Origin: Acidobacteriaceae bacterium
Lineage (GTDB): Bacteria; Acidobacteriota; Terriglobia; Terriglobales; Acidobacteriaceae
Length of the DNA stretch: 64,000 nt
NCBI GenBank assembly: GCA_003151335.1
Contig: PLXE01000104.1
Coordinates: 62,001 to 126,000 of the forward strand
Direction of reading: 5' to 3'
Shown here: positions 1 to 64,000 of the stretch, piece by piece
Position numbering within the stretch: position 1 is the stretch's first letter
Layout of the letters: every line of letters starts with the position of its first letter
The notes under the pieces: model-generated
Database searches by the model: none
What the model was told of the DNA's origin: nothing
Seen by the model: only the letters and a program-made list of their open reading frames with translations
Position numbers and translations under genes: made by a program

Positions 1-889
1 TGCCGAAATCAATCAGTTTGCCCTGGATTCCATACCGCGATGCGCGGAACTTGTTTTCCATGATGAGCGCACGGCCGTAGATGCGATAGCTTTTGTTCGA
101 TGCATGCAACTTGTAGAGCATGGCTATGGTCGCCTGAATCAGCGCCGCGATGGCGAGCGTTTCGTCAAGCCGCATGGGGATATCGCACACCCGCACCTCG
201 AGGGTGTCGAAGAACGGATGCGGGCGGATGTCCCACCAGATTTTCTTGCCGTTATCGATGCAATTGGTCTTGACCAGCAGATCGACGAAGGTCTCGTATT
301 CCGCCCAGTTGGCGAAAACATCGGGAATGTTGGTCCGCGGGAAGCGCTCAAACACTTTGCAGCGGTACGATTTAAACCCGGTATTCATGCCCATCCAGAA
401 GGGCGAATTCGACGACAGCGCCAGAATGTGCGGCAGGAAATAGCGCATGGAATTCATGATGTGGATGGCGGTGTTGCGGTCTTCAATGCCGATGTGGACG
501 TGCAATCCGAAAACCAGATTGGCGCGCGCGATGAGCTGCATGTCCTCGACCACCTGCGCATAGCGCTCGTCAGGATAGATCTCCTGCATCTTCCAGTCGG
601 AAAAGGGATGAGTGCCGGCCGCCGCCAGCAACATGCCCTGCTCACTGGCGAGGGTGATCATTTCGCGGCGGAGCGACTGGATGTTCTCGCGCGCTTCCTT
701 GATGTCCCTGCAAACGCGGGTGCCAACCTCGATCACCGACTGGTGCATCTCGGGCTTGACCGCCTCGTGCAGCGCCAGCTTGGCTTTGGGGAGAATCTCA
801 GAGGCGATGTGCGAGCGCAGATCGCGCGTCTCCGGATCGATCGTCTGATATTCCTCTTCAATGCCGATGCTGAGGCTTGGCCGCTCCAT
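1..889 (-). CDS. Carboxylate-amine ligase, YbdK/GCS2 type (3' end outside window)
   Basis: Enzymes of this glutamate-cysteine-ligase-like family join an amino acid carboxylate to an amine using ATP; the substrate here is unknown. The protein starts MERPSLSIGIEEEYQTID, the typical GCS2 opening with its metal/substrate-binding Glu residues. It reads without a stop to base 1, where the family motif NKFRASRYGIQGKLIDF is visible. About 296 residues are present and the C-terminal part is missing. The start lies 4 bases after the stop of the upstream ATP-grasp gene, and its Shine-Dalgarno AAGGA overlaps that gene's last codons, so the two are almost certainly cotranscribed and coupled. Family assignment is firm; the product is not known. 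Confidence 0.9.
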   Translation of the reverse strand, partial: MERPSLSIGIEEEYQTIDPETRDLRSHIASEILPKAKLALHEAVKPEMHQSVIEVGTRVCRDIKEARENIQSLRREMITLASEQGMLLAAAGTHPFSDWKMQEIYPDERYAQVVEDMQLIARANLVFGLHVHIGIEDRNTAIHIMNSMRYFLPHILALSSNSPFWMGMNTGFKSYRCKVFERFPRTNIPDVFANWAEYETFVDLLVKTNCIDNGKKIWWDIRPHPFFDTLEVRVCDIPMRLDETLAIAALIQATIAMLYKLHASNKSYRIYGRALIMENKFRASRYGIQGKLIDFG

Positions 890-893
890 TGGG

Positions 894-1916
894 TTATTCC
901 TTGCCCGCTCGCTTCGCCGCCTGTTTGGACGCAGGCGACGGTTTCGCAGCCTTCTGCTTGGTTTCGGAACCCACTTGCGCCGCGTGGCCGCTAAGAAACG
1001 CGCTCCAGCGATATTCCGGAGCCAGGCCCGTGTGCTCCCTGGCTTTACGAACCGCCAGTTCTGCCACAGCGTCCACAATCCAGTCGAAGTTTTTCTGGCC
1101 CACCGAGTTTACATCAGCATCGGGGGCGGGGTTCATGAAGTCGATGGCGTAAGGTATGCCGTCCTCGCAGGCGAATTCAACTGTGTTGAGGTCGTAGCCC
1201 AGAGCGCGGCAAAGGATGAGGCAGTCGCGCTCCACCCGCTCCAGCAGCTCCGGATCGGTGGCTGGCGGATTCTTCACATAGCGCTCGTGAAAGGGCGCCG
1301 ATGGATCGTAGTGCATGATGTGCACCTTCTCCTGACCGACCACGTAGCAGCGGAAATACTCCTTGAAGTTCACTCCGCGCTGCAAGGTCATGCACAGGTC
1401 GCGGCTCTGGTCATACGCGTTGAAGAACTCCTCCGGCGAGTTCACCTTGTATACGTCCTTCCAGCCGCCGCCGTCGAAGGGCTTTAGGAACGCGGGAAAT
1501 CCAACGTAGCTGAAGATGCTGTCCCACGGCATGGGATATTGCAGGTTGCGCATGGAGCGCTCGGTGGTACCCGGGGGATGCTGCTTGTGCGGCAGCAGGA
1601 CAGTCTGCGGGATCGCAACGCCCAGCTTGGTTCCCAGCGCGAAGTTGAAGAACTTGTCGTCGGCGCTCCACCAGAATGGGTTGTTGATAACGATGGCGCC
1701 GGAGAGGGCCGCATTCTTGAGGTAGCCGCGATAGAAGGGAATGTCGTGCGAAATGCGGTCCACGATGACGTGGTAGGGAGATGGCTCCGCCATGCGAACT
1801 TCGCCGACGGTGGCGAGTTCAGCCTGGATGTCAGGCTCGTTCATGGAGTTGATCTTGTCCACCAACGCAGGCGGAAAGGTGGTCTCCATGCCAAAAATGA
1901 CTCCGACTTTCTTCAC
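894..1916 (-). CDS. ATP-grasp domain protein
   Basis: ATP-grasp ligases activate a carboxylate as acyl-phosphate and couple it to an amine or thiol. The protein opens KKVGVIFGMETTFPPAL and carries the stretch FLKPFDGGGWKDVYKV expected of the grasp nucleotide-binding lid, plus a late VEFACEDGIPYAIDFMNPAP segment typical of the metal-binding end. The C-terminus is a Lys/Ala-rich basic tail. I chose GTG at 1916 (340 residues) because GGAG lies 5 bases upstream; the open frame continues to 2072, but the extra residues look non-coding. It precedes the carboxylate-amine ligase by 4 bases, so two ligases act in one operon, perhaps building a small peptide-like compound (inference). Confidence 0.82.
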   Translation of the reverse strand: MKKVGVIFGMETTFPPALVDKINSMNEPDIQAELATVGEVRMAEPSPYHVIVDRISHDIPFYRGYLKNAALSGAIVINNPFWWSADDKFFNFALGTKLGVAIPQTVLLPHKQHPPGTTERSMRNLQYPMPWDSIFSYVGFPAFLKPFDGGGWKDVYKVNSPEEFFNAYDQSRDLCMTLQRGVNFKEYFRCYVVGQEKVHIMHYDPSAPFHERYVKNPPATDPELLERVERDCLILCRALGYDLNTVEFACEDGIPYAIDFMNPAPDADVNSVGQKNFDWIVDAVAELAVRKAREHTGLAPEYRWSAFLSGHAAQVGSETKQKAAKPSPASKQAAKRAGKE

Positions 1917-2109
1917 GGCTGCTCCTTCGAGAGCGATACCAATCGCTTTGGCTTGGCTCACAATTGTACGTGGGAAATCCCAGGAAAACAGCGCCGGGGG
2001 CGCTATGGCTCTTCGATTATTGTAGGCGAAAGCGGGGGGAATTTGTAGATGCCATCTCGGAGGCTGGATCACTTGTGAAACGGCCTGTTATCGCCAGTAA
2101 TCGGAAGTC

Positions 2110-2487
2110 TTATGCAAGTTCCACTTGGAGTTGAAGTGAACCCTTGCCGTGCCAGCGGCTTATCTGCACAGGTACGCGCAGCGGATTCACTCCCGGCTTG
2201 TTCACGGTGATTTGAAGGTAGTATGTTTTACGGCCTTTGACGGGAGGTAGGCTGAAGTGTCCCGTCGAATCCGTCTCCGTCCTTCGGAGTTCGGTTTTCC
2301 AATCAGGGCTTAGTTCTACCACCCGTGCCCCCGCTACACGCTCGCCACCCGGATATACAACAACACCACGGATTGCGATCACCTTTTGGAGCGGCAGCTC
2401 CACCGTGGTTTCACTGGCGCTTGCGCATTGTGCCACGAATAGGAGTCCAGCAACGATAATCCACGCGAGTGCAATTGCAGGCTTCAT
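2110..2487 (-). CDS. Small secreted protein with carboxypeptidase-regulatory-like domain
   Basis: The 125-residue product has a clear signal peptide (residues 1-24, hydrophobic core followed by ASA-SE). It then has one beta-sandwich of the carboxypeptidase regulatory-like kind: an IRGVVVYPGGERVAGARV strand pair, a TDSTGHFSLPPV turn and a final YYLQITV strand. Such domains are common in the cell envelope of acidobacteria, often in TonB-dependent receptors; here it stands alone. A GGAG motif precedes the ATG. Nothing in the sequence gives a catalytic role. Confidence 0.75.
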   Translation of the reverse strand: MKPAIALAWIIVAGLLFVAQCASASETTVELPLQKVIAIRGVVVYPGGERVAGARVVELSPDWKTELRRTETDSTGHFSLPPVKGRKTYYLQITVNKPGVNPLRVPVQISRWHGKGSLQLQVELA

Positions 2488-2665
2488 TCTGTTCTCCGCT
2501 CAGGACGCTGCGTAGGTATCATAAATGTTAGCTGGTGCAACATCCCCATTGCACAAGTAACGCTCTCTAAGAATGTGGGGTTTTTAGTGTCGGGGGTTGT
2601 CTTTCGAACAGCCGCGGTTGCCGTTAATGTTTGCGGCAGTCTATGAAGGGAGGTATGTGCGCAGC

Positions 2666-3379
2666 CTACGCCCCGACCAGTTTTTCCAGTACGGCTTTGT
2701 TGCGGACCGTGAGGGTGGATCCCTTCAACACTGCGATCTGGCGCTTGCGGAAGTCCGCCAGCACGCGCGTGACGGTCTCGCGCGAGGTGCCGATAATCTG
2801 CGCGATCTCTTCGTGGGTGAGCGCCAGTTTTACTCGAGGCTCGACTTGTTCGGGACTGGCGGAGGTCCACTCCAGCAGCAGGCGCGCCAGTCGCTCGGGC
2901 GCGGAATGCGACAGGCCCAGGCTGCGAATCTGCTGATAGGCGCTCTGGCAGTCCTTGCTCAGGTGTTGCGCCGCCTTCAGGCAGGCGTCTCCGTGCTTCT
3001 GCAAGAAGCTCAGAAAGTCGTCGCGCTTGACGAAATTCAATTGGCAGGGCTGGCCGGTTTCAGCGGTAATTTCATAAGGCGTTCCGGAGACCGTGGCGTG
3101 CATGCCCAGGACCTCACCCGGCTGGGCGATTTTCAGAATCAGGGTCTTGCCTTCGGCGGAAGTGGTGGAGAGCTTCACCCGGCCTTTGCACAGCATGTAG
3201 ATTCCGCGCGGCGCCTGGCCTTCGACGAACAGCACCGCTCCCGCCGGATAGGAAGCGGTATATTTCATCTTGTCGAATGCTTCTAATGCGCCCTTGGGGA
3301 GAGAACAGAAGAAGCTGTCGCTGCGCAACTTGCAGATGAGGCAATTCTCTACCAGCTCAAAGCCGTAAGGTGAACCCAC
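2666..3379 (-). CDS. Crp/Fnr-family regulator with FNR-like cysteines
   Basis: A transcription factor of 237 residues. It has an N-terminal cyclic-nucleotide-binding-like beta-barrel (about 30-120), a long dimer helix, and a C-terminal winged helix-turn-helix (LTHEEIAQIIGTSRETVTR). Cysteines C13, C16 and C25 plus C112 sit where FNR has its four [4Fe-4S] ligands; the context of C112 (AETGQPCQLNF) matches the FNR Cys122 region. This suggests oxygen or redox sensing rather than cAMP binding (inference). The recognition helix has E-x-x-T-R, not the E-x-x-S-R of E. coli FNR. It is divergent from the OFA transporter, and a 14-bp palindrome of FNR geometry lies 110 bases upstream (3489-3502). Confidence 0.88.
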   Translation of the reverse strand: MGSPYGFELVENCLICKLRSDSFFCSLPKGALEAFDKMKYTASYPAGAVLFVEGQAPRGIYMLCKGRVKLSTTSAEGKTLILKIAQPGEVLGMHATVSGTPYEITAETGQPCQLNFVKRDDFLSFLQKHGDACLKAAQHLSKDCQSAYQQIRSLGLSHSAPERLARLLLEWTSASPEQVEPRVKLALTHEEIAQIIGTSRETVTRVLADFRKRQIAVLKGSTLTVRNKAVLEKLVGA

Positions 3380-3488
3380 GCATTCCTCCGGGTAATACCT
3401 CGTATGGTATCACCTCAGGCAACCCCAAGGTACAAGTACGTCCCGGACGGGCAACCTCCGCCTTGGGACAGGGTCAACCGGGCACCGG

Positions 3489-3502
3489 GTGACCTACGTC
3501 AC
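3489..3502. promoter_or_regulatory. Candidate Crp/Fnr-family operator
   Basis: The palindrome GTGACctacGTCAC has the 5-4-5 layout of FNR-family sites (TTGAT-N4-ATCAA) with changed outer bases. It lies between the regulator gene (start 3379) and the transporter gene, so autoregulation is the simplest reading. No footprint evidence; inference from symmetry and position. Confidence 0.45.
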
Positions 3503-3799
3503 AAGCACCCGTATCCGGTATCACAGACCGCTGGCCCTCCCGCGAAGGAAAATTCCGCCCACAACGGCTCAAACAGGCGGGAGGCGAAAGGTCTCATAAC
3601 TTTACCCTGTCGGGTCCAACCGGCGAACCCACGTTCCCGGTTGGAAGACTGGAATTCTAGTTCCGGTCGGCGACGTCGCACCGTAAGGGCAAGGATCTTG
3701 ACCACTCTCCTCTACCCCAAGTCGCCTCCCGCCGACGGTTTTGCACATCGGCCTGGTTCGCCCAGATCAGGCAGCAGTGGTTAAGCAGCACACAGGTTC

Positions 3800-3856
3800 T
3801 TAGGAGGTCGTGTTGGTGATGGCCAATGAACCCCGGGACAGCCCTTGCATACCCAT
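3800..3856 (-). CDS. Possible 18-residue peptide with ideal ribosome-binding site
   Basis: On the minus strand TAGGAGG is followed after 7 bases by ATG and the frame MGMQGLSRGSLAITNTTS, then TAA. The SD and the stop region lie in the two arms of a 9-bp inverted repeat (3799-3807 and 3864-3872). The other strand therefore also shows a GGAGG followed by a possible 36-residue frame (GTG/ATG near 3817-3820). I do not recognise the peptide; it could be a leader peptide for the divergent regulator, or chance. Confidence 0.3.
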   Translation of the reverse strand: MGMQGLSRGSLAITNTTS

Positions 3857-3951
3857 AGCGTTCCCTCCTAAGTCGTTCAACGCAGCAATTCTATTGCTTA
3901 CTGGTGACCGTAATAGTAACTTTCTTGCTCGGTAGGAAGGGAGAAATTGAA

Positions 3952-5205
3952 ATGGCTTTAGCAACAGCAAACGCTCAGTCGGTTGAGATCGGCAGCACCG
4001 GGTTGAACCGCTGGTGGCGGGTCGTGGGCGGATTGATGATGAACATCGCCCTGGGCACGCTCTATGCCTGGAGCGTCTTCGTGGCACCGCTGGAGAAGGA
4101 GTTTGGATGGAAGCGTGCCCAAACCTCCAATGTATTTACCATCGCGGTGGTGGTGTTCGCCCTCACCTTCATTGTCGCAGGCCGACTGCAGGACAAGTTC
4201 GGCCCCTTCTGGGTATCCCTCACCGGCGGAGTGCTGGTGAGTCTGGGCTTTTTCTTGTGTGCGTTCACCAACAGCCTGATGTACCTGTACATCTGCTTCG
4301 GCGTGATCGGCGGATTAGGCAACGGCTTCGGCTACGCGACCCCCATTCCGGTGATGGCCAAGTGGTTTCCCGACAAGCGCGGGCTGGCCGTGGGACTGGC
4401 GGTCGCCGGATATGGAGCCGGGTCGGCGCTGTTCGGGCCTCTGGCAAATTTGAAGCTCATTCCTGCTTATGGTGTGCACACCACGTTCATGATCTTGGGC
4501 GCAATCTTCCTGGTCATGACCGTGATTGGAGCCTTCCTGCTGAAGAACCCTCCTGCTGGCTACAAACCCGCGGGATGGACCCCTGCGCCGCCCTCAGCTA
4601 AGACAAGTGCGACCACGCAGGAATTTACCCCGAGCGAGGTGTTGCGGACCCCAGCCTTTTATTTCATGTGGATTGCCTATGCGCTGGGAACATCTGCCGG
4701 TTTGATGGTGATCAGCCAGTTGGTACCCTTCGCCAAGAGCGTACACATTTCCAGCGCGGCGCTGGCGACCATGGGACTGGTTGTAGGCGCGGCCGGCAAC
4801 GCCTCCGGACGAATTCTGTCCGGATGGATGTCGGATGCGATGGGCCGGTTGAACGTCTTGCGACTGATGATTGGCATCTCGATGATTTCCATGCCTTTGC
4901 TCTACCTGGCTGGCGGCAACGTGAGTCTCCTGTATGTGATGGTGTTTATCGTGTACTGGTGCTACGGCACGCAGCTGTCGGTGAACGGCTCCGCCACTGC
5001 CGACTTCTGGGGCACCAAGAACGCGGGTATCAACTACGGAATGCTGTTCACGGCCTGGGGCGTGGCCGGAATTATCGGACCTAGAATCGGCGGCGTCCTG
5101 TTCGACAAATATCACAACTATCAGATGGCGTTTTACACGGCTGCAGTTCTGGCAGCGGTGGCGTTAGTTGCTGAGCTGTTGGCTCGCCGTCCCAAGCATG
5201 TATGA
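3952..5205 (+). CDS. MFS transporter, oxalate/formate antiporter (OFA) family
   Basis: A 417-residue inner-membrane carrier with about 12 membrane helices. The opening RWWRVVGGLMMNIALGTLYAWSVF and the GNGFGYATPIPVMAKWFPDKRG loop are typical of the OFA family, whose members exchange or import small carboxylates such as oxalate, formate or lactate. The substrate here cannot be told. I chose ATG 3952, preceded by GGAAGGGAG; the frame is open from 3904 but that start has no SD. It is divergent from an FNR-like regulator, so control by oxygen or redox state is plausible. Two hairpins follow the stop. Confidence 0.85.
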   Translation: MALATANAQSVEIGSTGLNRWWRVVGGLMMNIALGTLYAWSVFVAPLEKEFGWKRAQTSNVFTIAVVVFALTFIVAGRLQDKFGPFWVSLTGGVLVSLGFFLCAFTNSLMYLYICFGVIGGLGNGFGYATPIPVMAKWFPDKRGLAVGLAVAGYGAGSALFGPLANLKLIPAYGVHTTFMILGAIFLVMTVIGAFLLKNPPAGYKPAGWTPAPPSAKTSATTQEFTPSEVLRTPAFYFMWIAYALGTSAGLMVISQLVPFAKSVHISSAALATMGLVVGAAGNASGRILSGWMSDAMGRLNVLRLMIGISMISMPLLYLAGGNVSLLYVMVFIVYWCYGTQLSVNGSATADFWGTKNAGINYGMLFTAWGVAGIIGPRIGGVLFDKYHNYQMAFYTAAVLAAVALVAELLARRPKHV

Positions 5206-5216
5206 AGTAATTGGCG

Positions 5217-5246
5217 TGGCCGGACTGCTGTAACGCCGTCCGGCCA
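5217..5246 (+). terminator. Stem-loop after the OFA transporter gene
   Basis: A perfect 9-bp stem TGGCCGGAC/GTCCGGCCA with a 12-base loop lies 12 bases after the stop at 5205. The following GATTTG is only weakly T-rich. Confidence 0.5.
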
Positions 5247-5297
5247 GATTTGCGATTGGAAGGTTGACGTTAACTGTCCGCGATCCGATGCGGCAAT

Positions 5298-5324
5298 TGG
5301 GGCGCCCTGGGCGCCCCATTATTT
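5298..5324. terminator. GC-rich hairpin between convergent genes
   Basis: TGGGGCGC-cctgg-GCGCCCCA is followed by TTATTT. It sits between two convergent genes (ends 5205 and 5371) and could end transcripts from both sides. Confidence 0.55.
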
Positions 5325-5370
5325 GTGATGAATAGGCGAAGTAGCGGATCGCGCCATCTTCACCCCGCCC

Positions 5371-6363
5371 TCACGCTCCCGTTGGCGGTGCTTCGGGGTC
5401 CGATAGTGGCAGCAGATCCGTTTCAGGAACTGCTGGAGTTTCGATTGCTGCGATCACCGCTTCCGGCTGCGGCATCGTAAAATCCAGCGAATCGGCGGGG
5501 GCCGCCTCGGCATATCGCTGGTACCAGGTCGTCGCGCTGGCGAGCTGCCAGAATCGCGTCACCAATTGTGCCAGCAGAATCAGTTCCAGCAGAACAAATG
5601 TGACCGGCGTAGCGGTCGGCGGCAGATGCGCCCAAATTGCCACCCCAAGGGCCAGCGTCACCCAGGCGAACAGGCCGATGCGAAAGTACATCCAGAACAG
5701 GCCGCCAAGGTCCCCCCAGGTGATTCGGTAGGCTTTCCACAGGTTGCGCCACATGCCGCGTTCGTTCTTGGCCGCGGCTCGCACCTGGGCCACATCGAAC
5801 CACAGCCGTACTGCGAGCGCGAGCAGCAGAAATACGGCCATGCTGGCCCACCAGGAGAAGATGCCAACCTGATCGGCGACCGCCTTATTTCCGAAATAGT
5901 CCGATAGCTTGTCGAGGCCTTGATAAATTGCGCCAACCATGACGAAAGGAATAATCGAAAGCAGCATCAATCGCACCAAACGCCAGAAAAATGCGCCCGA
6001 GGCGGCAAAGAAGTCGCCGGTGGTCAGCCCGCGGTCCTGGCGATAGGTCTCCAGAATTCCGCCGCTGACGAACAGCATGAACAGGAAGAACACGAACGCG
6101 AAGAGATACGAACTGGTGGTGGAGCGCATCAGACTTACGTTCGGCAGCCGTAGCAACTCAAAGAACATTCCTAAATCAAAGCCCCTGCTGAGAGGCTGTC
6201 CGGCCATGCTGTGATGCAACGCGCGACTCAACTGCAGCGCAGCCGGAGCAGTCCCCAGCGCGCCGCAGACGAAGTTCACCACGAACACCCACCACAGAAT
6301 TCCTTGCCGGCGCCAGAGCAGGCTGAACCCGGCAGTCACTATGCCTTTCTCGTCGTCCGCCAT
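5371..6363 (-). CDS. Polytopic membrane protein of unknown function
   Basis: A 330-residue integral membrane protein with about six hydrophobic segments (for example FVVNFVCGALGTAPAAL, YLFAFVFFLFMLFVSGGIL, LMLLSIIPFVMVGAIY) and a soluble, Pro/Glu-rich C-terminal tail. The repeated RLWFDVAQVRAAAKNERGMWRNLWKAY segment between helices suggests a membrane scaffold, but I recognise no family. ATG 6363 has AAAGGAG upstream; the frame upstream of it (to 6591) overlaps the M1 peptidase gene and is rejected. It follows that gene by 11 bases, so they probably share a transcript. Confidence 0.75.
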   Translation of the reverse strand: MADDEKGIVTAGFSLLWRRQGILWWVFVVNFVCGALGTAPAALQLSRALHHSMAGQPLSRGFDLGMFFELLRLPNVSLMRSTTSSYLFAFVFFLFMLFVSGGILETYRQDRGLTTGDFFAASGAFFWRLVRLMLLSIIPFVMVGAIYQGLDKLSDYFGNKAVADQVGIFSWWASMAVFLLLALAVRLWFDVAQVRAAAKNERGMWRNLWKAYRITWGDLGGLFWMYFRIGLFAWVTLALGVAIWAHLPPTATPVTFVLLELILLAQLVTRFWQLASATTWYQRYAEAAPADSLDFTMPQPEAVIAAIETPAVPETDLLPLSDPEAPPTGA

Positions 6364-6374
6364 GGGTTTCTCCT

Positions 6375-8327
6375 TTATGCCAGCCAGCTCAGGAACTGGG
6401 CCAGGAATTGCGTCAGGAACATCCAGTAGGTTGCAATCTTCGCCGTTGCTCCGTGCTGCGACTTGGTGACGTGGCTGTTGTTGAGGTAGTCGCGATCCAG
6501 CGTGACCCGGTAGTGGGGATCGATTTGCACCGATTCCACCTGCGCTTTCTTGCGATACACGTAGCGCACCCACCGGTCCTTCCCGTCCCATCGCTCGCGA
6601 ATGCTCTCGCCGTTGTCGAACTTTACCTTCACCTCAACCGGAAAGATAAACTCTCCTTTGCGATGCAGGATGACTTGCGTCTCGTAAGTGGTCTCGCCTT
6701 TCTTCTCGGTCGCGTTCTGGTCGTACCAGTTGGTCGGAGTGGAATCGGCCCGTTCCACTTCGTAATCGAGCACCTGTGTCCCATAGACAGCCTGGTCCCA
6801 GTACCACTTCAAATCCTGGGCCGCGACTTCGTCCACCGTGCGCATGAAATCTTCCTGCGTGGGATGAGTGAAGCGGTACCGCAGGAAGTACGTGTGCAGG
6901 GCGTTTCTGAGGGTTTGCTCGCCCAGGATCGCTTCCAGCGAAATCAGCATCGTGGCTGTCTTGCCATAGGTGACGCCGCCGTATGCGCCTATGCTGATGT
7001 CGGTATAGCTGGGTCGCGAAAGCGGATCGGTATCGGCCACATCCACGTACTCCAGGCGTTGCAGTTCACGGTCGCCCGCCTGTGCCCCCAGCCAGTTAAT
7101 GACGCTCGCATTCGCTCCGTACATGCTGTCCAGCACTTTCACTTCGGTATAGCTGTTGATCCCTTCATCCAGCCATCCGTTCTCGAATTCGTTGGTTGCC
7201 ACCATTCCGTACCAGTACTGGTGGCCGAATTCATGCTCCGTGACCAAGTCGATCAGGTGAATCCCTTTGGGAATGAACCAACCACTGTCACCTGTAATAA
7301 ATGTGGGGTACTCCATTCCCCCGGCTTCACCGCCTCCATGGGGAGGATCGACCACCGTAAGCTGCGCGTAAGGATACGGGCCGTACCAGTCGTCAAAACG
7401 CTTCATGCTCTCCTTGACGCAAGAGATGTATGGCTGCCACGAACTTTTGTGGCTGTCATAAGTGAGCAGCCGGATTTTCACCGGCCCCACGCTACCGTCG
7501 AAATGATCTTCCACCACTTTAAAGTTGGGATCGGCAGTCCAGGCGAAATCGTGGACGTCTTCGGCGTGAAAGCTCACGGTCTTTGTACCGTTGCCGTTAT
7601 CGGTGTCGCCGGTCTGCACGCCGGTGGCGCCGATGACGTAATTCTTCGGCAGCGTGATCTTCACGTCGAAGGTGCCGAAGTCGGCAAAAAACTCGGTCAG
7701 AGCATGGAACTGATGACAATTCCACGCTCCGTGCCACCACACCCCGACCTTGGGAAACCACTGCCCGGCAAGCAGGAAGGTGCGCTTGTAGCCGGTGCGC
7801 GCGATCACTTCAGGAAAGGTCGCCTTGAACTTGATTTTGAACTGCACATCCGCACCCGGCGCAACTGGGCGCGGCAGCTTCACCTCGAAGACCGTCTTGT
7901 CGTCGGGATTGCCATCGTCCGGGGAGATGAACTTCATCTGCTTTGTCAGGTCTCCCATGCCGACGACCTCGAAGGAGGTTACCTCGTTCGCCCCAGAGTC
8001 CTCAGGTTTCCAGTTATCCAAACTGCTGGTGCGAAAGCTTCCGTCGCGGTGCGCCTCATGTATCCAGGTCGACTTCTGCTGAAAAGCATTGAGATAGAGG
8101 TGAAAGGGAAAGCGATCGAGCGGCTGGCCTGTCAGGTTGCGATAGGTCAGGGTCTCGGTGGCGTCAACGGTGTGCTTCGCGGGATCGTACTTCGCGTCAA
8201 TCTGGTAGGCCACGACGCGCTGCGACAGCGGCCCTGAAACTTTGGGAGCAAAAGGGCTTTGCGCAATTGCCGAAGCGCAGCAAAGCACTCCGGCCGCGAA
8301 AACAAACAGCGCTCGGTGACGTTGCAT
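6375..8327 (-). CDS. Secreted M1-family metallopeptidase
   Basis: A zinc peptidase of 650 residues with a signal peptide (1-23, cleavage after ASAIAQ). The zinc site is H365-E-F-G-H369 with the third ligand E388 in NGWLDEG, and a GGMEY segment (336-340) replaces the GAMEN exopeptidase motif. An N-terminal beta-rich domain (30-270) precedes the thermolysin-like domain. The last 20 residues are hydrophobic (YWMFLTQFLAQFLSWLA) and may anchor the protein. This fits a periplasmic or surface peptidase. It is followed at 11 bases by the unknown membrane protein gene, a possible partner. Confidence 0.88.
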   Translation of the reverse strand: MQRHRALFVFAAGVLCCASAIAQSPFAPKVSGPLSQRVVAYQIDAKYDPAKHTVDATETLTYRNLTGQPLDRFPFHLYLNAFQQKSTWIHEAHRDGSFRTSSLDNWKPEDSGANEVTSFEVVGMGDLTKQMKFISPDDGNPDDKTVFEVKLPRPVAPGADVQFKIKFKATFPEVIARTGYKRTFLLAGQWFPKVGVWWHGAWNCHQFHALTEFFADFGTFDVKITLPKNYVIGATGVQTGDTDNGNGTKTVSFHAEDVHDFAWTADPNFKVVEDHFDGSVGPVKIRLLTYDSHKSSWQPYISCVKESMKRFDDWYGPYPYAQLTVVDPPHGGGEAGGMEYPTFITGDSGWFIPKGIHLIDLVTEHEFGHQYWYGMVATNEFENGWLDEGINSYTEVKVLDSMYGANASVINWLGAQAGDRELQRLEYVDVADTDPLSRPSYTDISIGAYGGVTYGKTATMLISLEAILGEQTLRNALHTYFLRYRFTHPTQEDFMRTVDEVAAQDLKWYWDQAVYGTQVLDYEVERADSTPTNWYDQNATEKKGETTYETQVILHRKGEFIFPVEVKVKFDNGESIRERWDGKDRWVRYVYRKKAQVESVQIDPHYRVTLDRDYLNNSHVTKSQHGATAKIATYWMFLTQFLAQFLSWLA

Positions 8328-8357
8328 CGTTGATCTCCCCGAAATTCCGTGCTGTGA

Positions 8358-9419
8358 TTACTTATTCACCGGGGCGGCAGGCATGGGATCGATCAATCCC
8401 ATGGCGACTTCGACCAGTTCGGGATCAACGGGACGCGTTTTGTGGATGGCATCGACCAGCGGAATGGTGACAATGTCAGTTCCGCGCAGCGCGACCATCA
8501 CCCCGAATTGGGCTTTGTGGACCTGATCGATGGCGCCGACTCCGTAACGCGACGCCAGCACCCGATCGAAAGCGCTGGGGGTGCCTCCGCGCTGGATATG
8601 GCCAAGGACGACGTTGCGCGTCTCCAGCCCGGTGCGGTGTTCGATTTCGTTCGCCAGGATTTGGCCGATGCCGCCCAGACGCACGTGGCCAAACTCGTCT
8701 TTGCCCATATCCGTGACCACCGGCGCGTTGCCATCTTTGGCGAACTTCGCGCCTTCCGCCACCACGATGATGCTGAAGTAACGGCCGCGCGCATGGCGCA
8801 TGCGAATACGCTCGGCAACTTCCTCGATGTCGAAGGGACGCTCGGGAATAAGAATGACGTCGGCCCCGCCGGCGATGCCGCTGTACATTGCGATCCAACC
8901 CGAGTCGCGGCCCATCACCTCGACCACCATCACGCGCTGATGCGCTTCGGCGGTGGTGTGTACGCGATCAATGGCTTCGGTCGCGGTGTTCACCGCGGTG
9001 TCGAAACCAAAACAGAAGTCGGTCCCCATCAGATCGTTGTCGATGGTCTTGGGAACGCCGACCACTTTCAGGCCCAGTTCGTACATACGCTGGGCCACGC
9101 TCATGGTGTCGTCTCCGCCGATGGCGATCAGGGCTTCCACACGGTTGGCCCGCAGGACTTCCATGCAGCGCTGCAGTCCGCCTTCGCGCTTGGCCGGATT
9201 GGTCCGCGAAGTGCGCAGGATGGTGCCTCCCCGCGGCAGAATGCCCGCGATCGCATCCATGTCCACCTCCATGGTCTTGTTCTCGTAAACCCCGCGCCAC
9301 CCTTCCATGAAGCCGACAAACTGATCGTCATAGTGCATGATGCCTTTGCGCACCACCGCTCGTATGACGGCGTTCAGTCCAGGGCAGTCGCCACCGCCGG
9401 TCAAAATCCCGATTCTCAT
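8358..9419 (-). CDS. pfkA: 6-phosphofructokinase with PPi-type signature residues
   Basis: Phosphorylates fructose 6-phosphate at C1 in glycolysis. The protein (353 residues) opens MRIGILTGGGDCPGLNAVIRA and has the catalytic PKTIDND loop. The residues that decide the phosphoryl donor are D in GGDDT (E. coli Gly104) and K in PKTIDND (E. coli Gly124); this pair is the hallmark of pyrophosphate-dependent enzymes, so PPi use, and possibly a reversible reaction, is predicted. ATG 9419 is right at the conserved N-terminus; the longer open frame to 9953 runs antisense through ruvC and is rejected. Confidence 0.93.
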   Translation of the reverse strand: MRIGILTGGGDCPGLNAVIRAVVRKGIMHYDDQFVGFMEGWRGVYENKTMEVDMDAIAGILPRGGTILRTSRTNPAKREGGLQRCMEVLRANRVEALIAIGGDDTMSVAQRMYELGLKVVGVPKTIDNDLMGTDFCFGFDTAVNTATEAIDRVHTTAEAHQRVMVVEVMGRDSGWIAMYSGIAGGADVILIPERPFDIEEVAERIRMRHARGRYFSIIVVAEGAKFAKDGNAPVVTDMGKDEFGHVRLGGIGQILANEIEHRTGLETRNVVLGHIQRGGTPSAFDRVLASRYGVGAIDQVHKAQFGVMVALRGTDIVTIPLVDAIHKTRPVDPELVEVAMGLIDPMPAAPVNK

Positions 9420-9668
9420 GTTCGGCAGTACCCCTCTACAGAGATAGTAAAGCCATCGCGACATTCCTGCATTGGGGAGTACACTGTCGCGGGTGGGCGG
9501 GGCCACTTGGGCCGCTCCGTCGAACTGCGGACGGCCGTGCCTGCAGAGGTGGCGTTTCGCTGCCAACCGTGTTTCGTTGTCCCACCGGTTTACTAGCCCG
9601 TTGCCATCTTCGATTTGCCCTCTGAATCCGCTGTGTCTCCTGCTACACTCGCGACAGGTCGGAGACTC

Positions 9669-10172
9669 ATGCGCATCCTGGGAATCGATTGCGGCGGCGA
9701 ATACACCGGCTACGGAGTGGTCGAGCAGGACGACCAAGGTTCGCTGCATCACCTTTGCAGCGGGGCCATCCGGCTGTTGCCGCGGGAACCGCTGGAGCTT
9801 CGGCTCAAGAAGATTTGCGAGAAACTTACCGAGATTATCGCCACCTACACGCCGGAACAGGTGGCCATTGAAGACGTCTTCTATGCAGTGAATGTTAAGT
9901 CGGCACTGAAGCTTGGGCACGTGCGCGGAGTCGCCATGCTGGCCGCGGCGCAAGCTGGTTTAAGCGTGGTTGCCTACTCTCCCCTGTCGATCAAATCCGC
10001 CGTGGTGGGATACGGCAAGGCGGAGAAGTGCCAGGTGCAGATGATGGTGGCGCGCCTGCTCGATTTGCCCGCGCCTCCGGAGCCGCCGGACGTGGCCGAC
10101 GCCCTGGCCATCGCCATTTGCCACTTGCATACGGCGGGCACGCTGCGGCGGCAGCACGCAACCGCAGGATGA
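9669..10172 (+). CDS. ruvC: Crossover junction endodeoxyribonuclease RuvC
   Basis: Resolves Holliday junctions by symmetrical nicking, together with RuvAB. The 167-residue protein starts MRILGIDCGGEYTGYGVV, with the first catalytic Asp at 7. It carries the conserved IEDVFYAVNVKSALKLGHVRG and ends with DVADALAIAICH, which holds the last acidic pair. Most RuvCs have GIDPGxxxTGYG; here the third position is Cys and the loop GGEY, an unusual but plausible variant. ATG 9669 was chosen from the family N-terminus. No ruvA or ruvB is next to it. Confidence 0.95.
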   Translation: MRILGIDCGGEYTGYGVVEQDDQGSLHHLCSGAIRLLPREPLELRLKKICEKLTEIIATYTPEQVAIEDVFYAVNVKSALKLGHVRGVAMLAAAQAGLSVVAYSPLSIKSAVVGYGKAEKCQVQMMVARLLDLPAPPEPPDVADALAIAICHLHTAGTLRRQHATAG

Positions 10173-10233
10173 ATCCACTCTTGACGGTCCGGGCTGGCGC
10201 ATCCGGCAAAATCAGATAAAATCTCTCCCCAGC

Positions 10234-10926
10234 ATGAGATTGTGCTTGGCCTTCATCGTACTGCTGCTGCTCTTACCGGCTGTGGCACAACAACCAGCCG
10301 CTCCCGCCCAGCCCTCGGTGACTTTCGACTTTGAATGGAGTCAGGGAATCCCCTGGCAAACGTATTCCATCACGGTGCGGGCGGACGGCAACACACATTT
10401 CCAAGGGACACCTGCGCCGGACGAGGCAGGCGGCGATACCGATCCGTTTCAGCAGGACTTCACCATGTCTGAAGTCAATCGCTCGAAGATCTTCGACCTG
10501 GCCAAGAAGCTCAACTACTTCCAGAGCGACTTCGATTCGCACCTGAAGCGGATTGCTCAGACCGGAAGCAAGACGCTGGCGTACACGTCAGCGACCGCGC
10601 ACGGCTCGACCACGTACAACTGGTCGCCGAATACCGATGTGCAGGAGTTGACCCGTCTGTTTTTGGCCATTGCCAACACCCTCGATTACGGCCGCAAGCT
10701 GAGTTTTCAGTACCGCTTCGACAAGCTGGGCATGGAGGCTCGGCTGAAGGAGTTGGAGAACATGAGGGCCGATCATCATGTTGAGGAGCTGAACGCGATA
10801 GCCCCGATTCTGCGCAAGATCGCGGATGATCCCGATATGATGCACATCAGCCGCCAGGCTGCGCAACAGCTTCTTCGCAGCATGAATGGACCCAGCCAAG
10901 CGAACGAAACGCCTACTCAGCCGTAA
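10234..10926 (+). CDS. Secreted protein of unknown function
   Basis: A 230-residue protein with a signal peptide (MRLCLAFIVLLLLLPAVAQ) and a mature part rich in charged helices towards the C-terminus. The segment SYNW-type beta strands around 35-120 followed by helices 140-215 (ADHHVEELNAIAPILRKIADD) suggests a two-part fold. I do not recognise the family. It lies 62 bases after ruvC on the same strand and may share its promoter. Confidence 0.65.
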   Translation: MRLCLAFIVLLLLLPAVAQQPAAPAQPSVTFDFEWSQGIPWQTYSITVRADGNTHFQGTPAPDEAGGDTDPFQQDFTMSEVNRSKIFDLAKKLNYFQSDFDSHLKRIAQTGSKTLAYTSATAHGSTTYNWSPNTDVQELTRLFLAIANTLDYGRKLSFQYRFDKLGMEARLKELENMRADHHVEELNAIAPILRKIADDPDMMHISRQAAQQLLRSMNGPSQANETPTQP

Positions 10927-11070
10927 GCTGAGTACCGAATTCTCACAACTTCCCATCCAACAGGTGTTTAATAAGATTAGGCAGGGAGGGCCTTTGACGA
11001 GGCCCGCCATCCCAATGCTTGGTCCGATCGTCCGACGCACCGGACCACGCACGGCCCCAGGAGTAACGGT

Positions 11071-12501
11071 ATGCCACAGTACCTGAAATCCGCATTAGCA
11101 ATGACAATGGCGTTTGTGCTGGCCGCAGCGGCTGGCGCATTCGCCGAGTCGCATGTCAGGATCGTTCGTCTCAGCTACCTTAATGGGCAGGTGCAGACGG
11201 ACCGCGCGACGGGACAAGGACTAGAGCGCGCCATCTTGAATACACCCATTACTCAAGGAGTGCGAGTTGTGACCGGGGACAACGGCCTGGCGGAGGTGGA
11301 ATTCGAGAACGAAAGCGCCCTGCGAATTGCGGAGAACTCGGAAATCCAGTTCCGCGGGCTGTCCATGAACGACAACGGCGCCAAGATCAACGAGATCGAA
11401 GTGGTCAAGGGCGTCGTCTATCTCGATGCACGATCCAAGGGCGATGACATCTATCGCATGAAGAGCGGCGACTCAACCTTTCTGGTGCAGCGCGATACGC
11501 AACTCCGGTTGAGCGCGGGTCCTGACCAGACGCGGCTGGCCGTGTTCAAAGGCAATGTCGAACTCATGGACCAGCCACATGTGGTGAATGTTCAGCGCAA
11601 GCAAACTCTCACCCTCGACCCGGCCGATCCGGCTGGATACAAAGTCGCCAGCGGCAGCGAAGCCCTTCCCGCAGATGCCTGGAACCGTGAGCGCCAGGCT
11701 TATCAGCAGGCCTACGCCTCCAATGCCGGCAACCCCGGCCCCAGGTTCGGCTATGGGCTGCAAGACCTCAACTACTATGGAAGTTACTTCATGGCGCCCG
11801 GGTATGGATATGTCTGGCAGCCATACGGCTTCGCCAACTCGATGATGGGATTCGATCCCTATTCTTTTGGCGCGTGGACCTTCTGCCCCGGATTCGGGTA
11901 CGCCTTTGCTTCTCCATACCCATGGGGGTGGCTACCGTATCACTACGGCTCATGGGCTTTCTTGGGCGGCGGTATCGGATGGGCTTGGATTCCGGGTGGG
12001 AGTTACGGTAGCGGCTGGTATGGCAATGGATTTCGTGCCGCTCCAGTAGTGGCAAAGGCGCCTTCTGGCTGGGCCGCCGCGGTTCCTCCGCTGGTGACGT
12101 CGGCTCAATCGGCGAAGCCGACCGTCATGGTTGGCAAAGCCACTTCAGCGGCGTACATCCCCGGCGGGCGCCTACCGCCGGCTTTTAGCAGCGTGATTCG
12201 TGGCCACAGCGTCGGTGCGAGCGCGACCGGCAAAAGTTTCAATGGCGCTGGCACCCGGAACCCCGCCGCGAATGACCGCGAGTTCACCACCCGCTACAAC
12301 GCTTTCGCTGGCGGACATACTGCGCAGGCGGGACATGTATTCGCCGCTCCTGCTCCGGCCCCGGCTGCGGTGACCGCCGGTCCGATGGCGGTCGGCCCCG
12401 GTTATGGGACGAGTGCAGGTCGAGGCGCGGCAGGGTCTGCGGCGCCCGCAGGCCACGCAAGCGCCACCACCGGCCACAGCTCGGGACCGGCTCCCCGCTG
12501 A
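11071..12501 (+). CDS. Secreted FecR-domain protein with Tyr/Trp/Gly-rich repeats
   Basis: A 476-residue exported protein (signal peptide 1-25). Residues about 30-190 form a FecR-like beta domain (VRIVRLSYLNGQVQ, GDNGLAEVEFENESALRI, GVVYLDAR). Residues 225-330 are aromatic- and Gly-rich repeats (APGYGYVWQPYG, PYPWGWLPYHYGSW, GGGIGWAWIPGG) of the type often found after FecR domains in acidobacteria. The C-terminal third is Ala/Gly/Ser-rich and looks disordered. An envelope or surface role is likely; no anti-sigma function is implied because there is no membrane segment or sigma factor next to it. A strong terminator follows. Confidence 0.78.
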   Translation: MPQYLKSALAMTMAFVLAAAAGAFAESHVRIVRLSYLNGQVQTDRATGQGLERAILNTPITQGVRVVTGDNGLAEVEFENESALRIAENSEIQFRGLSMNDNGAKINEIEVVKGVVYLDARSKGDDIYRMKSGDSTFLVQRDTQLRLSAGPDQTRLAVFKGNVELMDQPHVVNVQRKQTLTLDPADPAGYKVASGSEALPADAWNRERQAYQQAYASNAGNPGPRFGYGLQDLNYYGSYFMAPGYGYVWQPYGFANSMMGFDPYSFGAWTFCPGFGYAFASPYPWGWLPYHYGSWAFLGGGIGWAWIPGGSYGSGWYGNGFRAAPVVAKAPSGWAAAVPPLVTSAQSAKPTVMVGKATSAAYIPGGRLPPAFSSVIRGHSVGASATGKSFNGAGTRNPAANDREFTTRYNAFAGGHTAQAGHVFAAPAPAPAAVTAGPMAVGPGYGTSAGRGAAGSAAPAGHASATTGHSSGPAPR

Positions 12502-12518
12502 AGGACCACTGGACAATC

Positions 12519-12550
12519 GGAAAGGGCGGCCTTGGCCGCCCTTTCCCTTT
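12519..12550. terminator. Rho-independent terminator, bidirectional
   Basis: An 11-bp perfect stem (AAAGGGCGGCC/GGCCGCCCTTT) with a two-base loop, extendable by GG/CC, followed by CTTT. It lies between convergent genes ending at 12501 and 12562 and can serve both. Confidence 0.85.
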
Positions 12551-12561
12551 CAGCAGAGAAT

Positions 12562-13395
12562 TCAATACACCGCGATGCCTGCATATCCGACGACCATGTC
12601 GCGGTCTCCCGAGATGTCGCCGGAGGTGGCGTAACGGACCAACTCCGCGTGCTGGGCTCCCAGCTTCTTGGCCGCCGTCAGCATCACCACCGCAGGACCG
12701 TATCCGCACATGCTGATATTGGCCTGATGCACCGTCTGGTATAGCCCACGCGGATCGAGCGCCAATATCTGATCGATGGCCCGGCGATCCTTCACCCGGG
12801 TTACGTCGTCGCTCTCGTAGTGATTCATGTCGCTGGAGGCGATGACCAGCACCGGCCCACCGGCCTCGGCGGCGACGCTTCCAATCACGACCCCCAGCGC
12901 GCTCAGCACCTCGAAATTGCTGGTTCCCACGGTGATGGGCACGAACTGAAACCCTGGCGCCAGTACCTGCAGAAAAGGTAGCTGGACTTCCAGCGCGTGC
13001 TCGAAGCGATGCGCCTCCTGGTCTTCAGCGAGCAGCGGCATGCGTGACTTCAATTCACTTGCCATGGCCTCGTCGACGGGGACGTCGCCCAGTGGCGTGT
13101 GCCATGCGCCCTCGCTCAGGATGGCCAGCGGCTCGCCCACACCGGTGTGGTTGGGACAAAGAATGACCATTCGCCGCGGCAAATCGAGGCGGCGATAGAC
13201 AGCTCCGGCGACGTGTCCGGAGTACATATATCCGGCGTGGGGAACGACGCATCCCAAGGCGCGAATCCTCGCTTCGGACCGCGCCGAAGCATCGGCGCGC
13301 GCCGTGGTGTAAGTCTCTACTTCGGCCCGAAGATGCTGCGCATTGGCGGGATAGAAGCGTCCCGCAACGGCTGGCTGACGAACTGCGGTAGCCAT
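12562..13395 (-). CDS. amrB: AmmeMemoRadiSam system protein B (MEMO1 family)
   Basis: A 277-residue member of the MEMO1 family, related in fold to class III extradiol dioxygenases; the bacterial proteins occur with AMMECR1 and radical SAM partners. The metal-site region PHAGYMYSGHVAG and the conserved NHTGVGEPLAI, MNHYESDD and CGYGPAVVML segments are present. ATG 13395 starts MATAVRQPAVAGRFYP, the family N-terminus, with GGAG 8 bases upstream. AmrA and the radical SAM partner are not in this window. The reaction of the system is not established. Confidence 0.92.
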   Translation of the reverse strand: MATAVRQPAVAGRFYPANAQHLRAEVETYTTARADASARSEARIRALGCVVPHAGYMYSGHVAGAVYRRLDLPRRMVILCPNHTGVGEPLAILSEGAWHTPLGDVPVDEAMASELKSRMPLLAEDQEAHRFEHALEVQLPFLQVLAPGFQFVPITVGTSNFEVLSALGVVIGSVAAEAGGPVLVIASSDMNHYESDDVTRVKDRRAIDQILALDPRGLYQTVHQANISMCGYGPAVVMLTAAKKLGAQHAELVRYATSGDISGDRDMVVGYAGIAVY

Positions 13396-13490
13396 GATGC
13401 CCGCTCCTTCGTGCGCTGCGGCGACCGGGTCGCAAGGTGCGTCGCCGGGCCTCGCAGCAGCACTTCGCAACTGTTCCGTTGACTAAAAGT

Positions 13491-14354
13491 TTACGCCTGT
13501 CGCAACGCCCGAAATACGGCCGCGGTTTTTTCCAGCGACATGGCTTCGGCGCGAACGTCGGCGCGCAATCCGGCCGATTTCAGCGCCGCTCGCATGGCGG
13601 CATCCTCGTACTGGCCGCGAAGATTGTTCAGCAATGTCTTGCGCTTATGAGCGAAGGCAAGCTTTAGAAACGCGATGAATGGGCCTTCTTCCACTTGCAG
13701 CTCTTGCAGCCGGGGCGCCATGGTGAGCCGCAGCGCGCTGGAGTGGACCTGCGGCGGAGGCGAGAAAGCGTCCGGCGGCAGCGTGAACAGTTTGTCCACC
13801 CGGGCGAAGAGTTGCACGGTAGCCGAGAGCAGTCCGTAATCCCGGCTGCCCGGCGCGGCCGCGATACGGTCGGCGACCTCGCGCTGCACCATGATCACCG
13901 CGCGCTCAATGTTCTGATGCAATTCCAGGATCCGCAGAACGATGTCGGAGGTGATGTAGTACGGCAGATTGCCGATTACGTCCACCGTCTCCGGCTGAGT
14001 GGGACGCAGATCGTGCAGCGGTCCCGGCCTGCGCCCGACCATGGAGGTGAATTGCGCGGCAACGAAATCCGATTCGAGGATTTCGACATTCGGCTTGGTC
14101 GCATACCGCATGCGCAACTGCGCCGCCATCACGCGATCGAGCTCGATTCCAATTACGTGCCTGGCTCGGATAGCCAACACATCCGTAAGCACGCCGTGGC
14201 CCGGGCCGATCTCGATGACCGTGCGATTGGACACATCTCCCAGGGCCTCCACAACGCGCTGCGCCGCGCCCAAATCGGTGAGAAAGTTCTGGCCCAGCTT
14301 CGGCTTGCGTTTAACGTGGGTAACGGACTTGCTCGACGTCTTGGTCATGGCCAC
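13491..14354 (-). CDS. rsmA: 16S rRNA dimethyladenosine transferase RsmA/KsgA
   Basis: Dimethylates the two adjacent adenosines near the 3' end of 16S rRNA during 30S maturation. The 287-residue protein has the SAM-binding motif VIEIGPGHGVLT, the catalytic NLPYYI motif (inside VIGNLPYYITSDIV) and the QREVADRI segment. The start is GTG 14354 (GAGGG 5 bases upstream) or ATG 14348, two codons later. It lies 95 bases upstream of the amrB gene on the same strand and could be cotranscribed with it. Confidence 0.96.
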   Translation of the reverse strand: MAMTKTSSKSVTHVKRKPKLGQNFLTDLGAAQRVVEALGDVSNRTVIEIGPGHGVLTDVLAIRARHVIGIELDRVMAAQLRMRYATKPNVEILESDFVAAQFTSMVGRRPGPLHDLRPTQPETVDVIGNLPYYITSDIVLRILELHQNIERAVIMVQREVADRIAAAPGSRDYGLLSATVQLFARVDKLFTLPPDAFSPPPQVHSSALRLTMAPRLQELQVEEGPFIAFLKLAFAHKRKTLLNNLRGQYEDAAMRAALKSAGLRADVRAEAMSLEKTAAVFRALRQA

Positions 14355-14481
14355 ATTGACCCTCTTTCAGCTCGCCAATTAGACTCAACTGTTTCGGCAT
14401 TTCTTACATCATAGTGCGCAGTCAGTTACGCAGTTCGGCGCGGCCTGCGGAAGCACATCTCCGTTCGCGCCGGGAGGTCTC

Positions 14482-15942
14482 ATGAATATCGCCTTTGTGG
14501 CATCCGAGTGCATACCCTTTTCCAAGACCGGCGGGCTGGCGGATGTCATAGGCGCTTTGCCGCCCGCGGTCGCCAGCTTGGGCCATCAGGTTACCGTCTT
14601 CCTCCCGCGTTATAAGCAGACCAAGCTCGACAACCCGCGCGTCGTCATTCCCAGCATCACCGTTCCCTTCGATGACCGCTACCGCTTCTGTTCCGTCCTC
14701 GACGGCGGTGTGCGCTCCGGAGTGCAATTCTATTTCATCGACTACCCTCCGTTCTTCGACCGCGATGCGCTCTACGGTACACCTTTGGGCGATTACCATG
14801 ACAATGCCGAGAGATTTGCGCTGTTTTGCCGCGCCGTGTTGGAGTCGGCCAAGATCCTGGGCACGCCCGACCTGCTGCATTGCCACGACTGGCAGACCGC
14901 CCTGATTCCCATACTGCTGAAGACCCTGTACGAGGAAGACCCTGCCTTCGCCAACACCCCGTGCGTTTTCACCATCCACAATATCGGATACCAGGGACTT
15001 TTCCCGCCCGAGATCCTGCCCCTGCTCATGTTGCCTTGGGATTTGTTTACCATGTCGAAGCTGGAGTTCTATGGCAAGGTGAATTTTCTCAAGGGCGCGA
15101 TCACCATGGCCGACTACATCACCACCGTCAGCCGGAAGTATAGCCAGGAAATCCAGACGGCGGAGTACGGCTTCGGCCTGGAAGGTGTGTTGCGGGCGCG
15201 CTCGGGCACAGTTAGCGGCATTCTTAATGCGGCGAATTACGATGAGTGGGACCCCGAAAACGATCGCTTCATTGCGGCGCACTACTCGGCGGCGGACCTC
15301 AGCGGCAAAGCAAAGTGCAAGGCGGACCTGCTGAAGCAATTTGGCTTGCCGGAAAACACACAGCAGCTGGTGGTTGGAATGGTGTCGCGCTTTGCCGCCC
15401 AGAAGGGCTTCGACCTCATCCTGCAGACAGCCGATCGCCTAGCCCGGCAGGAGTTGATCATGGTCGTGCTGGGCAGCGGCGACCGCGATTATGAAGATTT
15501 GTTCCGCAAACTGACCAAACAGTATCCGCAGAAATTCGCCGTGAAGATCGCTTACGACAATCCCTTGGCGCACAAGATCGAAGCGGGCAGCGACATTTTC
15601 CTCATGCCTTCGCGCTATGAGCCCTGCGGGCTGAACCAGATCTACAGCATGCGCTACGGGACGGTCCCCGTGGTGCGCGCCACTGGCGGGCTCGACGACA
15701 CTGTCGAGCAATTCGATCGGCAGACCCTGAAAGGAACCGGATTCAAGTTCAAGGAACACACTGGCGAAGCGTTGCTGGACACTTTGCAGGCGGCAATGGC
15801 ACTGTATCGCTCCGATCCAAAAGCCTGGCAAGCCCTGATGCGCAACGGCATGGCGCAGGAGTATTCCTGGATCAACTCGGCCCGCGAATATGTGAAAGTG
15901 TATGAGCGCGCCAGGCAGCTGCGAACGGCAGCGAATGGGTAG
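14482..15942 (+). CDS. glgA: Glycogen synthase GlgA
   Basis: A GT5 glucosyltransferase that extends alpha-1,4-glucan from ADP-glucose. The 486-residue protein has the ADP-glucose-binding KTGGLADV motif at 15-22, LLHCHDW, TIHNIGYQG and the C-terminal catalytic region SRYEPCGLNQIYSMRYGTVPVVRATGGLDDTV (read here in two overlapping pieces of the family's Rossmann domain). Length and domain order are normal. A GGGAGG box precedes ATG 14482 by 5 bases. The gene stands alone, divergent from rsmA. Confidence 0.96.
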   Translation: MNIAFVASECIPFSKTGGLADVIGALPPAVASLGHQVTVFLPRYKQTKLDNPRVVIPSITVPFDDRYRFCSVLDGGVRSGVQFYFIDYPPFFDRDALYGTPLGDYHDNAERFALFCRAVLESAKILGTPDLLHCHDWQTALIPILLKTLYEEDPAFANTPCVFTIHNIGYQGLFPPEILPLLMLPWDLFTMSKLEFYGKVNFLKGAITMADYITTVSRKYSQEIQTAEYGFGLEGVLRARSGTVSGILNAANYDEWDPENDRFIAAHYSAADLSGKAKCKADLLKQFGLPENTQQLVVGMVSRFAAQKGFDLILQTADRLARQELIMVVLGSGDRDYEDLFRKLTKQYPQKFAVKIAYDNPLAHKIEAGSDIFLMPSRYEPCGLNQIYSMRYGTVPVVRATGGLDDTVEQFDRQTLKGTGFKFKEHTGEALLDTLQAAMALYRSDPKAWQALMRNGMAQEYSWINSAREYVKVYERARQLRTAANG

Positions 15943-16037
15943 GAAGCAGCAATTAGCAACTAGCTGTTTGATCGGTGCGTTCGAAATCGGTGGTCTAATG
16001 GGCTGTTCGCAGGCATAATCCCGAAACCTCAAGAGAA

Positions 16038-16703
16038 ATGAATTGGAAGTGTACCCAAGTTGCGAGTAAAGTCCATTTCGTGAACGCTACAAAGCTGCGA
16101 ATTACAGCGGTGGTGCTGGCCCTTGCATCTGCTTGCGCGCAGGAGTCAGCAAACGGGAAGAAGTTTGCCCTGTACCGAGGGGACAAGTCTTGTGTGTGCA
16201 TCCTGACGAAGAAGGAAACGAAGTCCATCACGGCAACGGAGAGGCACATAGGCAAGTCGATATATCAAGTGTTCTGGTCGCACACAAAGCCGAAACGAGA
16301 ATTGTTCCGCGTAAAGGTGGGAACGTATGTCGGTCAAGATGTAGTGAAATGGTGGAACTACGGCGTAACGGATGAGGAAGACTTCAATGGCGACGGAGTG
16401 CCAGATTACGCGTGGTACGGCGGAGATGACACTGGATTTGCCATGTATCTGTTCTTGTCGTCGGGCAGTCAATACCAGCGCATAGACGTCCTCAAAACCG
16501 TGCAGGGCGCATGGCGGCAGCGGTTTCACAAGCCTGCTCCCGACCTCGGAGGTTCAGATAGCGGTTATGCTCTCAACGATACGGTGCTTGAGCGTTCAGC
16601 AACGGGCCTGGTTCTATTGGCGAAGGTTGACCACGTGACGATCAATGGGACGAATAAGGGAACATACCAATTTCGCATCGGCCAAGCCGACTTCAAGCCA
16701 TAG
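16038..16703 (+). CDS. Secreted protein of unknown function
   Basis: A 221-residue protein with a hydrophobic export segment (LRITAVVLALASACAQ) after about 20 polar residues, so the true start may be a little downstream. The segment DFNGDGVPDYAWYGGDDTG resembles a calcium-binding FG-GAP-type loop, and the rest is beta-rich. I do not recognise the family. AT-richer codon use than its neighbours hints at a different history (inference). Confidence 0.6.
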   Translation: MNWKCTQVASKVHFVNATKLRITAVVLALASACAQESANGKKFALYRGDKSCVCILTKKETKSITATERHIGKSIYQVFWSHTKPKRELFRVKVGTYVGQDVVKWWNYGVTDEEDFNGDGVPDYAWYGGDDTGFAMYLFLSSGSQYQRIDVLKTVQGAWRQRFHKPAPDLGGSDSGYALNDTVLERSATGLVLLAKVDHVTINGTNKGTYQFRIGQADFKP

Positions 16704-16787
16704 GGGCGGTCAGGGCGATACCTGTTGAAAATCGCCATCTCACCACCAGCCTTCGAACCGCGCATTTTATGAGGTCAGTTCTCGTTG

Positions 16788-18188
16788 CTAGCGGCTAGTT
16801 GCTAGTTGCTTCTTCTTTCTTTCGAAGTACAAGTAAATCGGCACGCCCGCCAGAATCACGACCACTCCCCACGCAGAGTTGCGCAGGTTTTCGGTGAAGG
16901 TGTAATAGAGCAGCACTGCCGCGGCCACAATGAACATTGCCGGAACCAGCGGATACCCCCAAGTCAAGTACGGACGGGGCGCGTCCGGTTCCTGCTTGCG
17001 CAGCACGAAGACGGTACTGGCGGAAATCATGTAGAAGAGCCACTCCGCGAAGATGGCCAGCGAGAAAAGCTGGCGGAAATTTCCCGCGAACAACAGCAGA
17101 ACAATCGACAGCCCAAGTTGCACGATCAGGGCGATCGACGGCGTGTGGAATCGGGGATGCACCTCGGCCATGGCGCGAAAGAAATAACCATCGCGGGACA
17201 TGGCGAAGGGAACACGCGCGCCGCTCATGATGGTGCCATTGAGAGCGACGAGCATGGAGAGCGCCATGCCCGCCGATACGATGGCCGCTCCCCATGCACC
17301 GGCCGCAACCGCAGTCGCCTCCGACGCCGGCCGTGGCGACGCTGCGATCGTGGCCGCCGGAAGCACATATTGCACTGCCGCGTTGGTTAGCATGTAGAGA
17401 ACGGCCACCACGCCGACACCTGCGATTAGCGCGATGGGAAGATTGCGCCCCGGATCGCGGACTTCGCCGCTCACCATGTTGAGGTCGTTCCATCCGTCAT
17501 ACGCCCACAGAGCGGCGATGAGTGCGGCCATGAATCCGGCGAAGCCACCGGTCGCGCCTTGAAAAATGGTGGCGAAGTTGCGCCATGTGCCGCTGGCGGC
17601 GCTGAATCCCAGCAGGACGATCGCGAGGATGATCGCGATTTTCACCACCGTGAATACCACCTGAAACTCTCCGGCACGCTTGATGCCGATATAGTTCAGC
17701 GCCGTGATGAACGCCGCCGCCGCTATGGCGACCAACTGTCCGTAGCTGATGGCGAAGGGTGAGCGGACTGCATCCTGATTGAAGAACGCGAGAGCCGGGA
17801 AGGTGCCTAGAATGCGGACGAACCCTGTCGTCAGAGTGGCAATCGACGCTGGTTTTGCGATGGCGAACCACGTCCAGGCGTAGAGAAATCCGGGGAGCGG
17901 TCCGTAGGCATCGCGAATGTAAACGTATTCGCCTCCCGCCTGCGGCTTCATCGCGCCCAGTTCGGCATAGGTGATCGCGCCGGCAAGCGAGAGCACTCCG
18001 CCTACGATCCACGCCAGATATACCAGCCACGCCGAGCCAACCGCCTGCATCATCTCGGCGGGAACCAGGAAGATGCCGCTGCCGATGATGGTGCCGACGA
18101 CAATCGCGCTGGCATGGCTTACGCCGAGATCGCGCGCGAGCCCGGGCTTGCGATCGGGCGTGTTAGGAAGCTGCAAGATTCGTTCCAC
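16788..18188 (-). CDS. APC-family amino acid permease
   Basis: A 466-residue inner-membrane transporter with 12 predicted helices. The first helix holds VVGTIIGSGIFLVP, the unwound substrate-binding GSGIF motif of the APC superfamily. The stretch ELGAMKPQAGGEYVYIRDAYG follows helix 2 as in LAT-type exchangers. Substrates are likely amino acids, but specificity cannot be read. It lies 6 bases downstream of the symporter gene, so the two transporters are probably one operon. Confidence 0.88.
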   Translation of the reverse strand: MERILQLPNTPDRKPGLARDLGVSHASAIVVGTIIGSGIFLVPAEMMQAVGSAWLVYLAWIVGGVLSLAGAITYAELGAMKPQAGGEYVYIRDAYGPLPGFLYAWTWFAIAKPASIATLTTGFVRILGTFPALAFFNQDAVRSPFAISYGQLVAIAAAAFITALNYIGIKRAGEFQVVFTVVKIAIILAIVLLGFSAASGTWRNFATIFQGATGGFAGFMAALIAALWAYDGWNDLNMVSGEVRDPGRNLPIALIAGVGVVAVLYMLTNAAVQYVLPAATIAASPRPASEATAVAAGAWGAAIVSAGMALSMLVALNGTIMSGARVPFAMSRDGYFFRAMAEVHPRFHTPSIALIVQLGLSIVLLLFAGNFRQLFSLAIFAEWLFYMISASTVFVLRKQEPDAPRPYLTWGYPLVPAMFIVAAAVLLYYTFTENLRNSAWGVVVILAGVPIYLYFERKKKQLATSR

Positions 18189-18194
18189 CTTCGG

Positions 18195-19730
18195 TTACGG
18201 TGCGTCTTCTGCTTGCGATCGCCGCGGAAGCAACAGACTGGAACTATAACCGACCGCGAAGGTAATCACGCTGCCGATCAGCACGTACCAGGGGAAGGGA
18301 ATTGGCCGACGTAGTGCCAGGGTTGCAAACGGCGCGCCGGTTGCCCGCTGCAGCCAATGCAGCATTCCGGCGCCCTGCCAGATGTAAACGTTGGCGCAGA
18401 ATCCAATCGCCATCCCAATCATGCTGCCGCGCTCATTGGCGCGACGCGTGAGCACTCCCAGCAGAAACACTCCCAGCAGCGCGCCATACGCGACCGAGAC
18501 GATGCTGAGGCCAAGCTCAACCACTTTGCCGCCGCGCCGCGACAGGATCGCCAGCCCGAACAGCGCCAATCCCCACGCGATGGTCGCCAGGCGCGACAGC
18601 AGCACGCGCCGGCGCTCGGGTGTGTCAGGTCTTCGCCGCAGGTAGAAATCGACCATCGTCGTGGACGAGAGCGAGTTTAGCGCCGCGCTCAGATTCGACA
18701 TCGCCGCGGCAAGAATGGCTGCAACCAGAACGCCCGAGATGCCATGCGGCATGTACGTCACGATGAATGTGGGAAAGATGCGATCAGGCTTGTCGAACGG
18801 CAGCGCTGGCGGCGAGAGGCGATAGAACACCCACAGCATGGCGCCGATCAGCAGGAAGAGCGAGAACTGGAAGAACACCGCAATCCCGCTGCTGAGTAAC
18901 GCCAGCTTCGATTGCGCTTCGCTGCGGGCGGCCAGCAGTCGCTGCACAATCAGTTGATCGGTGCCGTGGCTTGCGGTGGTAAGAAATGCTCCGCCGATCA
19001 CTCCCGACCAGAAGGTATAAGTCCGGTAGAAGTCAGGCGTGAAGTCGAAGACGCGAAACTTGCCGGCACTCGCCGCCTGCGCGTGAATGGTGGCCCATCC
19101 GCCGGGCACCAAGTGCAGGATGGTGAACAGGCCAACCAGTGTGCCAGCCAGATAAATGCCGAGTTGTATGACATCGGTCCAGATGACCGCGGCCATTCCG
19201 CCCTCGAACGTGTACAGCAGCGTAAGCAGGGTGACGATGCCGATGGAAATCACATCGCGCTGCAGTTCGCTCATGTTGCCGAGAAGCGGTCCCAGCGCGA
19301 TTCCTACGACGAGTGCAACCGCAAAGATGCGCACTCCTTCCGCCGCGGCGCGCGTCACCAGAAACAGCCCGGCGGTCAGCGAGCGTAACCGGCCTCCGAA
19401 GCGGCGCTCGATGAGTTGGTAGGCCGTGAAGAGGTCGCCGCGAAAGTAATGCGGCAGCAGCAGGTAGCTGATGATGACCCGTCCGACCAGATAACCCATC
19501 ACCAGTTGCAGGAAGGTGAAGTTGGTGTCGTAGGCAAGTCCGGGCACGCCGATGATGGTGAGCGTGCTGGTTTCGGCGGCCACGATGGAAAGTGCAATCG
19601 CCCACCAGGGAATGTTGCGGTCGGCCAGGAAGTAGGCGCGCAGGGAACTCTGCTTTTTGCGGAAGCGCAGCCCGAACAGCGTAATGCCCACCAGGTAAAC
19701 CGCAATCAGCGCAAGGTCGAAGAGGTTCAT
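18195..19730 (-). CDS. Sodium:solute symporter (SSS family)
   Basis: A 511-residue transporter with about 13 helices. Hallmarks are YFLADRNIPWWAIALSIVAAE near helix 2, the TDVIQ segment in helix 6, and SSTTMVDFY near the sodium site (Ser-Ser-Thr in helix 8-9). Such proteins couple sodium influx to uptake of sugars, amino acids or organic acids; the solute is unknown. ATG 19730 begins at the first helix; the open frame to 19763 has only a TTG. It is upstream of the APC permease gene with 6 bases between. Confidence 0.88.
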   Translation of the reverse strand: MNLFDLALIAVYLVGITLFGLRFRKKQSSLRAYFLADRNIPWWAIALSIVAAETSTLTIIGVPGLAYDTNFTFLQLVMGYLVGRVIISYLLLPHYFRGDLFTAYQLIERRFGGRLRSLTAGLFLVTRAAAEGVRIFAVALVVGIALGPLLGNMSELQRDVISIGIVTLLTLLYTFEGGMAAVIWTDVIQLGIYLAGTLVGLFTILHLVPGGWATIHAQAASAGKFRVFDFTPDFYRTYTFWSGVIGGAFLTTASHGTDQLIVQRLLAARSEAQSKLALLSSGIAVFFQFSLFLLIGAMLWVFYRLSPPALPFDKPDRIFPTFIVTYMPHGISGVLVAAILAAAMSNLSAALNSLSSTTMVDFYLRRRPDTPERRRVLLSRLATIAWGLALFGLAILSRRGGKVVELGLSIVSVAYGALLGVFLLGVLTRRANERGSMIGMAIGFCANVYIWQGAGMLHWLQRATGAPFATLALRRPIPFPWYVLIGSVITFAVGYSSSLLLPRRSQAEDAP

Positions 19731-19790
19731 GGCGGGAGAGGTGACACTCGGGACGATACCCAAAATAAGGACTGAAGCACAATTTGTAAA

Positions 19791-19882
19791 TTGTCATTAC
19801 GAGCGCCCGGTTTTGGCGCGAGGAATCTGCTCTTTCCCCCAACCACGCAACAGCAGATCCCTCGCTGCGCTCGTGATGACAA
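19791..19882. repeat. 92-bp palindromic intergenic element
   Basis: The termini TTGTCATTACGAGCG and CGCTCGTGATGACAA match as inverted repeats at 14 of 15 positions. A second, inner inverted pair (GCGAGGAATCTGCT / AGCAGATCCCTCGC) matches at 13 of 14. The whole can fold as one long hairpin. Related ends occur at 49240-49275 and 59685-59836. Confidence 0.8.
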
Positions 19883-19950
19883 ATCCAGCTGGGATTTCTT
19901 GGTCTTGTACGCGTCTTAACAATCCGAAACTGATCAATAAGAGTGACCCG

Positions 19951-21078
19951 CTACGCTGGGATCCGCGACACGGCCCGCTTCAACGCCCCGAGAAACTGTT
20001 GGTTCTGCTCAGGAGTGCCGACGGTCACGCGGAAGGCATCGGGCGCTCCCCACGGTCCGCTCATCTGACGAACGATGACGCCATTGTCCTGCAGGGCCCG
20101 GCAAAGGCTGGCCGCATCTTCGCCCACGCGACAGAAAAGGAAGTTTGCCCACGTGGGAGTCACGCGAATTCCCATGTCTGAAATGGCCTGGGTCAGCACC
20201 TTCGCTTCGGCAGCATTCGTCCGCACCGCTCGCTGAACGTGGCCGGTGTCCGCCAGTGCCGCCAGCGCTCCCGCCTCGCCCAGCGACGAAACCATGAATG
20301 CCGTTTTCATGCGCGCAAAATAGCCCATCAACTCCGCCGGACCCATTCCATAGCCAACCCGCAGTCCAGCCAGTCCGTGGGCCTTGGAAAAGGTGCGCAG
20401 CACCACGACCCGGCGTTGCTGGCGCACATAATCCAGCGCGTGCGAATACGCGAAGCCACGCTCCGCCGCGAAGTAGCTGGCGTAATCGCAATAGGCCTCA
20501 TCCAGCACGGTGATGACGTGCGACGGCAGCCGATCGAGGAAGCGGTCAATCGCGTTGGCGTCCAGAATTGTTCCCGTGGGATTGTTCGGGTTCGCCAGGT
20601 AGATCAGACGCGTATTGACGTCAACCGCCGCCAGAATGCGATCCAGGTCGTAGCCATCGTTCAGCGTCGGCACTTCGATAAATTGCGCGCCCGTTGCACG
20701 GGTGACGATGGGATAGACGATGAAGGAGAGCTTGCTGGTAATGGCGTTGAGCCCAGGCCCGAGCAACGTCCACGCCATGATGTCGAGCAGGGCGCTGGAA
20801 CCCGCGGTCACCAAAACCTGCGCCGGCTCGATCGCGTGGATCTCCGCCAGACGCGCGGTCAGCTCGGTGACGCCGTTGTCGGGATAGAAATTTACTTCCT
20901 GAGCGGCCGCCTTGATCGCTTCCATGGCCAGCGGAGAGGGGCCGAAGGGATTCTCGTTGGAAGCCATCTTGACACAACGCATGCCGCTCTCCAGTTCCGC
21001 CTGCCGCCGAGGCTTGCCAGGCTTGTAGGTGGCCAGCTTTCGCACGTGCGCCGGCACCAGCTTGCTAAAGTCCGTCAT
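19951..21078 (-). CDS. hisC: Histidinol-phosphate aminotransferase
   Basis: A PLP enzyme (375 residues) that converts imidazole-acetol phosphate to histidinol phosphate in histidine synthesis; close relatives also act on aromatic amino acids. Visible motifs: ASNENPFGPSP near 39, YLANPNNPTGT, the DEAYCDY Asp/Tyr pair, and the PLP lysine in TFSKAHGLAGLRVGY. GGAG precedes ATG 21078. It lies 38 bases after rluB on the same strand, at the end of the trpS-scp-rluB gene run. No other his gene is in the window. Confidence 0.93.
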   Translation of the reverse strand: MTDFSKLVPAHVRKLATYKPGKPRRQAELESGMRCVKMASNENPFGPSPLAMEAIKAAAQEVNFYPDNGVTELTARLAEIHAIEPAQVLVTAGSSALLDIMAWTLLGPGLNAITSKLSFIVYPIVTRATGAQFIEVPTLNDGYDLDRILAAVDVNTRLIYLANPNNPTGTILDANAIDRFLDRLPSHVITVLDEAYCDYASYFAAERGFAYSHALDYVRQQRRVVVLRTFSKAHGLAGLRVGYGMGPAELMGYFARMKTAFMVSSLGEAGALAALADTGHVQRAVRTNAAEAKVLTQAISDMGIRVTPTWANFLFCRVGEDAASLCRALQDNGVIVRQMSGPWGAPDAFRVTVGTPEQNQQFLGALKRAVSRIPA

Positions 21079-21116
21079 TCGATCTCCAGGAGTTCAATCG
21101 CCTCACCATCGCTTTG

Positions 21117-21965
21117 TCATGCTGGCCGAGTCCGCCGCGGCGGACGAGCGGAGGGATCTGATTTTCTTCCCAAACCGTCTGCTCGCGCCGGGCCCTTCAG
21201 TTGCGCCACTTCCCGCGCCGTTAGATGCCGGAACTCACCGGGTTCGACGTCCAACACCAGCGGACCGTAGCGCACCCGCTTGATTTTTTCCACGTGATGT
21301 TCGATTTGTTTGAACATGCGGCGAATCTGCCGGTTGCGCCCTTCCACCAACGTGACCTCGTACCAGGGATTGGCGGCGTCGCGCATCAGCTTGATTAGTA
21401 CCGGCGCGGTTTTCACCGCCGTGGACCTGCGCTTCCAACCCACTTTTGGCACGCGGTCGGCAGGTGTCTTGAGCGACTTTCGTTCTGCCGGAAGCATGAT
21501 GCCTGCGCGCAGCTTGTCGATCTGTTCCTCGGTAGCCTTGCCGGCGATCTTCACCAGATACGTCTTGGCTATGTGCGACGAGGCGTGCATCAACTTCTGC
21601 GCCAACTCGCCGTCGTTGGTCAACAGCAGCAGACCTTCGCTCAGGTAATCGAGACGCCCGACCGGATAAATGCGTGCGCCCACACCACGCACTAGATCTA
21701 AGACCGTCGGACGGCCCTCCGGATCGGTGACCGTAGTCACGTAACCCCTGGGTTTGTTGAGCAGCAGGTAAACCGGACGTTCCGGACCCTTTAGTAACTT
21801 GCCGTTGACTTTGATGTGGTCGTGCTCGATATCGGCCTTGCTGCCCAGTTGGGTGACGATCTGTCCATTCACTGATACCAGTCCGCCGGTGATAAGTTCC
21901 TCGGCCTTTCGCCGCGAAGCGATTCCGGCGGCGGCAATGATCTTCTGTAGTCGTTCAGCAGGCAT
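21117..21965 (-). CDS. rluB: 23S rRNA pseudouridine synthase, RluB/RsuA type
   Basis: Isomerises a specific uridine in rRNA; bacterial genes in this scp context are usually RluB. The 282-residue protein has an N-terminal S4 RNA-binding domain (1-60, LQKIIAAAGIASRRKAEELI) and the catalytic Asp in GRLDYLSEGLLLLTNDG. VEGRNRQIRRM is the conserved loop. The C-terminal tail is basic and Arg/Pro-rich. It starts 5 bases after the scpB stop, so it belongs to the same operon. Confidence 0.92.
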   Translation of the reverse strand: MPAERLQKIIAAAGIASRRKAEELITGGLVSVNGQIVTQLGSKADIEHDHIKVNGKLLKGPERPVYLLLNKPRGYVTTVTDPEGRPTVLDLVRGVGARIYPVGRLDYLSEGLLLLTNDGELAQKLMHASSHIAKTYLVKIAGKATEEQIDKLRAGIMLPAERKSLKTPADRVPKVGWKRRSTAVKTAPVLIKLMRDAANPWYEVTLVEGRNRQIRRMFKQIEHHVEKIKRVRYGPLVLDVEPGEFRHLTAREVAQLKGPARADGLGRKSDPSARPPRRTRPA

Positions 21966-21970
21966 AGCAG

Positions 21971-22939
21971 CTATGTCTTCTCCGGCGAACTTCCGGCTTC
22001 AGCTTCGGTAACGTAGGTTCCGTCGGCGGGGACTATGCTGTCGCCTTTGGGAGGATTGGCGGTGGAGTTTTCGGGAAGGGCGTGGGTTGCCGATTGTGAT
22101 TCGTCCGGTCCTGAAACTTCGAGCGGAAGCTCGGTGCTTCGCTCAGCTTTTTCTGCGCCCGCGGCGAACAAGTCAGCTTGCGGGTCACCGAGTTTCTCGA
22201 ACTCTTCCATGCTGGGCAGCTCAGAGACATCGTTCAGCCCGAAGCGCAGCAGGAACTCCTTCGTCGTCCGGTAGAGAATTGGACGGCCGATGACTTGCTT
22301 GCGCCCGGCGGTGGTGATCAGCTTGCGGTCGAGCAGGGTGGCGATCACGCCGGAAGTATCGACGCCGCGAATTTCGCTGATCTCCGGCACCGTGACCGGC
22401 TGCTTGTAGGCAATTACGGCGAGCGTTTCCAGGGCCTGCAACGACAGTCGCACCGGCGGCTTCAGACTCTTGGCAAAGTTCACCACCACATCGTGATGCT
22501 CGGGCTTGGTCGCCATGCGGTAGCCACCGGCGATCTGGCGAATCTCCATGCCGCGTTCAGCGGAGGCGTACTCGGCAACCAACGCGTTGATGATGCCGCT
22601 CACATGCGCTTTGATGGTTCTAAGCTCTTCCTTGGCCTCGGCCTTCTTGTCCTTCTCGCTGAGGGGCGCACTCTCAGCGGCAGGCGGAGCTTCCGCGGGC
22701 GCATTCTGGGCGGCTTCGGGTGGTGCGGGCGCATCCTCGAACGCAGCGTCGTCGGCCAACTCGTCGCTCTGCGCCGCTGCGGGGCCATCCGAAATGATTT
22801 GGTTGAGCGCGAGGCGGGCATCCTCCTCCGCGCGCAACTCTGCCAGCACCTCATCGCGTAACAGCGAGGCAAGCTGGTCCAGCGTCACCGGCTCTTCGGT
22901 GGCGTAGATGATGGCTTCGACTTTGGCTTTCAGGCTCAT
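21971..22939 (-). CDS. scpB: Segregation and condensation protein ScpB
   Basis: Kleisin-interacting winged-helix protein that works with ScpA and SMC in chromosome condensation. The 322-residue product has the ScpB core in two parts: an N-terminal helix set (MSLKAKVEAIIYATEEPVTLDQLA) and the winged-helix segment with LETLAVIAYKQPVTVPEISEIRGVDTSGVI. An Ala/Pro/Glu-rich insert (about 60-95) and a long acidic C-terminal tail make it longer than usual. ATG 22939 overlaps the scpA stop (ATGA), showing translational coupling. Confidence 0.93.
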   Translation of the reverse strand: MSLKAKVEAIIYATEEPVTLDQLASLLRDEVLAELRAEEDARLALNQIISDGPAAAQSDELADDAAFEDAPAPPEAAQNAPAEAPPAAESAPLSEKDKKAEAKEELRTIKAHVSGIINALVAEYASAERGMEIRQIAGGYRMATKPEHHDVVVNFAKSLKPPVRLSLQALETLAVIAYKQPVTVPEISEIRGVDTSGVIATLLDRKLITTAGRKQVIGRPILYRTTKEFLLRFGLNDVSELPSMEEFEKLGDPQADLFAAGAEKAERSTELPLEVSGPDESQSATHALPENSTANPPKGDSIVPADGTYVTEAEAGSSPEKT

Positions 22940-23793
22940 GTCCAATCATCCTGCACCGGCGGATTCCCCGTCATCAGCGCGTCGAAGCCGGTGTGCTTCT
23001 TCAGCACGATCTCGCCGAAGACGTTGTCCTGGCGCGCCAGTACCGCCTGCAGGCGAATCAACTCCAGAATCGCCAGGAACGCGCACACCAGCGCCGACCG
23101 GGAGCGCATGTTGCGCAACAATTGTTTCAGCCGGATGGGCCGGTCCTCCAGCGAAAGCCGCCGCCGCACGTAATCTATCATTTGCGCAACGGTGACCGTA
23201 TCGTCATCCACGTTGAACGACGGCTTGTGCCGCGCCCGATCCAGAATTTGCTGGAAAGTTCTGACCAGGTCCACCACGTCGGCGGCCATTTCCGGCTCCG
23301 TGCCCTCGGCATCGCGAAATTCCTTCAGCGCCGGATTCGACCACACCGCTTCCTCGATTTGCTGCTTCTGCATCAGCATCTGCGCCGCCGTCTTGAAGCG
23401 CTCGTGCTCCAGCAGCCGGTTGACCAGCTCCAATCGCGGATCTTCTTCCGCGCCAGGGCCGGCGGGATCGCGCGGCAGCAACATCTTCGATTTGATGTGG
23501 ATGAGCAGCGACGCCGTGTAGATGAACTCGGCGGCAACGTCCACATCGAACTGCTTCATCGACTCGACGTATTTCAGGTACTGCTCGGTGATTTTCGCGA
23601 TCGGAATGTCATAGATGTCGATGTCCTGCTTGCGGATGAGATCGAGCAGCAGATCGAGCGGGCCGTCGTACACCTGGCCCACCATGACGGAGAAGGACGA
23701 CTGGTCGGCGCCGTCCTTGCGCGGGAGCGCCGGCGGGGCAGCGGATTGCGCCGTCTCTGTGGTACTCGGTGCGGACTGAGAATCCTGGGCCAT
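22936..23793 (-). CDS. scpA: Segregation and condensation protein ScpA
   Basis: The bacterial kleisin subunit that bridges the two SMC heads. The 285-residue protein has the typical N-terminal VYDGPLDLLLDLIRKQDIDIYDIPI box and LKYVESMKQFDVDVAAEFI, and a C-terminal winged-helix (RSALVCAFLAILELIRLQ). The first 30 residues are low-complexity. ATG 23793 has no clear SD; a TTG three codons earlier is the alternative. A 281-base repeat-filled gap separates it from trpS upstream. Confidence 0.93.
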   Translation of the reverse strand: MAQDSQSAPSTTETAQSAAPPALPRKDGADQSSFSVMVGQVYDGPLDLLLDLIRKQDIDIYDIPIAKITEQYLKYVESMKQFDVDVAAEFIYTASLLIHIKSKMLLPRDPAGPGAEEDPRLELVNRLLEHERFKTAAQMLMQKQQIEEAVWSNPALKEFRDAEGTEPEMAADVVDLVRTFQQILDRARHKPSFNVDDDTVTVAQMIDYVRRRLSLEDRPIRLKQLLRNMRSRSALVCAFLAILELIRLQAVLARQDNVFGEIVLKKHTGFDALMTGNPPVQDDWT

Positions 23794-23805
23794 TGAAGTC
23801 AAAAA

Positions 23806-24078
23806 TCATTCACCACGGAGGTGCGGAGGACACGGAGTTTTGTCTATTAGAAAACCATTTCAAAATCGGTTTGTATCAGGGCACGGCTTCAGCCGTGCCG
23901 CAACCGTCAGCAACCACTTAGGCTTCAGCCCCTGAGGGACTTGGTTTTGCAAGGGCTAAAGCCCTGACCTTTCCTCCGCTTCGTTCGGCACGACTAAAGT
24001 CGTGCCCTGATACACCCCAAGACGACTTGCAAGATGAGTTCTCAGAAGTCTTTTCTGTGCCTCTGTGGTGAATCTCAC
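23806..24078. repeat. Nested palindromic repeat block between trpS and scpA
   Basis: The outer pair is ATTCACCACGGAGG (from 23807) against CCTCTGTGGTGAAT (to 24074). Inside lies a 139-bp element with perfect 12-bp ends TATCAGGGCACG (23874-23885) and CGTGCCCTGATA (24001-24012). Inside that are small hairpins (GGCACGGCTTCAGCCGTGCC, AGGGCTAAAGCCCT, GGCACGACTAAAGTCGTGCC). There is no coding potential. Confidence 0.8.
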
Positions 24079-25157
24079 GATTTGCTCTCGGCGACATTTT
24101 GCCCCGGCGCTTCGTACTCATGCGACAGGTTGGCGGCCTCGCGCGCTTCCGCCATGGTTGCCTCCGCAACGGCACGCGCTTTCGTCGAGCCCTCTTCGAG
24201 AATGTCCCATGCCAGCTTGGGATTCGCCTCATACTTCTGCCTGCGTTCCTGCATGGGGCCCAGCACGCGCCACAGGCTGTCTGACGCCCACTGTTTACAC
24301 TCAATACAGCCGATACCCGCAGTACGGCAGCCTTCGTTCACCTTGGCCATAGTTTCGGCGCTGCTGAAAATCTTGTGCAGGTCACCAACCGGGCAAACGT
24401 CGGGATTGCCAGGATCGGTGCGCCTGATGCGCGCCGGATCAGTCACCATGGTCTTCAGCTTCTGGCGCAAGGAAGCTTCGGGCTCGCTCAGCAAGATCGT
24501 GTTGCCGTATGACTTCGACATCTTGCGGCCATCGGTGCCCGGCAGTTTCGGAGACGGCGTCAACAGTGGCTTTGGCTCGGGAAAAACCATGCCACGCTGC
24601 GGATCGCGATCGCCCGCGTGCAGCTTGCGCGGATAGAACTGGTTGAAGCGCCGCGCAACTTCGCGCGTCAGCTCCACGTGCGGCACCTGGTCTTCGCCGA
24701 CCGGAACAAAATCGGCCTGGTAAATCAAAATGTCAGCCGACTGCAACAGCGGATATCCCAGAAAACCATAGGTGCCGAGGTCCTTGTCCTTGAGGTTCTC
24801 GCGCTGCTCTTTGTAGCTGGGCACTCGCTCCAGCCATCCCAGCGGCGTGATCATGCTGAACAGCAGGTGCAACTCGGCGTGCTGCAGCACGTGCGACTGG
24901 ATGAACAACGTGCTGCGCTCGGGATCGAGCCCGGCCGCGAGGTAGTCGATCATGACCTCGAGCGAGTTCTGCTTGACGCTGCGCGTGTCGGCGTAGTCGG
25001 TGGTCAGGGCGTGCCAGTCGGCGATGAAGAAGAAGCAGTCATACTGGTCCTGCAAGCCCACCCAATTGCGCAGCGCGCCGACATAATTGCCGAGGTGCAG
25101 CTTTCCGGTAGGTCGCATTCCGCTGAGCACGCGGCCTTTTTTGGGTGGCGAAGGCAT
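24075..25157 (-). CDS. trpS: Tryptophanyl-tRNA synthetase
   Basis: Class I aminoacyl-tRNA synthetase charging tRNA-Trp. The 360-residue protein has the HIGH-type motif HLGN at 21-24 (GKLHLGNYVG) and the KMSKS loop (DGRKMSKSYGN). IADWHALTTDY and PVGEDQVPHVELTREVA are family landmarks. The start ATG overlaps the stop of the site-2 protease gene (TAATG), so the two are coupled. The stop abuts a repeat block. Confidence 0.97.
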   Translation of the reverse strand: MPSPPKKGRVLSGMRPTGKLHLGNYVGALRNWVGLQDQYDCFFFIADWHALTTDYADTRSVKQNSLEVMIDYLAAGLDPERSTLFIQSHVLQHAELHLLFSMITPLGWLERVPSYKEQRENLKDKDLGTYGFLGYPLLQSADILIYQADFVPVGEDQVPHVELTREVARRFNQFYPRKLHAGDRDPQRGMVFPEPKPLLTPSPKLPGTDGRKMSKSYGNTILLSEPEASLRQKLKTMVTDPARIRRTDPGNPDVCPVGDLHKIFSSAETMAKVNEGCRTAGIGCIECKQWASDSLWRVLGPMQERRQKYEANPKLAWDILEEGSTKARAVAEATMAEAREAANLSHEYEAPGQNVAESKS

Positions 25158-25861
25158 TAGAGTCCCAACAGAAATCCGTTAAAGAAATTCAACACCGGGT
25201 ACATGAAAGCCCCCAGCACGCTGCCGCCGAAGAACATGAGGATCACCAATCCCCACATGCCGACGCGGTCGTACACCTGCAGCACGCCTTCGGAAAGGAA
25301 GTGCCGGATGACGTGGCTGCCGTCGAGCGGGGGAATCGGGATGAGGTTAAAAACCCCCAGCAGAACGTTGATCACCATGGCTGCGTACAGCAACGCGCCG
25401 ATGGGCACAATGGCGCCCGCATCGGACGGCATGATTTGCGCCAGCTCTCCGGTCGAGGCCCCCCGAGCCAGCGCGAAGACCACAAGCCTTCCAACCTGCG
25501 AGGCATGGGCCACGACGATCAGTCCGACGACCGCGACCGCTGCGGTCAGGAAGTTGCTGACCGGGCCCGCCACCGAGGTCAGGATGTCATCCCTGACGTA
25601 ATGCTTAAAGTTGCGGGGATCCACCGGGGTTGGTTTGGCCCAGCCAATGACCGGGAAATGCGTAATCATGGCGATCGCCGGCAGCAGAATGGTGCCCACC
25701 GGATCGATGTGCTTGATGGGATTCAGGCTGACGCGCCCCAGCATGCGGGCGGTCGGATCGCCCAGGCGCGACGCCATCCAGGCGTGCGCCGACTCGTGCA
25801 CACTGATGGCAAACAGGAACACGATGATCTGGAAAACGATGTCGATGGCGCTAAAGTGCAT
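25157..25861 (-). CDS. Site-2 protease family (M50) membrane protein
   Basis: An intramembrane zinc metalloprotease of 234 residues with about six helices. The zinc motif is HESAH at residues 22-26 (FAISVHESAHAWM) and the third ligand is the Asp in NLIPIPPLDGSHV. Short proteins of this subfamily lack a PDZ domain, as here. Their substrates are usually unknown; membrane-bound regulators or signal-peptide remnants are candidates. It is the first gene of the run leading to trpS, with a 1-base overlap. Confidence 0.9.
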   Translation of the reverse strand: MHFSAIDIVFQIIVFLFAISVHESAHAWMASRLGDPTARMLGRVSLNPIKHIDPVGTILLPAIAMITHFPVIGWAKPTPVDPRNFKHYVRDDILTSVAGPVSNFLTAAVAVVGLIVVAHASQVGRLVVFALARGASTGELAQIMPSDAGAIVPIGALLYAAMVINVLLGVFNLIPIPPLDGSHVIRHFLSEGVLQVYDRVGMWGLVILMFFGGSVLGAFMYPVLNFFNGFLLGL

Positions 25862-25972
25862 CGCGGTTTGCCTTCGATACTAACATGGGGAAAGCGGAGT
25901 CCCGCGCCGGGCGGACGCGAACCAGCAATTGATTGCGCACCAACTTTCCTAGAGCGTGTTTCAAAATCGGTT

Positions 25973-26005
25973 GGGCCTCACATCAGATAGTTAGGTGTGA
26001 GGCCC
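25973..26005 (-). terminator. Terminator-like hairpin after the HAF-repeat protein gene
   Basis: A perfect 10-bp stem GGGCCTCACA/TGTGAGGCCC with a 13-base loop lies 24 bases beyond the stop at 26030. On the minus strand it is followed by AACCGATTTTG. The 14 bases next to it (25959-25972) recur beside another hairpin at 23858. Confidence 0.6.
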
Positions 26006-26029
26006 AGGTGTGGATGAACAGAATTTCAG

Positions 26030-27304
26030 TTACGGCGTGATCTCCCAGATGACGCCGTAGCCATGCGTGCCGCCTTGCGATGCGGTGCCGTAAAGGTTGC
26101 CACTGGTGTCAACGAACACGCTCCCGTACGGAACTCCTCCGTCGCTACCGCCAGTGAAGTCGTAAAGGTCGGTTTCCGTCCAGCCGCCGCCAGAAGGCGT
26201 CAGCTTGAAAACCGAGCCGGCTCCATGAGCACCGTCCTGCTTCGTTGTGCCGTACAGATTACCTGCGGCGTCCATCATCAGGCTGTCATAGGGCCCCGGC
26301 AAGTGGGCAGACCCGGTAAAGCCGTAAACCACGCCGAATGTCCAACTGCCCCCGGAGGGCATCAGTTGGTACACGGTGCCGCCGCTACCTGGCCCGCCGC
26401 CACTGGTGGCCGCGTAGAGATTGCCCGCGCCGTCAAACACAACGCCGCCAAATGGATTGCCTCCGTCAGTTGCGTTCTGCAACGAGTACAGAGTGTTCTC
26501 TACCCAGCCGGATCCGGAGGGCGTCAACTGGAAAACTGTCCCATACCCGTGAGCGCCACCGGCATACGTCGTGCCGTAGAGGTTGCCGGCTGCATCGAGG
26601 ACGACGCTGCTGTAGGGATTTTCGCCATCGCTGGAGCCGCTGAAAGTGTGAATCGCGCGCTCCGTCCAGCCGCCCCCCGAGGGCGTCAGTTCATACACAA
26701 CACCCTGAGCGTTCACGCCCCCGAAGAAGGTTGTACCGTAGACATTGCCCGCCTGATCGAATGTGAGCTGACCATATCCAGGATTGGCGCCGTCACTGGA
26801 TCCACTGAACTGGTAGAGCACGGTTTCCGTCCAGAAGCAGAGAATGCTTTTGCAGATTGTCGCTGGCGGCCTCAGGTGGAACACCGTGCCACAGCCTACG
26901 CCGCAATTGTGGCCTCCGAATTCGGTGGTGCCGTAAATCGTCCCGTCGTGACCGAACACGACTGCGGCGATGGGAGCGCTTCCGTCCGCCCGTCCGGTAA
27001 AACTGTAAAGCGGGCTAAAGATCCACCCCGAGCCGTTGCGGGCCAGCTTGAAAACGGTGCCGCGATTGGAGCCGCCACCCTGATACGCCGTGCCGTAGAA
27101 GACGCCTCCGCGCGCGGCTAAGCCCGCTTCCGGGTACGCCCCATCCGGTCCGCCAGTGAAGTTATAGATCACCTGGTAGGTCTGGGCCTGCGCCGGCGGC
27201 ACCGAGATAAATGTCAGCACCAAGATGATTGCCATCGCCAGCACAGCGGTTGCGGCCGGCGAATACTCGCGAATAAGACTCTGAGATTGGCGTTTACAAT
27301 TCAT
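26030..27304 (-). CDS. Secreted HAF/Gloeo-Verruco-repeat protein
   Basis: A 424-residue exported protein made almost wholly of about nine repeats of roughly 40 residues with the pattern GNLYGTTxxGGxxGxGTVFxLTPSGxGW (the TIGR03803-type repeat). A beta-propeller-like fold is likely. Residues 1-41 are a long signal peptide (AVLAMAIILVLTFISVPPAQAQ). ATG 27304 has GGAGG 8 bases upstream; the frame upstream to 27463 is not used. Function unknown; such proteins are abundant in acidobacteria and verrucomicrobia. Confidence 0.85.
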   Translation of the reverse strand: MNCKRQSQSLIREYSPAATAVLAMAIILVLTFISVPPAQAQTYQVIYNFTGGPDGAYPEAGLAARGGVFYGTAYQGGGSNRGTVFKLARNGSGWIFSPLYSFTGRADGSAPIAAVVFGHDGTIYGTTEFGGHNCGVGCGTVFHLRPPATICKSILCFWTETVLYQFSGSSDGANPGYGQLTFDQAGNVYGTTFFGGVNAQGVVYELTPSGGGWTERAIHTFSGSSDGENPYSSVVLDAAGNLYGTTYAGGAHGYGTVFQLTPSGSGWVENTLYSLQNATDGGNPFGGVVFDGAGNLYAATSGGGPGSGGTVYQLMPSGGSWTFGVVYGFTGSAHLPGPYDSLMMDAAGNLYGTTKQDGAHGAGSVFKLTPSGGGWTETDLYDFTGGSDGGVPYGSVFVDTSGNLYGTASQGGTHGYGVIWEITP

Positions 27305-27521
27305 GGGGCTTTCCTCCTCGCCATTTCGCTTGCGTGCAATGCAGGCAACGGTTTTGTCAGTGACTTGTACCACAAAAGTTGGGTGCAAGGGAAAGAGTCT
27401 CCCTTGGTTAGCACATGATATGTCCGATTGAGATAGCACGTGAAATGTCCGCTTTTCGGGCAACGGCTTGACTGCGGAATGGCCGCGGCATATTGTTCCA
27501 ACTCCATGGAGGACATCCCCA

Positions 27522-27815
27522 ATGCCACACTACGTGACCCTGCTCCGCTACACGCCGCAAGGCGCTGCCAAAATCAAGGAAAGCCCGAAGCGGCTCGACG
27601 CTGCCAAGAAGGCCGCCGAAGCCGCAGGAGGAAAGATAACCGCCTGGTACTTGACCATGGGAAAGTACGACGCTGTGCTGATCTCGGAGTTTCCCACTGA
27701 CGAGGCAGTGGCAAGATTCATGCTGTCCACGGGAGCGCTAGGCAACGTGACCACTCACACCCTGAAGGCCTTCAGCGAAGCTGAGTACCGCAAGATTGTC
27801 GGCTCGTTACCCTGA
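27522..27815 (+). CDS. GYD-domain protein
   Basis: A 97-residue small alpha-beta protein of the GYD family (named for a conserved Gly-Tyr-Asp; here MGKYDAVLISEFP). MPHYVTLLRYTPQGAAKIKE is the typical opening. The fold resembles dimeric ferredoxin-like proteins; the function is not known. ATG 27522 is preceded by GGAGG with 9 bases spacing. It is the last host gene before the integrated element. Confidence 0.85.
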   Translation: MPHYVTLLRYTPQGAAKIKESPKRLDAAKKAAEAAGGKITAWYLTMGKYDAVLISEFPTDEAVARFMLSTGALGNVTTHTLKAFSEAEYRKIVGSLP

Positions 27816-27987
27816 GCTGAAACGCCACGCCGGCCAAGACCAGAGGGGGAACCCATCCCGCGATGCGACTCAAGAAATCAGTCGCACCCGTGTGTTACGC
27901 CGCAAGAACCTGACATCCCTGACCGACGCCGGGCGCTCGGCGTCGTCTTGCAGGAAACTCAGGATTCTTCACGCAATAGGCTGTACG

Positions 27988-28010
27988 AAAACCTGCTCTA
28001 CATACAGGTT
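27988..28010 (-). terminator. Ancestral terminator of the tRNA-Ala gene, now displaced
   Basis: On the minus strand AACCTG-tatgtagag-CAGGTT is followed by TT. It lies 9 bases beyond the tRNA 3' end copy at 28019. Before the element inserted it would have directly followed the tRNA-Ala gene; it is now 10 kb away from it. Confidence 0.55.
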
Positions 28011-28018
28011 ACTTGTTT

Positions 28019-28063
28019 TGGTGGAGCTAGTCGGGATCGAACCGACGACCTCATCGTTGCGAA
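28019..28063. repeat. attL: 45-bp core repeat of the tRNA-Ala 3' half
   Basis: These 45 bases are identical to 38031-38075 and cover the tRNA from the anticodon loop to the CCA end. The identity stops sharply on both sides. This copy is not a working tRNA because the 5' half is missing. Confidence 0.93.
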
Positions 28064-28201
28064 TTATCAGTGTCGATAAAGCTGCGAGCGGCACGGATGA
28101 GCGCAAGTGGCGCGCGTCCGCAGAGTTACGCCAATCCAGGGCCCCAAAATGCTGAGCCACTATAGCAGGATTAAGCAGGGATTTGCACCCTTGGCGGATG
28201 G

Positions 28202-28228
28202 GGTTATGACACAAAGCACGGCACAAAA
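28202..28228 (+). promoter_or_regulatory. Candidate integrase arm-type sites, right arm of attP
   Basis: GGTTATGACACAAA (28202-28215) is identical to 37961-37974 near the other end. A second, weaker copy CGGCACAAA starts 12 bases after TGACACAAA, the same step as on the other arm. Confidence 0.55.
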
Positions 28229-28362
28229 TTGGAGAGTTTTCGCTGTGACCGTCGTTCGTCGCCGGCGTAGTGTTAGACTCTCTCGGACAATAACAACGCG
28301 CCGCGCCGATGCGTTCCACACCGACGCGACGCTAACCAAAGAATGCCCCAAGGAGGCACACA

Positions 28363-28788
28363 ATGGCTAGCTCTACGATACCGATTGACACTCCGATTGC
28401 AAAACAGATCACGCTCCAGGCTCCCACCATCTACGACGAAGTGCTGGCGATCATTCCGCGCCGCTTATTCAGCACGCCTGTTACCGGCCCCATCTACGGG
28501 TTCTTTCTTGACGTGATCGAATCGTATATCCCAACGCTGCTGGGCGACATCCGCGAGTATTGCACCGGCGACGATAACCGTGACGCGCTGCTCCATGGCG
28601 AGCATGCTGTCTACTGCCTGCGCCGCCGGGTGGCCGCGCTGCGCGGGCTATCATCGGAGGCTTGTGAGTTGGTGGACCCGGCCTATGCGCTCGTGATCGA
28701 AGCGTTTGCGGCTGCGCACAGCGAGGAGTTTCACCGGGAAGGCGAAAGCTTCGCAGACGACTGGCGGAACTGGAAGCGTGGCGCATGA
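28363..28788 (+). CDS. Unknown protein of the element
   Basis: A 141-residue soluble, mostly helical protein; I do not recognise it. The first gene inside the left end. Its start has a near-perfect SD (AAGGAGGCACACA-ATG), so it is very likely expressed. The acidic C-terminal half (EAFAAAHSEEFHREGESFADDW) may bind a partner. It overlaps the next gene by four bases (ATGA). Position next to the attachment site is where satellites often keep accessory or interference genes (inference). Confidence 0.72.
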   Translation: MASSTIPIDTPIAKQITLQAPTIYDEVLAIIPRRLFSTPVTGPIYGFFLDVIESYIPTLLGDIREYCTGDDNRDALLHGEHAVYCLRRRVAALRGLSSEACELVDPAYALVIEAFAAAHSEEFHREGESFADDWRNWKRGA

Positions 28789-29003
28789 CTGACAACTTGA
28801 CAAAGGAATTGGCGTGGAAATCACTCGCGGATTACACTGAGGCAATATCCAGGTGGGCACGGCTGCGCGCAGCAAGGGAAGCTGGCAACGACCACATGCT
28901 CACACAGCAGGAGCTAGATTTCTTCGAGCAACTCGCGGACCAGGTTGAGGCGATCGGAAAGACCCTCGGGATCAATCTGCCCGAACCTAAAGGTATTCAG
29001 TGA
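28785..29003 (+). CDS. Small unknown protein of the element
   Basis: A 72-residue helical protein (MTDNLTKELAWKSLADYTEA...) with no recognisable family. It is translationally coupled to the 141-residue protein by an ATGA overlap, so the two products probably act together. A rho-independent terminator follows 36 bases after its stop. Confidence 0.65.
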   Translation: MTDNLTKELAWKSLADYTEAISRWARLRAAREAGNDHMLTQQELDFFEQLADQVEAIGKTLGINLPEPKGIQ

Positions 29004-29038
29004 GCACGCGCCAGCAGTAGCGGCTTGCTGGCTACAAT

Positions 29039-29068
29039 CACCGTCTCCGCGTGGGACGGTGATTTTTT
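29039..29068 (+). terminator. Rho-independent terminator
   Basis: A 7-bp stem CACCGTC/GACGGTG with a 9-base loop, followed by ATTTTTT. It ends the two-gene unit 28363-29003 and isolates the next gene. Confidence 0.8.
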
Positions 29069-29224
29069 GCCGATTTGCCGCTGCCAGGATGCGCCACAGT
29101 CAACGATCTCTTGCCGGGTGATGTCTAGCACCACCATCCTCGCCCTTCGGCGGCCCGTGATGATGGTCTCAGCTAACGCTCGCCAGGAAACGGTTAGCCT
29201 CAACCGAAAAAGGGATGTCCCGCC

Positions 29225-29252
29225 TTGCAACGCGGATCTTTGCAGCTACAAT
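29225..29252 (+). promoter_or_regulatory. Sigma70-like promoter of the secreted-protein gene
   Basis: TTGCAA (29225-29230), a 16-base spacer and TACAAT (29247-29252). The start codon follows 25 bases after the -10 box. Confidence 0.55.
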
Positions 29253-29276
29253 GCGTATTGTCGAGGACAAGCGTCC

Positions 29277-29816
29277 ATGAAAATCCGCGCATCTCTGGCC
29301 AGCCTCATTCTGCTAGGTGCCATCGGCATGGCAGCCCAGGCGTCACGCTTTGAATTTAAAGGTGACGCCCTGGGAATGCTTCTGTCTACTTTTGAGGGCA
29401 GACATAACCTAGGTTGTGAAGCAGGAAATGGGAAACCTGCCGCCGGCCGCCTGGGCTTAGTGCAATGCGAATTGGTTACCACCATAGCAAACCACCCAGC
29501 AGACACGGCGATCTACAGGTTCTTAGACCATAATCTCTTCCTGATAGACGTTACCTTTCCACACGAAGCATTCAAGGACGTCCTTCGAGCCGTTGGCGAA
29601 AAGTACGGACGTCCAATTCAAGAGTCGACTGAAACGTTGCAAAATAGCTTTGGAGCGCGGTACGTTGGGCGCCTCATTCTTTGGCGCAGAGGCACCGATG
29701 CGATCACGCTGCGAGAGTATGCCGGCGGTTTAACTACCTCCGAGATGAACATCGTCGACAACAAGTTACTACGCGCGGCACAAAGCCGCTTCCCGAAAGA
29801 TAAACCCGATTTCTAG
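29277..29816 (+). CDS. Secreted protein carried by the element (moron-like)
   Basis: A 179-residue protein with a signal peptide (MKIRASLASLILLGAIGMAAQA). The mature part (FKGDALGMLLSTFEGRH...C...C, then LIDVTFPHEAFKDVLRAVGEKYGRP) resembles small periplasmic proteins found widely in bacterial chromosomes, not phage structural proteins. It has its own promoter and lies behind a terminator, facing the convergent structural block; this is how morons (lysogenic conversion genes) are placed. GAGGA precedes the ATG by about 9 bases. Longer frames upstream (to 29025) cross the terminator and are rejected. Confidence 0.75.
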   Translation: MKIRASLASLILLGAIGMAAQASRFEFKGDALGMLLSTFEGRHNLGCEAGNGKPAAGRLGLVQCELVTTIANHPADTAIYRFLDHNLFLIDVTFPHEAFKDVLRAVGEKYGRPIQESTETLQNSFGARYVGRLILWRRGTDAITLREYAGGLTTSEMNIVDNKLLRAAQSRFPKDKPDF

Positions 29817-29819
29817 CGC

Positions 29820-30572
29820 TCAGTCATAAACGCCGCCGTAGGGCAGAAGATTCACCACCGCTGGCTTGAAGGCTGCGATGACGGCACCCAAGGTGTTACT
29901 TCCGCTGGTTAGTGACCACTGAGGATTGATCGGGCTGGTATTTGAATCTATCAGCCAAGCGTCCGCACCAGCTTGGTTAGCTCCACTAGGATTTTCGCCT
30001 TGCAAGGTAAGTCCTGAATCTATGGCGAGACCCGTCATGTTGTTGTTTGCATCAAGCCCCGCATAAATTAACTCACCTGTTGCTGCTGGCGTTATAGAAC
30101 CAGCTTGCACAGAGGTGCGACCTCCTGCGGGCGCGATATAGCTATAGGCTGGCACATCTAATACAGCCGCCGTTGTCGCAGTCCCAGTCCACGCTCTCGC
30201 AAAAGCTGTCAGATAGGAAGCACTTGTCCCTACCGTGATACTCGTAGTAGCACTTGCAGTCGGCGCGTAACAATAGTAAATCCATAGTAAGGGGATGGCT
30301 GTAGAACCGGCTCGTAGCCATGTGTTCGGGCAGGCTGGGGTCGAAGTAACAGTCATCCCGGCAGCGTAGGCATACGCCCCTATTTCAACTGTGATGAGCG
30401 TGGCCCCGGTTGTGTTGGCGACGATTGTGCAGTGATTGCCGGTGTTGCATTGGCACGCTGAGTTTGTCCCCGTGCAGGTAGGATCAACCAAGGCTATCTG
30501 AGCAGAGCATGGCAACGCGAATAGTGCGAAGATGGTAATAAGTAATAGTTTTTTCATGGTTAGTTCGCTCAT
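29820..30572 (-). CDS. Secreted Thr/Ala/Ser-rich protein at the end of the structural block
   Basis: A 250-residue protein with a signal peptide (MKKLLLITIFALFALPCSAQ within the first 25) and a beta-rich mature part dominated by Thr, Ala, Ser and Gly (TTSITVGTSASYLTAFARAW, SGSNTLGAVIAAFKP). It looks like a surface or fibre-type beta-sandwich domain; I know no exact family. ATG 30572 has AAGGA upstream and overlaps the stop of the preceding gene (ATGA), so it is in the small-terminase operon. A signal peptide on a gene in a packaging operon is odd. Confidence 0.72.
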   Translation of the reverse strand: MSELTMKKLLLITIFALFALPCSAQIALVDPTCTGTNSACQCNTGNHCTIVANTTGATLITVEIGAYAYAAGMTVTSTPACPNTWLRAGSTAIPLLWIYYCYAPTASATTSITVGTSASYLTAFARAWTGTATTAAVLDVPAYSYIAPAGGRTSVQAGSITPAATGELIYAGLDANNNMTGLAIDSGLTLQGENPSGANQAGADAWLIDSNTSPINPQWSLTSGSNTLGAVIAAFKPAVVNLLPYGGVYD

Positions 30573-30955
30573 TGCAGTCCTTTCGCTTCGGGGTTTGCGG
30601 GTCCTTGGCTCTGGCAGCGCGCGAACGCAAAATCTGGAGAGATACCTTCGCCCACAAGGTGCGCCCAGAGTTGGGCAAAACCATTCTTCGCGGCCAGCCC
30701 GCGGTAGTGGGCAAGCTCGCCGGCCTCGCGCCGGGTGCGCTGCTCTTCCTGCAGCAGATCGAACCGCTCCCGCTCTGCCGGAGTCAGACCTTCCAGGTCC
30801 GCAGCATCGGCAAAATAAGGCTCTGCGCTCACTAATACCCACACCGCGGCGTCAGTGAAAGCCGTATCATCGCCGGCGAGAAAGCCTTCAAATTCTGCAC
30901 AGAAATTGCGACACGTTGATTTCTTTCCCTTCCCCGTCCTAAGTCTGCGAGGCAT
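30569..30955 (-). CDS. Unknown protein between small terminase and secreted protein
   Basis: A 128-residue soluble protein: basic N-terminus (MPRRLRTGKGKKST), an acidic FCAEFEGFLAGDDTAFTDA middle and a helical LTPAERERFDLLQEEQRTRREAGEL segment. No family recognised. ATG 30955 has AAGGA 6 bases upstream and overlaps the small terminase gene by 17 bases. Genes in this place in phages are often HNH nucleases or packaging helpers, but no HNH motif is visible. Confidence 0.68.
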   Translation of the reverse strand: MPRRLRTGKGKKSTCRNFCAEFEGFLAGDDTAFTDAAVWVLVSAEPYFADAADLEGLTPAERERFDLLQEEQRTRREAGELAHYRGLAAKNGFAQLWAHLVGEGISPDFAFARCQSQGPANPEAKGLQ

Positions 30956-31298
30956 ACCGGTTCCTTCCCAATAACGGCGGCCGACTCGCCGGAAGTGGTT
31001 CACCATCCAGGTCAAGTTCGCGCAACAGTCGCGCAAAGGCAATCATCGCCGCATGTTCTACCTTCACCGCTGGATGCTCACGCAAGACGCCGTATCGATC
31101 GTGTTGATAGCTGCCGTCTAAGGCAATGCGCTCCCTTGCCTCTTCGCCTCGGTCCAGTTGTTCAGCCGCCTTCGTCAACAGTAAAACGTGATGCTCCGCC
31201 AGTTCATAATCGCGAACTACGCGCTTCCACCAGGCAGCCGTGGGCTTTCTCAAGTACGTTGGAGCTCGGGGAAGCCGATTCTTGGCTGATTGAGTCAT
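30939..31298 (-). CDS. Phage terminase small subunit, P27 family
   Basis: Small terminases recognise the packaging site on phage DNA and hand it to the large subunit. The 119-residue protein opens with PTYLRKPTAAWWKRVVRDYELAEHHVLLL and continues AAEQLDRGEEARERIALDG, the P27/PF05119 pattern, followed by HPAVKVEHAAMIAFARLLRELDLD. GGGAGG precedes the ATG by 10 bases. No large subunit gene is in the element; in satellites the small subunit redirects a helper's packaging motor. Confidence 0.85.
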   Translation of the reverse strand: MTQSAKNRLPRAPTYLRKPTAAWWKRVVRDYELAEHHVLLLTKAAEQLDRGEEARERIALDGSYQHDRYGVLREHPAVKVEHAAMIAFARLLRELDLDGEPLPASRPPLLGRNRYASQT

Positions 31299-31680
31299 TT
31301 ACAGGTTCCTCCCGGGTTTACCGGCTTGTACCCCTGCGAACGGGGGAAACAAAAACGTACAGAAAGGCTGCGGCGTGGTCACGATTGAAATAAGCCCCAA
31401 CTTCTAACCGGCCCTGCCAACAACTTACAGCCATTCAAAGCGTCGTGCCTGTCTCACTCAAGCCCGACGCCATGCTTTGTGAAGCCGCAAGCGACCACAC
31501 AAACCTGATTGCATCGCACCAGGAACCGGCAGCACACCCGTTTAGGCCGCTGCCGATCCCGGGCGTTGTGGCTGAGGGGAATCGCGAGAAAGCCTCAGCC
31601 ATTGCCCGCGTGCGTGTTTCAATCACCGGAGAAAGGCGGTCCTAGCATCTCGCTCGGCACCATGCGCACGCGAAAGTTGC
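31299..31680. other. Gap without a clear gene between small terminase and protease
   Basis: 382 bases. On the minus strand a 21-residue frame starts in a GTGA overlap with the protease stop (MSNFRVRMVPSEMLGPPFSG...), and a 63-residue frame (31435-31626, GTG start) follows at once. Neither resembles a known phage protein nor has a good SD. A hairpin CCCC-tgcgaa-GGGG (around 31330-31345) lies just upstream of the terminase gene. This is where a portal or large terminase gene would sit in a full phage. Confidence 0.5.
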
Positions 31681-32199
31681 TCACCGCATCGCCTTGCGTA
31701 TCATCGCCCGCAAGTCCGCGATTGCGTGTAACTCGCCGGAGTGGTTGACGGCCTTCACTGCCGTGACCATCGCCGCTTCATTCATCGGGAAACCGGTCAG
31801 CGATACCTCGTGCAACTTCAACTCTTTCAAGTGCCGAATGCCATCCTGAATCACTGAGCGGGTGACGTCGTAACCTATGCTTAATCCCCGAACTGCCCCG
31901 GCTTTCATTAGGGCATAGGCTTTCTTCGCAACGTCATTCGAGTCGAGTACAAGTTGCCCGTGGATTTCGAGTCCTTGTTGTGTCTCATGTAGACGCCCGA
32001 TGCCCACGATTGCAGACGGATCATGCGCCCACAATACGGGCACTTCGCCGTTCTTGTCCGCGAGGGTTTTGGTAAATGCGCCGTGCTCGACTAGATCGCC
32101 GCCCGCGTCCACGTTGCCGAAAACGCTGGCGAGTCCGACAAACTCGCCAGCATCCCCGACCATTTCCTTGATCTCGAATTTCAGCCCTTTGCATGGCAT
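31681..32199 (-). CDS. HK97-family prohead protease (S78)
   Basis: Cleaves the scaffold part of the capsid protein during head maturation. The 172-residue protein has the family opening (FEIKEMVGDAGEFVGLASVFGNVDAGGDLVEHGAF), the catalytic His in VLWAHDPSAIVGIG and the catalytic Ser in VRGLSIGYDV. It lies 15 bases downstream of the capsid gene on the same strand; in most HK97-like phages the protease comes first, so the order here is reversed. Confidence 0.9.
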   Translation of the reverse strand: MPCKGLKFEIKEMVGDAGEFVGLASVFGNVDAGGDLVEHGAFTKTLADKNGEVPVLWAHDPSAIVGIGRLHETQQGLEIHGQLVLDSNDVAKKAYALMKAGAVRGLSIGYDVTRSVIQDGIRHLKELKLHEVSLTGFPMNEAAMVTAVKAVNHSGELHAIADLRAMIRKAMR

Positions 32200-32214
32200 A
32201 GTTCGATCTCCCGG

Positions 32215-33354
32215 TTAGAAGTTGCCCGCGACGAATGCAGTCGGTTGATACACTGTCAGTGCTAGCCGCTGCTCGCAGAGGATCGCTATCATGTTGAGAA
32301 CAAAGAAGTTAGCGTGTTCTCTACTGATTTCAAGTGTGCTCTGCATGCGGTCCCAGATTTCCGCGCCCGCCACGCTGAAGTCGCCAACCAGGAATGAGCC
32401 GACTGCCATCTTGGAGCTGACAACCAACGGTCTGCCCCACACGCTCGGTGGACCAGCAGCGTGCGGATCGCTGTAGATGTATTCGCCGCTGAAAATGTAA
32501 GTACCCGACTCCTTGATTAAACAGATATCGGTCCAGTCAGCGGGATTGACCACCACACCCGTAGCGCTAAATCCGGCCGCTTCCACTTGCCCGATTGCGC
32601 GCCTGATGCTGTCCAGCTTTGTTTCGCCCATGGGAACGGGTGACGGGGACTGATAAGGCGAGGCCGCGGGCATGAGCCCGGTTAGATCGCCGTTACTGCC
32701 CGTGCCGTTCAATAGCTGGTTTTCCTCGACCAGCTTGAGGAAATACAACATGCGGCGATTGACGAACGCCTGCAAAGCGTTTGAATCTTCGAGTACCTGT
32801 CTCGACGCGGGAATCCAGTGCGCCAGGGTTTGAATCGGTTGCGCCATAAGCTGGAAGCCGAGTGCTGACTCAGATTTCGCTACGTTTTCGTAGACTTGAG
32901 GGCTACTTCCAAATCCCTGGGGAGCTGCAGCATTGGTGTTTGAGGATTCGCGGACAAACTCGACAATGTTCGAGGTGGCCGGAGTGCTAACCAACAAATC
33001 CCTCACCCTTAGAGGAAGATAGATAGCGGTGATGTCGGGAACGCGCTGCGGCAACGCGTACAAGCTTCCGTCGGTGACAATCGCAGTTTTCTTGAAGAAA
33101 CTGGTGATGGGGATGCGGCCCGAGCTGCGCCTACCTTCCGCGAGAAAGCTCTTAAATTGATCGTGCTCGGTGACCAGCTCGCCCAGGCTCTTTATCTCGC
33201 CGGCGCCGCCGTTGGCGTAAACCGTTGACTTCGAGAGCCGCTGCTCGACTTGGGTCAGCCGCTCGTTTGTCTCTATGGTTTCGCTTTTGTGCTCTTTGAT
33301 GAAGGCGTGCACATCGTTGCCGAGTGCGTTTACAGCCTCTTCCATAGGTTCCAT
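32215..33354 (-). CDS. HK97-fold major capsid protein
   Basis: Main shell protein of the head. The 379-residue product has an N-terminal coiled-coil scaffold or delta region (about 1-65: NDVHAFIKEHKSETIETNERLTQVEQRL). The HK97 core then follows with PLRVRDLLVSTPATSNIVEFVRES, the ASRQVLEDSNALQAFVNRRML spine helix, NQLLNGTGSNGDLTGL and the C-terminal VGDFSVAGAEIWDRMQSTLEISRE. ATG 33354 has AAGGA 10 bases upstream. With the adjacent protease it would allow the element to make its own heads. Confidence 0.92.
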   Translation of the reverse strand: MEPMEEAVNALGNDVHAFIKEHKSETIETNERLTQVEQRLSKSTVYANGGAGEIKSLGELVTEHDQFKSFLAEGRRSSGRIPITSFFKKTAIVTDGSLYALPQRVPDITAIYLPLRVRDLLVSTPATSNIVEFVRESSNTNAAAPQGFGSSPQVYENVAKSESALGFQLMAQPIQTLAHWIPASRQVLEDSNALQAFVNRRMLYFLKLVEENQLLNGTGSNGDLTGLMPAASPYQSPSPVPMGETKLDSIRRAIGQVEAAGFSATGVVVNPADWTDICLIKESGTYIFSGEYIYSDPHAAGPPSVWGRPLVVSSKMAVGSFLVGDFSVAGAEIWDRMQSTLEISREHANFFVLNMIAILCEQRLALTVYQPTAFVAGNF

Positions 33355-33518
33355 GATGGAATAGTCCTTCCGCGCACGGATGCGCAATGAATTTGAATTG
33401 TGATTGATCGCCCGCGAGGTGGAAGGAACTGCTCCGGCGTCGCTGCGATGACGGCGTGTCCGCGCAGGTGGAAGCCTTTCTCCGGCGTGCGCGGCCAGGT
33501 GTCACTCTCAAGATACAT
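33330..33518 (-). CDS. Possible small protein upstream of the capsid gene
   Basis: A 62-residue frame (MYLESDTWPRTPEKGFHLRG...) fills the gap between the coiled-coil gene and the capsid gene and overlaps the capsid start by 25 bases in another frame. The composition looks protein-like but there is no SD and no known family. It may simply be a leader region. Confidence 0.3.
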   Translation of the reverse strand: MYLESDTWPRTPEKGFHLRGHAVIAATPEQFLPPRGRSITIQIHCASVRGRTIPSWNLWKRL

Positions 33519-33540
33519 CGCTGCGGTGACGATTGCAATA

Positions 33541-33858
33541 TCAATTCATGATCCCATCTTTCCGCGATGCCAGTAATAGTTCCAACCGCGTCAGCCGCCC
33601 GTCGAACAGATCAAGCAACTTGTGAAATCCTTCCGCGTGCTTGCGCAGCGTACCGATAGCTCCGTCCAGGGCGACAATCGCGGAGCGCGCGGCTTCATCC
33701 TGATCTCTGAATTTAGCCGGTAGATCGACGTTAAACGCGTCGCTCAGCGCGGCAAAATTCTCCTTCGCGATGGTATTGTTGTCGGTCAACTCTCGGGCAA
33801 CTCGCTCAAGTTCCGCGATACGTTGTTCCAACGATAGCGCCACCAGTTCATCGGTCAT
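33541..33858 (-). CDS. Coiled-coil protein of the element
   Basis: A 105-residue, almost fully helical protein with heptad spacing (LEQRIAELERVARELTDNN and LRKHAEGFHKLLDLFDGRLTRLELLLA). No family recognised. Its ATG overlaps the stop of the TubC-like gene (ATGA). Lying just upstream of the capsid gene, it could be a scaffold or size-determining protein; it could equally belong to the replication module. Both are inference. Confidence 0.7.
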   Translation of the reverse strand: MTDELVALSLEQRIAELERVARELTDNNTIAKENFAALSDAFNVDLPAKFRDQDEAARSAIVALDGAIGTLRKHAEGFHKLLDLFDGRLTRLELLLASRKDGIMN

Positions 33859-34262
33859 TTTTCCATCTCCTCTACATTAACTTGCACGCCGACCTGCTCC
33901 AGCCTTTCCACAAGGTCGCGCACGCTCCAGTTGCCGGCGGCCCAGGGCTTTCGCTGGATAGAGGCCTCCAGTTGCCGCAGAGTCGTTTCGGCGAATCTCT
34001 GCGGATCCAAAACTACGGAGATCGTGTTTATCTCGACGGGCGGAGGCTTCAGGTCCCATCGCAGCAGGCGCACGCCGGCCGGCATGTGAACCTCCGGGCC
34101 GCCGCGGTCTTGTAACGCGCGGTACACTTCATCCCGAATCCTTCGCAGTTCGGGAACGAGCACTTGGGCCTCATCCGTCAGCGCGCAGCGGATACGGTCA
34201 CCATCGATTGCCAAACTCCCGCCCAGGTCCTCGATCTGCCGAATTACCTCTACGGCGGTCAT
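33855..34262 (-). CDS. TubC-type docking domain protein
   Basis: A 135-residue protein whose first 50 residues (VIRQIEDLGGSLAIDGDRIRCAL...LVPELRRIRDEVYRAL) match the pattern of TubC N-terminal docking domains. These are common in mobile elements next to primase or helicase genes. The C-terminal half is unrecognised. It overlaps both neighbours by four bases (ATGA at each end), between the replication ATPase and the coiled-coil protein, so it probably helps replication. Confidence 0.7.
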   Translation of the reverse strand: MTAVEVIRQIEDLGGSLAIDGDRIRCALTDEAQVLVPELRRIRDEVYRALQDRGGPEVHMPAGVRLLRWDLKPPPVEINTISVVLDPQRFAETTLRQLEASIQRKPWAAGNWSVRDLVERLEQVGVQVNVEEMEK

Positions 34263-35836
34263 ATCAGCACCTCGTTTCGCTTGGCCGGAGCTATCGGTTT
34301 CGTTATCGGTTCCGGAGCGGTATTAGATTTTTCGCTGTTTTCGGTTCCACCAGGGTCGATCGGTACAGATCGGTACCCCCCTAAAGGGGGTGTACCGATG
34401 TACCGATCTCCCGGACACCCCTGGCTGGAACTATCGGTATCATCGGTTCCAGCGTCGGTACAACTTTCCTGTACCGATGGCCCGTAGAGAAAAGATCGTC
34501 CTTTCGGGGCCATCTCCCACCGGGAACCGGTGTATTCCTTTAGGAGTCTTATGCCGCGATTCTTATTACCTCCCCAGCGCTCGAGTACTTGGTTTTGTGC
34601 CAACCATGGCTGCCGGCGAATGATCTCGGCCAGGGCCTCAACGTCGGCCATCACCTTGGCCAACTGTGGGCTGTCTGTAACCTCGAATGTCCCTTCCTCG
34701 AAATCCGGCCTAATGGTGAGCACCGGACGCTCTCCAAATCGATTCTTGACACAGCGCAGAGTTATCAGACCGGTTTCGTCCGACAACTCTTGCATGTACG
34801 CCAGATCTACGGCGCCCCGGATAGCGGTAGAACCTCTGCCCGTCGAACCTTCAACCTTTGCCGGGTGATGGAAAACAATTACCGTTGCGCCGGCCACAAC
34901 ACAGGCCCGCAGGTCCTTCATAACCTGCATCATCTCAGTGGAGTCGTTTTCCTCAGCCCCATGTGCATATCTGAAAGGATCGAAGATCATTAACGGTTGA
35001 ACCGCTTTGGCGATCGTGGGCAGAAGCTGGCTTCCTACCTGTGGCGGCTGTTCTGTGATCCACGTGCCCCATATTCTAAGATTCGGACCAGGCGCCGCAC
35101 CCATCAACTCCAACCGCGAGCGCACCACAAAGTTGGGATTTTCGTAGTCGAGGTAGAGCACCGGCAGTTTGCGGCATTGAGCACCCAGGAACTTGCCGCC
35201 AGTTGAGACGGCGATGGCGAGATTTTGCGCAAGATATGTTTTGGCGGTTCCGTCTATGCCAGTCCAAAGGGTCAAGCTTTTGCGGGGGAGTAAGCCCTGG
35301 ACGACGTAATCCATCGGGTCGATTTGCAGGGTCAACAAGTCTGGAACGGAATCGAAGTCTCGGATGGGCGCCGGGCTGTTGCTGCTTTCGTATTGCCCTG
35401 CCAGGCGATCAAGGTCAAGGAGATGGGTGCGGAGGTCTGATACATCAGCCCCTTTGCGCGCCAGCTCGCAGATTGCCTCGGTGCCGTGGGCAACGTGGCG
35501 CGCTCCGGCGTTGCTGCGGATCATACTCACATAATGATCGATCGACGGCCGATCCGGTACTCCATCTATCAGCGAGGACAGATACACAACCCCTCCGATG
35601 GGCTCGAGTTCGCCGTGCTGTTCGAGTTCCACCGATAATGTGATCATGTCCACGGGCCGGCCGGTATCCATCAGGTCACGCATGCTCGAGTAAATGATCC
35701 CATTCGCCGGGAGCAAAAAGTCGCCGGGTTCGAGCGGGGCAGCTTGCGACCAAAGCGCATTGTCCAGCAGCACGGCACCCAAGACCGCGGGCTCGACCCT
35801 GATGCTATCGATCGGCGATGTCGGCGCTCTAGCCAC
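34259..35836 (-). CDS. Replication ATPase: DnaB N-terminal domain fused to RepA-like RecA fold
   Basis: A 525-residue protein. Residues 10-107 match the DnaB helicase N-terminal domain (PAVLGAVLLDNALWSQ, GRPVDMITLSVELEQHGEL). Residues 180-400 are a RecA-type ATPase like plasmid RepA (AAA_25): Walker A GIDGTAKT at 193-200, with Ala in place of the usual Gly before Lys, Walker B PLMIFDPFR at 281-289, and VIVFHHPAK. The last 70 residues are Thr/Ser/Gly/Pro-rich because the DNA there is a cluster of iteron-like repeats. It probably drives replication of the excised element. Confidence 0.85.
   Translation of the reverse strand: MARAPTSPIDSIRVEPAVLGAVLLDNALWSQAAPLEPGDFLLPANGIIYSSMRDLMDTGRPVDMITLSVELEQHGELEPIGGVVYLSSLIDGVPDRPSIDHYVSMIRSNAGARHVAHGTEAICELARKGADVSDLRTHLLDLDRLAGQYESSNSPAPIRDFDSVPDLLTLQIDPMDYVVQGLLPRKSLTLWTGIDGTAKTYLAQNLAIAVSTGGKFLGAQCRKLPVLYLDYENPNFVVRSRLELMGAAPGPNLRIWGTWITEQPPQVGSQLLPTIAKAVQPLMIFDPFRYAHGAEENDSTEMMQVMKDLRACVVAGATVIVFHHPAKVEGSTGRGSTAIRGAVDLAYMQELSDETGLITLRCVKNRFGERPVLTIRPDFEEGTFEVTDSPQLAKVMADVEALAEIIRRQPWLAQNQVLERWGGNKNRGIRLLKEYTGSRWEMAPKGRSFLYGPSVQESCTDAGTDDTDSSSQGCPGDRYIGTPPLGGYRSVPIDPGGTENSEKSNTAPEPITKPIAPAKRNEVLI
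34292..34478. other. Iteron cluster, candidate replication origin
   Basis: At least ten copies of (G)ATCGGTWnC or its complement GTACCGAT in 187 bases: starts near 34292, 34304, 34339, 34358, 34368, 34392, 34400, 34432, 34441, 34453 and 34471. The central part, 34358-34408, is an inverted pair of direct repeats around CCCCCTAAAGGGGG. It lies inside the 3' end of the replication ATPase gene (codons about 454-516). Origins inside rep genes are known from satellites and phages. Confidence 0.7.
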
Positions 35837-35838
35837 GC

Positions 35839-36072
35839 TTAGGCGCTCTGCCCGGCCGTGCGAGCGGCCTTGCGTGGCCGGCCAGGGCGTGGGACCTCGA
35901 GACCTTCCTGCTGGGCCCTGGAAACCTCTTCAACCGAGCACATCACACGGGATCCGATTCGAACGCTTTTGAGAGTGCCGGCGTTGATAAACCGCCTCAC
36001 GCCGTAAATTGAGACGCCGAGCGCCTCTGCGACTTTCTCTAAGGGAACCAATCGTGAAACGAGTTCGACCAT
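35839..36072 (-). CDS. AlpA-like excisionase/HTH protein
   Basis: A 77-residue DNA-binding protein with a MerR/AlpA-type helix-turn-helix (LVPLEKVAEALGVSIYGVRRFINAGTLKSVRIGSRVMCS) and a basic tail PRPGRPRKAAR. Such proteins act as excisionases or activators in satellites and prophages. ATG 36072 has AAGGTGG upstream; ATG 36093 is the alternative. The stop is 2 bases before the replication ATPase start, so it leads that operon. It is divergent from the CGNR regulator. Confidence 0.82.
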   Translation of the reverse strand: MVELVSRLVPLEKVAEALGVSIYGVRRFINAGTLKSVRIGSRVMCSVEEVSRAQQEGLEVPRPGRPRKAARTAGQSA

Positions 36073-36122
36073 GATGCTGTGTCCACCTTCCATTCAGAAT
36101 TTCTAACCGCTGCACAATAATG

Positions 36123-36140
36123 TTTGCGCTTTCTCGCAAA
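36123..36140. promoter_or_regulatory. Operator palindrome TTTGCG-N6-CGCAAA
   Basis: A perfect 6-6-6 inverted repeat in the divergent promoter region, overlapping the -35 box of the regulator-integrase promoter. It is the natural candidate site for the CGNR-like regulator or the AlpA-like protein. Confidence 0.55.
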
Positions 36141-36152
36141 ATGGTCTAGAAT
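36124..36152 (+). promoter_or_regulatory. Promoter of the CGNR regulator-integrase operon
   Basis: TTGCGC (36124-36129), 17 bases, TAGAAT (36147-36152). The chosen ATG is 56 bases after the -10 box. Confidence 0.5.
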
Positions 36153-36207
36153 CTTTTTTACGACAGATATGGCACATAACCGTCGGACAAATATCCCGAA
36201 GGAACTG

Positions 36208-36840
36208 ATGAGCCAAGGTGAAAATACGGCCTGGTTGCTTAACGAGCGCCCTGAGGTTAGAGACCTTGCGCCACTGGTCGATGATCTCCAGGCGTATGGA
36301 AGAGTGTTCGAGGAGTGGAGCAAAAAATCTCGTCGAGACTTTCGAGGATTGGTCAGCCTGATCGACGCCCTGCAGGTCCATCACGGTCTTTACGATCAGA
36401 TGTGGAAGAAGTCTCGCAAATGGATGAGCGGCGAGCTGGCGGCGATAGACGACAGACTCTCCGAGCGCCTGAAAAGGTACGATAGCCGGCCGTTTCCATT
36501 TCCATCTCGCCGCGGAACAATGGGGATCTCCATTGGCCGGGAATTACTGAACAAAAAGGTTCGTTTGATAGAGGCGCGGGTGTTCAACACGATTACGCGG
36601 CTCATTGAGCATGATGAGTTCGATCGTCTTCGGCGCTGCGCCCGCAAGGAGTGCAGAAGGTGGCTGTTTGCGGGTCGCAGGCGAGACAAAAGGTACTGCA
36701 GCACTCTTTGCAGGCAAACTGACTTCGAAAACACCCCGGAACGAAAGAAGCAGAAACTTGCGCGCGCTCGCGGCAGGTATCCACTAGAGTTATTGGGTCG
36801 GCGCCCGCACAGGAGGAAGCATGCTGCAAAAACGCGGTAA
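36208..36840 (+). CDS. CGNR-type zinc-finger regulator
   Basis: A 210-residue predicted DNA-binding protein. The C-terminal zinc finger is C-A-R-K-E-C at the start, then RWLFAGRRRDKRYCSTLC, the layout of CGNR proteins, with CRQTD in place of CGNR. The N-terminal part is helical (DLAPLVDDLQAYGRVFEEW) and may bind a ligand or dimerise. ATG 36208 has AAGGA 4 bases upstream; ATG 36169 is an alternative without SD. It is divergent from the AlpA-like gene and overlaps the integrase gene by 20 bases; a master repressor role is likely (inference). Confidence 0.75.
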   Translation: MSQGENTAWLLNERPEVRDLAPLVDDLQAYGRVFEEWSKKSRRDFRGLVSLIDALQVHHGLYDQMWKKSRKWMSGELAAIDDRLSERLKRYDSRPFPFPSRRGTMGISIGRELLNKKVRLIEARVFNTITRLIEHDEFDRLRRCARKECRRWLFAGRRRDKRYCSTLCRQTDFENTPERKKQKLARARGRYPLELLGRRPHRRKHAAKTR

Positions 36841-38095
36841 GACCTGGCATTGCGACTTTGTCGCCGACGGCGTTCGCTATCGCCAGTCGCTGAAAACGAC
36901 AGACTGGCGCGTTGCACAGCGCAGGGAAAGCGACCTCAAGAAAGAAGCCGACGCCGGCAAGGTAGCCGCTGACTCGAAACGTAAATCTCTCGTGCGCCTG
37001 GCATTCAAGGATGCGGCTGCGCGCTTCATTGCCGATCGCGCGCCTAACTGGGCTCCGCTGACGATCCGGACCGAGCGCGAGCGAGCGCGAGCCGTGAATC
37101 TTGTTTTCGGATCGCGGACCGTATCATCCCTCACGCCTGACGATGTTCTCGACTACATCCGCCAGCGCAAAACGGCCGGCAAGTCTAACGCGACTGTCAA
37201 TCGCGAGCTTGACGTCATCCGTGGGGTTTTGAAAAAGGCGAAGCGCTGGCATCGCTTCGCCGATGAGGTAAAACCGCTCAAGGTAAGCGAAAACATCGGC
37301 CGCGCGCTGCAGCACGATGAGAAATTGCGATTGCTGCGGATCGCGACGTCGCGCCCCGGCTGGCAATCGGCCTACTATGCTTCTGTCCTGGCATTCAATA
37401 CAACGTGCCGCGGCTGCGAGCTGAAGGGCCTGCAGTGGCGCGACGTGGACCTAATTAACCGCGCGATCACGATTCGACGCAGCAAGACGGAAGCCGGGCT
37501 CCGAGTCATTCCGCTGAATGCCGATGCGTTCGCCGCGATCACCGCGCTCTATCGTCGCGCACAGCAGCTCGGGCCGCTTGAGCCCAGCCATTATGTGTTC
37601 TTTTCTTGCGAGCGTGGCGCCATAGACCCGACGCGCCCACAAAAGAGCTGGCGAACCGCTTGGCGAAGCCTCACCAGGGCGGTACGCTGCACCAAGTGCG
37701 GGCTCCTACAGGACCCCGCGGCGAGCTGCAGCGCAAAAAACTGCGGAGAGGATCTGAGCAAGCTAAAAAGCCCGCTCGCCGGGCTGCGCTTTCACGATGT
37801 GCGCCACCACGCAATCACAGAGCTAGCGGAATCCCAAACCAGCGACCAGACGATCATGAGCATCGCCGGTCACGTCTCCACAAAAATGCTCGAGCATTAT
37901 TCACACATCCGCCTGGCAGCCAAGCGAACCGCGTTGGACGGGCTTTCGATGGGTCGGGCAGGTTATGACACAAACCATGTCACAAAGCGGCCGGAAGCCG
38001 CTGACGCTGACTCGCAAGTGATTGAAAATATGGTGGAGCTAGTCGGGATCGAACCGACGACCTCATCGTTGCGAACGATGCGCTCTCCCAGCTGA
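36821..38095 (+). CDS. int: Tyrosine recombinase (integrase) ending in attR
   Basis: Integrates and excises the element at tRNA-Ala. The 424-residue protein has a SAM-like core-binding domain (60-150) and the catalytic set R197 (TTCRGCELKGL), K222, H325-x-x-R328, H351 and Y360. An inserted zinc-ribbon-like CxxC...CxxxxC (Cys 290, 293, 303, 308) precedes the HxxR box. AGGAGG lies 4 bases before ATG. The last 20 codons run through the attachment core and the tRNA (antisense). In the excised circle the same frame continues through the core to a stop at 28155, giving 448 residues with a different end. Confidence 0.93.
   Translation: MLQKRGKTWHCDFVADGVRYRQSLKTTDWRVAQRRESDLKKEADAGKVAADSKRKSLVRLAFKDAAARFIADRAPNWAPLTIRTERERARAVNLVFGSRTVSSLTPDDVLDYIRQRKTAGKSNATVNRELDVIRGVLKKAKRWHRFADEVKPLKVSENIGRALQHDEKLRLLRIATSRPGWQSAYYASVLAFNTTCRGCELKGLQWRDVDLINRAITIRRSKTEAGLRVIPLNADAFAAITALYRRAQQLGPLEPSHYVFFSCERGAIDPTRPQKSWRTAWRSLTRAVRCTKCGLLQDPAASCSAKNCGEDLSKLKSPLAGLRFHDVRHHAITELAESQTSDQTIMSIAGHVSTKMLEHYSHIRLAAKRTALDGLSMGRAGYDTNHVTKRPEAADADSQVIENMVELVGIEPTTSSLRTMRSPS
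37961..37986 (+). promoter_or_regulatory. Candidate integrase arm-type sites, left arm of attP
   Basis: GGTTATGACACAAA (37961-37974) followed 12 bases on by TGTCACAAA (37978-37986). The same pair with the same 12-base step occurs at 28202-28227, the other side of the core in the circle. Confidence 0.55.
37986..38002 (-). terminator. Hairpin downstream of tRNA-Ala, brought by the element
   Basis: On the minus strand AGCGGC-ttccg-GCCGCT is followed by TTG. It lies 29 bases beyond the tRNA 3' end and could replace the displaced host terminator. Confidence 0.4.
38031..38075. repeat. attR: 45-bp core repeat within tRNA-Ala
   Basis: Identical to 28019-28063. Here it forms the 3' part of the intact tRNA gene, from the anticodon loop to CCA, so integration keeps the tRNA functional. 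Confidence 0.93.
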
Positions 38096-38106
38096 GCTAT
38101 AGCCCC
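38031..38106 (-). tRNA. tRNA-Ala (anticodon CGC)
   Basis: A 76-base tRNA including encoded CCA. The acceptor stem is GGGGCTA/TAGCTCC, the D-arm GCTC...GAGC, the anticodon arm CATCG-TTCGCAA-CGATG with anticodon CGC, and the T-arm GTCGG-TTCGATC-CCGAC, followed by discriminator A. It reads codon GCG. It is the attachment site of the 10-kb element, whose copy supplies the 3' half. Confidence 0.97.
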
Positions 38107-38161
38107 ACAGGGGTTGGGAACAAGGGAAGTGCGGGCGGCCATCAGACCCGCTCGCGTCCTC

Positions 38162-38190
38162 ATTATACAAAGAATGCCGGGTGCATGAAA
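38162..38190 (-). promoter_or_regulatory. Promoter of tRNA-Ala
   Basis: On the minus strand TTTCAT, 17 bases, TATAAT (38167-38162). The tRNA starts 55 bases downstream, so a short 5' leader would be removed by RNase P. Confidence 0.55.
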
Positions 38191-38289
38191 TACGCGACAA
38201 CTCGCGATAGATCGCCGCACAATCTTCTCTTCGTGGGCCGCCGGTCCTTCACAATACCGTGAGAAAGATTGCCGCGCCGATGGTCAGCA

Positions 38290-38997
38290 CTACGATCTTC
38301 CGGCAATTCTCTGCGCCAGCGCCTTGAGCGGAAACCTGACTCCTTCGAACAAGATCTTCCGGCTGAACTTGGACTTGCCGGCTTCGCGTTCGCAGAAAAT
38401 GATGGGGAATTCGCAAAAACTCATTCCGCGCCGGTGCAGGCTGAATTTCATTTCCATCAGGAAGGCGTAGCCCTCGGAACGGATGTGGTCCAGGTCGATT
38501 CCGCGCAGGACGGCGGCCTGGTATCCGACAAATCCTGCGGTCATGTCATGGACCGGTACCCCGGTGAGAGTTCGGGCATAAAGGTTCGCGCCAAAACTGA
38601 GAAACCGCCGCGACAAGTTCCAGTTCTTCGCGCCGCCGCCCGCGACATAACGCGAACCGATCACCACCGGACACACCTGCAGCAACTCGATCATGCGCGG
38701 CAGCAATTCGGGCGGGTGCGACAAATCCGCGTCAGACTGGATCACGTAGCTGGCAAGGTCCTGACGCAGGATCTCTTTCATGGCGTCGCGGCACGCCGAT
38801 CCATAACCACCTTTGCCCGGACGGGCCATCAGGTGAATATGACTGTCAGTCTGCTGAAGGCGGCGAATTTCATCCGCAGTGCCGTCGGGAGAATTGTCGT
38901 CCACAAAAAAAATCGGTTCGTCTGCGACGGCTTTCCGGATCCTGGCCACGAGGACTGCGATATTTCCTCGTTCGTTATAGGTGGGGATGATCAGCAT
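38290..38997 (-). CDS. GT2 glycosyltransferase, polyprenol-phosphate mannose synthase type
   Basis: Transfers a sugar from a nucleotide donor to polyprenol phosphate at the inner membrane face. The 235-residue protein is soluble GT-A only: MLIIPTYNERGNIAVLV, the nucleotide-binding FVDDNSPDGTADEI, the DxD motif in QSDADLSHPPELLP, and SRYVAGGGAKNW, as in DPM1. ATG 38997 has GGAAGG 8 bases upstream. The gene is 77 bases after a large membrane protein gene; the GT-C enzyme at 41400 could use its lipid-linked product (inference). Confidence 0.88.
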   Translation of the reverse strand: MLIIPTYNERGNIAVLVARIRKAVADEPIFFVDDNSPDGTADEIRRLQQTDSHIHLMARPGKGGYGSACRDAMKEILRQDLASYVIQSDADLSHPPELLPRMIELLQVCPVVIGSRYVAGGGAKNWNLSRRFLSFGANLYARTLTGVPVHDMTAGFVGYQAAVLRGIDLDHIRSEGYAFLMEMKFSLHRRGMSFCEFPIIFCEREAGKSKFSRKILFEGVRFPLKALAQRIAGRS

Positions 38998-39074
38998 TGT
39001 GCCGGCCTTCCAAGGTGTGGGTCCATCATGTGCAGAATCGGCAATCCTACAGGATTCATTGCCCCGGTGGTCAA

Positions 39075-41225
39075 CTATTGCAGAGCCATGGTAAGCCCGA
39101 CCGCGTCGGCTGATTCGAGTGTGATCGCGTCCGGCGTTTGTGAGATCCAGTCCAGCGGCGTCGCGACCAAGCGCAGCCGGATGATGGCAGAGCGCGGACT
39201 GGGTCGCCATTCGCTTTCGTCCGCCTTGAAATAATCAACCAGGTCCGGTGAACTCCAAGGATAAAACCAGACATCCGTCGAGACATTCGGCGGCAATACG
39301 AACCATTGCAGGGTCTGGCTGCCGTTGGCGCGCGTGATTTCCACCTGCATCCGCTCGGGCTTGCGCAGCTTCCATAAGGCGCCGTAGCGCACGGTGAGGC
39401 GCAGCCGCAGAAAGTCTGCATTCGCGGGCCAGTTGGGGACCCCAAGATCGATCGTTGAACTGCGTTCGTTTATGGGGTAGGTTTGCGCCGTCAGTCCGAG
39501 CGGCTGCGACTGCATCGAGATTCGAGCGGCCCGCGAGTCGTCTCGGCGCAGTCCGACAACCCCCAGGCTGAGCTGTTGCTCCGAGCGATAGTGATGCAGC
39601 AGCCAGAACCAAACCTCTGTAGTGCGCGTGAAATTGGTGACACCATCCACCGGCAGACTCAGGTCAAGATTGCGCCAGTAGGCTATCTCGCGATCGGACC
39701 AGTGACTCAGGTCCGGATCGGGCAAGTACAGTGCCGCCGGTGCCGGTGCGCGCTCCAATCCGGCGATCTCCAGTTGCGCCAGGTCCACGCCGCTGGCGGT
39801 GTAGGGTTGCATCAGTCCGCCCGCCACGTTGCGGCGTGAAGCGATCCCGAACCTGGTCTGGTACGGGAACACCACGATGGAGTCGCTGGTTCCGCTGTAC
39901 TGGTGCAGGTAGCCGGCAGCCGATCGCAACATTTCGGTAAATGCCGGGGCATAGCAAGTGCGGTCGAATTCGGTGAAGCCGGCGGGACACCTGGTTAAAG
40001 GATGTCGCACCTGCCCATAGAGCTGCGTCAGGCTCGAAGGCCGGAACGCCGCCTCTCCCAGAAAGGGGGAACACAGGAGCGCGACCAACACGGCAGCCAG
40101 CGAGAGCTTGGGCGATTCGAATGAGAACAAGATTGCGCCTGCCAGGAAGATCATGACGAAACAGGCCGAAACGATATGGCCGGTATCGGCGCGCACCAGG
40201 CCGCTCTGCATCACTATCAGGGCGAAGACAAAACCGCCAAGCAGGAAGCCGGTCCGTTGCGTGATGGCAGAATTCCCGCGCCGTTGAGTCCAGGCACGAA
40301 GCAGAAAAATCGCGGCTGCCGCTATAAGTGTCGCGAAAAGATGGACCGCTCCCTCGGCCGTCATTGCGAACGGTGTTGCCCAGCGATAGGCGGAGACCTG
40401 CGCGAAAGAATCCCTCCAAAAACGAAGATCGAATGGTTTGGCGAATATCGAATTAATCACGATCACCAGCACCGCTGAGCCGGCCGCAATCGACAAGACC
40501 GCGAGCGAAAATTTTCTGACGCCTTGCATTCTGTGGCGGGTATCGATTGCGACCGCAGCCAGCGTAACCAACAGTGCCGCCATCGCGTAGATCCCCTGGT
40601 CGGCAGCCACCAGGAATGCGATTGCGCAAACTAGAGCGGCGACGCATCCAAAGACATAGGGCTTGGCGCGGCCTTCGGCGACCGCGTACCAGCCTCGCAG
40701 GAAAACAGCGAAGACGAAGGTCGCGAATGCGGTCCGCAGCGACGGTCCCCAGAAGATGCACAACAACAGCAGCAGGAGGAAGCGCTTCCAGGGAGGTTGC
40801 TCGGGAAGCAAGAGTCGCAAGGTGAAGAACGCGAAAAGCACGGCGCACCACACCGGCACCGTGTTCCAGGTTGGATAAATGCCTCCCATGGATACTCCCA
40901 TGGAACGCCCCGGCACGCTGGAGAGCCACTGAAACAGTGGACCGTGGGTGAAGGCGACATCGCGACCAATCCAGATTCCGCGCGAAGCCTTGAATACGGC
41001 GTCGAGATGCCAGTTGTCGTCGATGAAGCCCGGGTTGGGGACGACCACTAGCGTGCGCGGCGACAGCCACGCTGCCGGCAAGGAGGCAACAACGATTAAC
41101 AACACCGCCAGAAAGTCCGAGTATGGCGCAAGACGCTCTATCGGCCGTCTCCCGGCCGTCTGCGCCTCCGCTGAGCTTGCGTCGCTTACCACGGGGTTAG
41201 GTCTTTCCGTCATTGCATCCAGCAT
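39075..41225 (-). CDS. Large polytopic membrane protein, glycosyltransferase-like
   Basis: A 716-residue protein: about 10-12 helices in residues 35-410, then a soluble periplasmic part (410-716) with beta-rich segments. The first loop holds FIDDNWHLDAVFKASRGIWIGRDVAFTHGPLFQW, an Asp-rich loop in the place where GT-C transferases keep catalytic acids. No known family is certain. Together with the neighbouring GT2 and GT39-like genes it suggests a surface-glycan locus. The start is ATG 41225 or 41213. Confidence 0.7.
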   Translation of the reverse strand: MLDAMTERPNPVVSDASSAEAQTAGRRPIERLAPYSDFLAVLLIVVASLPAAWLSPRTLVVVPNPGFIDDNWHLDAVFKASRGIWIGRDVAFTHGPLFQWLSSVPGRSMGVSMGGIYPTWNTVPVWCAVLFAFFTLRLLLPEQPPWKRFLLLLLLCIFWGPSLRTAFATFVFAVFLRGWYAVAEGRAKPYVFGCVAALVCAIAFLVAADQGIYAMAALLVTLAAVAIDTRHRMQGVRKFSLAVLSIAAGSAVLVIVINSIFAKPFDLRFWRDSFAQVSAYRWATPFAMTAEGAVHLFATLIAAAAIFLLRAWTQRRGNSAITQRTGFLLGGFVFALIVMQSGLVRADTGHIVSACFVMIFLAGAILFSFESPKLSLAAVLVALLCSPFLGEAAFRPSSLTQLYGQVRHPLTRCPAGFTEFDRTCYAPAFTEMLRSAAGYLHQYSGTSDSIVVFPYQTRFGIASRRNVAGGLMQPYTASGVDLAQLEIAGLERAPAPAALYLPDPDLSHWSDREIAYWRNLDLSLPVDGVTNFTRTTEVWFWLLHHYRSEQQLSLGVVGLRRDDSRAARISMQSQPLGLTAQTYPINERSSTIDLGVPNWPANADFLRLRLTVRYGALWKLRKPERMQVEITRANGSQTLQWFVLPPNVSTDVWFYPWSSPDLVDYFKADESEWRPSPRSAIIRLRLVATPLDWISQTPDAITLESADAVGLTMALQ

Positions 41226-41399
41226 ACCTTGCCGCAGGGAAAACTGACTCTAGGAAGGCACTGAGTTGCCATAGGCAGGGGCTAGGCGCCGATTTTTTTG
41301 TCGTCGAAAGCGATTCCTGTCATACTCGAAATCCAGAAGGCGATTCTCCATTATTCGCGCGTTGGCCGGGTTCCCTGCGCACCCGACTCGAGAGGAGAC

Positions 41400-42932
41400 A
41401 TGCAGACTTCGAGCAAGGAAACGGCACCAACCGCCAGCTCAGCTCACAGCAAACATCCGCGCAACCGGAGTGCCGCCGGCAGTTTCATTGCGGCGGCGGT
41501 CCTGGCCGCCTTCTACCTCGCAACCAGTATCTATATCGCGTCCCATCGCGTCTTCTGGTTCGACGAACTCTTCACCGTGCGCATCGCGCGACTGCCCGAT
41601 ATCAAAGCTATCTGGACCGCTCTCGGTCACGGCGCCGATTCCTTGCCCCCGACCTACTACATGGTCGTCAGGTTGTTTGGCGGCTTGTTTGGAAATAGTG
41701 AAGTCGCAGCCAGATTACCATCCGCCCTGGCGCTGGCGGCCGGTTTGCTTCTGATCTTCGATTGCGCGCGCCGCCTGACCGATGGTTTGCATGGATTGAT
41801 CGCGCTCTCGGTGGCCACCTGCTCTTTTTTGCCTTACTACGGTTACGAGGCCCGCTCGTACGCCCTCTACTTCATGCTTTCGGCGCTCGCCTTATGGGTG
41901 TGGTTTTGCACCCGCGACGACAAGAAGTCGGCCGCCATTTTCTTCGGGGTTGTGCTGTGCTTGGGCGTGACCATGCACTATTACTTCGTCCTGTGCCTGG
42001 CGCCCTTTGCGATTTGGGAGATTCTTCGCGGGAAGCGCGGGCAACTGGCCTCGCCAAAACTGATTGCCGGATTGGTGGGGGCCATCGTTCCGGCCGCGCT
42101 GCTGTCGCCAATTATCTTGTCGTTCTCCCGCAAATTTGCGACTGGCTTCTGGAACCGTCCTTCGCTCGGCGAACTGAGGGCAATCTTCCCGCAACTATTT
42201 CCCGATGGTTTGTTTCTGCTGGTGCTGATCGTGATCTGGATTGTGTTGGCCGACTCGGACAAGAAGAATGCCGTTTTGCAGCCCATGCAATCGGGTGAAG
42301 CCATCGGCTGGTTATTTCTCTGCATTCCGTTAATCGGCTTCCTCCTGGCGGAGTGGAAGACCAATGCATTCTTTAGCCGCTATTTCATTGGCGTGCTTCC
42401 GGGCGTTGCCATTGCATTTTCCTGTTGGGTGTGGCGGCACTTCCGCAACACCGCGATGGTGTCGGTGGGAATATTTCTGCTCCTCACAGGGTGGGGAATG
42501 GCAACACAGATGATCGTGGTGCGGCACCCGGAGTCGATTGAGGCCACCGGCATAAGGCAGTACCTGGAATTGGAAAGTTCGTTGGCGATCGAGGGGAAGC
42601 GCTATGTTGTGTTCTCGAATCCACTTCTTTTCCTCGAGGCCCAGTACTACTCCAACCATCCCGAGGAGTGCATTCTGCTGCTGCCTTCCGACTTCACCCA
42701 GGACGCGGATCCCAGGCGGACCACCCCCGATCCTTATCTGCACCAGCGTCTGGAGTTGAACTTGTCGCAATATTATCCAATGCAATTTTGGAGAATCGAC
42801 GACCTCAGAAACCATGCCAGCGAAGCCGCATTGATTGAACCGCCGCCGGACGTCCTGGGTGAGGTGAAGCAGTCTGGCTTCAAGGTTGAGATGCGCTTCT
42901 CGAAGCCGCTGACGGTTGCGTATCCGCACTGA
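41400..42932 (+). CDS. GT39/PMT-like GT-C glycosyltransferase
   Basis: A 510-residue inner-membrane enzyme with about 11 helices. It should transfer a sugar from a polyprenol-linked donor to protein or lipid outside the membrane. The catalytic acid pair is in the first loop (RVFWFDELFTVRIARLP), and SLPPTYYMVVRLFG and LPYYGYEARSYALYFML follow as in PMT_2-type proteins. The C-terminal 130 residues are periplasmic. AGAGGAG lies just upstream of ATG 41400; the frame upstream to 41298 lacks an SD. It is divergent from the large membrane protein. Confidence 0.85.
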   Translation: MQTSSKETAPTASSAHSKHPRNRSAAGSFIAAAVLAAFYLATSIYIASHRVFWFDELFTVRIARLPDIKAIWTALGHGADSLPPTYYMVVRLFGGLFGNSEVAARLPSALALAAGLLLIFDCARRLTDGLHGLIALSVATCSFLPYYGYEARSYALYFMLSALALWVWFCTRDDKKSAAIFFGVVLCLGVTMHYYFVLCLAPFAIWEILRGKRGQLASPKLIAGLVGAIVPAALLSPIILSFSRKFATGFWNRPSLGELRAIFPQLFPDGLFLLVLIVIWIVLADSDKKNAVLQPMQSGEAIGWLFLCIPLIGFLLAEWKTNAFFSRYFIGVLPGVAIAFSCWVWRHFRNTAMVSVGIFLLLTGWGMATQMIVVRHPESIEATGIRQYLELESSLAIEGKRYVVFSNPLLFLEAQYYSNHPEECILLLPSDFTQDADPRRTTPDPYLHQRLELNLSQYYPMQFWRIDDLRNHASEAALIEPPPDVLGEVKQSGFKVEMRFSKPLTVAYPH

Positions 42933-42953
42933 AGGCGGCGGGTCAGGCGCTTC

Positions 42954-44693
42954 TTAGCCCGCCGCTGCGTGAGCGGCCCCTTCGCGCAGGACCGGCAGCA
43001 GTACGGTTAGCCTGGTCTTCCCCCGAGAGCACTCGGCCAGCAGTTGGCCTTCGTGCTTTTCCACCAGGTTCTTTGCCGACCACAAGCCCAAACCCGTGCC
43101 CACATCTTTCTTGGTCGTAAAAAATGGCTCGAAGATCTTGCTTAGATGCTCTTGTTGGATGCCACTGCCATTGTCCTCGACCTCAACCCGCACCGCTGGG
43201 CGACCGCCGTTGTCGTCGCTTACGTTGAGCGTGAGCACACCACCGGGCGGAAGCGCATCAAGCGCATTCAGAATGAGATTCGAGAAGACCTGTCTTATTT
43301 CTCCTGCGGAGCCCACAAACTGATAGTGGTTTCGATAGTTGCGAATGACGTGTATTTTTCTGGCTTCGATCCGCCGGCCGTAAAAAGTCAGGATTTCGTC
43401 GAGCAGGTTCGGGATGTTCACGGGCGCGGGAGAGGTGTTGTCTTTGTAGAACGCCAGCGTTTGCCGGGCCACCGCTGCGACCCGGCCCAGTTCCTGTTCC
43501 GCCAGCGACAAATAGCCTCGGCCCTCGCTGCTCAGTCCGGAATCGCGGTCCAGCAAGAACAACAGGTTCATGATCGCTTCCAGCGGGTTGTTGATTTCGT
43601 GGGCGATGGTGGCCGCGAATCTTCCGGTCGTGGCAAGTTTCTCGGCGTTGCGCAGGGCGGCCTCCACCTCGCGCTGTTTGGTAACGTCGCGAAACACCAG
43701 CACCACGCCGATCAACTCCCTTTGTGCATTGCGGATGGGCGCTGCGCTGTCATCGATGGCAACCTCGGTACCGTCTGCCCGGCGCAGGACAGTGTGGTTG
43801 GCAAGTCCGACGGCGGCGCCGGTGCGGACCACCTTCGCCACCGGATCTTCTGCGGGCTCACGCGTGACTTCGTTGAAGATGGCAAAGACTTGCCTGAGCG
43901 GCCGGTCCCGGGCTTCGTTGCGAGTATACCCGGTGAGCGTCGCCGCCACCTCATTGAGAAACACGACGCGCCCGGAGGTGTCGGTTGCCAGCACGGCATC
44001 GCCGATACTGCGCAATGTGGTATCGAGCCACTCCTTTTGCTCCAGCACCGCCGCCGCTGCGGCATCCGACTTGCGCATCTCGCGGGTCAACAGTCCGCCG
44101 AAAACCAGCAAAGCTGCGGCGGCAATTGAGGTGGCGATCACAAACGCCAAGGTGGCTGAGCGCGTGCTGGCTTTCATCTCCGCCACCTGGTCGGCCCGCA
44201 AACGCGCCTCCACTCTTTCGATTGCAAAGATCGAGGTGCGAATGTCGTCCATGACGTTCTTCCCGTTCGACAGCACCCGGGCCTTGGCTACCTCGGGTTG
44301 ACCGGCACGGGCCATGGCGATGGTGTCGGCGAGTTGCTGCAGTTGGGCGTGGCTGAGGTCGCGGAGTTGCTGCACCTGGGTCCTCTGCAGCGCAATGTCG
44401 GCGGTTAGAACGGCGACGCGATCCAGTTGAGCATCGACTTCGCGGGCGGCTCGGTTGTAGGGCTCCAGGTAATGCAGGTCACCGGTATAGAGGTATCCTC
44501 TTTGACCAGTTTCAGCATCCACGAGCAGAGATTTCAGCCGCTCGGTTTCCAGCAACACCTGCTGGCTGTGTTCAACCAGGGCGTTGTTCCTATTTACGCG
44601 CTGAAACGACAAGAACGTGACGTACCCGTTGATGGTTAGAACGATCAGGAGAAGAACAATTCCCAGCCACAGCGGTTTGAGATGGTTACGCAT
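42954..44693 (-). CDS. Sensor histidine kinase with CHASE3 and PAS domains
   Basis: A membrane-bound kinase of 579 residues: TM1 (8-28), periplasmic CHASE3 domain (DAETGQRGYLYTG), TM2 (about 182-203), a PAS domain (230-345: LRSIGDAVLATDTSGRVVFLNEVAATLTGY), the phospho-acceptor His box ATIAHEINNPLEAI, and a HATPase domain with NLILNALDALP, VEDNGSGI, FFTTKKDVGTGLGLW. No response regulator gene is next to it, so its partner is elsewhere. The signal is unknown; PAS may bind a cofactor. Confidence 0.9.
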   Translation of the reverse strand: MRNHLKPLWLGIVLLLIVLTINGYVTFLSFQRVNRNNALVEHSQQVLLETERLKSLLVDAETGQRGYLYTGDLHYLEPYNRAAREVDAQLDRVAVLTADIALQRTQVQQLRDLSHAQLQQLADTIAMARAGQPEVAKARVLSNGKNVMDDIRTSIFAIERVEARLRADQVAEMKASTRSATLAFVIATSIAAAALLVFGGLLTREMRKSDAAAAAVLEQKEWLDTTLRSIGDAVLATDTSGRVVFLNEVAATLTGYTRNEARDRPLRQVFAIFNEVTREPAEDPVAKVVRTGAAVGLANHTVLRRADGTEVAIDDSAAPIRNAQRELIGVVLVFRDVTKQREVEAALRNAEKLATTGRFAATIAHEINNPLEAIMNLLFLLDRDSGLSSEGRGYLSLAEQELGRVAAVARQTLAFYKDNTSPAPVNIPNLLDEILTFYGRRIEARKIHVIRNYRNHYQFVGSAGEIRQVFSNLILNALDALPPGGVLTLNVSDDNGGRPAVRVEVEDNGSGIQQEHLSKIFEPFFTTKKDVGTGLGLWSAKNLVEKHEGQLLAECSRGKTRLTVLLPVLREGAAHAAAG

Positions 44694-45051
44694 GGTGCGC
44701 GTTTACGGCAGTTCCGTTTGATTTGCCAGGACGACGCTGGAGGAGAAAATTCTAGCAGGTTTGCAGTTTGCGACACAGCGCCGATCCGGATATCGCAGCA
44801 TTTGAAGCGGGAAATTGGGTAGCACTCTTGGCGGGAATGGCGTCTGCTGCTGAGGGGCCCTGTCCAACGGACTTTAATCGTCGGTCCATGTGGCACACTG
44901 CAACCCGGATCAAGATTCCAGCCGATCCGAAGGTTCACGCGGGAAACACATCGTGATGGCGTTTCTTGCCTCCGATGCCTTCCTCACACGGCAAGCAGGG
45001 CACCCCTGGGATGCCCTGTTCCCCGGCCGCTCGCAGTCGCGAAGCCAACTC
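44694..45051. other. Intergenic region between aminopeptidase and histidine kinase
   Basis: 358 bases with no convincing gene on either strand. A perfect hairpin CAGGGCA-N9-TGCCCTG (44996-45018), 34 bases after the aminopeptidase stop, may help end that transcript, although no T-run follows. The rest presumably holds the kinase promoter; I see no clear -35/-10 pair. Confidence 0.5.
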
Positions 45052-47712
45052 CTAGCGCAAAATGCCAACCGCCGCCGCGCCACCGCCGTTGGAGGCATTG
45101 CTATTGCCGTTCTGCTTCAGCCAGACGGCCAGGTTGTTCTGCTGCTGGCCGCGTAGCTCAACGCAGCTGCTAATCGCCTCGATAGCTTCTCTTTGGTTGC
45201 GTTCCGTGCCGGGGAACGGGTGCTGCTGGAAGAACTGCTGCACCTCGTTCGCCTTCTGAGTGTCGCAGAAACTCTGGGCTCCGTAGAGAAACACTCCCAC
45301 GCCTCCCAATCCGCCGCCAGTCTTCTTCATAATCTCGTCAAAGTGCTGGCGCATGAAGTCCCACGCGGCATTCTGGCTCGCTGGGTTTCTCAGCAGACCG
45401 ATGAGGATATACAGGTCCTGGCCCCGAACCTCCTGGGTCAGTGTCGAATCAAGAGTCTGCTGAATCAGCACCGGCTGGGGGAAGTCTGCCAAGGCGTAGA
45501 AATACCGGTAGTACTGTTGGGGGGACTTTACCTTCGGCATCTGCGCCTTGAACTGATTGTAGAGTTCGGTATCGCCATGATGAGCGGCAACTGAAACTAC
45601 AGCGCCCGCCAGCGTGGGATCGATCGAAGCCGGGTCCTTCATATACTGCAGCACCAGAGTACGGGCCTGCTGAATGACCTCCGGATCGTTGGCGTCGTTT
45701 CCTAGACTCTCAAACAGGATGGCGCGCTTCTGCTTTTGCTCCGGCGTGTCATCGGGGCGGCCGGTGGAGCCCAGTTGTTGCAAGACCGGAGAAAACACGC
45801 CGCGCAGCCATGCCTGGAAGGCGGGCCGATCGGCATCGGTTACGAGGTGTTCTTCGATAAAGTTGAGATGGTTTCCGAAAGACTCGAGCAGCACACTTCC
45901 CGGTGTGCTCTTTAACTGGTCGCCCAATGCAAGATAGTCGCCAACGTTGTGCTGCCCAATACGCATCAAGGCCCATTCGTTACCCATCAGCGCGATACGC
46001 TCGTCCGGAGTAAGCTCCCTCTCGACTGCGTTGCCCAGTTGGCGCATGGCGGCTGCGTCGTAGTCGAAGCGATAGTAGCCCAGCGCACCGGCATCGGGGA
46101 AAACGAACTTCGAGCAGCCCTTCAAAGTAAATTTCTGCTGCCGCTCGGTCAGCAGGAAGCATTGCTGTTGGCCCGCACCGGTCTCGCTGACGCCCTTGGC
46201 GCAGATGGGAATCTGCCAGATCTGGTCGTTGGGCTGTTTGAACTCTTCCGGAGTGTTGAAGTAGCGCTTTTGCGAGATGTTCAGCGTGGTGCTGCCGCCT
46301 TCGCACTTGGCCTCGACTCCGACGTAGGGGGCGCCGGGTTGCATAACGAAGGTCGGCATGATCTTGTCTACAGGCTTCTTTGAGCTGCGCGCCATGGCGT
46401 TCCAGAAATCGGCAGCTGTGGCATTGCCGTAGGCATGCTCTTTCAGGTAGAGGTTGACACCCGCACGGAAGGTGTCATGCCCAAGATAGGATTCGAGCAT
46501 GTGCAGAACCGACGCCGTCTTGCCGTAGGCGATGCCGTCAAAGAGCGACTGGATTTCGGCGCGCGTCTCGGCCGCCTGGTGAATGGGACGCGTGTTCTTC
46601 ACCGAGTCACCACTCAGGGACTCATCCGTGCCGTCAACCACGCCCTGGGACAACAGCCACTCCGGTTTCCATGGTTCGAGAGGGTGCGGTGTCATCCAGG
46701 TGGCAAAGCCTTCATTGAGCCAGATGTCGTCCCACCACGCGGCGGTGACCAGGTCGCCGAACCACTGGTGCGCAACCTCGTGGGCGATGGTCTCGGCCAC
46801 CCCCTGTTTGGCGCCGACAGACGCGGTCTTATCGTCAATGAGCAACGCTGTCTCGCGGTAAATGATGGCGCCCCAATTTTCCATGGCGCCAGCCTGGAAG
46901 TCAGGCACCGCAATGTTGTCCAGCTTGGGCAACGGATACTTGATTCCGTAGTAGTTGTTGTAATAGTGGAGAATCGCTTTGCTGGCCTCCAGCGGGAAGT
47001 GGGTCAGGTTTTCCTTGCCGGGAACCGTGCACACGCTGACTTTAACGCCATCCACCTGATCGGAGGCGCACTTCCAATCGCCCACGGTCAGCGCCACCAG
47101 ATAGCTCGACATCTTGGGCGAAGTGGAGAATTTTATGGTGTGCTGGTCGCCCGGTCCGGGAGTGTCGGAAACAATCTCGCCGTTGGAGATCGCCGTGTCA
47201 CCTTTATCTACGATCGCAGTGAGGTCAAACGTTGCTTTGTAAGACGGCTCGTCAAAGCACGGAAAAGCCACGCGCGCATCCGTTGATTCCATCTGCGAGA
47301 CTTCGTACTTCTTGCCTTTGTAGGTACTGAGGTAGAAGCCGCGCAACTTGTCGTTGAGATGGCCGGTGTATTTGATGTGTACGGTCGCTGCTCCCGCCGG
47401 AAGTTCGTTGCCCACGGTGAAGGTCGCCATTTCGTTTTTTTCATCGCTGGAAACCTTGGCCGTCTGGGTCTGTCCGCCTGCAGTCACCGTCACGTCGTGA
47501 AAATCAATTTCCACCGCATTCAGCGTGATGGTCCGGGTGGGTTTGGCAAGCTTGAGGTCGATGGTCTCGTCGCCGCCAAACTTGTTGTCAGGGAAATGGA
47601 TGGTAACAGCGAGCGAATAATGATCGGGAGAAGCTCCGCCGGGAAGGCGTTGCGCGACAGCGGTGCAGCAGGCCAGCAGGCCGGCTGCGAACACAAGCAG
47701 GGTTCGTTTCAT
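45052..47712 (-). CDS. Secreted M1 aminopeptidase
   Basis: A zinc aminopeptidase of 886 residues, close in layout to aminopeptidase N/ERAP. Signal peptide 1-21 (LLACCTAVAQ), N-terminal beta domain, exopeptidase motif GAMEN (275-279), zinc motif HEVAH (311-315) and third ligand E334 in WLNEGFATWM. A long ERAP1-type helical C-terminal domain (530-886) follows. It differs from the 650-residue M1 protein at 6375 by having the true GAMEN. It is exported, so it probably trims peptides outside the cytoplasm. A hairpin lies downstream. Confidence 0.93.
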   Translation of the reverse strand: MKRTLLVFAAGLLACCTAVAQRLPGGASPDHYSLAVTIHFPDNKFGGDETIDLKLAKPTRTITLNAVEIDFHDVTVTAGGQTQTAKVSSDEKNEMATFTVGNELPAGAATVHIKYTGHLNDKLRGFYLSTYKGKKYEVSQMESTDARVAFPCFDEPSYKATFDLTAIVDKGDTAISNGEIVSDTPGPGDQHTIKFSTSPKMSSYLVALTVGDWKCASDQVDGVKVSVCTVPGKENLTHFPLEASKAILHYYNNYYGIKYPLPKLDNIAVPDFQAGAMENWGAIIYRETALLIDDKTASVGAKQGVAETIAHEVAHQWFGDLVTAAWWDDIWLNEGFATWMTPHPLEPWKPEWLLSQGVVDGTDESLSGDSVKNTRPIHQAAETRAEIQSLFDGIAYGKTASVLHMLESYLGHDTFRAGVNLYLKEHAYGNATAADFWNAMARSSKKPVDKIMPTFVMQPGAPYVGVEAKCEGGSTTLNISQKRYFNTPEEFKQPNDQIWQIPICAKGVSETGAGQQQCFLLTERQQKFTLKGCSKFVFPDAGALGYYRFDYDAAAMRQLGNAVERELTPDERIALMGNEWALMRIGQHNVGDYLALGDQLKSTPGSVLLESFGNHLNFIEEHLVTDADRPAFQAWLRGVFSPVLQQLGSTGRPDDTPEQKQKRAILFESLGNDANDPEVIQQARTLVLQYMKDPASIDPTLAGAVVSVAAHHGDTELYNQFKAQMPKVKSPQQYYRYFYALADFPQPVLIQQTLDSTLTQEVRGQDLYILIGLLRNPASQNAAWDFMRQHFDEIMKKTGGGLGGVGVFLYGAQSFCDTQKANEVQQFFQQHPFPGTERNQREAIEAISSCVELRGQQQNNLAVWLKQNGNSNASNGGGAAAVGILR

Positions 47713-47930
47713 AGCACACTCTCGAGGAAGTTAAGATGCCCGACAATTACCAAAGGAGATACGCGCAGAACCCGGCCGCGGTTCCGCGCCGGTCCTATTT
47801 TCATTGGACGAATGTGCCAAGAATGGGTGAGCAGGCGGTCTGAGATGCCTTGGAGTTGAGTCGAAGTGGCGGCCCAAAGGGATGAGTGGATCGTCGAGGG
47901 ACCATGATTCGTGGCGCACGGTTGGCTGAT

Positions 47931-49223
47931 TCACGCTGCCGTCTGCCGGACACCGTTGAGGATGGTTTCGCGACAGCGATTGACGCCAAACCAATACGCC
48001 AGCTCCCGATAATCCTGCGCATCGAAAATCGCTATGTCGGCATCTTTGCCCGGCTCGAGACTGCCCTTCCTCCCCTGCAATTGCAGCGCGCAAGCCCCGT
48101 TGTCGGTTGCGGCGACCAGCGCCTCCGCCGGTGACATCTTCATGTGCGTACACGCTACTGACAGCACGAACGGCATGGACGCGGTGGGCGAGGTGCCCGG
48201 ATTGTAGTCGGTCGCCAAGGCGACCGCGACTCCGGCGTCCAGCAATTTTCGCGCAGGCGCAAAGGTGTCGAGACCGAGGAAATAGTTGGCTGCGGGAAGC
48301 AGGGTCGCGACCGTGTCGAGTTTCGACAAGACCGCTACATCTTCATCGCTGACGAAGTCAAGATGATCGAGCGAGGCCGGATGAAATTCGATCAGAGGAG
48401 CCAGTTGCGCCGGGGTGAGCTGGCACACATGGGCCCGCACGCCGAGGTTGTATTCGACCGCAGTGCGAAGAATTCGCTGGGACTGCTCTCTGCTGAACGC
48501 GCCGCGCTCGCAGAAGACGTCAACGTAAGCGGCGAGTTTCAGCTTTGCGGCGGTGGGAATCATGTCTTGGCAAATAATGCGGACGTACTCTTCGGGATTT
48601 TCCCGATGTTCTGGCGGGACCACGTGCGCCGCCAGCAGCGTCGCCACCACCCAGCCCGGCCACTGATGTGACGCTTCGCGAATTGCCTCCAAAGACTTCA
48701 TCTCGGCGGCGAAGTTCAGGCCGTAGCCCGATTTGCATTCGACCGTGGTGGTACCGTGCCTCGCCATCTCGTCAAGCCCGCGAACGACGTGGGCGGCAAG
48801 TTCCTGTCGTCGCGCGTCACGCACTCCGCGCAAGCTGGCGCGAATACCGCCGCCGGCTTCGGCAATCTCTTCATAGGTGGCGCCGGCAATGCGCTTCTCG
48901 AAATCAATCAGCCGCGGTGCGGTAAAGACCGGATGGGTGTGCGAGTCAACGAAGCCGGGGAGTACGACCTTGCGCGAGCAATCGATCTCGTCAACGTGCG
49001 CCGCTTTCGCGGTGAGGAGTTCGTGCTTCGCGATTTCGTCCGTCGTGCCCACGGCGACGATCTTGCCCTCGGCGATGAGCACCGCGCCGTCCTCGATGAT
49101 GCCGAGTTCGCGCATCTCCGCGGCACGGCGTGGGCCGGAGCCACCGGAAGGGCTGCGCAAGGTCAGCAGTTGCGCGGCGTGGGTGAGAAGAGTGGCGGAA
49201 GAACGCTGATTATCGGAGTGCAA
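47931..49223 (-). CDS. hutI: Imidazolonepropionase
   Basis: Hydrolyses imidazolone propionate to N-formimino-glutamate in histidine breakdown. The 430-residue amidohydrolase has the metal motif HxH in GFVDSHTHPVF, ECKSGYGLN, AAHVVPPEH and the late Asp in LATDYNPGTSPT. The frame opens with TTG 49223; the family N-terminus (TLLTHAAQLLTL) requires a start here, not at the internal ATG. It lies 189 bases after hutU with repeat DNA between, on the same strand. hutH is not in the window. Confidence 0.93.
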   Translation of the reverse strand: MHSDNQRSSATLLTHAAQLLTLRSPSGGSGPRRAAEMRELGIIEDGAVLIAEGKIVAVGTTDEIAKHELLTAKAAHVDEIDCSRKVVLPGFVDSHTHPVFTAPRLIDFEKRIAGATYEEIAEAGGGIRASLRGVRDARRQELAAHVVRGLDEMARHGTTTVECKSGYGLNFAAEMKSLEAIREASHQWPGWVVATLLAAHVVPPEHRENPEEYVRIICQDMIPTAAKLKLAAYVDVFCERGAFSREQSQRILRTAVEYNLGVRAHVCQLTPAQLAPLIEFHPASLDHLDFVSDEDVAVLSKLDTVATLLPAANYFLGLDTFAPARKLLDAGVAVALATDYNPGTSPTASMPFVLSVACTHMKMSPAEALVAATDNGACALQLQGRKGSLEPGKDADIAIFDAQDYRELAYWFGVNRCRETILNGVRQTAA

Positions 49224-49239
49224 ATCTTTCTCGCTTTGA

Positions 49240-49362
49240 TCGTGAACAGCAGGTCCCTCGAATCGCTCGGGATGACAGATTTATAGACCGTGCCAGCTAT
49301 AGGGGTCCGTCGACTCCGGCGGCCAAGAACAGGCCGCCTTCGCTCAGGATGACAAACTCACT
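49240..49362. repeat. Partial copies of the GATGACA repeat family plus word-like repeats
   Basis: TCGGGATGACAGA near 49260-49272 and CGCTCAGGATGACAAA near 49338-49354 match the ends of the elements at 19791-19882 and 59685-59836. From 49372 the motif GGCTGAATGCTGA is repeated just before hutU ends. Confidence 0.6.
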
Positions 49363-49412
49363 TTACGATCTTCAATGGCTGAATGCTGACGGCTGAATGC
49401 TGATTGCTATTG

Positions 49413-51092
<1,680 letters not shown>

Positions 51093-51522
51093 AACAGCAC
51101 GATGGTAGCAGTAGCCAGTGGCCAGTTGCCAGTGGTCAGGTGCGAGTAGCCAGTAGCCAGTAGTCAGTTGCCAGTTGTCCCATTCTGTCGAAGTGATTCG
51201 ACCCGCAGTCCAACCACCGGGGTTTAGCTTCAGACTGGCAGTAATGGCCATCCATCGGGACTGGCGGCAGCATGTCGAATTCACCAACTATTCACGTTCT
51301 GTTCATTGTCCTCTGATGTAGACGAGTGGCCGTGCAGGTAAGCTATTTTCAATTGCAAACCTGATCGGAGAGAGTGGGGAGATGGCCAAACAGCCGCTCC
51401 CCGATTTTTATTGCAGTGGCCGGTAATCAGTTCCCAGTCCCCAACCCCCAGTTCCCAGTTGCCAGTACTGACTACTGACTACTGGCAACTGGCTACTGGC
51501 TACTCCCTTATAATCTCCCCAC
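51093..51522. other. Divergent region hutU/glycerate kinase with repeats and an orphan terminator
   Basis: 430 bases. Degenerate tandem words (CAGTAGCCAGTTGCCAGT) fill 51110-51180 and recur in inverted orientation at 51414-51508. Between them is about 230 bases of unique DNA ending in a good rho-independent terminator (51376-51410) on the + strand, with no + strand gene before it. A small RNA could be encoded here. Confidence 0.5.
51376..51410 (+). terminator. Orphan rho-independent terminator
   Basis: GGGGAG-a-TGGC-loop-GCCG-CTCCCC followed by GATTTTTA. The nearest gene on its left (hutU) is on the other strand, so it would end an unseen + strand transcript. Confidence 0.6.
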
Positions 51523-52872
51523 ATGTCTGAGTCCTTGCCGCCATCCTCGACTCCCCCGAGTGAAGTATTAGCCCACGAAATGCGCGACCGTGCGCGCGAG
51601 ATGTTCGGGCACTCTCTGTCGGAGTGCAGTATTCCGCGGGCCTTTTCCAAACAGGTGCTCTACGATCGCGGCGAGCTAAGCCTGGGGAACGATGTCTATG
51701 CAATGGGAGCGTTCTCGCGGACGCTGGTGGTTTCCATCGGCAAAGCCGCACACACCATGGCGGAGGCGCTCGCTAACATCGTCGGAAACAGGTTCACGGG
51801 AATCATTGCCTGTCCCAATGCGCCGCCAGCACAACTGTTTGGCTTTCGCTATTTCCTGGGCGGACATCCACTCCCCAATGAGGAGTCGCTGCGCGCTGGC
51901 GATGCCATCTTGCGGCTGCTTAGCGCGCCGTCGCCACAAACACTGGTTGTCTATCTGATCAGCGGAGGAGCTTCGGCGATCGCCGAGAAGTCCATCAGCG
52001 CAGGCATTTCGCTCGCCGACGTGGTGCAAACTTATAAGGCGCTGGTGCTCTCGGGAGCGCCCATCGCCGAGATCAACGCCATCCGCAAACATCTCTCGGC
52101 CTTGAAGGGCGGACGGCTGGCGCAAGTGGCGGCGCCTTCCTCTCAGGCATCGGTGCTGGTTTCCGACGTGCCCGAGGGGGCCCTCGATGCGCTGGCCTCG
52201 GGTCCCACAATGCCAGACACTACTACCGTCGCCGACTGTTACGCCATCGTGAAGCGTTACAGGCTGCTGCAGAACTTTCCCGCCAGCGTGCGCGCGTTGT
52301 TCGAACGCGAGCAGTTGGAGGAGACCCCCAAGCAAAACGATCCGGTGTTTGAACACTCCCGCTACACTACGGTGCTTTCGAACGCTATCGCGGTCAACGC
52401 GGCGGTGGAGCGCGCGGTACTGGGCGGCTTCGCCGTCGAGGTGGACAACAGTTGCGACGACTGGGACTACGAACGTGCCGCCGATTACCTGCTGCAACGG
52501 CTGCGCGAATTACGCCGAGGCGTATCGCGCGCGTGCCTCATCTCGGGTGGTGAGGTCACGGTGAAGGTGGGAGCGAAGGCGGGCATGGGCGGACGCAATC
52601 AGCAGTTCGCGCTTTACTGCGCGCAGAAAATTGCAGGGGAGAACATTACTGTGCTCAGCGCCGGGACCGACGGCATCGATGGCAATAGCGACGCCGCGGG
52701 AGCTGTGGTGGATGGAACCACGGTCGAGCGGGTCCAGACCCGCGGATTGGACGTCGCCGCGGCTTTGATGCAGTTCAATGCCTACCCTTTGTTTGACGCC
52801 ATCGGCGACAGCATCATGACCGGACCGACCGGCAACAATGTGAGGGACCTGCGAATTTTGATGGCGTATTAG
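51523..52872 (+). CDS. Glycerate 2-kinase (MOFRL family)
   Basis: Phosphorylates D-glycerate to 2-phosphoglycerate, linking glyoxylate or tartronate metabolism to glycolysis. The 449-residue protein has the two-domain GckA/TtuD layout: VVSIGKAAHTMAEAL, LISGGASAIAEKS with the catalytic region NAIRKHLSALKGGRLAQ, and the C-terminal MOFRL domain (GGRNQQFALYCAQKI, SAGTDGIDGNSDAAGAVVDG, GPTGNNVRDLRI). It is divergent from hutU. No glyoxylate genes are close by. Confidence 0.92.
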   Translation: MSESLPPSSTPPSEVLAHEMRDRAREMFGHSLSECSIPRAFSKQVLYDRGELSLGNDVYAMGAFSRTLVVSIGKAAHTMAEALANIVGNRFTGIIACPNAPPAQLFGFRYFLGGHPLPNEESLRAGDAILRLLSAPSPQTLVVYLISGGASAIAEKSISAGISLADVVQTYKALVLSGAPIAEINAIRKHLSALKGGRLAQVAAPSSQASVLVSDVPEGALDALASGPTMPDTTTVADCYAIVKRYRLLQNFPASVRALFEREQLEETPKQNDPVFEHSRYTTVLSNAIAVNAAVERAVLGGFAVEVDNSCDDWDYERAADYLLQRLRELRRGVSRACLISGGEVTVKVGAKAGMGGRNQQFALYCAQKIAGENITVLSAGTDGIDGNSDAAGAVVDGTTVERVQTRGLDVAAALMQFNAYPLFDAIGDSIMTGPTGNNVRDLRILMAY

Positions 52873-52919
52873 GCAGTTCCAGGGCAGGCTCTGAAGGTGC
52901 GCCCCTTCAAAACACCGGC

Positions 52920-53555
52920 TTAGCCTACCGGTTGCGCTTGGCGCTCCAGGGCTTGCATGGTTGCCAGGATGGTATCGGTCACCAGTTCAATTCCCGGGTC
53001 CGAACTCAACATCAAGTGGTAAAGGCGACGGCAGGGCCACTCGGCATTGAAGTATTTGCGGACGAAGGCGGCGCGTTCGCGATCGATGGTGTCCACCATC
53101 TCCTCGGCGTATTTCTCTTCCATCTTCAATTTGACCATGCGGCGGATTTTTTCCTCGCGCGAGCCATACACGAACACGCGAAATGTGTCCCGCCGGTTTC
53201 TGAGGATGTAGGGCGCACCGCGGCCAACGATCACGCAGTTTCCTTCTTCGCCCTTCTGCTCGATGATGGAGGTAGCCAGTTCCACCATCTCGTCGGCGCC
53301 GAACAGTTTGTCATCCGAAATGGGCAGCGACCGCTCGTAACTGCCGCGCCAAAATACTTTGGCCAGACGATGCATGAGCGGGTCACATTTCTCTTCACAA
53401 TGCGCTACCGCTTTTTCGTCCACCGAGGCGAGCTTCGCGATCTCGCAGGTGAGTTGCCGGTCCAGAAGCTGCCATCCCTTGCGCCGCGCCAGCTGCGCGG
53501 CGACCAGGCTGCCACCGGCGCCATACTCGCGTTCCACGGTAATCACCCTGAACAT
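52920..53555 (-). CDS. Cytidylate kinase-like P-loop protein
   Basis: A 211-residue P-loop kinase of the cytidylate kinase-like family (PF13189 type). The P-loop is REYGAGGSLVA at the N-terminus; CVIVGRGAPYIL and VFVYGSREEKIRRMV follow as in CMP kinases, but the NMP-binding part differs, so the substrate is unsure. ATG 53555 begins at the family N-terminus (MFRVITVEREY). It is convergent with the glycerate kinase gene. Confidence 0.85.
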   Translation of the reverse strand: MFRVITVEREYGAGGSLVAAQLARRKGWQLLDRQLTCEIAKLASVDEKAVAHCEEKCDPLMHRLAKVFWRGSYERSLPISDDKLFGADEMVELATSIIEQKGEEGNCVIVGRGAPYILRNRRDTFRVFVYGSREEKIRRMVKLKMEEKYAEEMVDTIDRERAAFVRKYFNAEWPCRRLYHLMLSSDPGIELVTDTILATMQALERQAQPVG

Positions 53556-53761
53556 CGGCTGCCACCCCACTAGCCGAATCATAGCGCAAGCTGTGCCGCC
53601 CGAACCATAGCAGAAAGGGACTGCCAAGGCGGAGGTTGCCCCCGGATCCCTTGCAGTCATCGGTGTCGATAATTGTTAAGTCTTGTAATGCAGGGAGAGA
53701 CGGTTGCGCCCGCAGGGTTAGTAATGACATCAACATGATTAGGCAAGAGGAGGCCAAGAGT

Positions 53762-54385
53762 ATGCGAAGACTAGTGCTGTTTAGCCTGCTGCTGACCATG
53801 AGCGCGGCCGCGGTAGCTCAAACATCTTCCGCGACGGCGGCGAGTCAGCCACCTTCAAGTTCGGCAGTTCTGATGTCGAGCAATGGGCCGGTGGTGGCCG
53901 ATTACGGCAAACAATCACAGTCCAGCGACCCGGTGGAAAACAACATCGCCAGGGAAGTTCGTCACGAGTTGCTGATGCTACCCTACTACTCTCTGTTCGA
54001 CGATCTCGGGTACACCGTGCAGGGTCGCACAGTGACCTTGACTGGCAGTGTCACCAGCGAGCACGCGGTAACCAAGTCCGATGCTGAAAATGCGGGGAAG
54101 CGCGTCGAAGGCGTGGACAAGGTCATTAACAACATAAAGATCTTGCCACCGTCGCCGATGGACGAGCGGGCACGGACCAAGGTTTATCGATCTCTGGAAA
54201 ACACGGCATCGCTGTCCCGGTATTTCTGGGAGGCTGCGCCCAGTATCCACATTATTGTCGAGAATCAGCGGGTCACGCTGAAGGGTTTCGTGAACAGCGA
54301 AATGGACAAGAACCTGGCTACTATGGCCGCCAATCAGGTGCCTGGTATTTTTCAGGTGACCAATGAATTGCGGGTTGTGAAGTAA
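53762..54385 (+). CDS. Exported protein with two BON domains
   Basis: A 207-residue protein with a signal peptide (RRLVLFSLLLTMSAAAVAQ) and a Ser-rich linker, then two BON domains (about 60-125 with GYTVQGRTVTLTGSVTSEHAV, and 130-207 with IHIIVENQRVTLKGFVNSEMDKNLA). BON domains bind phospholipid or stabilise the outer membrane, as in OsmY. AGGAGG precedes ATG 53762 by 8 bases. A perfect 9-bp GC hairpin follows at 54437-54459. Confidence 0.88.
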   Translation: MRRLVLFSLLLTMSAAAVAQTSSATAASQPPSSSAVLMSSNGPVVADYGKQSQSSDPVENNIAREVRHELLMLPYYSLFDDLGYTVQGRTVTLTGSVTSEHAVTKSDAENAGKRVEGVDKVINNIKILPPSPMDERARTKVYRSLENTASLSRYFWEAAPSIHIIVENQRVTLKGFVNSEMDKNLATMAANQVPGIFQVTNELRVVK

Positions 54386-54436
54386 CCAGTGGAGCTGCGG
54401 ACGGAGTTGTTCGGGGTCGAGATTGACTGCGATCAT

Positions 54437-54459
54437 GTGCGCCCGTGGTACGGGCGCAC
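54437..54459 (+). terminator. GC-rich hairpin after the BON gene
   Basis: GTGCGCCCG-tggta-CGGGCGCAC, a perfect 9-bp stem 52 bases after the stop. No T-run follows, so termination is only possible. Confidence 0.4.
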
Positions 54460-54525
54460 GCCTGCGGGTAGCCGTGGGCGTCGCCGTGAATGCCAATAAC
54501 GCGCGGGACAAGGTATGCTTTCAAT

Positions 54526-55557
54526 ATGGATCGCGTACCCTCAGCGGCGGCGGAAAGTTTCTCCTTTGATGTAGTAGTGATTGGCGCTGGCCCGACCGGC
54601 CTCGCCTGTGGCATTGACGCCAAACGCGCCGGCTTCACTGTGGTCAACATTGACAAAGGCTGCCTGGTCAACTCGCTGTACAACTACCCCAGCAACATGA
54701 CGTTCTTCACTACGCCTGAACTGCTGGAAATCGGCGACCTTCCATTCTCCAGTCCCAATCAAAAGCCCACCCGTCAAGAAGCGCTGGAGTACTACCGCAA
54801 GGCCGCCGAGCACTATGAGCTCGATGTTCGGCAGTACGAGCCGGTATCGAAGATCGAAGGCAGCGACGATCATTTCGTCGTGCACACCACCAACCTGCAC
54901 GGCCACGCGCGCGAATACCATGCCCGCAAGCTGGTCCTGGCGACCGGTTATTACGATCGGCCGAATTACATGAACATTCCCGGCGAAGACTTGTCCAAGG
55001 TCATGCATTACTACCGCGAGCCGCATCCCTTTTTTGGACTCAACGTGCTGATCGTCGGCGGAAAGAATTCGGCGGCGATTGCCGCGCTGGAGTTATGGCG
55101 TCACGGCGCGCGAGTCACGCTGGTGCATCGCGGGCCGGGAATCAGCAATTCGGTGAAGTACTGGATCAAGCCCGACATCGAGAACCGCATCAAAGCCGGA
55201 CAGGTGACGGCTTACTTCAACACCTGCGTGCGGGAAATCACTCTGGAGCATGTTGTGCTCGACACGCCGCAAGGTGAAGTGACGCTGGAGAACGACTACG
55301 TTTTTGCGCTGACCGGCTATCATCCGGACTTTGAATTTCTCTGCGCGCTCAGCGTCAAGTTGAGCAGCGAAGCCGACAAGCGGCCGGTCGTCAATCCTCA
55401 GACCCTGGAAAGCAATGTGCCGGGAATTTATCTGGCGGGCGTAATCGTCGCCGGCATGAGCACCAGCGAGATCTTCATCGAGAACGGACGCTTTCACGGA
55501 CAACTCATCGCGGCGGATTTGAAGCAGAAGCTGAAGACGGAAGCCGTGTCGGCGTAA
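54526..55557 (+). CDS. ypdA: YpdA-type FAD/NAD(P) reductase
   Basis: A 343-residue flavoprotein of the YpdA family, thought to reduce bacillithiol disulfide in organisms with that thiol. It has an N-terminal FAD motif GAGPTGLACGIDAKRAG, a second dinucleotide motif VLIVGGKNSAAIAALEL, and the conserved YNYPSNMTFFTTPELLEIG and late GIYLAGVI...SEIFIENGRFHG. It lacks a CxxC pair, so it is not a thioredoxin reductase. ATG 54526 was chosen over 54490 by family N-terminus. Confidence 0.88.
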   Translation: MDRVPSAAAESFSFDVVVIGAGPTGLACGIDAKRAGFTVVNIDKGCLVNSLYNYPSNMTFFTTPELLEIGDLPFSSPNQKPTRQEALEYYRKAAEHYELDVRQYEPVSKIEGSDDHFVVHTTNLHGHAREYHARKLVLATGYYDRPNYMNIPGEDLSKVMHYYREPHPFFGLNVLIVGGKNSAAIAALELWRHGARVTLVHRGPGISNSVKYWIKPDIENRIKAGQVTAYFNTCVREITLEHVVLDTPQGEVTLENDYVFALTGYHPDFEFLCALSVKLSSEADKRPVVNPQTLESNVPGIYLAGVIVAGMSTSEIFIENGRFHGQLIAADLKQKLKTEAVSA

Positions 55558-55583
55558 AAGTTGCCGGTGGCCGCGACATCAAT

Positions 55584-55916
55584 CTACCCCAGAGTGACCG
55601 TCCCCCCGCCTATTTGTTCGTTGATCAGGCGCGCGACCAGCGGCTTCAAAGCCTCCCCGGTTTTGCTAAGCACGAAGTCCTGCTTCTCCTCGGACCAGTC
55701 GAGCTTGAAGCTGGTGGACAGCGCCGATATCCAGATTTGCCGCACCGGTGAGTTGGGCGAGATGACGAATCTTCCCGGAGGCTCTTCGAAGCTGATGTGC
55801 AGCGCCCCGGAATTCTCTTCGACCTCGAAGTCGGCGTCGCCTTCCGCGGCGTAGAGGCTGCGCTTCAGCACTTCCAATGCCGCGTCGGCGCGGCGGCGAA
55901 AATCTTGTTCGTCCAT
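55584..55916 (-). CDS. cyaY: Frataxin homologue CyaY
   Basis: A 110-residue protein with the frataxin fold order: acidic first helix (DEQDFRRRADAALEVL...DADFEVEENS), beta strands GALHISFEEPPGRFVISPNSPVRQIWIS and the last helix EALKPLVARLINEQIG. CyaY binds iron on its acidic ridge and modulates Fe-S cluster assembly on IscS. The conserved QIWIS(A) strand is strong evidence. It is convergent with the YpdA gene and lies 33 bases after thiG on the same strand. Confidence 0.85.
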   Translation of the reverse strand: MDEQDFRRRADAALEVLKRSLYAAEGDADFEVEENSGALHISFEEPPGRFVISPNSPVRQIWISALSTSFKLDWSEEKQDFVLSKTGEALKPLVARLINEQIGGGTVTLG

Positions 55917-55949
55917 GCCGGAATTATACGTGCCGTTGCAGCCTGCGAA

Positions 55950-56732
55950 CTACCGCACCACGCCCTCCAGCGGCGAGCTCGCGGTCGCGTACAGCTTCTT
56001 CGTCATGCGGCCAGCCAGGTAGGCCTGGCGTCCCGCCAGCACCGCGTTCTTCATGGCTTCGGCCATCAGCACCGGATCCTGCGCTCCAGCGATGCCGGTA
56101 TTCATCAGCACGCCGTCAACCCCAAGTTCCATCGCAATGGCCGCGTCCGAGGCCGTGCCCACGCCCGCATCCACAATGAGCGGCACCTCGGTGATCATCT
56201 CGCGCAGGATGCGAATGTTGGGCTGGTTCTGAATTCCCATGCCGCTGCCAATCGGCGCACCGAGGGGCATTACCGCACTCGCACCGGCGTCAATCAGACG
56301 CTTGGCAACTACAATGTCATCAGAGGTATATGGCAGAACGGTAAAGCCTTCCTTCACCAATACGCGGGTCGCTTCGATGGTGGCCTGCACGTCGGGAAAG
56401 AGAGTTTGCTGGTCGCCAATGACCTCGACCTTCACCCAATCGGAGAGTCCGACTTCACGCCCCAGGCGGGCGGTGCGGATCGCCTCGTCGGCGGTGTAGC
56501 AGCCGGCCGTGTTGGGCAGCAGGAAATATTGCTGGGGATCGATGTAGTCGAGCAGCGACTCCTTGCTGCGGTCGAGGTTCACGCGGCGCACCGCGACGGT
56601 GACCATCTCGGCGCCGCTGGCCGCGAGGGCGCGCGCCGTCTCTGGCCCCGATTTGTATTTACCCGTACCCACGATGAGCCGCGAACGGAACTGCCTGCCT
56701 GCAATAGTGAAGTTGAAGGAGTCCATGCGCAT
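55950..56732 (-). CDS. thiG: Thiazole synthase ThiG
   Basis: Builds the thiazole phosphate ring of thiamine from DXP, dehydroglycine and ThiS thiocarboxylate. The 260-residue TIM barrel has [12 protein letters not shown], the Schiff-base Lys in [15 protein letters not shown], and [16 protein letters not shown] and [18 protein letters not shown]. The start is ATG 56732 or 56726; neither has an SD. ThiS and other thi genes are not in the window. It may be cotranscribed with cyaY, 33 bases downstream. Confidence 0.95.
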
Positions 56733-56845
56733 ATTGTAATGAAAAGCGGAAGAGTATGGATGTGATCGGCCGCACAGAAGCTGACTTGGCGTTTGGCAAA
56801 CAGCAACCTTTGCGCCGCTGTCCTTCGTCATTTAGATTGTGAAGA

Positions 56846-57745
56846 ATGGCGACAACAGGTGAACGCTTCGAGCGCGCCGTATCCATCATGGCGCGGCTGC
56901 GTGGTCCCGGCGGATGTCCCTGGGACCGCGAACAAACCTTCGACACCATCAAACCCTACACCCTGGAGGAAACCTACGAGGTGCTGGAAGCCATCGACGC
57001 CCGCGACTGGGATGAGCTTCCTGGCGAACTCGGCGATCTGCTATTGCAAGTGCTTTTCTACTCGGAAATGGCAGCCGAGGAAAAACGTTTTTCCATCGAC
57101 GATGTGCTCGACCGGCTCTCCAACAAGCTGATCGATCGGCATCCGCATGTGTTTGGCGACGTGAAAGCCGACACGCCGGGCGATGTCTTGCGCAACTGGC
57201 ACGCGCTGAAAGCCGAGGAGAAGAAGAAACGCGAGATGGAGTCCGGAGAAAAGGGGAAGGAGCAAGATCATCGCGAGTCGGTTCTGGCTGGAGTGTCTTC
57301 CGCTGTGCCGGCGTTGATGGAGGCCTACAAGATCAGCTCCCGTGTGGCCAATGTTGGCTTCGATTGGCCAAACATCGAGGGGCTATTCGATAAATTGAGC
57401 GAGGAAACCGAGGAACTTCGCCAAAACCTGGAAGAGTATCCCGCGCCGGGTCCACGTCCGGAGTCGGCCGCAGGCGTGGCGGGCGCGCGCGGCGCGAAGA
57501 TTTCCCCGGACTTGCGCTCGCGATTGGAGGACGAGGTCGGCGATCTCCTGTTCGTACTGGTAAACATCGCACGCTACCTCGCCCTCGATCCCGAGTCGGC
57601 GCTGCGCAAGACGAACCGCAAGTTCCGCCGGCGCTTCCAGTATCTTGAAGATAGGCTTCGCGAGCAGGGACGCAAGCCATCCGGGGCATCGCTCGACGAA
57701 ATGGAGTCGCTGTGGCAGGAATCGAAGCGGCAGGAAAAAGCGTGA
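56846..57745 (+). CDS. mazG: Nucleoside triphosphate pyrophosphohydrolase MazG
   Basis: Hydrolyses (d)NTPs to monophosphate and PPi, limiting damaged or excess nucleotides. The 299-residue protein has two MazG domains. The first carries GGCPWDREQTFDTIKPYTLEETYEV and EELGDLLLQVLFYSEMA-type EExxE...ExxD acidic motifs; the second carries FDKLSEETEELRQ and EDEVGDLLFVLVNIAR. A Pro/Ala-rich linker precedes the second domain. The stop overlaps the start of the following acetyltransferase gene (GTGA). Confidence 0.95.
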   Translation: MATTGERFERAVSIMARLRGPGGCPWDREQTFDTIKPYTLEETYEVLEAIDARDWDELPGELGDLLLQVLFYSEMAAEEKRFSIDDVLDRLSNKLIDRHPHVFGDVKADTPGDVLRNWHALKAEEKKKREMESGEKGKEQDHRESVLAGVSSAVPALMEAYKISSRVANVGFDWPNIEGLFDKLSEETEELRQNLEEYPAPGPRPESAAGVAGARGAKISPDLRSRLEDEVGDLLFVLVNIARYLALDPESALRKTNRKFRRRFQYLEDRLREQGRKPSGASLDEMESLWQESKRQEKA

Positions 57746-58512
57746 CCGCAAACAGCATCGTCCTCCGCAACTGCACCGAGCTGGAGGAGTATCGCGCTTG
57801 CGTGACTCTGCAGAAGCAGGTCTGGGGATTTGCGGATAACGAGTTGGTGCCGTTGCGCATTTTTTCCCTGGCGCCCAAAATTGGCGGGCAGGTGATCGGC
57901 GCATGGGAAGGCGAAACGCTGGTGGGCTTTGCCTTCTCGATTCCGGGCATCCGCAGCGGGCATCCCTATCTGCACTCGCATATGCTTGCGGTGAAAGAGG
58001 GCTACAGAGACACCGGCCTGGGCAGACGAATCAAGCTTTTTCAGCGCGAGGACGCCATCGCACACGGCTACGAATTGTTGGAGTGGACTTTCGATCCGCT
58101 GGAGATCAAGAACGCTTACCTCAATCTGGAGCGGCTGGGGGCGATCGCTCGCCGTTACAACCTCAATCAATATGGGATTACGTCATCGCCGCTGCAGGGT
58201 TTTCTTCCTACGGATCGGCTGGTTGCCGAGTGGTGGTTGACTTCGAGGCGGGTTGAAACTCTGCTCTCCACGGGTAAGCATCCGGAATTTGTCGAGGAGG
58301 CGCGCGTGGAAGTTCCCGCCGCGATCTACGCGTGGAAGCAACAGCCGGACACTCGGCAGAAAGCAGCGGCGGTGCAATTGCGCAACCGCGAGGCATTTCT
58401 GTCGGCGTTCTCGCGCGGGCTGGCTTGCCTGGGTTATGAGCGCGATGCCAGCGGCAATGGTAGGTTCCTGCTGGGACGGTGGGAGGAAGACTGGTCGTAT
58501 GCGAGCAAGTGA
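57742..58512 (+). CDS. GNAT-family acyltransferase paired with menC-type racemase
   Basis: A 256-residue GNAT-fold protein: VVW-type core with LVGFAFSIPGIRSG, SHMLAVKEGYRDTGLGRRIKLFQREDAIAHGYE (CoA-binding Q/RxxGxG region GLGRR) and ITSSPLQGFLPTDRLVAEWWL. Relatives beside N-succinylamino acid racemases succinylate D-amino acids using succinyl-CoA, which fits the next gene. GTG 57742 overlaps the mazG stop and has AGGA upstream. Only 3 bases separate it from the racemase-like gene. Confidence 0.82.
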   Translation: MTANSIVLRNCTELEEYRACVTLQKQVWGFADNELVPLRIFSLAPKIGGQVIGAWEGETLVGFAFSIPGIRSGHPYLHSHMLAVKEGYRDTGLGRRIKLFQREDAIAHGYELLEWTFDPLEIKNAYLNLERLGAIARRYNLNQYGITSSPLQGFLPTDRLVAEWWLTSRRVETLLSTGKHPEFVEEARVEVPAAIYAWKQQPDTRQKAAAVQLRNREAFLSAFSRGLACLGYERDASGNGRFLLGRWEEDWSYASK

Positions 58513-58515
58513 TCG

Positions 58516-59625
58516 ATGAAGATTGAAGCCATCACCCTGCGCGAGCTGCAAATGCCGCTCGTTCACTTTTTTGAGACGAGCTTCGGACGCACCACTACCC
58601 GGCGCATTTTGCTGGTCACCGTACATGCCGACGGACTGGAAGGCTGGGGCGAGTGCGTCGCCGGCGAAGCTCCTTATTACAGCGAGGAATACATCGAGGG
58701 CGCGTGGGACGTGAGCGCGCGCTACCTGGCGCCAGCGCTGCTTGGCAAGACGTTACAGTCGGGCTCGGAGGTACCCGCTCTGCTGGCGCGCGTGCGCGAA
58801 CATCGCATGGCCAAGGCGGCCCTGGAAAACGCGGTCTGGGACGCTGAAGCGCAGGAGAAGGGAACTCCGTTGTGGAAGCTGCTCGGCGGCACGCAGCGCG
58901 AGATCGCGTGTGGCGTGAGCATCGGTATCCAGGATTCGCACGAGCAACTGTTGCAAAAGATCGAAACCGAACTGGCCGCCGGATACCAGCGCATTAAAGT
59001 CAAGGTGAAGCCGGGATGGGACGTCGAGGTGCTGGAGAAGATTCGTGCCCGCTGGAATGGCATTTTGCTGAGCTGCGACGCCAACTCCGCTTACACGCTG
59101 GCCGACAGCGACCGCCTTAAGGATTTCGACCGCTTCAATCTGCTGATGATTGAGCAACCGCTGTGGAGCGACGATTTCTACTTTCATGCGCGGTTGCAGA
59201 AGCAATTGCTGACAGCAATCTGCCTCGATGAAGCCATCCGCAGCGCGCGTGACGCCGAGGCCGCCCTGGAACTTGCCGCCTGCCGGATCATCAACATCAA
59301 GGTGGGGCGCATAGGCGGTTTCTCGGAGGCGATCCTGGTGCACGATGTAGCGCAGGCTTTCAAAGTACCGGTCTGGTGCGGAGGCATGCTGGAGTCGGGA
59401 ATTGGCCGCTCTCACAATGTGGCACTTTCGACGCTGCCAAACTTTACGCTGCCGGGCGATGTCTCGGCTTCGAAGCGATACTGGAAGGAAGACATCATCG
59501 AGCCCGAGGTCGAGGTCTCACCGCAGGGAACGATCGCCGTCAGCGACAAGCCTGGCCGTGGCTATGAGCTGCGCAAGGACTTGATTGAAAAGCTGACCGT
59601 GCGAAAAGAAGTGCTGAAGAACTAG
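58516..59625 (+). CDS. menC: o-Succinylbenzoate synthase / N-succinylamino acid racemase
   Basis: An enolase-superfamily enzyme of 369 residues. Catalytic bases: KVKVK (second Lys of the KxK pair, GYQRIKVKVKPGWD) and Lys in INIKVGRIGG. Metal ligands: Asp in LLSCDANSAY, Glu in MIEQPL, Asp in ICLDEAIRSA. Members of this subfamily do OSB synthesis for menaquinone, racemise N-succinyl amino acids, or both. The upstream GNAT gene favours the racemase role; absence of other men genes agrees. Both roles remain possible. Confidence 0.88.
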   Translation: MKIEAITLRELQMPLVHFFETSFGRTTTRRILLVTVHADGLEGWGECVAGEAPYYSEEYIEGAWDVSARYLAPALLGKTLQSGSEVPALLARVREHRMAKAALENAVWDAEAQEKGTPLWKLLGGTQREIACGVSIGIQDSHEQLLQKIETELAAGYQRIKVKVKPGWDVEVLEKIRARWNGILLSCDANSAYTLADSDRLKDFDRFNLLMIEQPLWSDDFYFHARLQKQLLTAICLDEAIRSARDAEAALELAACRIINIKVGRIGGFSEAILVHDVAQAFKVPVWCGGMLESGIGRSHNVALSTLPNFTLPGDVSASKRYWKEDIIEPEVEVSPQGTIAVSDKPGRGYELRKDLIEKLTVRKEVLKN

Positions 59626-59684
59626 AGCGGGTTCTGAACTGTGCACTTCAGCGGGACTATTCATGACCCACTGATTTCTTGGAG

Positions 59685-59836
59685 TGTCATCCTGAGCGAC
59701 GAGGTCGCCGTGGCGACCGAGGAGTCGAAGGAACCCTTTAGCCGCCAGGTAATCCCAGACTCGTTGCTGCGCTAAGCACCGCGATTCTTTGCAGCTATAG
59801 GAGTCCTTCGACTCGCTCCGCTCGCTCAGGATGACA
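59685..59836. repeat. 152-bp element with perfect 14-bp inverted ends
   Basis: Begins TGTCATCCTGAGCG and ends CGCTCAGGATGACA. An inner inverted pair GAGTCGAAGGA / TCCTTCGACTC is also present. It lies between the convergent genes ending at 59625 and 59873 and has no coding potential. Confidence 0.85.
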
Positions 59837-59872
59837 GACAGAAAAGCAGGGTGAAACGGCTCGAGCCCCGCT

Positions 59873-60751
59873 TCACTTGTGACTTTTGTTTGCCGCCTTC
59901 ACGCCGCCGCCATTTTCGGCCACTACTTCATCGCTTTTGTACAGTAGCTCCAAAGCTTGGGCCGTGGTGAGATTGGCGGGAACCGGATGAAAATCGTAGG
60001 TTGTTTCCGTGGACGAAATGGTGAGCGGCTTAACCAGCAAGATCCTGCCATTGAACTGAAGGGTCTGACGCACCATCTCCCAGTGGCCTCCGCCCACTTC
60101 CTTTTGCTCGATGACAAACTTGCCCCCGTGGTAGAGCCTGCCCAGAATGCCCCAGCCGAAGTCCACATCCTTGAACAGGGTGCCATCAATCTTGGCGAAG
60201 CGCCCCGCTCTGGGATCGATCAGCATGTCGCCTTGCATGCCCTGGTACACCATGGTTTCGTGGTTCGGAGGATTGAATTTCGGGTTCGTCTTAAAGGTGA
60301 GGCGCACGAGCGGGCTGCCGTTAGGGCCGGGCTGCTCTCCGGCGTAGGTGTAGAGAAATGCGTCGGGCAGGCTGGTTAACATGACCGACTCCCGCTGGTC
60401 CTCCTCCTTCGTGGCCTGCTTTCGCTTACGACGCGCCTCGGCATCGTTGGCGAACTTCCGTAGCTTCTGATCGTCCTTGGCCCGCTGTTCGGGCGTCAGT
60501 GGCTTGTCGTTGATGGCTATGGTTCTTAGCAGTCCCCCCTGCGGAGTCTGGATTACTTGTTTCGTAATCGCATGGCCCTTTTCCTCGGTGCGGTCCTTGA
60601 ACATGAAATAAACAGGCGAGTTGCTGGCTGTGATCTCGTTCGCGGCAGCGCGGCGCACCAGTTCGAGCGGGTCGATGTCTGGCTTCTGCTGGGCGCGACC
60701 CACCATACTGGCCGTCAAAGCACACAGCAATACGGCTACGGTCCGACCCAT
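59873..60751 (-). CDS. Secreted protein of unknown function
   Basis: A 292-residue exported protein with a signal peptide (TVAVLLCALTASMVGRAQ). After a charged helical stretch (LTPEQRAKDDQKLRKFANDAEARRKRKQ in part) comes a beta-rich region with RLTFKTNPKFNPPNHETMVYQGMQGDMLIDPRAG, which recalls the LolA-like sheet but is not a safe match. ATG 60751 has GGGAAAG upstream. The family appears to be common in acidobacteria; the role is unknown. Confidence 0.72.
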   Translation of the reverse strand: MGRTVAVLLCALTASMVGRAQQKPDIDPLELVRRAAANEITASNSPVYFMFKDRTEEKGHAITKQVIQTPQGGLLRTIAINDKPLTPEQRAKDDQKLRKFANDAEARRKRKQATKEEDQRESVMLTSLPDAFLYTYAGEQPGPNGSPLVRLTFKTNPKFNPPNHETMVYQGMQGDMLIDPRAGRFAKIDGTLFKDVDFGWGILGRLYHGGKFVIEQKEVGGGHWEMVRQTLQFNGRILLVKPLTISSTETTYDFHPVPANLTTAQALELLYKSDEVVAENGGGVKAANKSHK

Positions 60752-61041
60752 ACGCTTTCCCGATAGATGCACAAGTTCTAGGCTCAACCGCAAGATAGCT
60801 CCACCCCAATTAGACGAGACGCTACGCGTCTTAGTTGCTTTTTCGACAAGCTCGTTCGGGGCGCCGGGAAAACCCGCAATTGCAGCATCTTTCAGCTAAG
60901 TGTTGGCTCCGGCGGAGGGTCTGGCGCACTCGTCCAAGAAGATTGCGATCAGGCTGCCCGTTTGGTTTCAGGAGGAGATCGTTTTTCAGAGAGTCGGCAA
61001 ATTCTCATCCGGCGGGTATAGATTCGTGAAGTGGATACGCC

Positions 61042-61776
61042 GTGCTGAACCGGCAGAGTCAACCTCAGCCGAGCGCTCCGCCATTGGCCGGCGATCTCGC
61101 CGCTTCATTCCTAATGCGACGAACTGTCATTCCGGAGTTGCTCGACGACGACCTGGGCACAGCCGCAGAGATTGCGGGATCCCTAAGCGATTTGCGGCGT
61201 ATTAATCAGTGGTTCGGGGGAATGCGTACAACGACTGATTTACTTCGCCGAGTTGCGCGCGAGGGCGACTGCCGCAAGCTCTCGCTACTGGAAGTGGGCG
61301 CGGGGGCCGGAGACGTGGCTTTGGCGGCCCAGAGGGTGCTCGCAGAATCCGGCATTGGGTTGCAGGTGACCCTTCTGGACCGCTTGTGGTCGCATCTGCC
61401 ACGTGGCACAGCTTCGGTTGCCGGCGACGCCTTGCGCCTGCCCTTTCAGAATGACACGTTCGATGTCGTAAGTTGTTCACTGCTGGCCCATCATTTTGGG
61501 CCCAAGACGCTGGTGAATTTTGCCGGCGAATCCCTGCGCGTCTGCCGGCAGGCCGTGCTGATCAACGACCTCATACGCAGCCGCTTGCACCTGCTGCTGG
61601 TTTATCTTGGATTGCCGCTCTTCCGCAGCCGCATCACTTGGCATGACGCACCGGCGTCGGTCCGGCGGGCCTACACCTGCGACGAGATGCGGGTTTTGCT
61701 GGCGGACGTAGGAGCCAGGAAAATTCAGGTTTCGCGACATTACCTATTTCGCATGGGCGTGCTGCTGTGGAAGTGA
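61042..61776 (+). CDS. SAM-dependent methyltransferase
   Basis: A 244-residue class I methyltransferase. Motif I is LLEVGAGAGDVALAA; VAGDALRLPFQNDTFDVVSCSLLAHHF covers motifs II-III. The opening segment RRTVIPELLDDDLGTAAEIAGSLSDLRRINQWFGG is typical of methyltransferases beside type III polyketide synthases and FAD reductases. The start is GTG 61042 or ATG 61114; neither has an SD. The next gene overlaps by four bases. No polyketide synthase is in the window. Confidence 0.82.
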   Translation: MLNRQSQPQPSAPPLAGDLAASFLMRRTVIPELLDDDLGTAAEIAGSLSDLRRINQWFGGMRTTTDLLRRVAREGDCRKLSLLEVGAGAGDVALAAQRVLAESGIGLQVTLLDRLWSHLPRGTASVAGDALRLPFQNDTFDVVSCSLLAHHFGPKTLVNFAGESLRVCRQAVLINDLIRSRLHLLLVYLGLPLFRSRITWHDAPASVRRAYTCDEMRVLLADVGARKIQVSRHYLFRMGVLLWK

Positions 61777-62870
61777 GAAGGGCGAACGAATTTGATCTCG
61801 CGATCGTGGGCGGAGGCCCGGCGGGGACTTCCTGTGCAATTACGGCGGCGCGACTGGGGGCAAGCGTCGGCTTGTTCGAGGCCAAAGACTTCCCGCGACA
61901 TCGGGTCTGTGGAGAATTTGTTTCGGCGGAATCGCTGGATGTTCTTGCCGGCCTGCTGCAAGATGTGCCAGCGGCCGAAAGGATATTTCAAACCGCGCCG
62001 GTGATCGGCCGTACGCGTTTGCTGCTGGGCCAGCGGGTAATCGAGGCGCCCGTCGCTCCTCCGGCCCTGAGCATTTCCCGCTATGACCTTGATGCGTTGC
62101 TATGGGATGCTGCGCGCCGGGCTGGGGCGGCGGCCCATCCCAATTGTGAGGTGGTTGGCAGCGACGGTGACGGTCCGTTCACGCTGCAAACATCTTCCGG
62201 GACAGTTAAGGCGAAAGCGTTGATCGTCGCAGCAGGCAGATGGTCACAGTTCACTGGCGACCGGACGGTCCCAGCGGGTCCCAAGTGGATCGGTGTCAAA
62301 GCGCATTTCCAGGAACCGTGGACGGAGCCTTGTACCGATCTCTATTTCTTCGCAAACGGCTACTGCGGTGTGCAACCAGTGTCAGACGGTGTGGTGAATG
62401 CGTGCGCCATGGTGCGCTCCGATCGGGCGACCTCGCTGGAAAAGGTTTGCAAGCTGCATCCAAGTTTGGCGCGCCGAGCGGCGCATTGGCGCGCGACCAT
62501 GCAGCCCGTTAGCACGGCTCCGCTGATCTACCGCCAGCCGCAGCCGGTGCGAGGGAACACGATATTTGTTGGCGACGCAGCCGCGTTTATCGATCCCTTC
62601 GCCGGCGACGGCATTTCCATCGCCTTGCGGAGCGGGCGTGTGGCCGCGCAGTGTATCTGCAACTTTCTGATGGGCCCGGCTGCGCTGAGCGAAGCCGTGG
62701 GCCGTTACCAGCAAGAGTATTCGCGCCAATTTGCGCCGCTGTTGGCGGCCGCTTCGCGGGTGCGCTCCTTGCTGTCGTTGCCGCCCTTGGCCCAATCGGC
62801 CGTATTCGAGTTGTTCCGGTTTCCCGGCTTACTACCCTTCGTAATTCGTAAGACCCGTCGCGCCGGGTGA
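61773..62870 (+). CDS. FAD-dependent oxidoreductase, geranylgeranyl-reductase-like
   Basis: A 365-residue flavoprotein: FAD motif DLAIVGGGPAGTSCAITAARLG, the PRHRVCGEFVS loop of the GGR/tryptophan-halogenase-like family, and the GDAAAFIDPFAGDGISIALRSG motif. Substrates of this family range from polyprenols to polyketide-derived rings. GTG 61773 overlaps the methyltransferase stop (GTGA); GTG 61767 is the alternative. The pair likely tailors one lipid or polyketide (inference). Confidence 0.87.
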   Translation: MRRANEFDLAIVGGGPAGTSCAITAARLGASVGLFEAKDFPRHRVCGEFVSAESLDVLAGLLQDVPAAERIFQTAPVIGRTRLLLGQRVIEAPVAPPALSISRYDLDALLWDAARRAGAAAHPNCEVVGSDGDGPFTLQTSSGTVKAKALIVAAGRWSQFTGDRTVPAGPKWIGVKAHFQEPWTEPCTDLYFFANGYCGVQPVSDGVVNACAMVRSDRATSLEKVCKLHPSLARRAAHWRATMQPVSTAPLIYRQPQPVRGNTIFVGDAAAFIDPFAGDGISIALRSGRVAAQCICNFLMGPAALSEAVGRYQQEYSRQFAPLLAAASRVRSLLSLPPLAQSAVFELFRFPGLLPFVIRKTRRAG

Positions 62871-62955
62871 TTCCTGTGCCAGTGGAGAGGTCTTCGATCT
62901 AAACTACAAGCCACAGTCGCCGGACTGTACTAAGCCACCCACGGAAACAGACCGA

Positions 62956-63699
62956 ATGGCCGACCCGACATTGCAAGTATCCGTCCGTAACACCGCGCCG
63001 CGCGACTTCAATGGCATCACCGAGCTCTGCCGGAGAATTTATCCGGAGACGCCGCCCTGGAACGCCGACCAGCTCTCGTCGCACCCGCGGGTCTTCCCGG
63101 AAGGTCAGTTCGTGGCTGTGTATGGTTCCGACGAAACTGTTGTGGGAATGACGGCCAGCCTGATCGTCGATTGGGACAATTACGAAATGCTCGACAGTTG
63201 GGAGCAGTTTACCGCTGACGGCATGTTTACCAATCACGATCCGCGGAACGGGCGCACGCTGTATGGAGCTGAAGTGATCGTCGATTCCACCCTGCAGCAT
63301 CATGGGATCGGCGACAAGCTCTATAGCTTCCGGCGCAGCCTCACCGAATCGCTCCAGCTAAGACGGATCCGGGCTGGTTCGCGATTGCGTGGCTATCACG
63401 AATGCGCCGCCACATTGAAGCCCGAGGAGTACGTCACCGAAGTCGTGGAGGGTTTCCAGCACGATCCGACGCTCAGTTTTCAGTTGCAGGAAGGTTTTCA
63501 TGTTCTGGCGGTGGTCCCGCATTATCTAACCGACGATCCCGAAAGCCTGGGCTACGCGGCGGTTATCGAATGGTTGAACCCGCAGCTAATCCGCCCGGAG
63601 CATATCGCCGGCAGACCTACGCAGTTCTTGCGCAAGAACCTTGCCGCAGGAGAGGAAAGAGTTCGCGCGAAAGGTGCGGGGACAACGGTGGAAAGCTGA
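62956..63699 (+). CDS. GNAT-family N-acetyltransferase
   Basis: A 247-residue GNAT protein. The fold begins QVSVRNTAPRDFNGITELCRRIYPE, and the acetyl-CoA region lies around YGAEVIVDSTLQHHGIGDKLYSFRRSL (HHGIGDKL as Q/RxxGxG/A). PDDPES-type tail segments after 190 resemble the N-acetyltransferase part that in other bacteria is fused to a carbon-nitrogen hydrolase. Substrate unknown. It is convergent with the partial methyltransferase gene. Confidence 0.82.
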   Translation: MADPTLQVSVRNTAPRDFNGITELCRRIYPETPPWNADQLSSHPRVFPEGQFVAVYGSDETVVGMTASLIVDWDNYEMLDSWEQFTADGMFTNHDPRNGRTLYGAEVIVDSTLQHHGIGDKLYSFRRSLTESLQLRRIRAGSRLRGYHECAATLKPEEYVTEVVEGFQHDPTLSFQLQEGFHVLAVVPHYLTDDPESLGYAAVIEWLNPQLIRPEHIAGRPTQFLRKNLAAGEERVRAKGAGTTVES

Positions 63700-63709
63700 C
63701 ACGGGACTT

Positions 63710-64000
63710 CTACCGGACCACCAGCACTTCCCGTATGTTGTCGCGCCCGAGGAAGAACTTGATGGAGGAGTATTCGCGGAAGAGATTTTCCACATGCCGG
63801 CTGTTGAAGATGCGTAGCAGCTTGTAGGCGCGGGCGGGCTGCAGTTCCAGGGTGTCCTTGGAAGCGATGTTGTAGCGGTAAAACGGAGCGTCGGGGCCGG
63901 CGTCCTTGGTGTGGAAGAAGGCCAACATGATTCCGCCCGGTTTCATGGCGACCTGGATGCGCTCGATCAGGGGCTTCACCAGAGGCTCGGGCAAAAAATC
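63710..64000 (-). CDS. Methyltransferase-like protein (5' end outside window)
   Basis: The C-terminal 96 residues of a protein that runs off the right edge; base 64000 is still in frame. LIERIQVAMKPGGIMLAFFHT is the typical motif-III/post-III strand of class I methyltransferases, followed by a C-terminal part with AYKLLRIFNSRHVENLFREYSSIKFFLGRDNIREVLVVR. The N-terminal SAM site is not in the window, so the class is inferred from this part only. Confidence 0.65.
   Translation of the reverse strand, partial: DFLPEPLVKPLIERIQVAMKPGGIMLAFFHTKDAGPDAPFYRYNIASKDTLELQPARAYKLLRIFNSRHVENLFREYSSIKFFLGRDNIREVLVVR

Follow-up and report, generated by a model that had tools for sequence, protein, structure and literature searches.

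A cluster of short repeated words at the 3′ end of a predicted helicase gene, rep, is probably the replication origin of a ~10-kb satellite-like element integrated at a tRNA gene, and the element's own helicase-initiator would use it. This reading is based on the sequence of a 64-kb stretch of DNA (hereafter the window) and on comparisons with relatives of rep, with named phage and plasmid records, and with palindromes in viral contigs. In the viral contigs, the palindromic core of the cluster, repeated words, and AAA_25-like helicase genes are statistically linked. The features of the element are collected in Table 1.

Table 1. Features of the element and of the proposed origin in the window.
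Feature	Coordinates	Strand	Basis or remark
Whole element, between exact 45-bp repeats (28019-28063, 38031-38075) at tRNA-Ala gene	28019..38075	.	
Terminase small-subunit-like protein (weak)	30939..31298	-	phrog_83 1.8e-7; Terminase_4 1.2e-4, under its cut-off
Prohead serine protease	31681..32199	-	Peptidase_S78 8.4e-25
HK97-type major capsid protein	32215..33387	-	Phage_capsid 2e-40
Gene after rep; product with neither Pfam nor PHROG match	33855..34262	-	ATG overlaps rep stop (ATGA, 34259-34262)
rep, 525-aa initiator helicase (predicted)	34259..35836	-	Pfam, profile match, AlphaFold2, Foldseek
Rep domains: DnaB N-terminal 8-150; RecA-type AAA_25 ~177-388; winged helix 390-453; disordered tail 456-525			model residues
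Winged-helix codons (residues ~389-456), proposed iteron-binding domain	34469..34673	-	models
Proposed origin, iteron cluster embedded in rep 3′ end	34285..34484	.	word count, shuffles, synonymous null
Outlying word ATCGGTTC, 1 mismatch	34305..34312	+	word search
Two ATCGGTAC words (34359-34366, 34369-34376), left of core	34359..34376	+	word search
Core palindrome CCCCCTAAAGGGGG, 14 bp	34377..34390	.	sequence; similar cores in relatives
Two reverse ATCGGTAC words (34392-34399, 34400-34407), right of core	34392..34407	-	word search
Outlying words 34433-34440, 34442-34449, 34454-34461, 1 mismatch each	34433..34461	+	word search
Outermost word, exact; boundary of winged-helix and tail codons	34471..34478	-	word search, model
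AlpA/excisionase-like HTH protein, upstream of rep	35839..36093	-	HTH_17 5.3e-6, phrog_66 1.8e-6
Tyrosine integrase	36821..38095	+	Pfam Phage_integrase 2.5e-18

According to the initial annotation, a short word is repeated about eleven times at the 3′ end of the replication gene. The cluster is real: within the proposed origin, ATCGGTAC occurs 10 times with at most one mismatch on either strand, 5 of these being exact, and 13 times with at most two mismatches. The ten words span 34305-34478, occur on either strand and in every codon phase (0, 1, and 2), and include one at 34363-34370 that overlaps the adjoining words. The central two-plus-two inverted arrangement around CCCCCTAAAGGGGG, described at the outset, is likewise present. 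The best 8-mer in this region has 11 near-matches (at most one mismatch) per 200 bp, whereas 300 base shuffles averaged 3.0 and never exceeded 5. What characterizes an iteron origin, a short word repeated above chance beside an initiator gene, is found here. The cluster is the densest 200-bp segment in the 64 kb (step 100). In the whole window, ATCGGTAC matches number 47 against 30.6 expected. The runner-up (9, at 51100) belongs to the second densest repeats in the window, intergenic clusters of 7-bp units (GTAGCCA, CAGTTCC, and TACTGGC types) at 51105-51504. The core alone is unremarkable in the window, where CCCCTN{1,3}AGGGG occurs once, as it also does in 10 of 100 shuffles; the longer CCCCCTN{1,3}AGGGGG has a single occurrence in the 4.65-Mb genome, which is the cluster core.

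Rep matched AAA_25 (5.8e-26) and DnaB (1.4e-22), the only Pfam families at E ≤ 0.01; no DUF927 or D5/Primase_Cterm match was found, and neither a prim-pol nor an SF3 helicase family was matched. Its closest solved relative is RSF1010 RepA (1g8y, profile match 9.6e-18). The AlphaFold2 model, built from an alignment of 15 sequences, has a mean pLDDT of 79.9 and retrieved DnaB first in Foldseek (8.7e-18); whole-chain TM-scores were 0.25-0.45 among the matches listed, as expected if the Rep domains are arranged differently. Modelled on its own, the winged helix reached a pLDDT of 86.5 and resembled winged-helix repressors, none at E < 0.001. The tail had been described as low-complexity, and it is indeed rich in Thr, Ser, Gly, Pro, and Asp and predicted to be disordered (pLDDT below 50 for residues 456-525, and 32-40 per block from residue 461). 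Since the codon of residue 456 lies at 34469-34471, the stretch holding the words comes right after the codons of the folded part.

The tRNA-Ala gene extends over 38031-38106, and its 38031-38075 part is identical to 28019-28063; this exact 45-bp repeat indicates an integrated element of about 10 kb. An Rfam scan of 28000-38200 returned the tRNA only. Ten ORFs were scanned with Pfam and PHROG, the ORFs at 28064-30568 being left out. Between the att repeats, we found the gene set of a capsid-forming satellite (cf-PICI), namely, an integrase, an AlpA-like regulator, rep, a capsid protein, a protease, and a weak small terminase; judged by these matches, the element could be either such a capsid-forming phage satellite or a prophage that has been reduced. 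The cf-PICIs typically carry further packaging genes, such as those for the portal, the large terminase, and the connectors. A 238-aa ORF without a Pfam or PHROG match lies between the AlpA-like gene and the integrase (36124-36840). Elsewhere, one contig has two further places that partly match the tRNA-Ala/att region (G000:C11:21584-21639, L480; C11:4339-4432, L482); they are separated by 17 kb and possibly mark another element at a related tRNA gene.

A single-sequence search for relatives of rep in genome contigs and viral contigs found none, and relatives were found instead by an alignment-based search. Of 298 genomes, 146 gave matches, but most of the matching rows were confined to the N-terminal DnaB domain and represent chromosomal dnaB; such chromosomal loci (L010-L032) were used as controls. 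By name, the relatives are from Acidobacteria assemblies, and among 34 proteins encoded around rep in five of them, the integrase family was seen four times and the capsid family twice. The relatives carry similar cores in the same place with different words: CCGCCTCTTTAGAGGCGG in L004, CACCCCTTAGGGGTG in L005, CACCCCTTATAGGGGTG in L008, CCTCCCCTATATGGGGAGG in L009, and CCCCCCTAAGGGGGG in L054. The words are of the GTACC type in L004, L005, and L006, as in the window, of the GTGGCGA type in L008, and of the GGAACTGGTTCC type in L009. Words and core lie inside the gene end in L004 and L009, after the stop in L005 and L008, and on both sides of it in L006. Three further long matches (G090:C52, G233:C59, and G170:C121) stand outside this set, and L007, which has stops inside, and L048, a fragment, were excluded from the core counts. 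L007 (G210:C377) is a broken rep relative with stops of all three kinds and another rep piece nearby, suggesting a decayed element.

An automatic test for the core within 300 bp of the stop was passed by the window and by 10 of 14 relatives, compared with 0/15 for a control core; at the chromosomal dnaB loci, the core was found in 0/21 and the control core in 1/21. The 14 relatives were hand-picked after palindromes were visible, and some equally scoring AAA_25 loci without a core (e.g., L061, L063, and L066) were left out; L051 and L076, both close relatives, lacked a core. When AAA_25 sets were assembled with less selection and duplicates by C-terminal sequence removed, the core was present at 15 of 64 loci (7/20, 6/27, and 2/17) and the control core at 2 of 64 (0, 2, and 0); a stricter first rule gave 5/20, 5/27, and 3/18. 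These counts indicate that genes of this subfamily commonly have the core nearby, but that its distribution across the wider AAA_25 family is patchy. A conserved rep without repeats, which the initial annotation had named as one case against an origin here, is not the rule among close relatives, and in the less selected sets the core is not universal. Where AAA_25 loci had both core and words (62 loci), the centre of the core lay between −136 and +424 of the stop (range searched, 450 bp either way). Covariation between the word and the C-terminal domain, in what is a weak test, gave a partial r of 0.06 (permutation p 0.05).

Of nine named phage or plasmid records (L470-L478), four have a word with four or more copies within 400 bp of the stop. 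A clear core was found only in L472, and weak palindromes passed the rule in L474 (+262) and L477 (+186). In L472, the gp62 region of Burkholderia phage BcepGomr, a RepA-type helicase gene is followed by AAAAATAA-type words and by CTCCCCTTTAGGGGAG 106 bp past the stop; this putative origin, where no feature is annotated, lies after the stop codon, whereas that of the window is inside the gene. Over the same 400-bp range, three of five plasmid records (L672-L676) have a word with four or more copies, and 0/5 have the core. Words behind RepA-type genes are seen without a clear core in Microcystis phage L471, the E. coli phage-plasmid L474, and Arthrobacter phage L476, and without a core in Aulosira plasmid L673 and Klebsiella plasmid L676. 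These cases favour replication over packaging for the words, not for the core.

To avoid choice by protein, we also reversed the test and sought exact palindromes in 2.9 million viral contigs. The first scans, with CCCCCTATAGGGGG, CCCCCTAAAGGGGG, and the control GGGGGTATACCCCC, gave at least 120 stretches each; in a second, independent pair, the core CCCCCTTATAGGGGG gave at least 120 and the control GGGGGTTATACCCCC 62 in all. A site was called word-flanked when some 8-mer occurred at least four times within 200 bp of the palindrome. Among the matches listed, the raw word-flanked counts were 71/109 for CCCCCTATAGGGGG, 44/114 for CCCCCTAAAGGGGG, and 8/107 for GGGGGTATACCCCC, and random positions in the same contigs gave 9/259, 6/283, and 6/253. 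Removing redundancy lowered the counts to 28/62, 35/98, and 6/75 (Fisher p 4.6e-7 for CCCCCTATAGGGGG and 1.1e-5 for CCCCCTAAAGGGGG against the control, again among the matches listed). The second pair behaved in the same way: CCCCCTTATAGGGGG was word-flanked at 83/115 raw and 27/52 non-redundant sites among the matches listed, and GGGGGTTATACCCCC at 1/54 and 1/39 (p 8.5e-8). In L504 and L509, CCCCCTTATAGGGGG occurs twice per contig, 242 bp apart on one strand.

The gene ending near the palindrome carried Pfam AAA_25 in 25/46 cases for CCCCCTATAGGGGG and 34/76 for CCCCCTAAAGGGGG, compared with 2/55 for GGGGGTATACCCCC (p 4e-9 and 3e-8; all among the matches listed). Prim-Pol was found in 8/46 and 9/76 of these genes among the matches listed and was absent from the best 25 of 27 families at the control GGGGGTATACCCCC. 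With redundant sites retained, an AAA_25-like 3′ end lay within 500 bp at 30/80 (CCCCCTATAGGGGG), 43/102 (CCCCCTAAAGGGGG), and 36/93 (CCCCCTTATAGGGGG) sites among the matches listed, against 2/90 for GGGGGTATACCCCC (among the matches listed) and 0/42 for GGGGGTTATACCCCC. The AAA_25-like HMM behind these last counts was iterated on the loci of the first three scans and matches DnaB too; the CCCCCTTATAGGGGG and GGGGGTTATACCCCC loci were outside its training. The 115 word-flanked sites among the matches listed, the window included, have 71 distinct words, which would fit iterons re-coded lineage after lineage; the words lie on both sides at 86 of the sites and in both orientations at 109. Where different-word sites had a clear majority per side (39 among the matches listed), the words were inverted across the core in 30 and not in 9 (p 0.001). 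No GC-skew switch was seen at 33 sites.

Could the cluster instead serve packaging, as a pac/cos-like site to which the terminase small subunit binds, and lie at the junction of replication and packaging genes by chance? We regard this as unlikely, and it is the main rival because many word-flanked sites have no AAA_25-like gene and small terminases are found among the neighbours. Among the matches listed, no AAA_25-like 3′ end lay within 500 bp at 27/42 and 15/38 word-flanked sites with 1000 bp on each side; at sites without words, one did so in 12/29 and 17/57. Around 12 word-flanked sites without an AAA_25-like gene, Terminase_2 and phrog_51 were each found in 4 of 38 proteins, and a replication-initiation family in 2. 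At 42 AAA_25-adjacent sites, the best 25 of 117 families include several small-terminase families (2-3/93 proteins each), among them phrog_309 (3/93) and phrog_51 (2/93), and the element itself has a TerS-like gene by a weak match. On the other hand, this gene is 3 kb from the cluster, no other Pfam family comes near AAA_25 in frequency for the gene that ends there (the 25/46 and 34/76 above, among the matches listed), and cyanobacterial plasmids in whose listed annotation no terminase appears likewise have words behind RepA-type helicase genes (ACCTAACA four times in 800 bp in L673 and three times in L674). In L096, L123, L140, L256, L538, and similar contigs, cores flanked by GGTAAGTA/ACTTACCA, TACGTCAA, or related words are found between genes. 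Such contigs have no AAA_25-like gene on the DNA examined, and the set of 38 neighbours includes small-terminase and O-like initiator matches.

Somewhat less likely again is that the words are operators through which the operon is repressed or activated, either by Rep or by the AlpA-like protein. Each of the two has a helix-turn-helix domain, and iteron-type initiators often autoregulate; yet the cluster is at the 3′ end of rep, not before rep or the integrase, and the ATGA overlap places the next gene probably on the rep transcript. That the core is a transcription terminator hairpin is very improbable and largely refuted already. Although the inverted repeat is G+C-rich and near gene ends, its loop has 0-3 bases, it lies in the window within a reading frame whose stop is overlapped by the next gene on the same strand, and T-runs beside word-flanked cores (8/74 and 5/45) are no commoner than at a control palindrome (18/116), random positions giving 6-8% (all among the matches listed).

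The claim that the DNA rather than the protein is under selection at the rep tail has held up computationally. We redrew the tail codons from rep's own codon usage (tail included) in 5000 trials. At least ten near-matches appeared in 0/5000, any 8-mer five times in 0/5000, five exact words in 1/5000, and a CCCC-T-W-A-GGGG core in 1/5000. Selection thus seems to act on the DNA, because the words lie in three phases and on two strands, the synonymous null gave 0/5000, the tail starts where the folded winged helix stops, and the relatives place the stop codon before, inside, or after the words. L005 has no tail after the winged helix, and the other relatives have tails differing in length and sequence. 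The weakest reading, that the words are only the codons of a repetitive, low-complexity tail, is hardly tenable and largely refuted already, since, for all the Thr/Ser/Gly in the tail, neither the phases, strands, and synonymous null nor the variation in tail length from none (L005) to 70 residues (window) agrees with it.

For the origin reading, we propose that Rep is a self-loading initiator whose C-terminal winged helix would bind the ATCGGTAC words as iterons. Its position, and the analogy with known systems, make it likely that the winged helix reads the words. The RecA-type ring would then assemble and open the DNA, either at the dyad-symmetric CCCCCTAAAGGGGG core or next to it, and the DnaB-like N-terminal domain may recruit the host primase. 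On the inverted words, two rings could be loaded facing opposite ways. The putative origin lies directly behind the winged-helix codons and, as the frame stays open through it, would also be translated into the disordered tail. The frame is possibly kept open because the ATG of the next gene overlaps the rep stop (ATGA; seen by eye in L004 as well), which would probably keep that gene coupled.

Comparison with known systems supports the origin reading, with a layout that appears SaPI-like but with a different helicase family and core. In the available text of PMC7581432 (citing Ubeda 2007), the C-terminal domain of the SaPI Rep binds iterons just downstream of the rep gene; SaPI Reps are DUF927- or D5-type helicases, and two hexamers are proposed (PMC7581432). 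As in the SaPI replicon so described, there is a satellite-encoded helicase (with self-loading proposed), a C-terminal DNA-binding domain (putative here), and iterons at or behind the rep 3′ end. Unlike in SaPIs, the Rep motor is RecA-type AAA_25/DnaB-like, the cluster lies inside the gene, and the dyad core is G+C-rich. The same text describes SCCmec Cch2 as a D5-type helicase whose C-terminal domain binds repeats downstream of its own gene, with three 5-nt iterons in a putative origin (PMC7581432). Here too, a helicase gene is adjoined by short repeats and a C-terminal domain would be the binder, but the motor and core of the window differ from that D5-type, three-iteron arrangement. In plasmids of the pRN1 family, the available text places the origin behind rep, with a stem-loop needed for replication and a winged helix in the replication protein, and a stem-loop of this type also lies behind the replication protein of phage BIP-1 (PMC4234260). 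The putative origin position at the rep end and the winged helix are shared, whereas pRN1, as described there, has a prim-pol and SF3 helicase and a 100-nt stem-loop with no iterons claimed, and the window has a 14-bp core with iterons.

Like RSF1010 (IncQ) RepA, Rep is by the AAA_25 and 1g8y matches a RepA-type hexameric helicase. IncQ replicons use a separate RepC and primase, and in the IncQ1 record L672, repA, repC, and a RepB-domain gene are separate genes. Among the ten ORFs scanned (Pfam and PHROG), no separate gene for a RepC iteron binder or a primase was found, and, unlike in IncQ, the winged helix is fused to Rep in the model. The O protein of phage lambda, which depends on P and DnaB, is not a helicase. 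In the available text on lambda, the origin iterons are inside the initiator gene O (PMC7157519), an arrangement that the cluster resembles.

Whether a common, apparently undescribed origin class exists, in which the RecA-type (AAA_25/DnaB-like) initiator helicases encoded by phages and satellites have a CCCYTWWARGGG-type dyad core in common while the iterons are re-coded by lineage, is in our judgement evenly balanced. In such a class, the helicase would recognize the core, and an interchangeable winged helix the words. The N-terminal domain in the wider set is Prim-Pol, Toprim, or, as in Rep, DnaB-like, a variation that would fit different ways of obtaining primers. In a text and topic search of the literature, with subscription papers and preprints outside its scope, none of the passages available among the matches listed prints this core in an origin context.

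If such a class exists, sequence alone would be enough to locate the origin in an element of this kind and to suggest its initiator. If the origin reading is true, the origin here would be written over a coding tail, with the stop of the relatives falling before, inside, or after it. Furthermore, a 14-15-bp pattern together with repeated words would locate unmapped origins of phages and satellites and the helicases that use them. A division in which the motor domain goes with the shared core and the winged helix with iterons that can change would be testable, and it may bear on the compatibility of satellites or their competition with helper phages.
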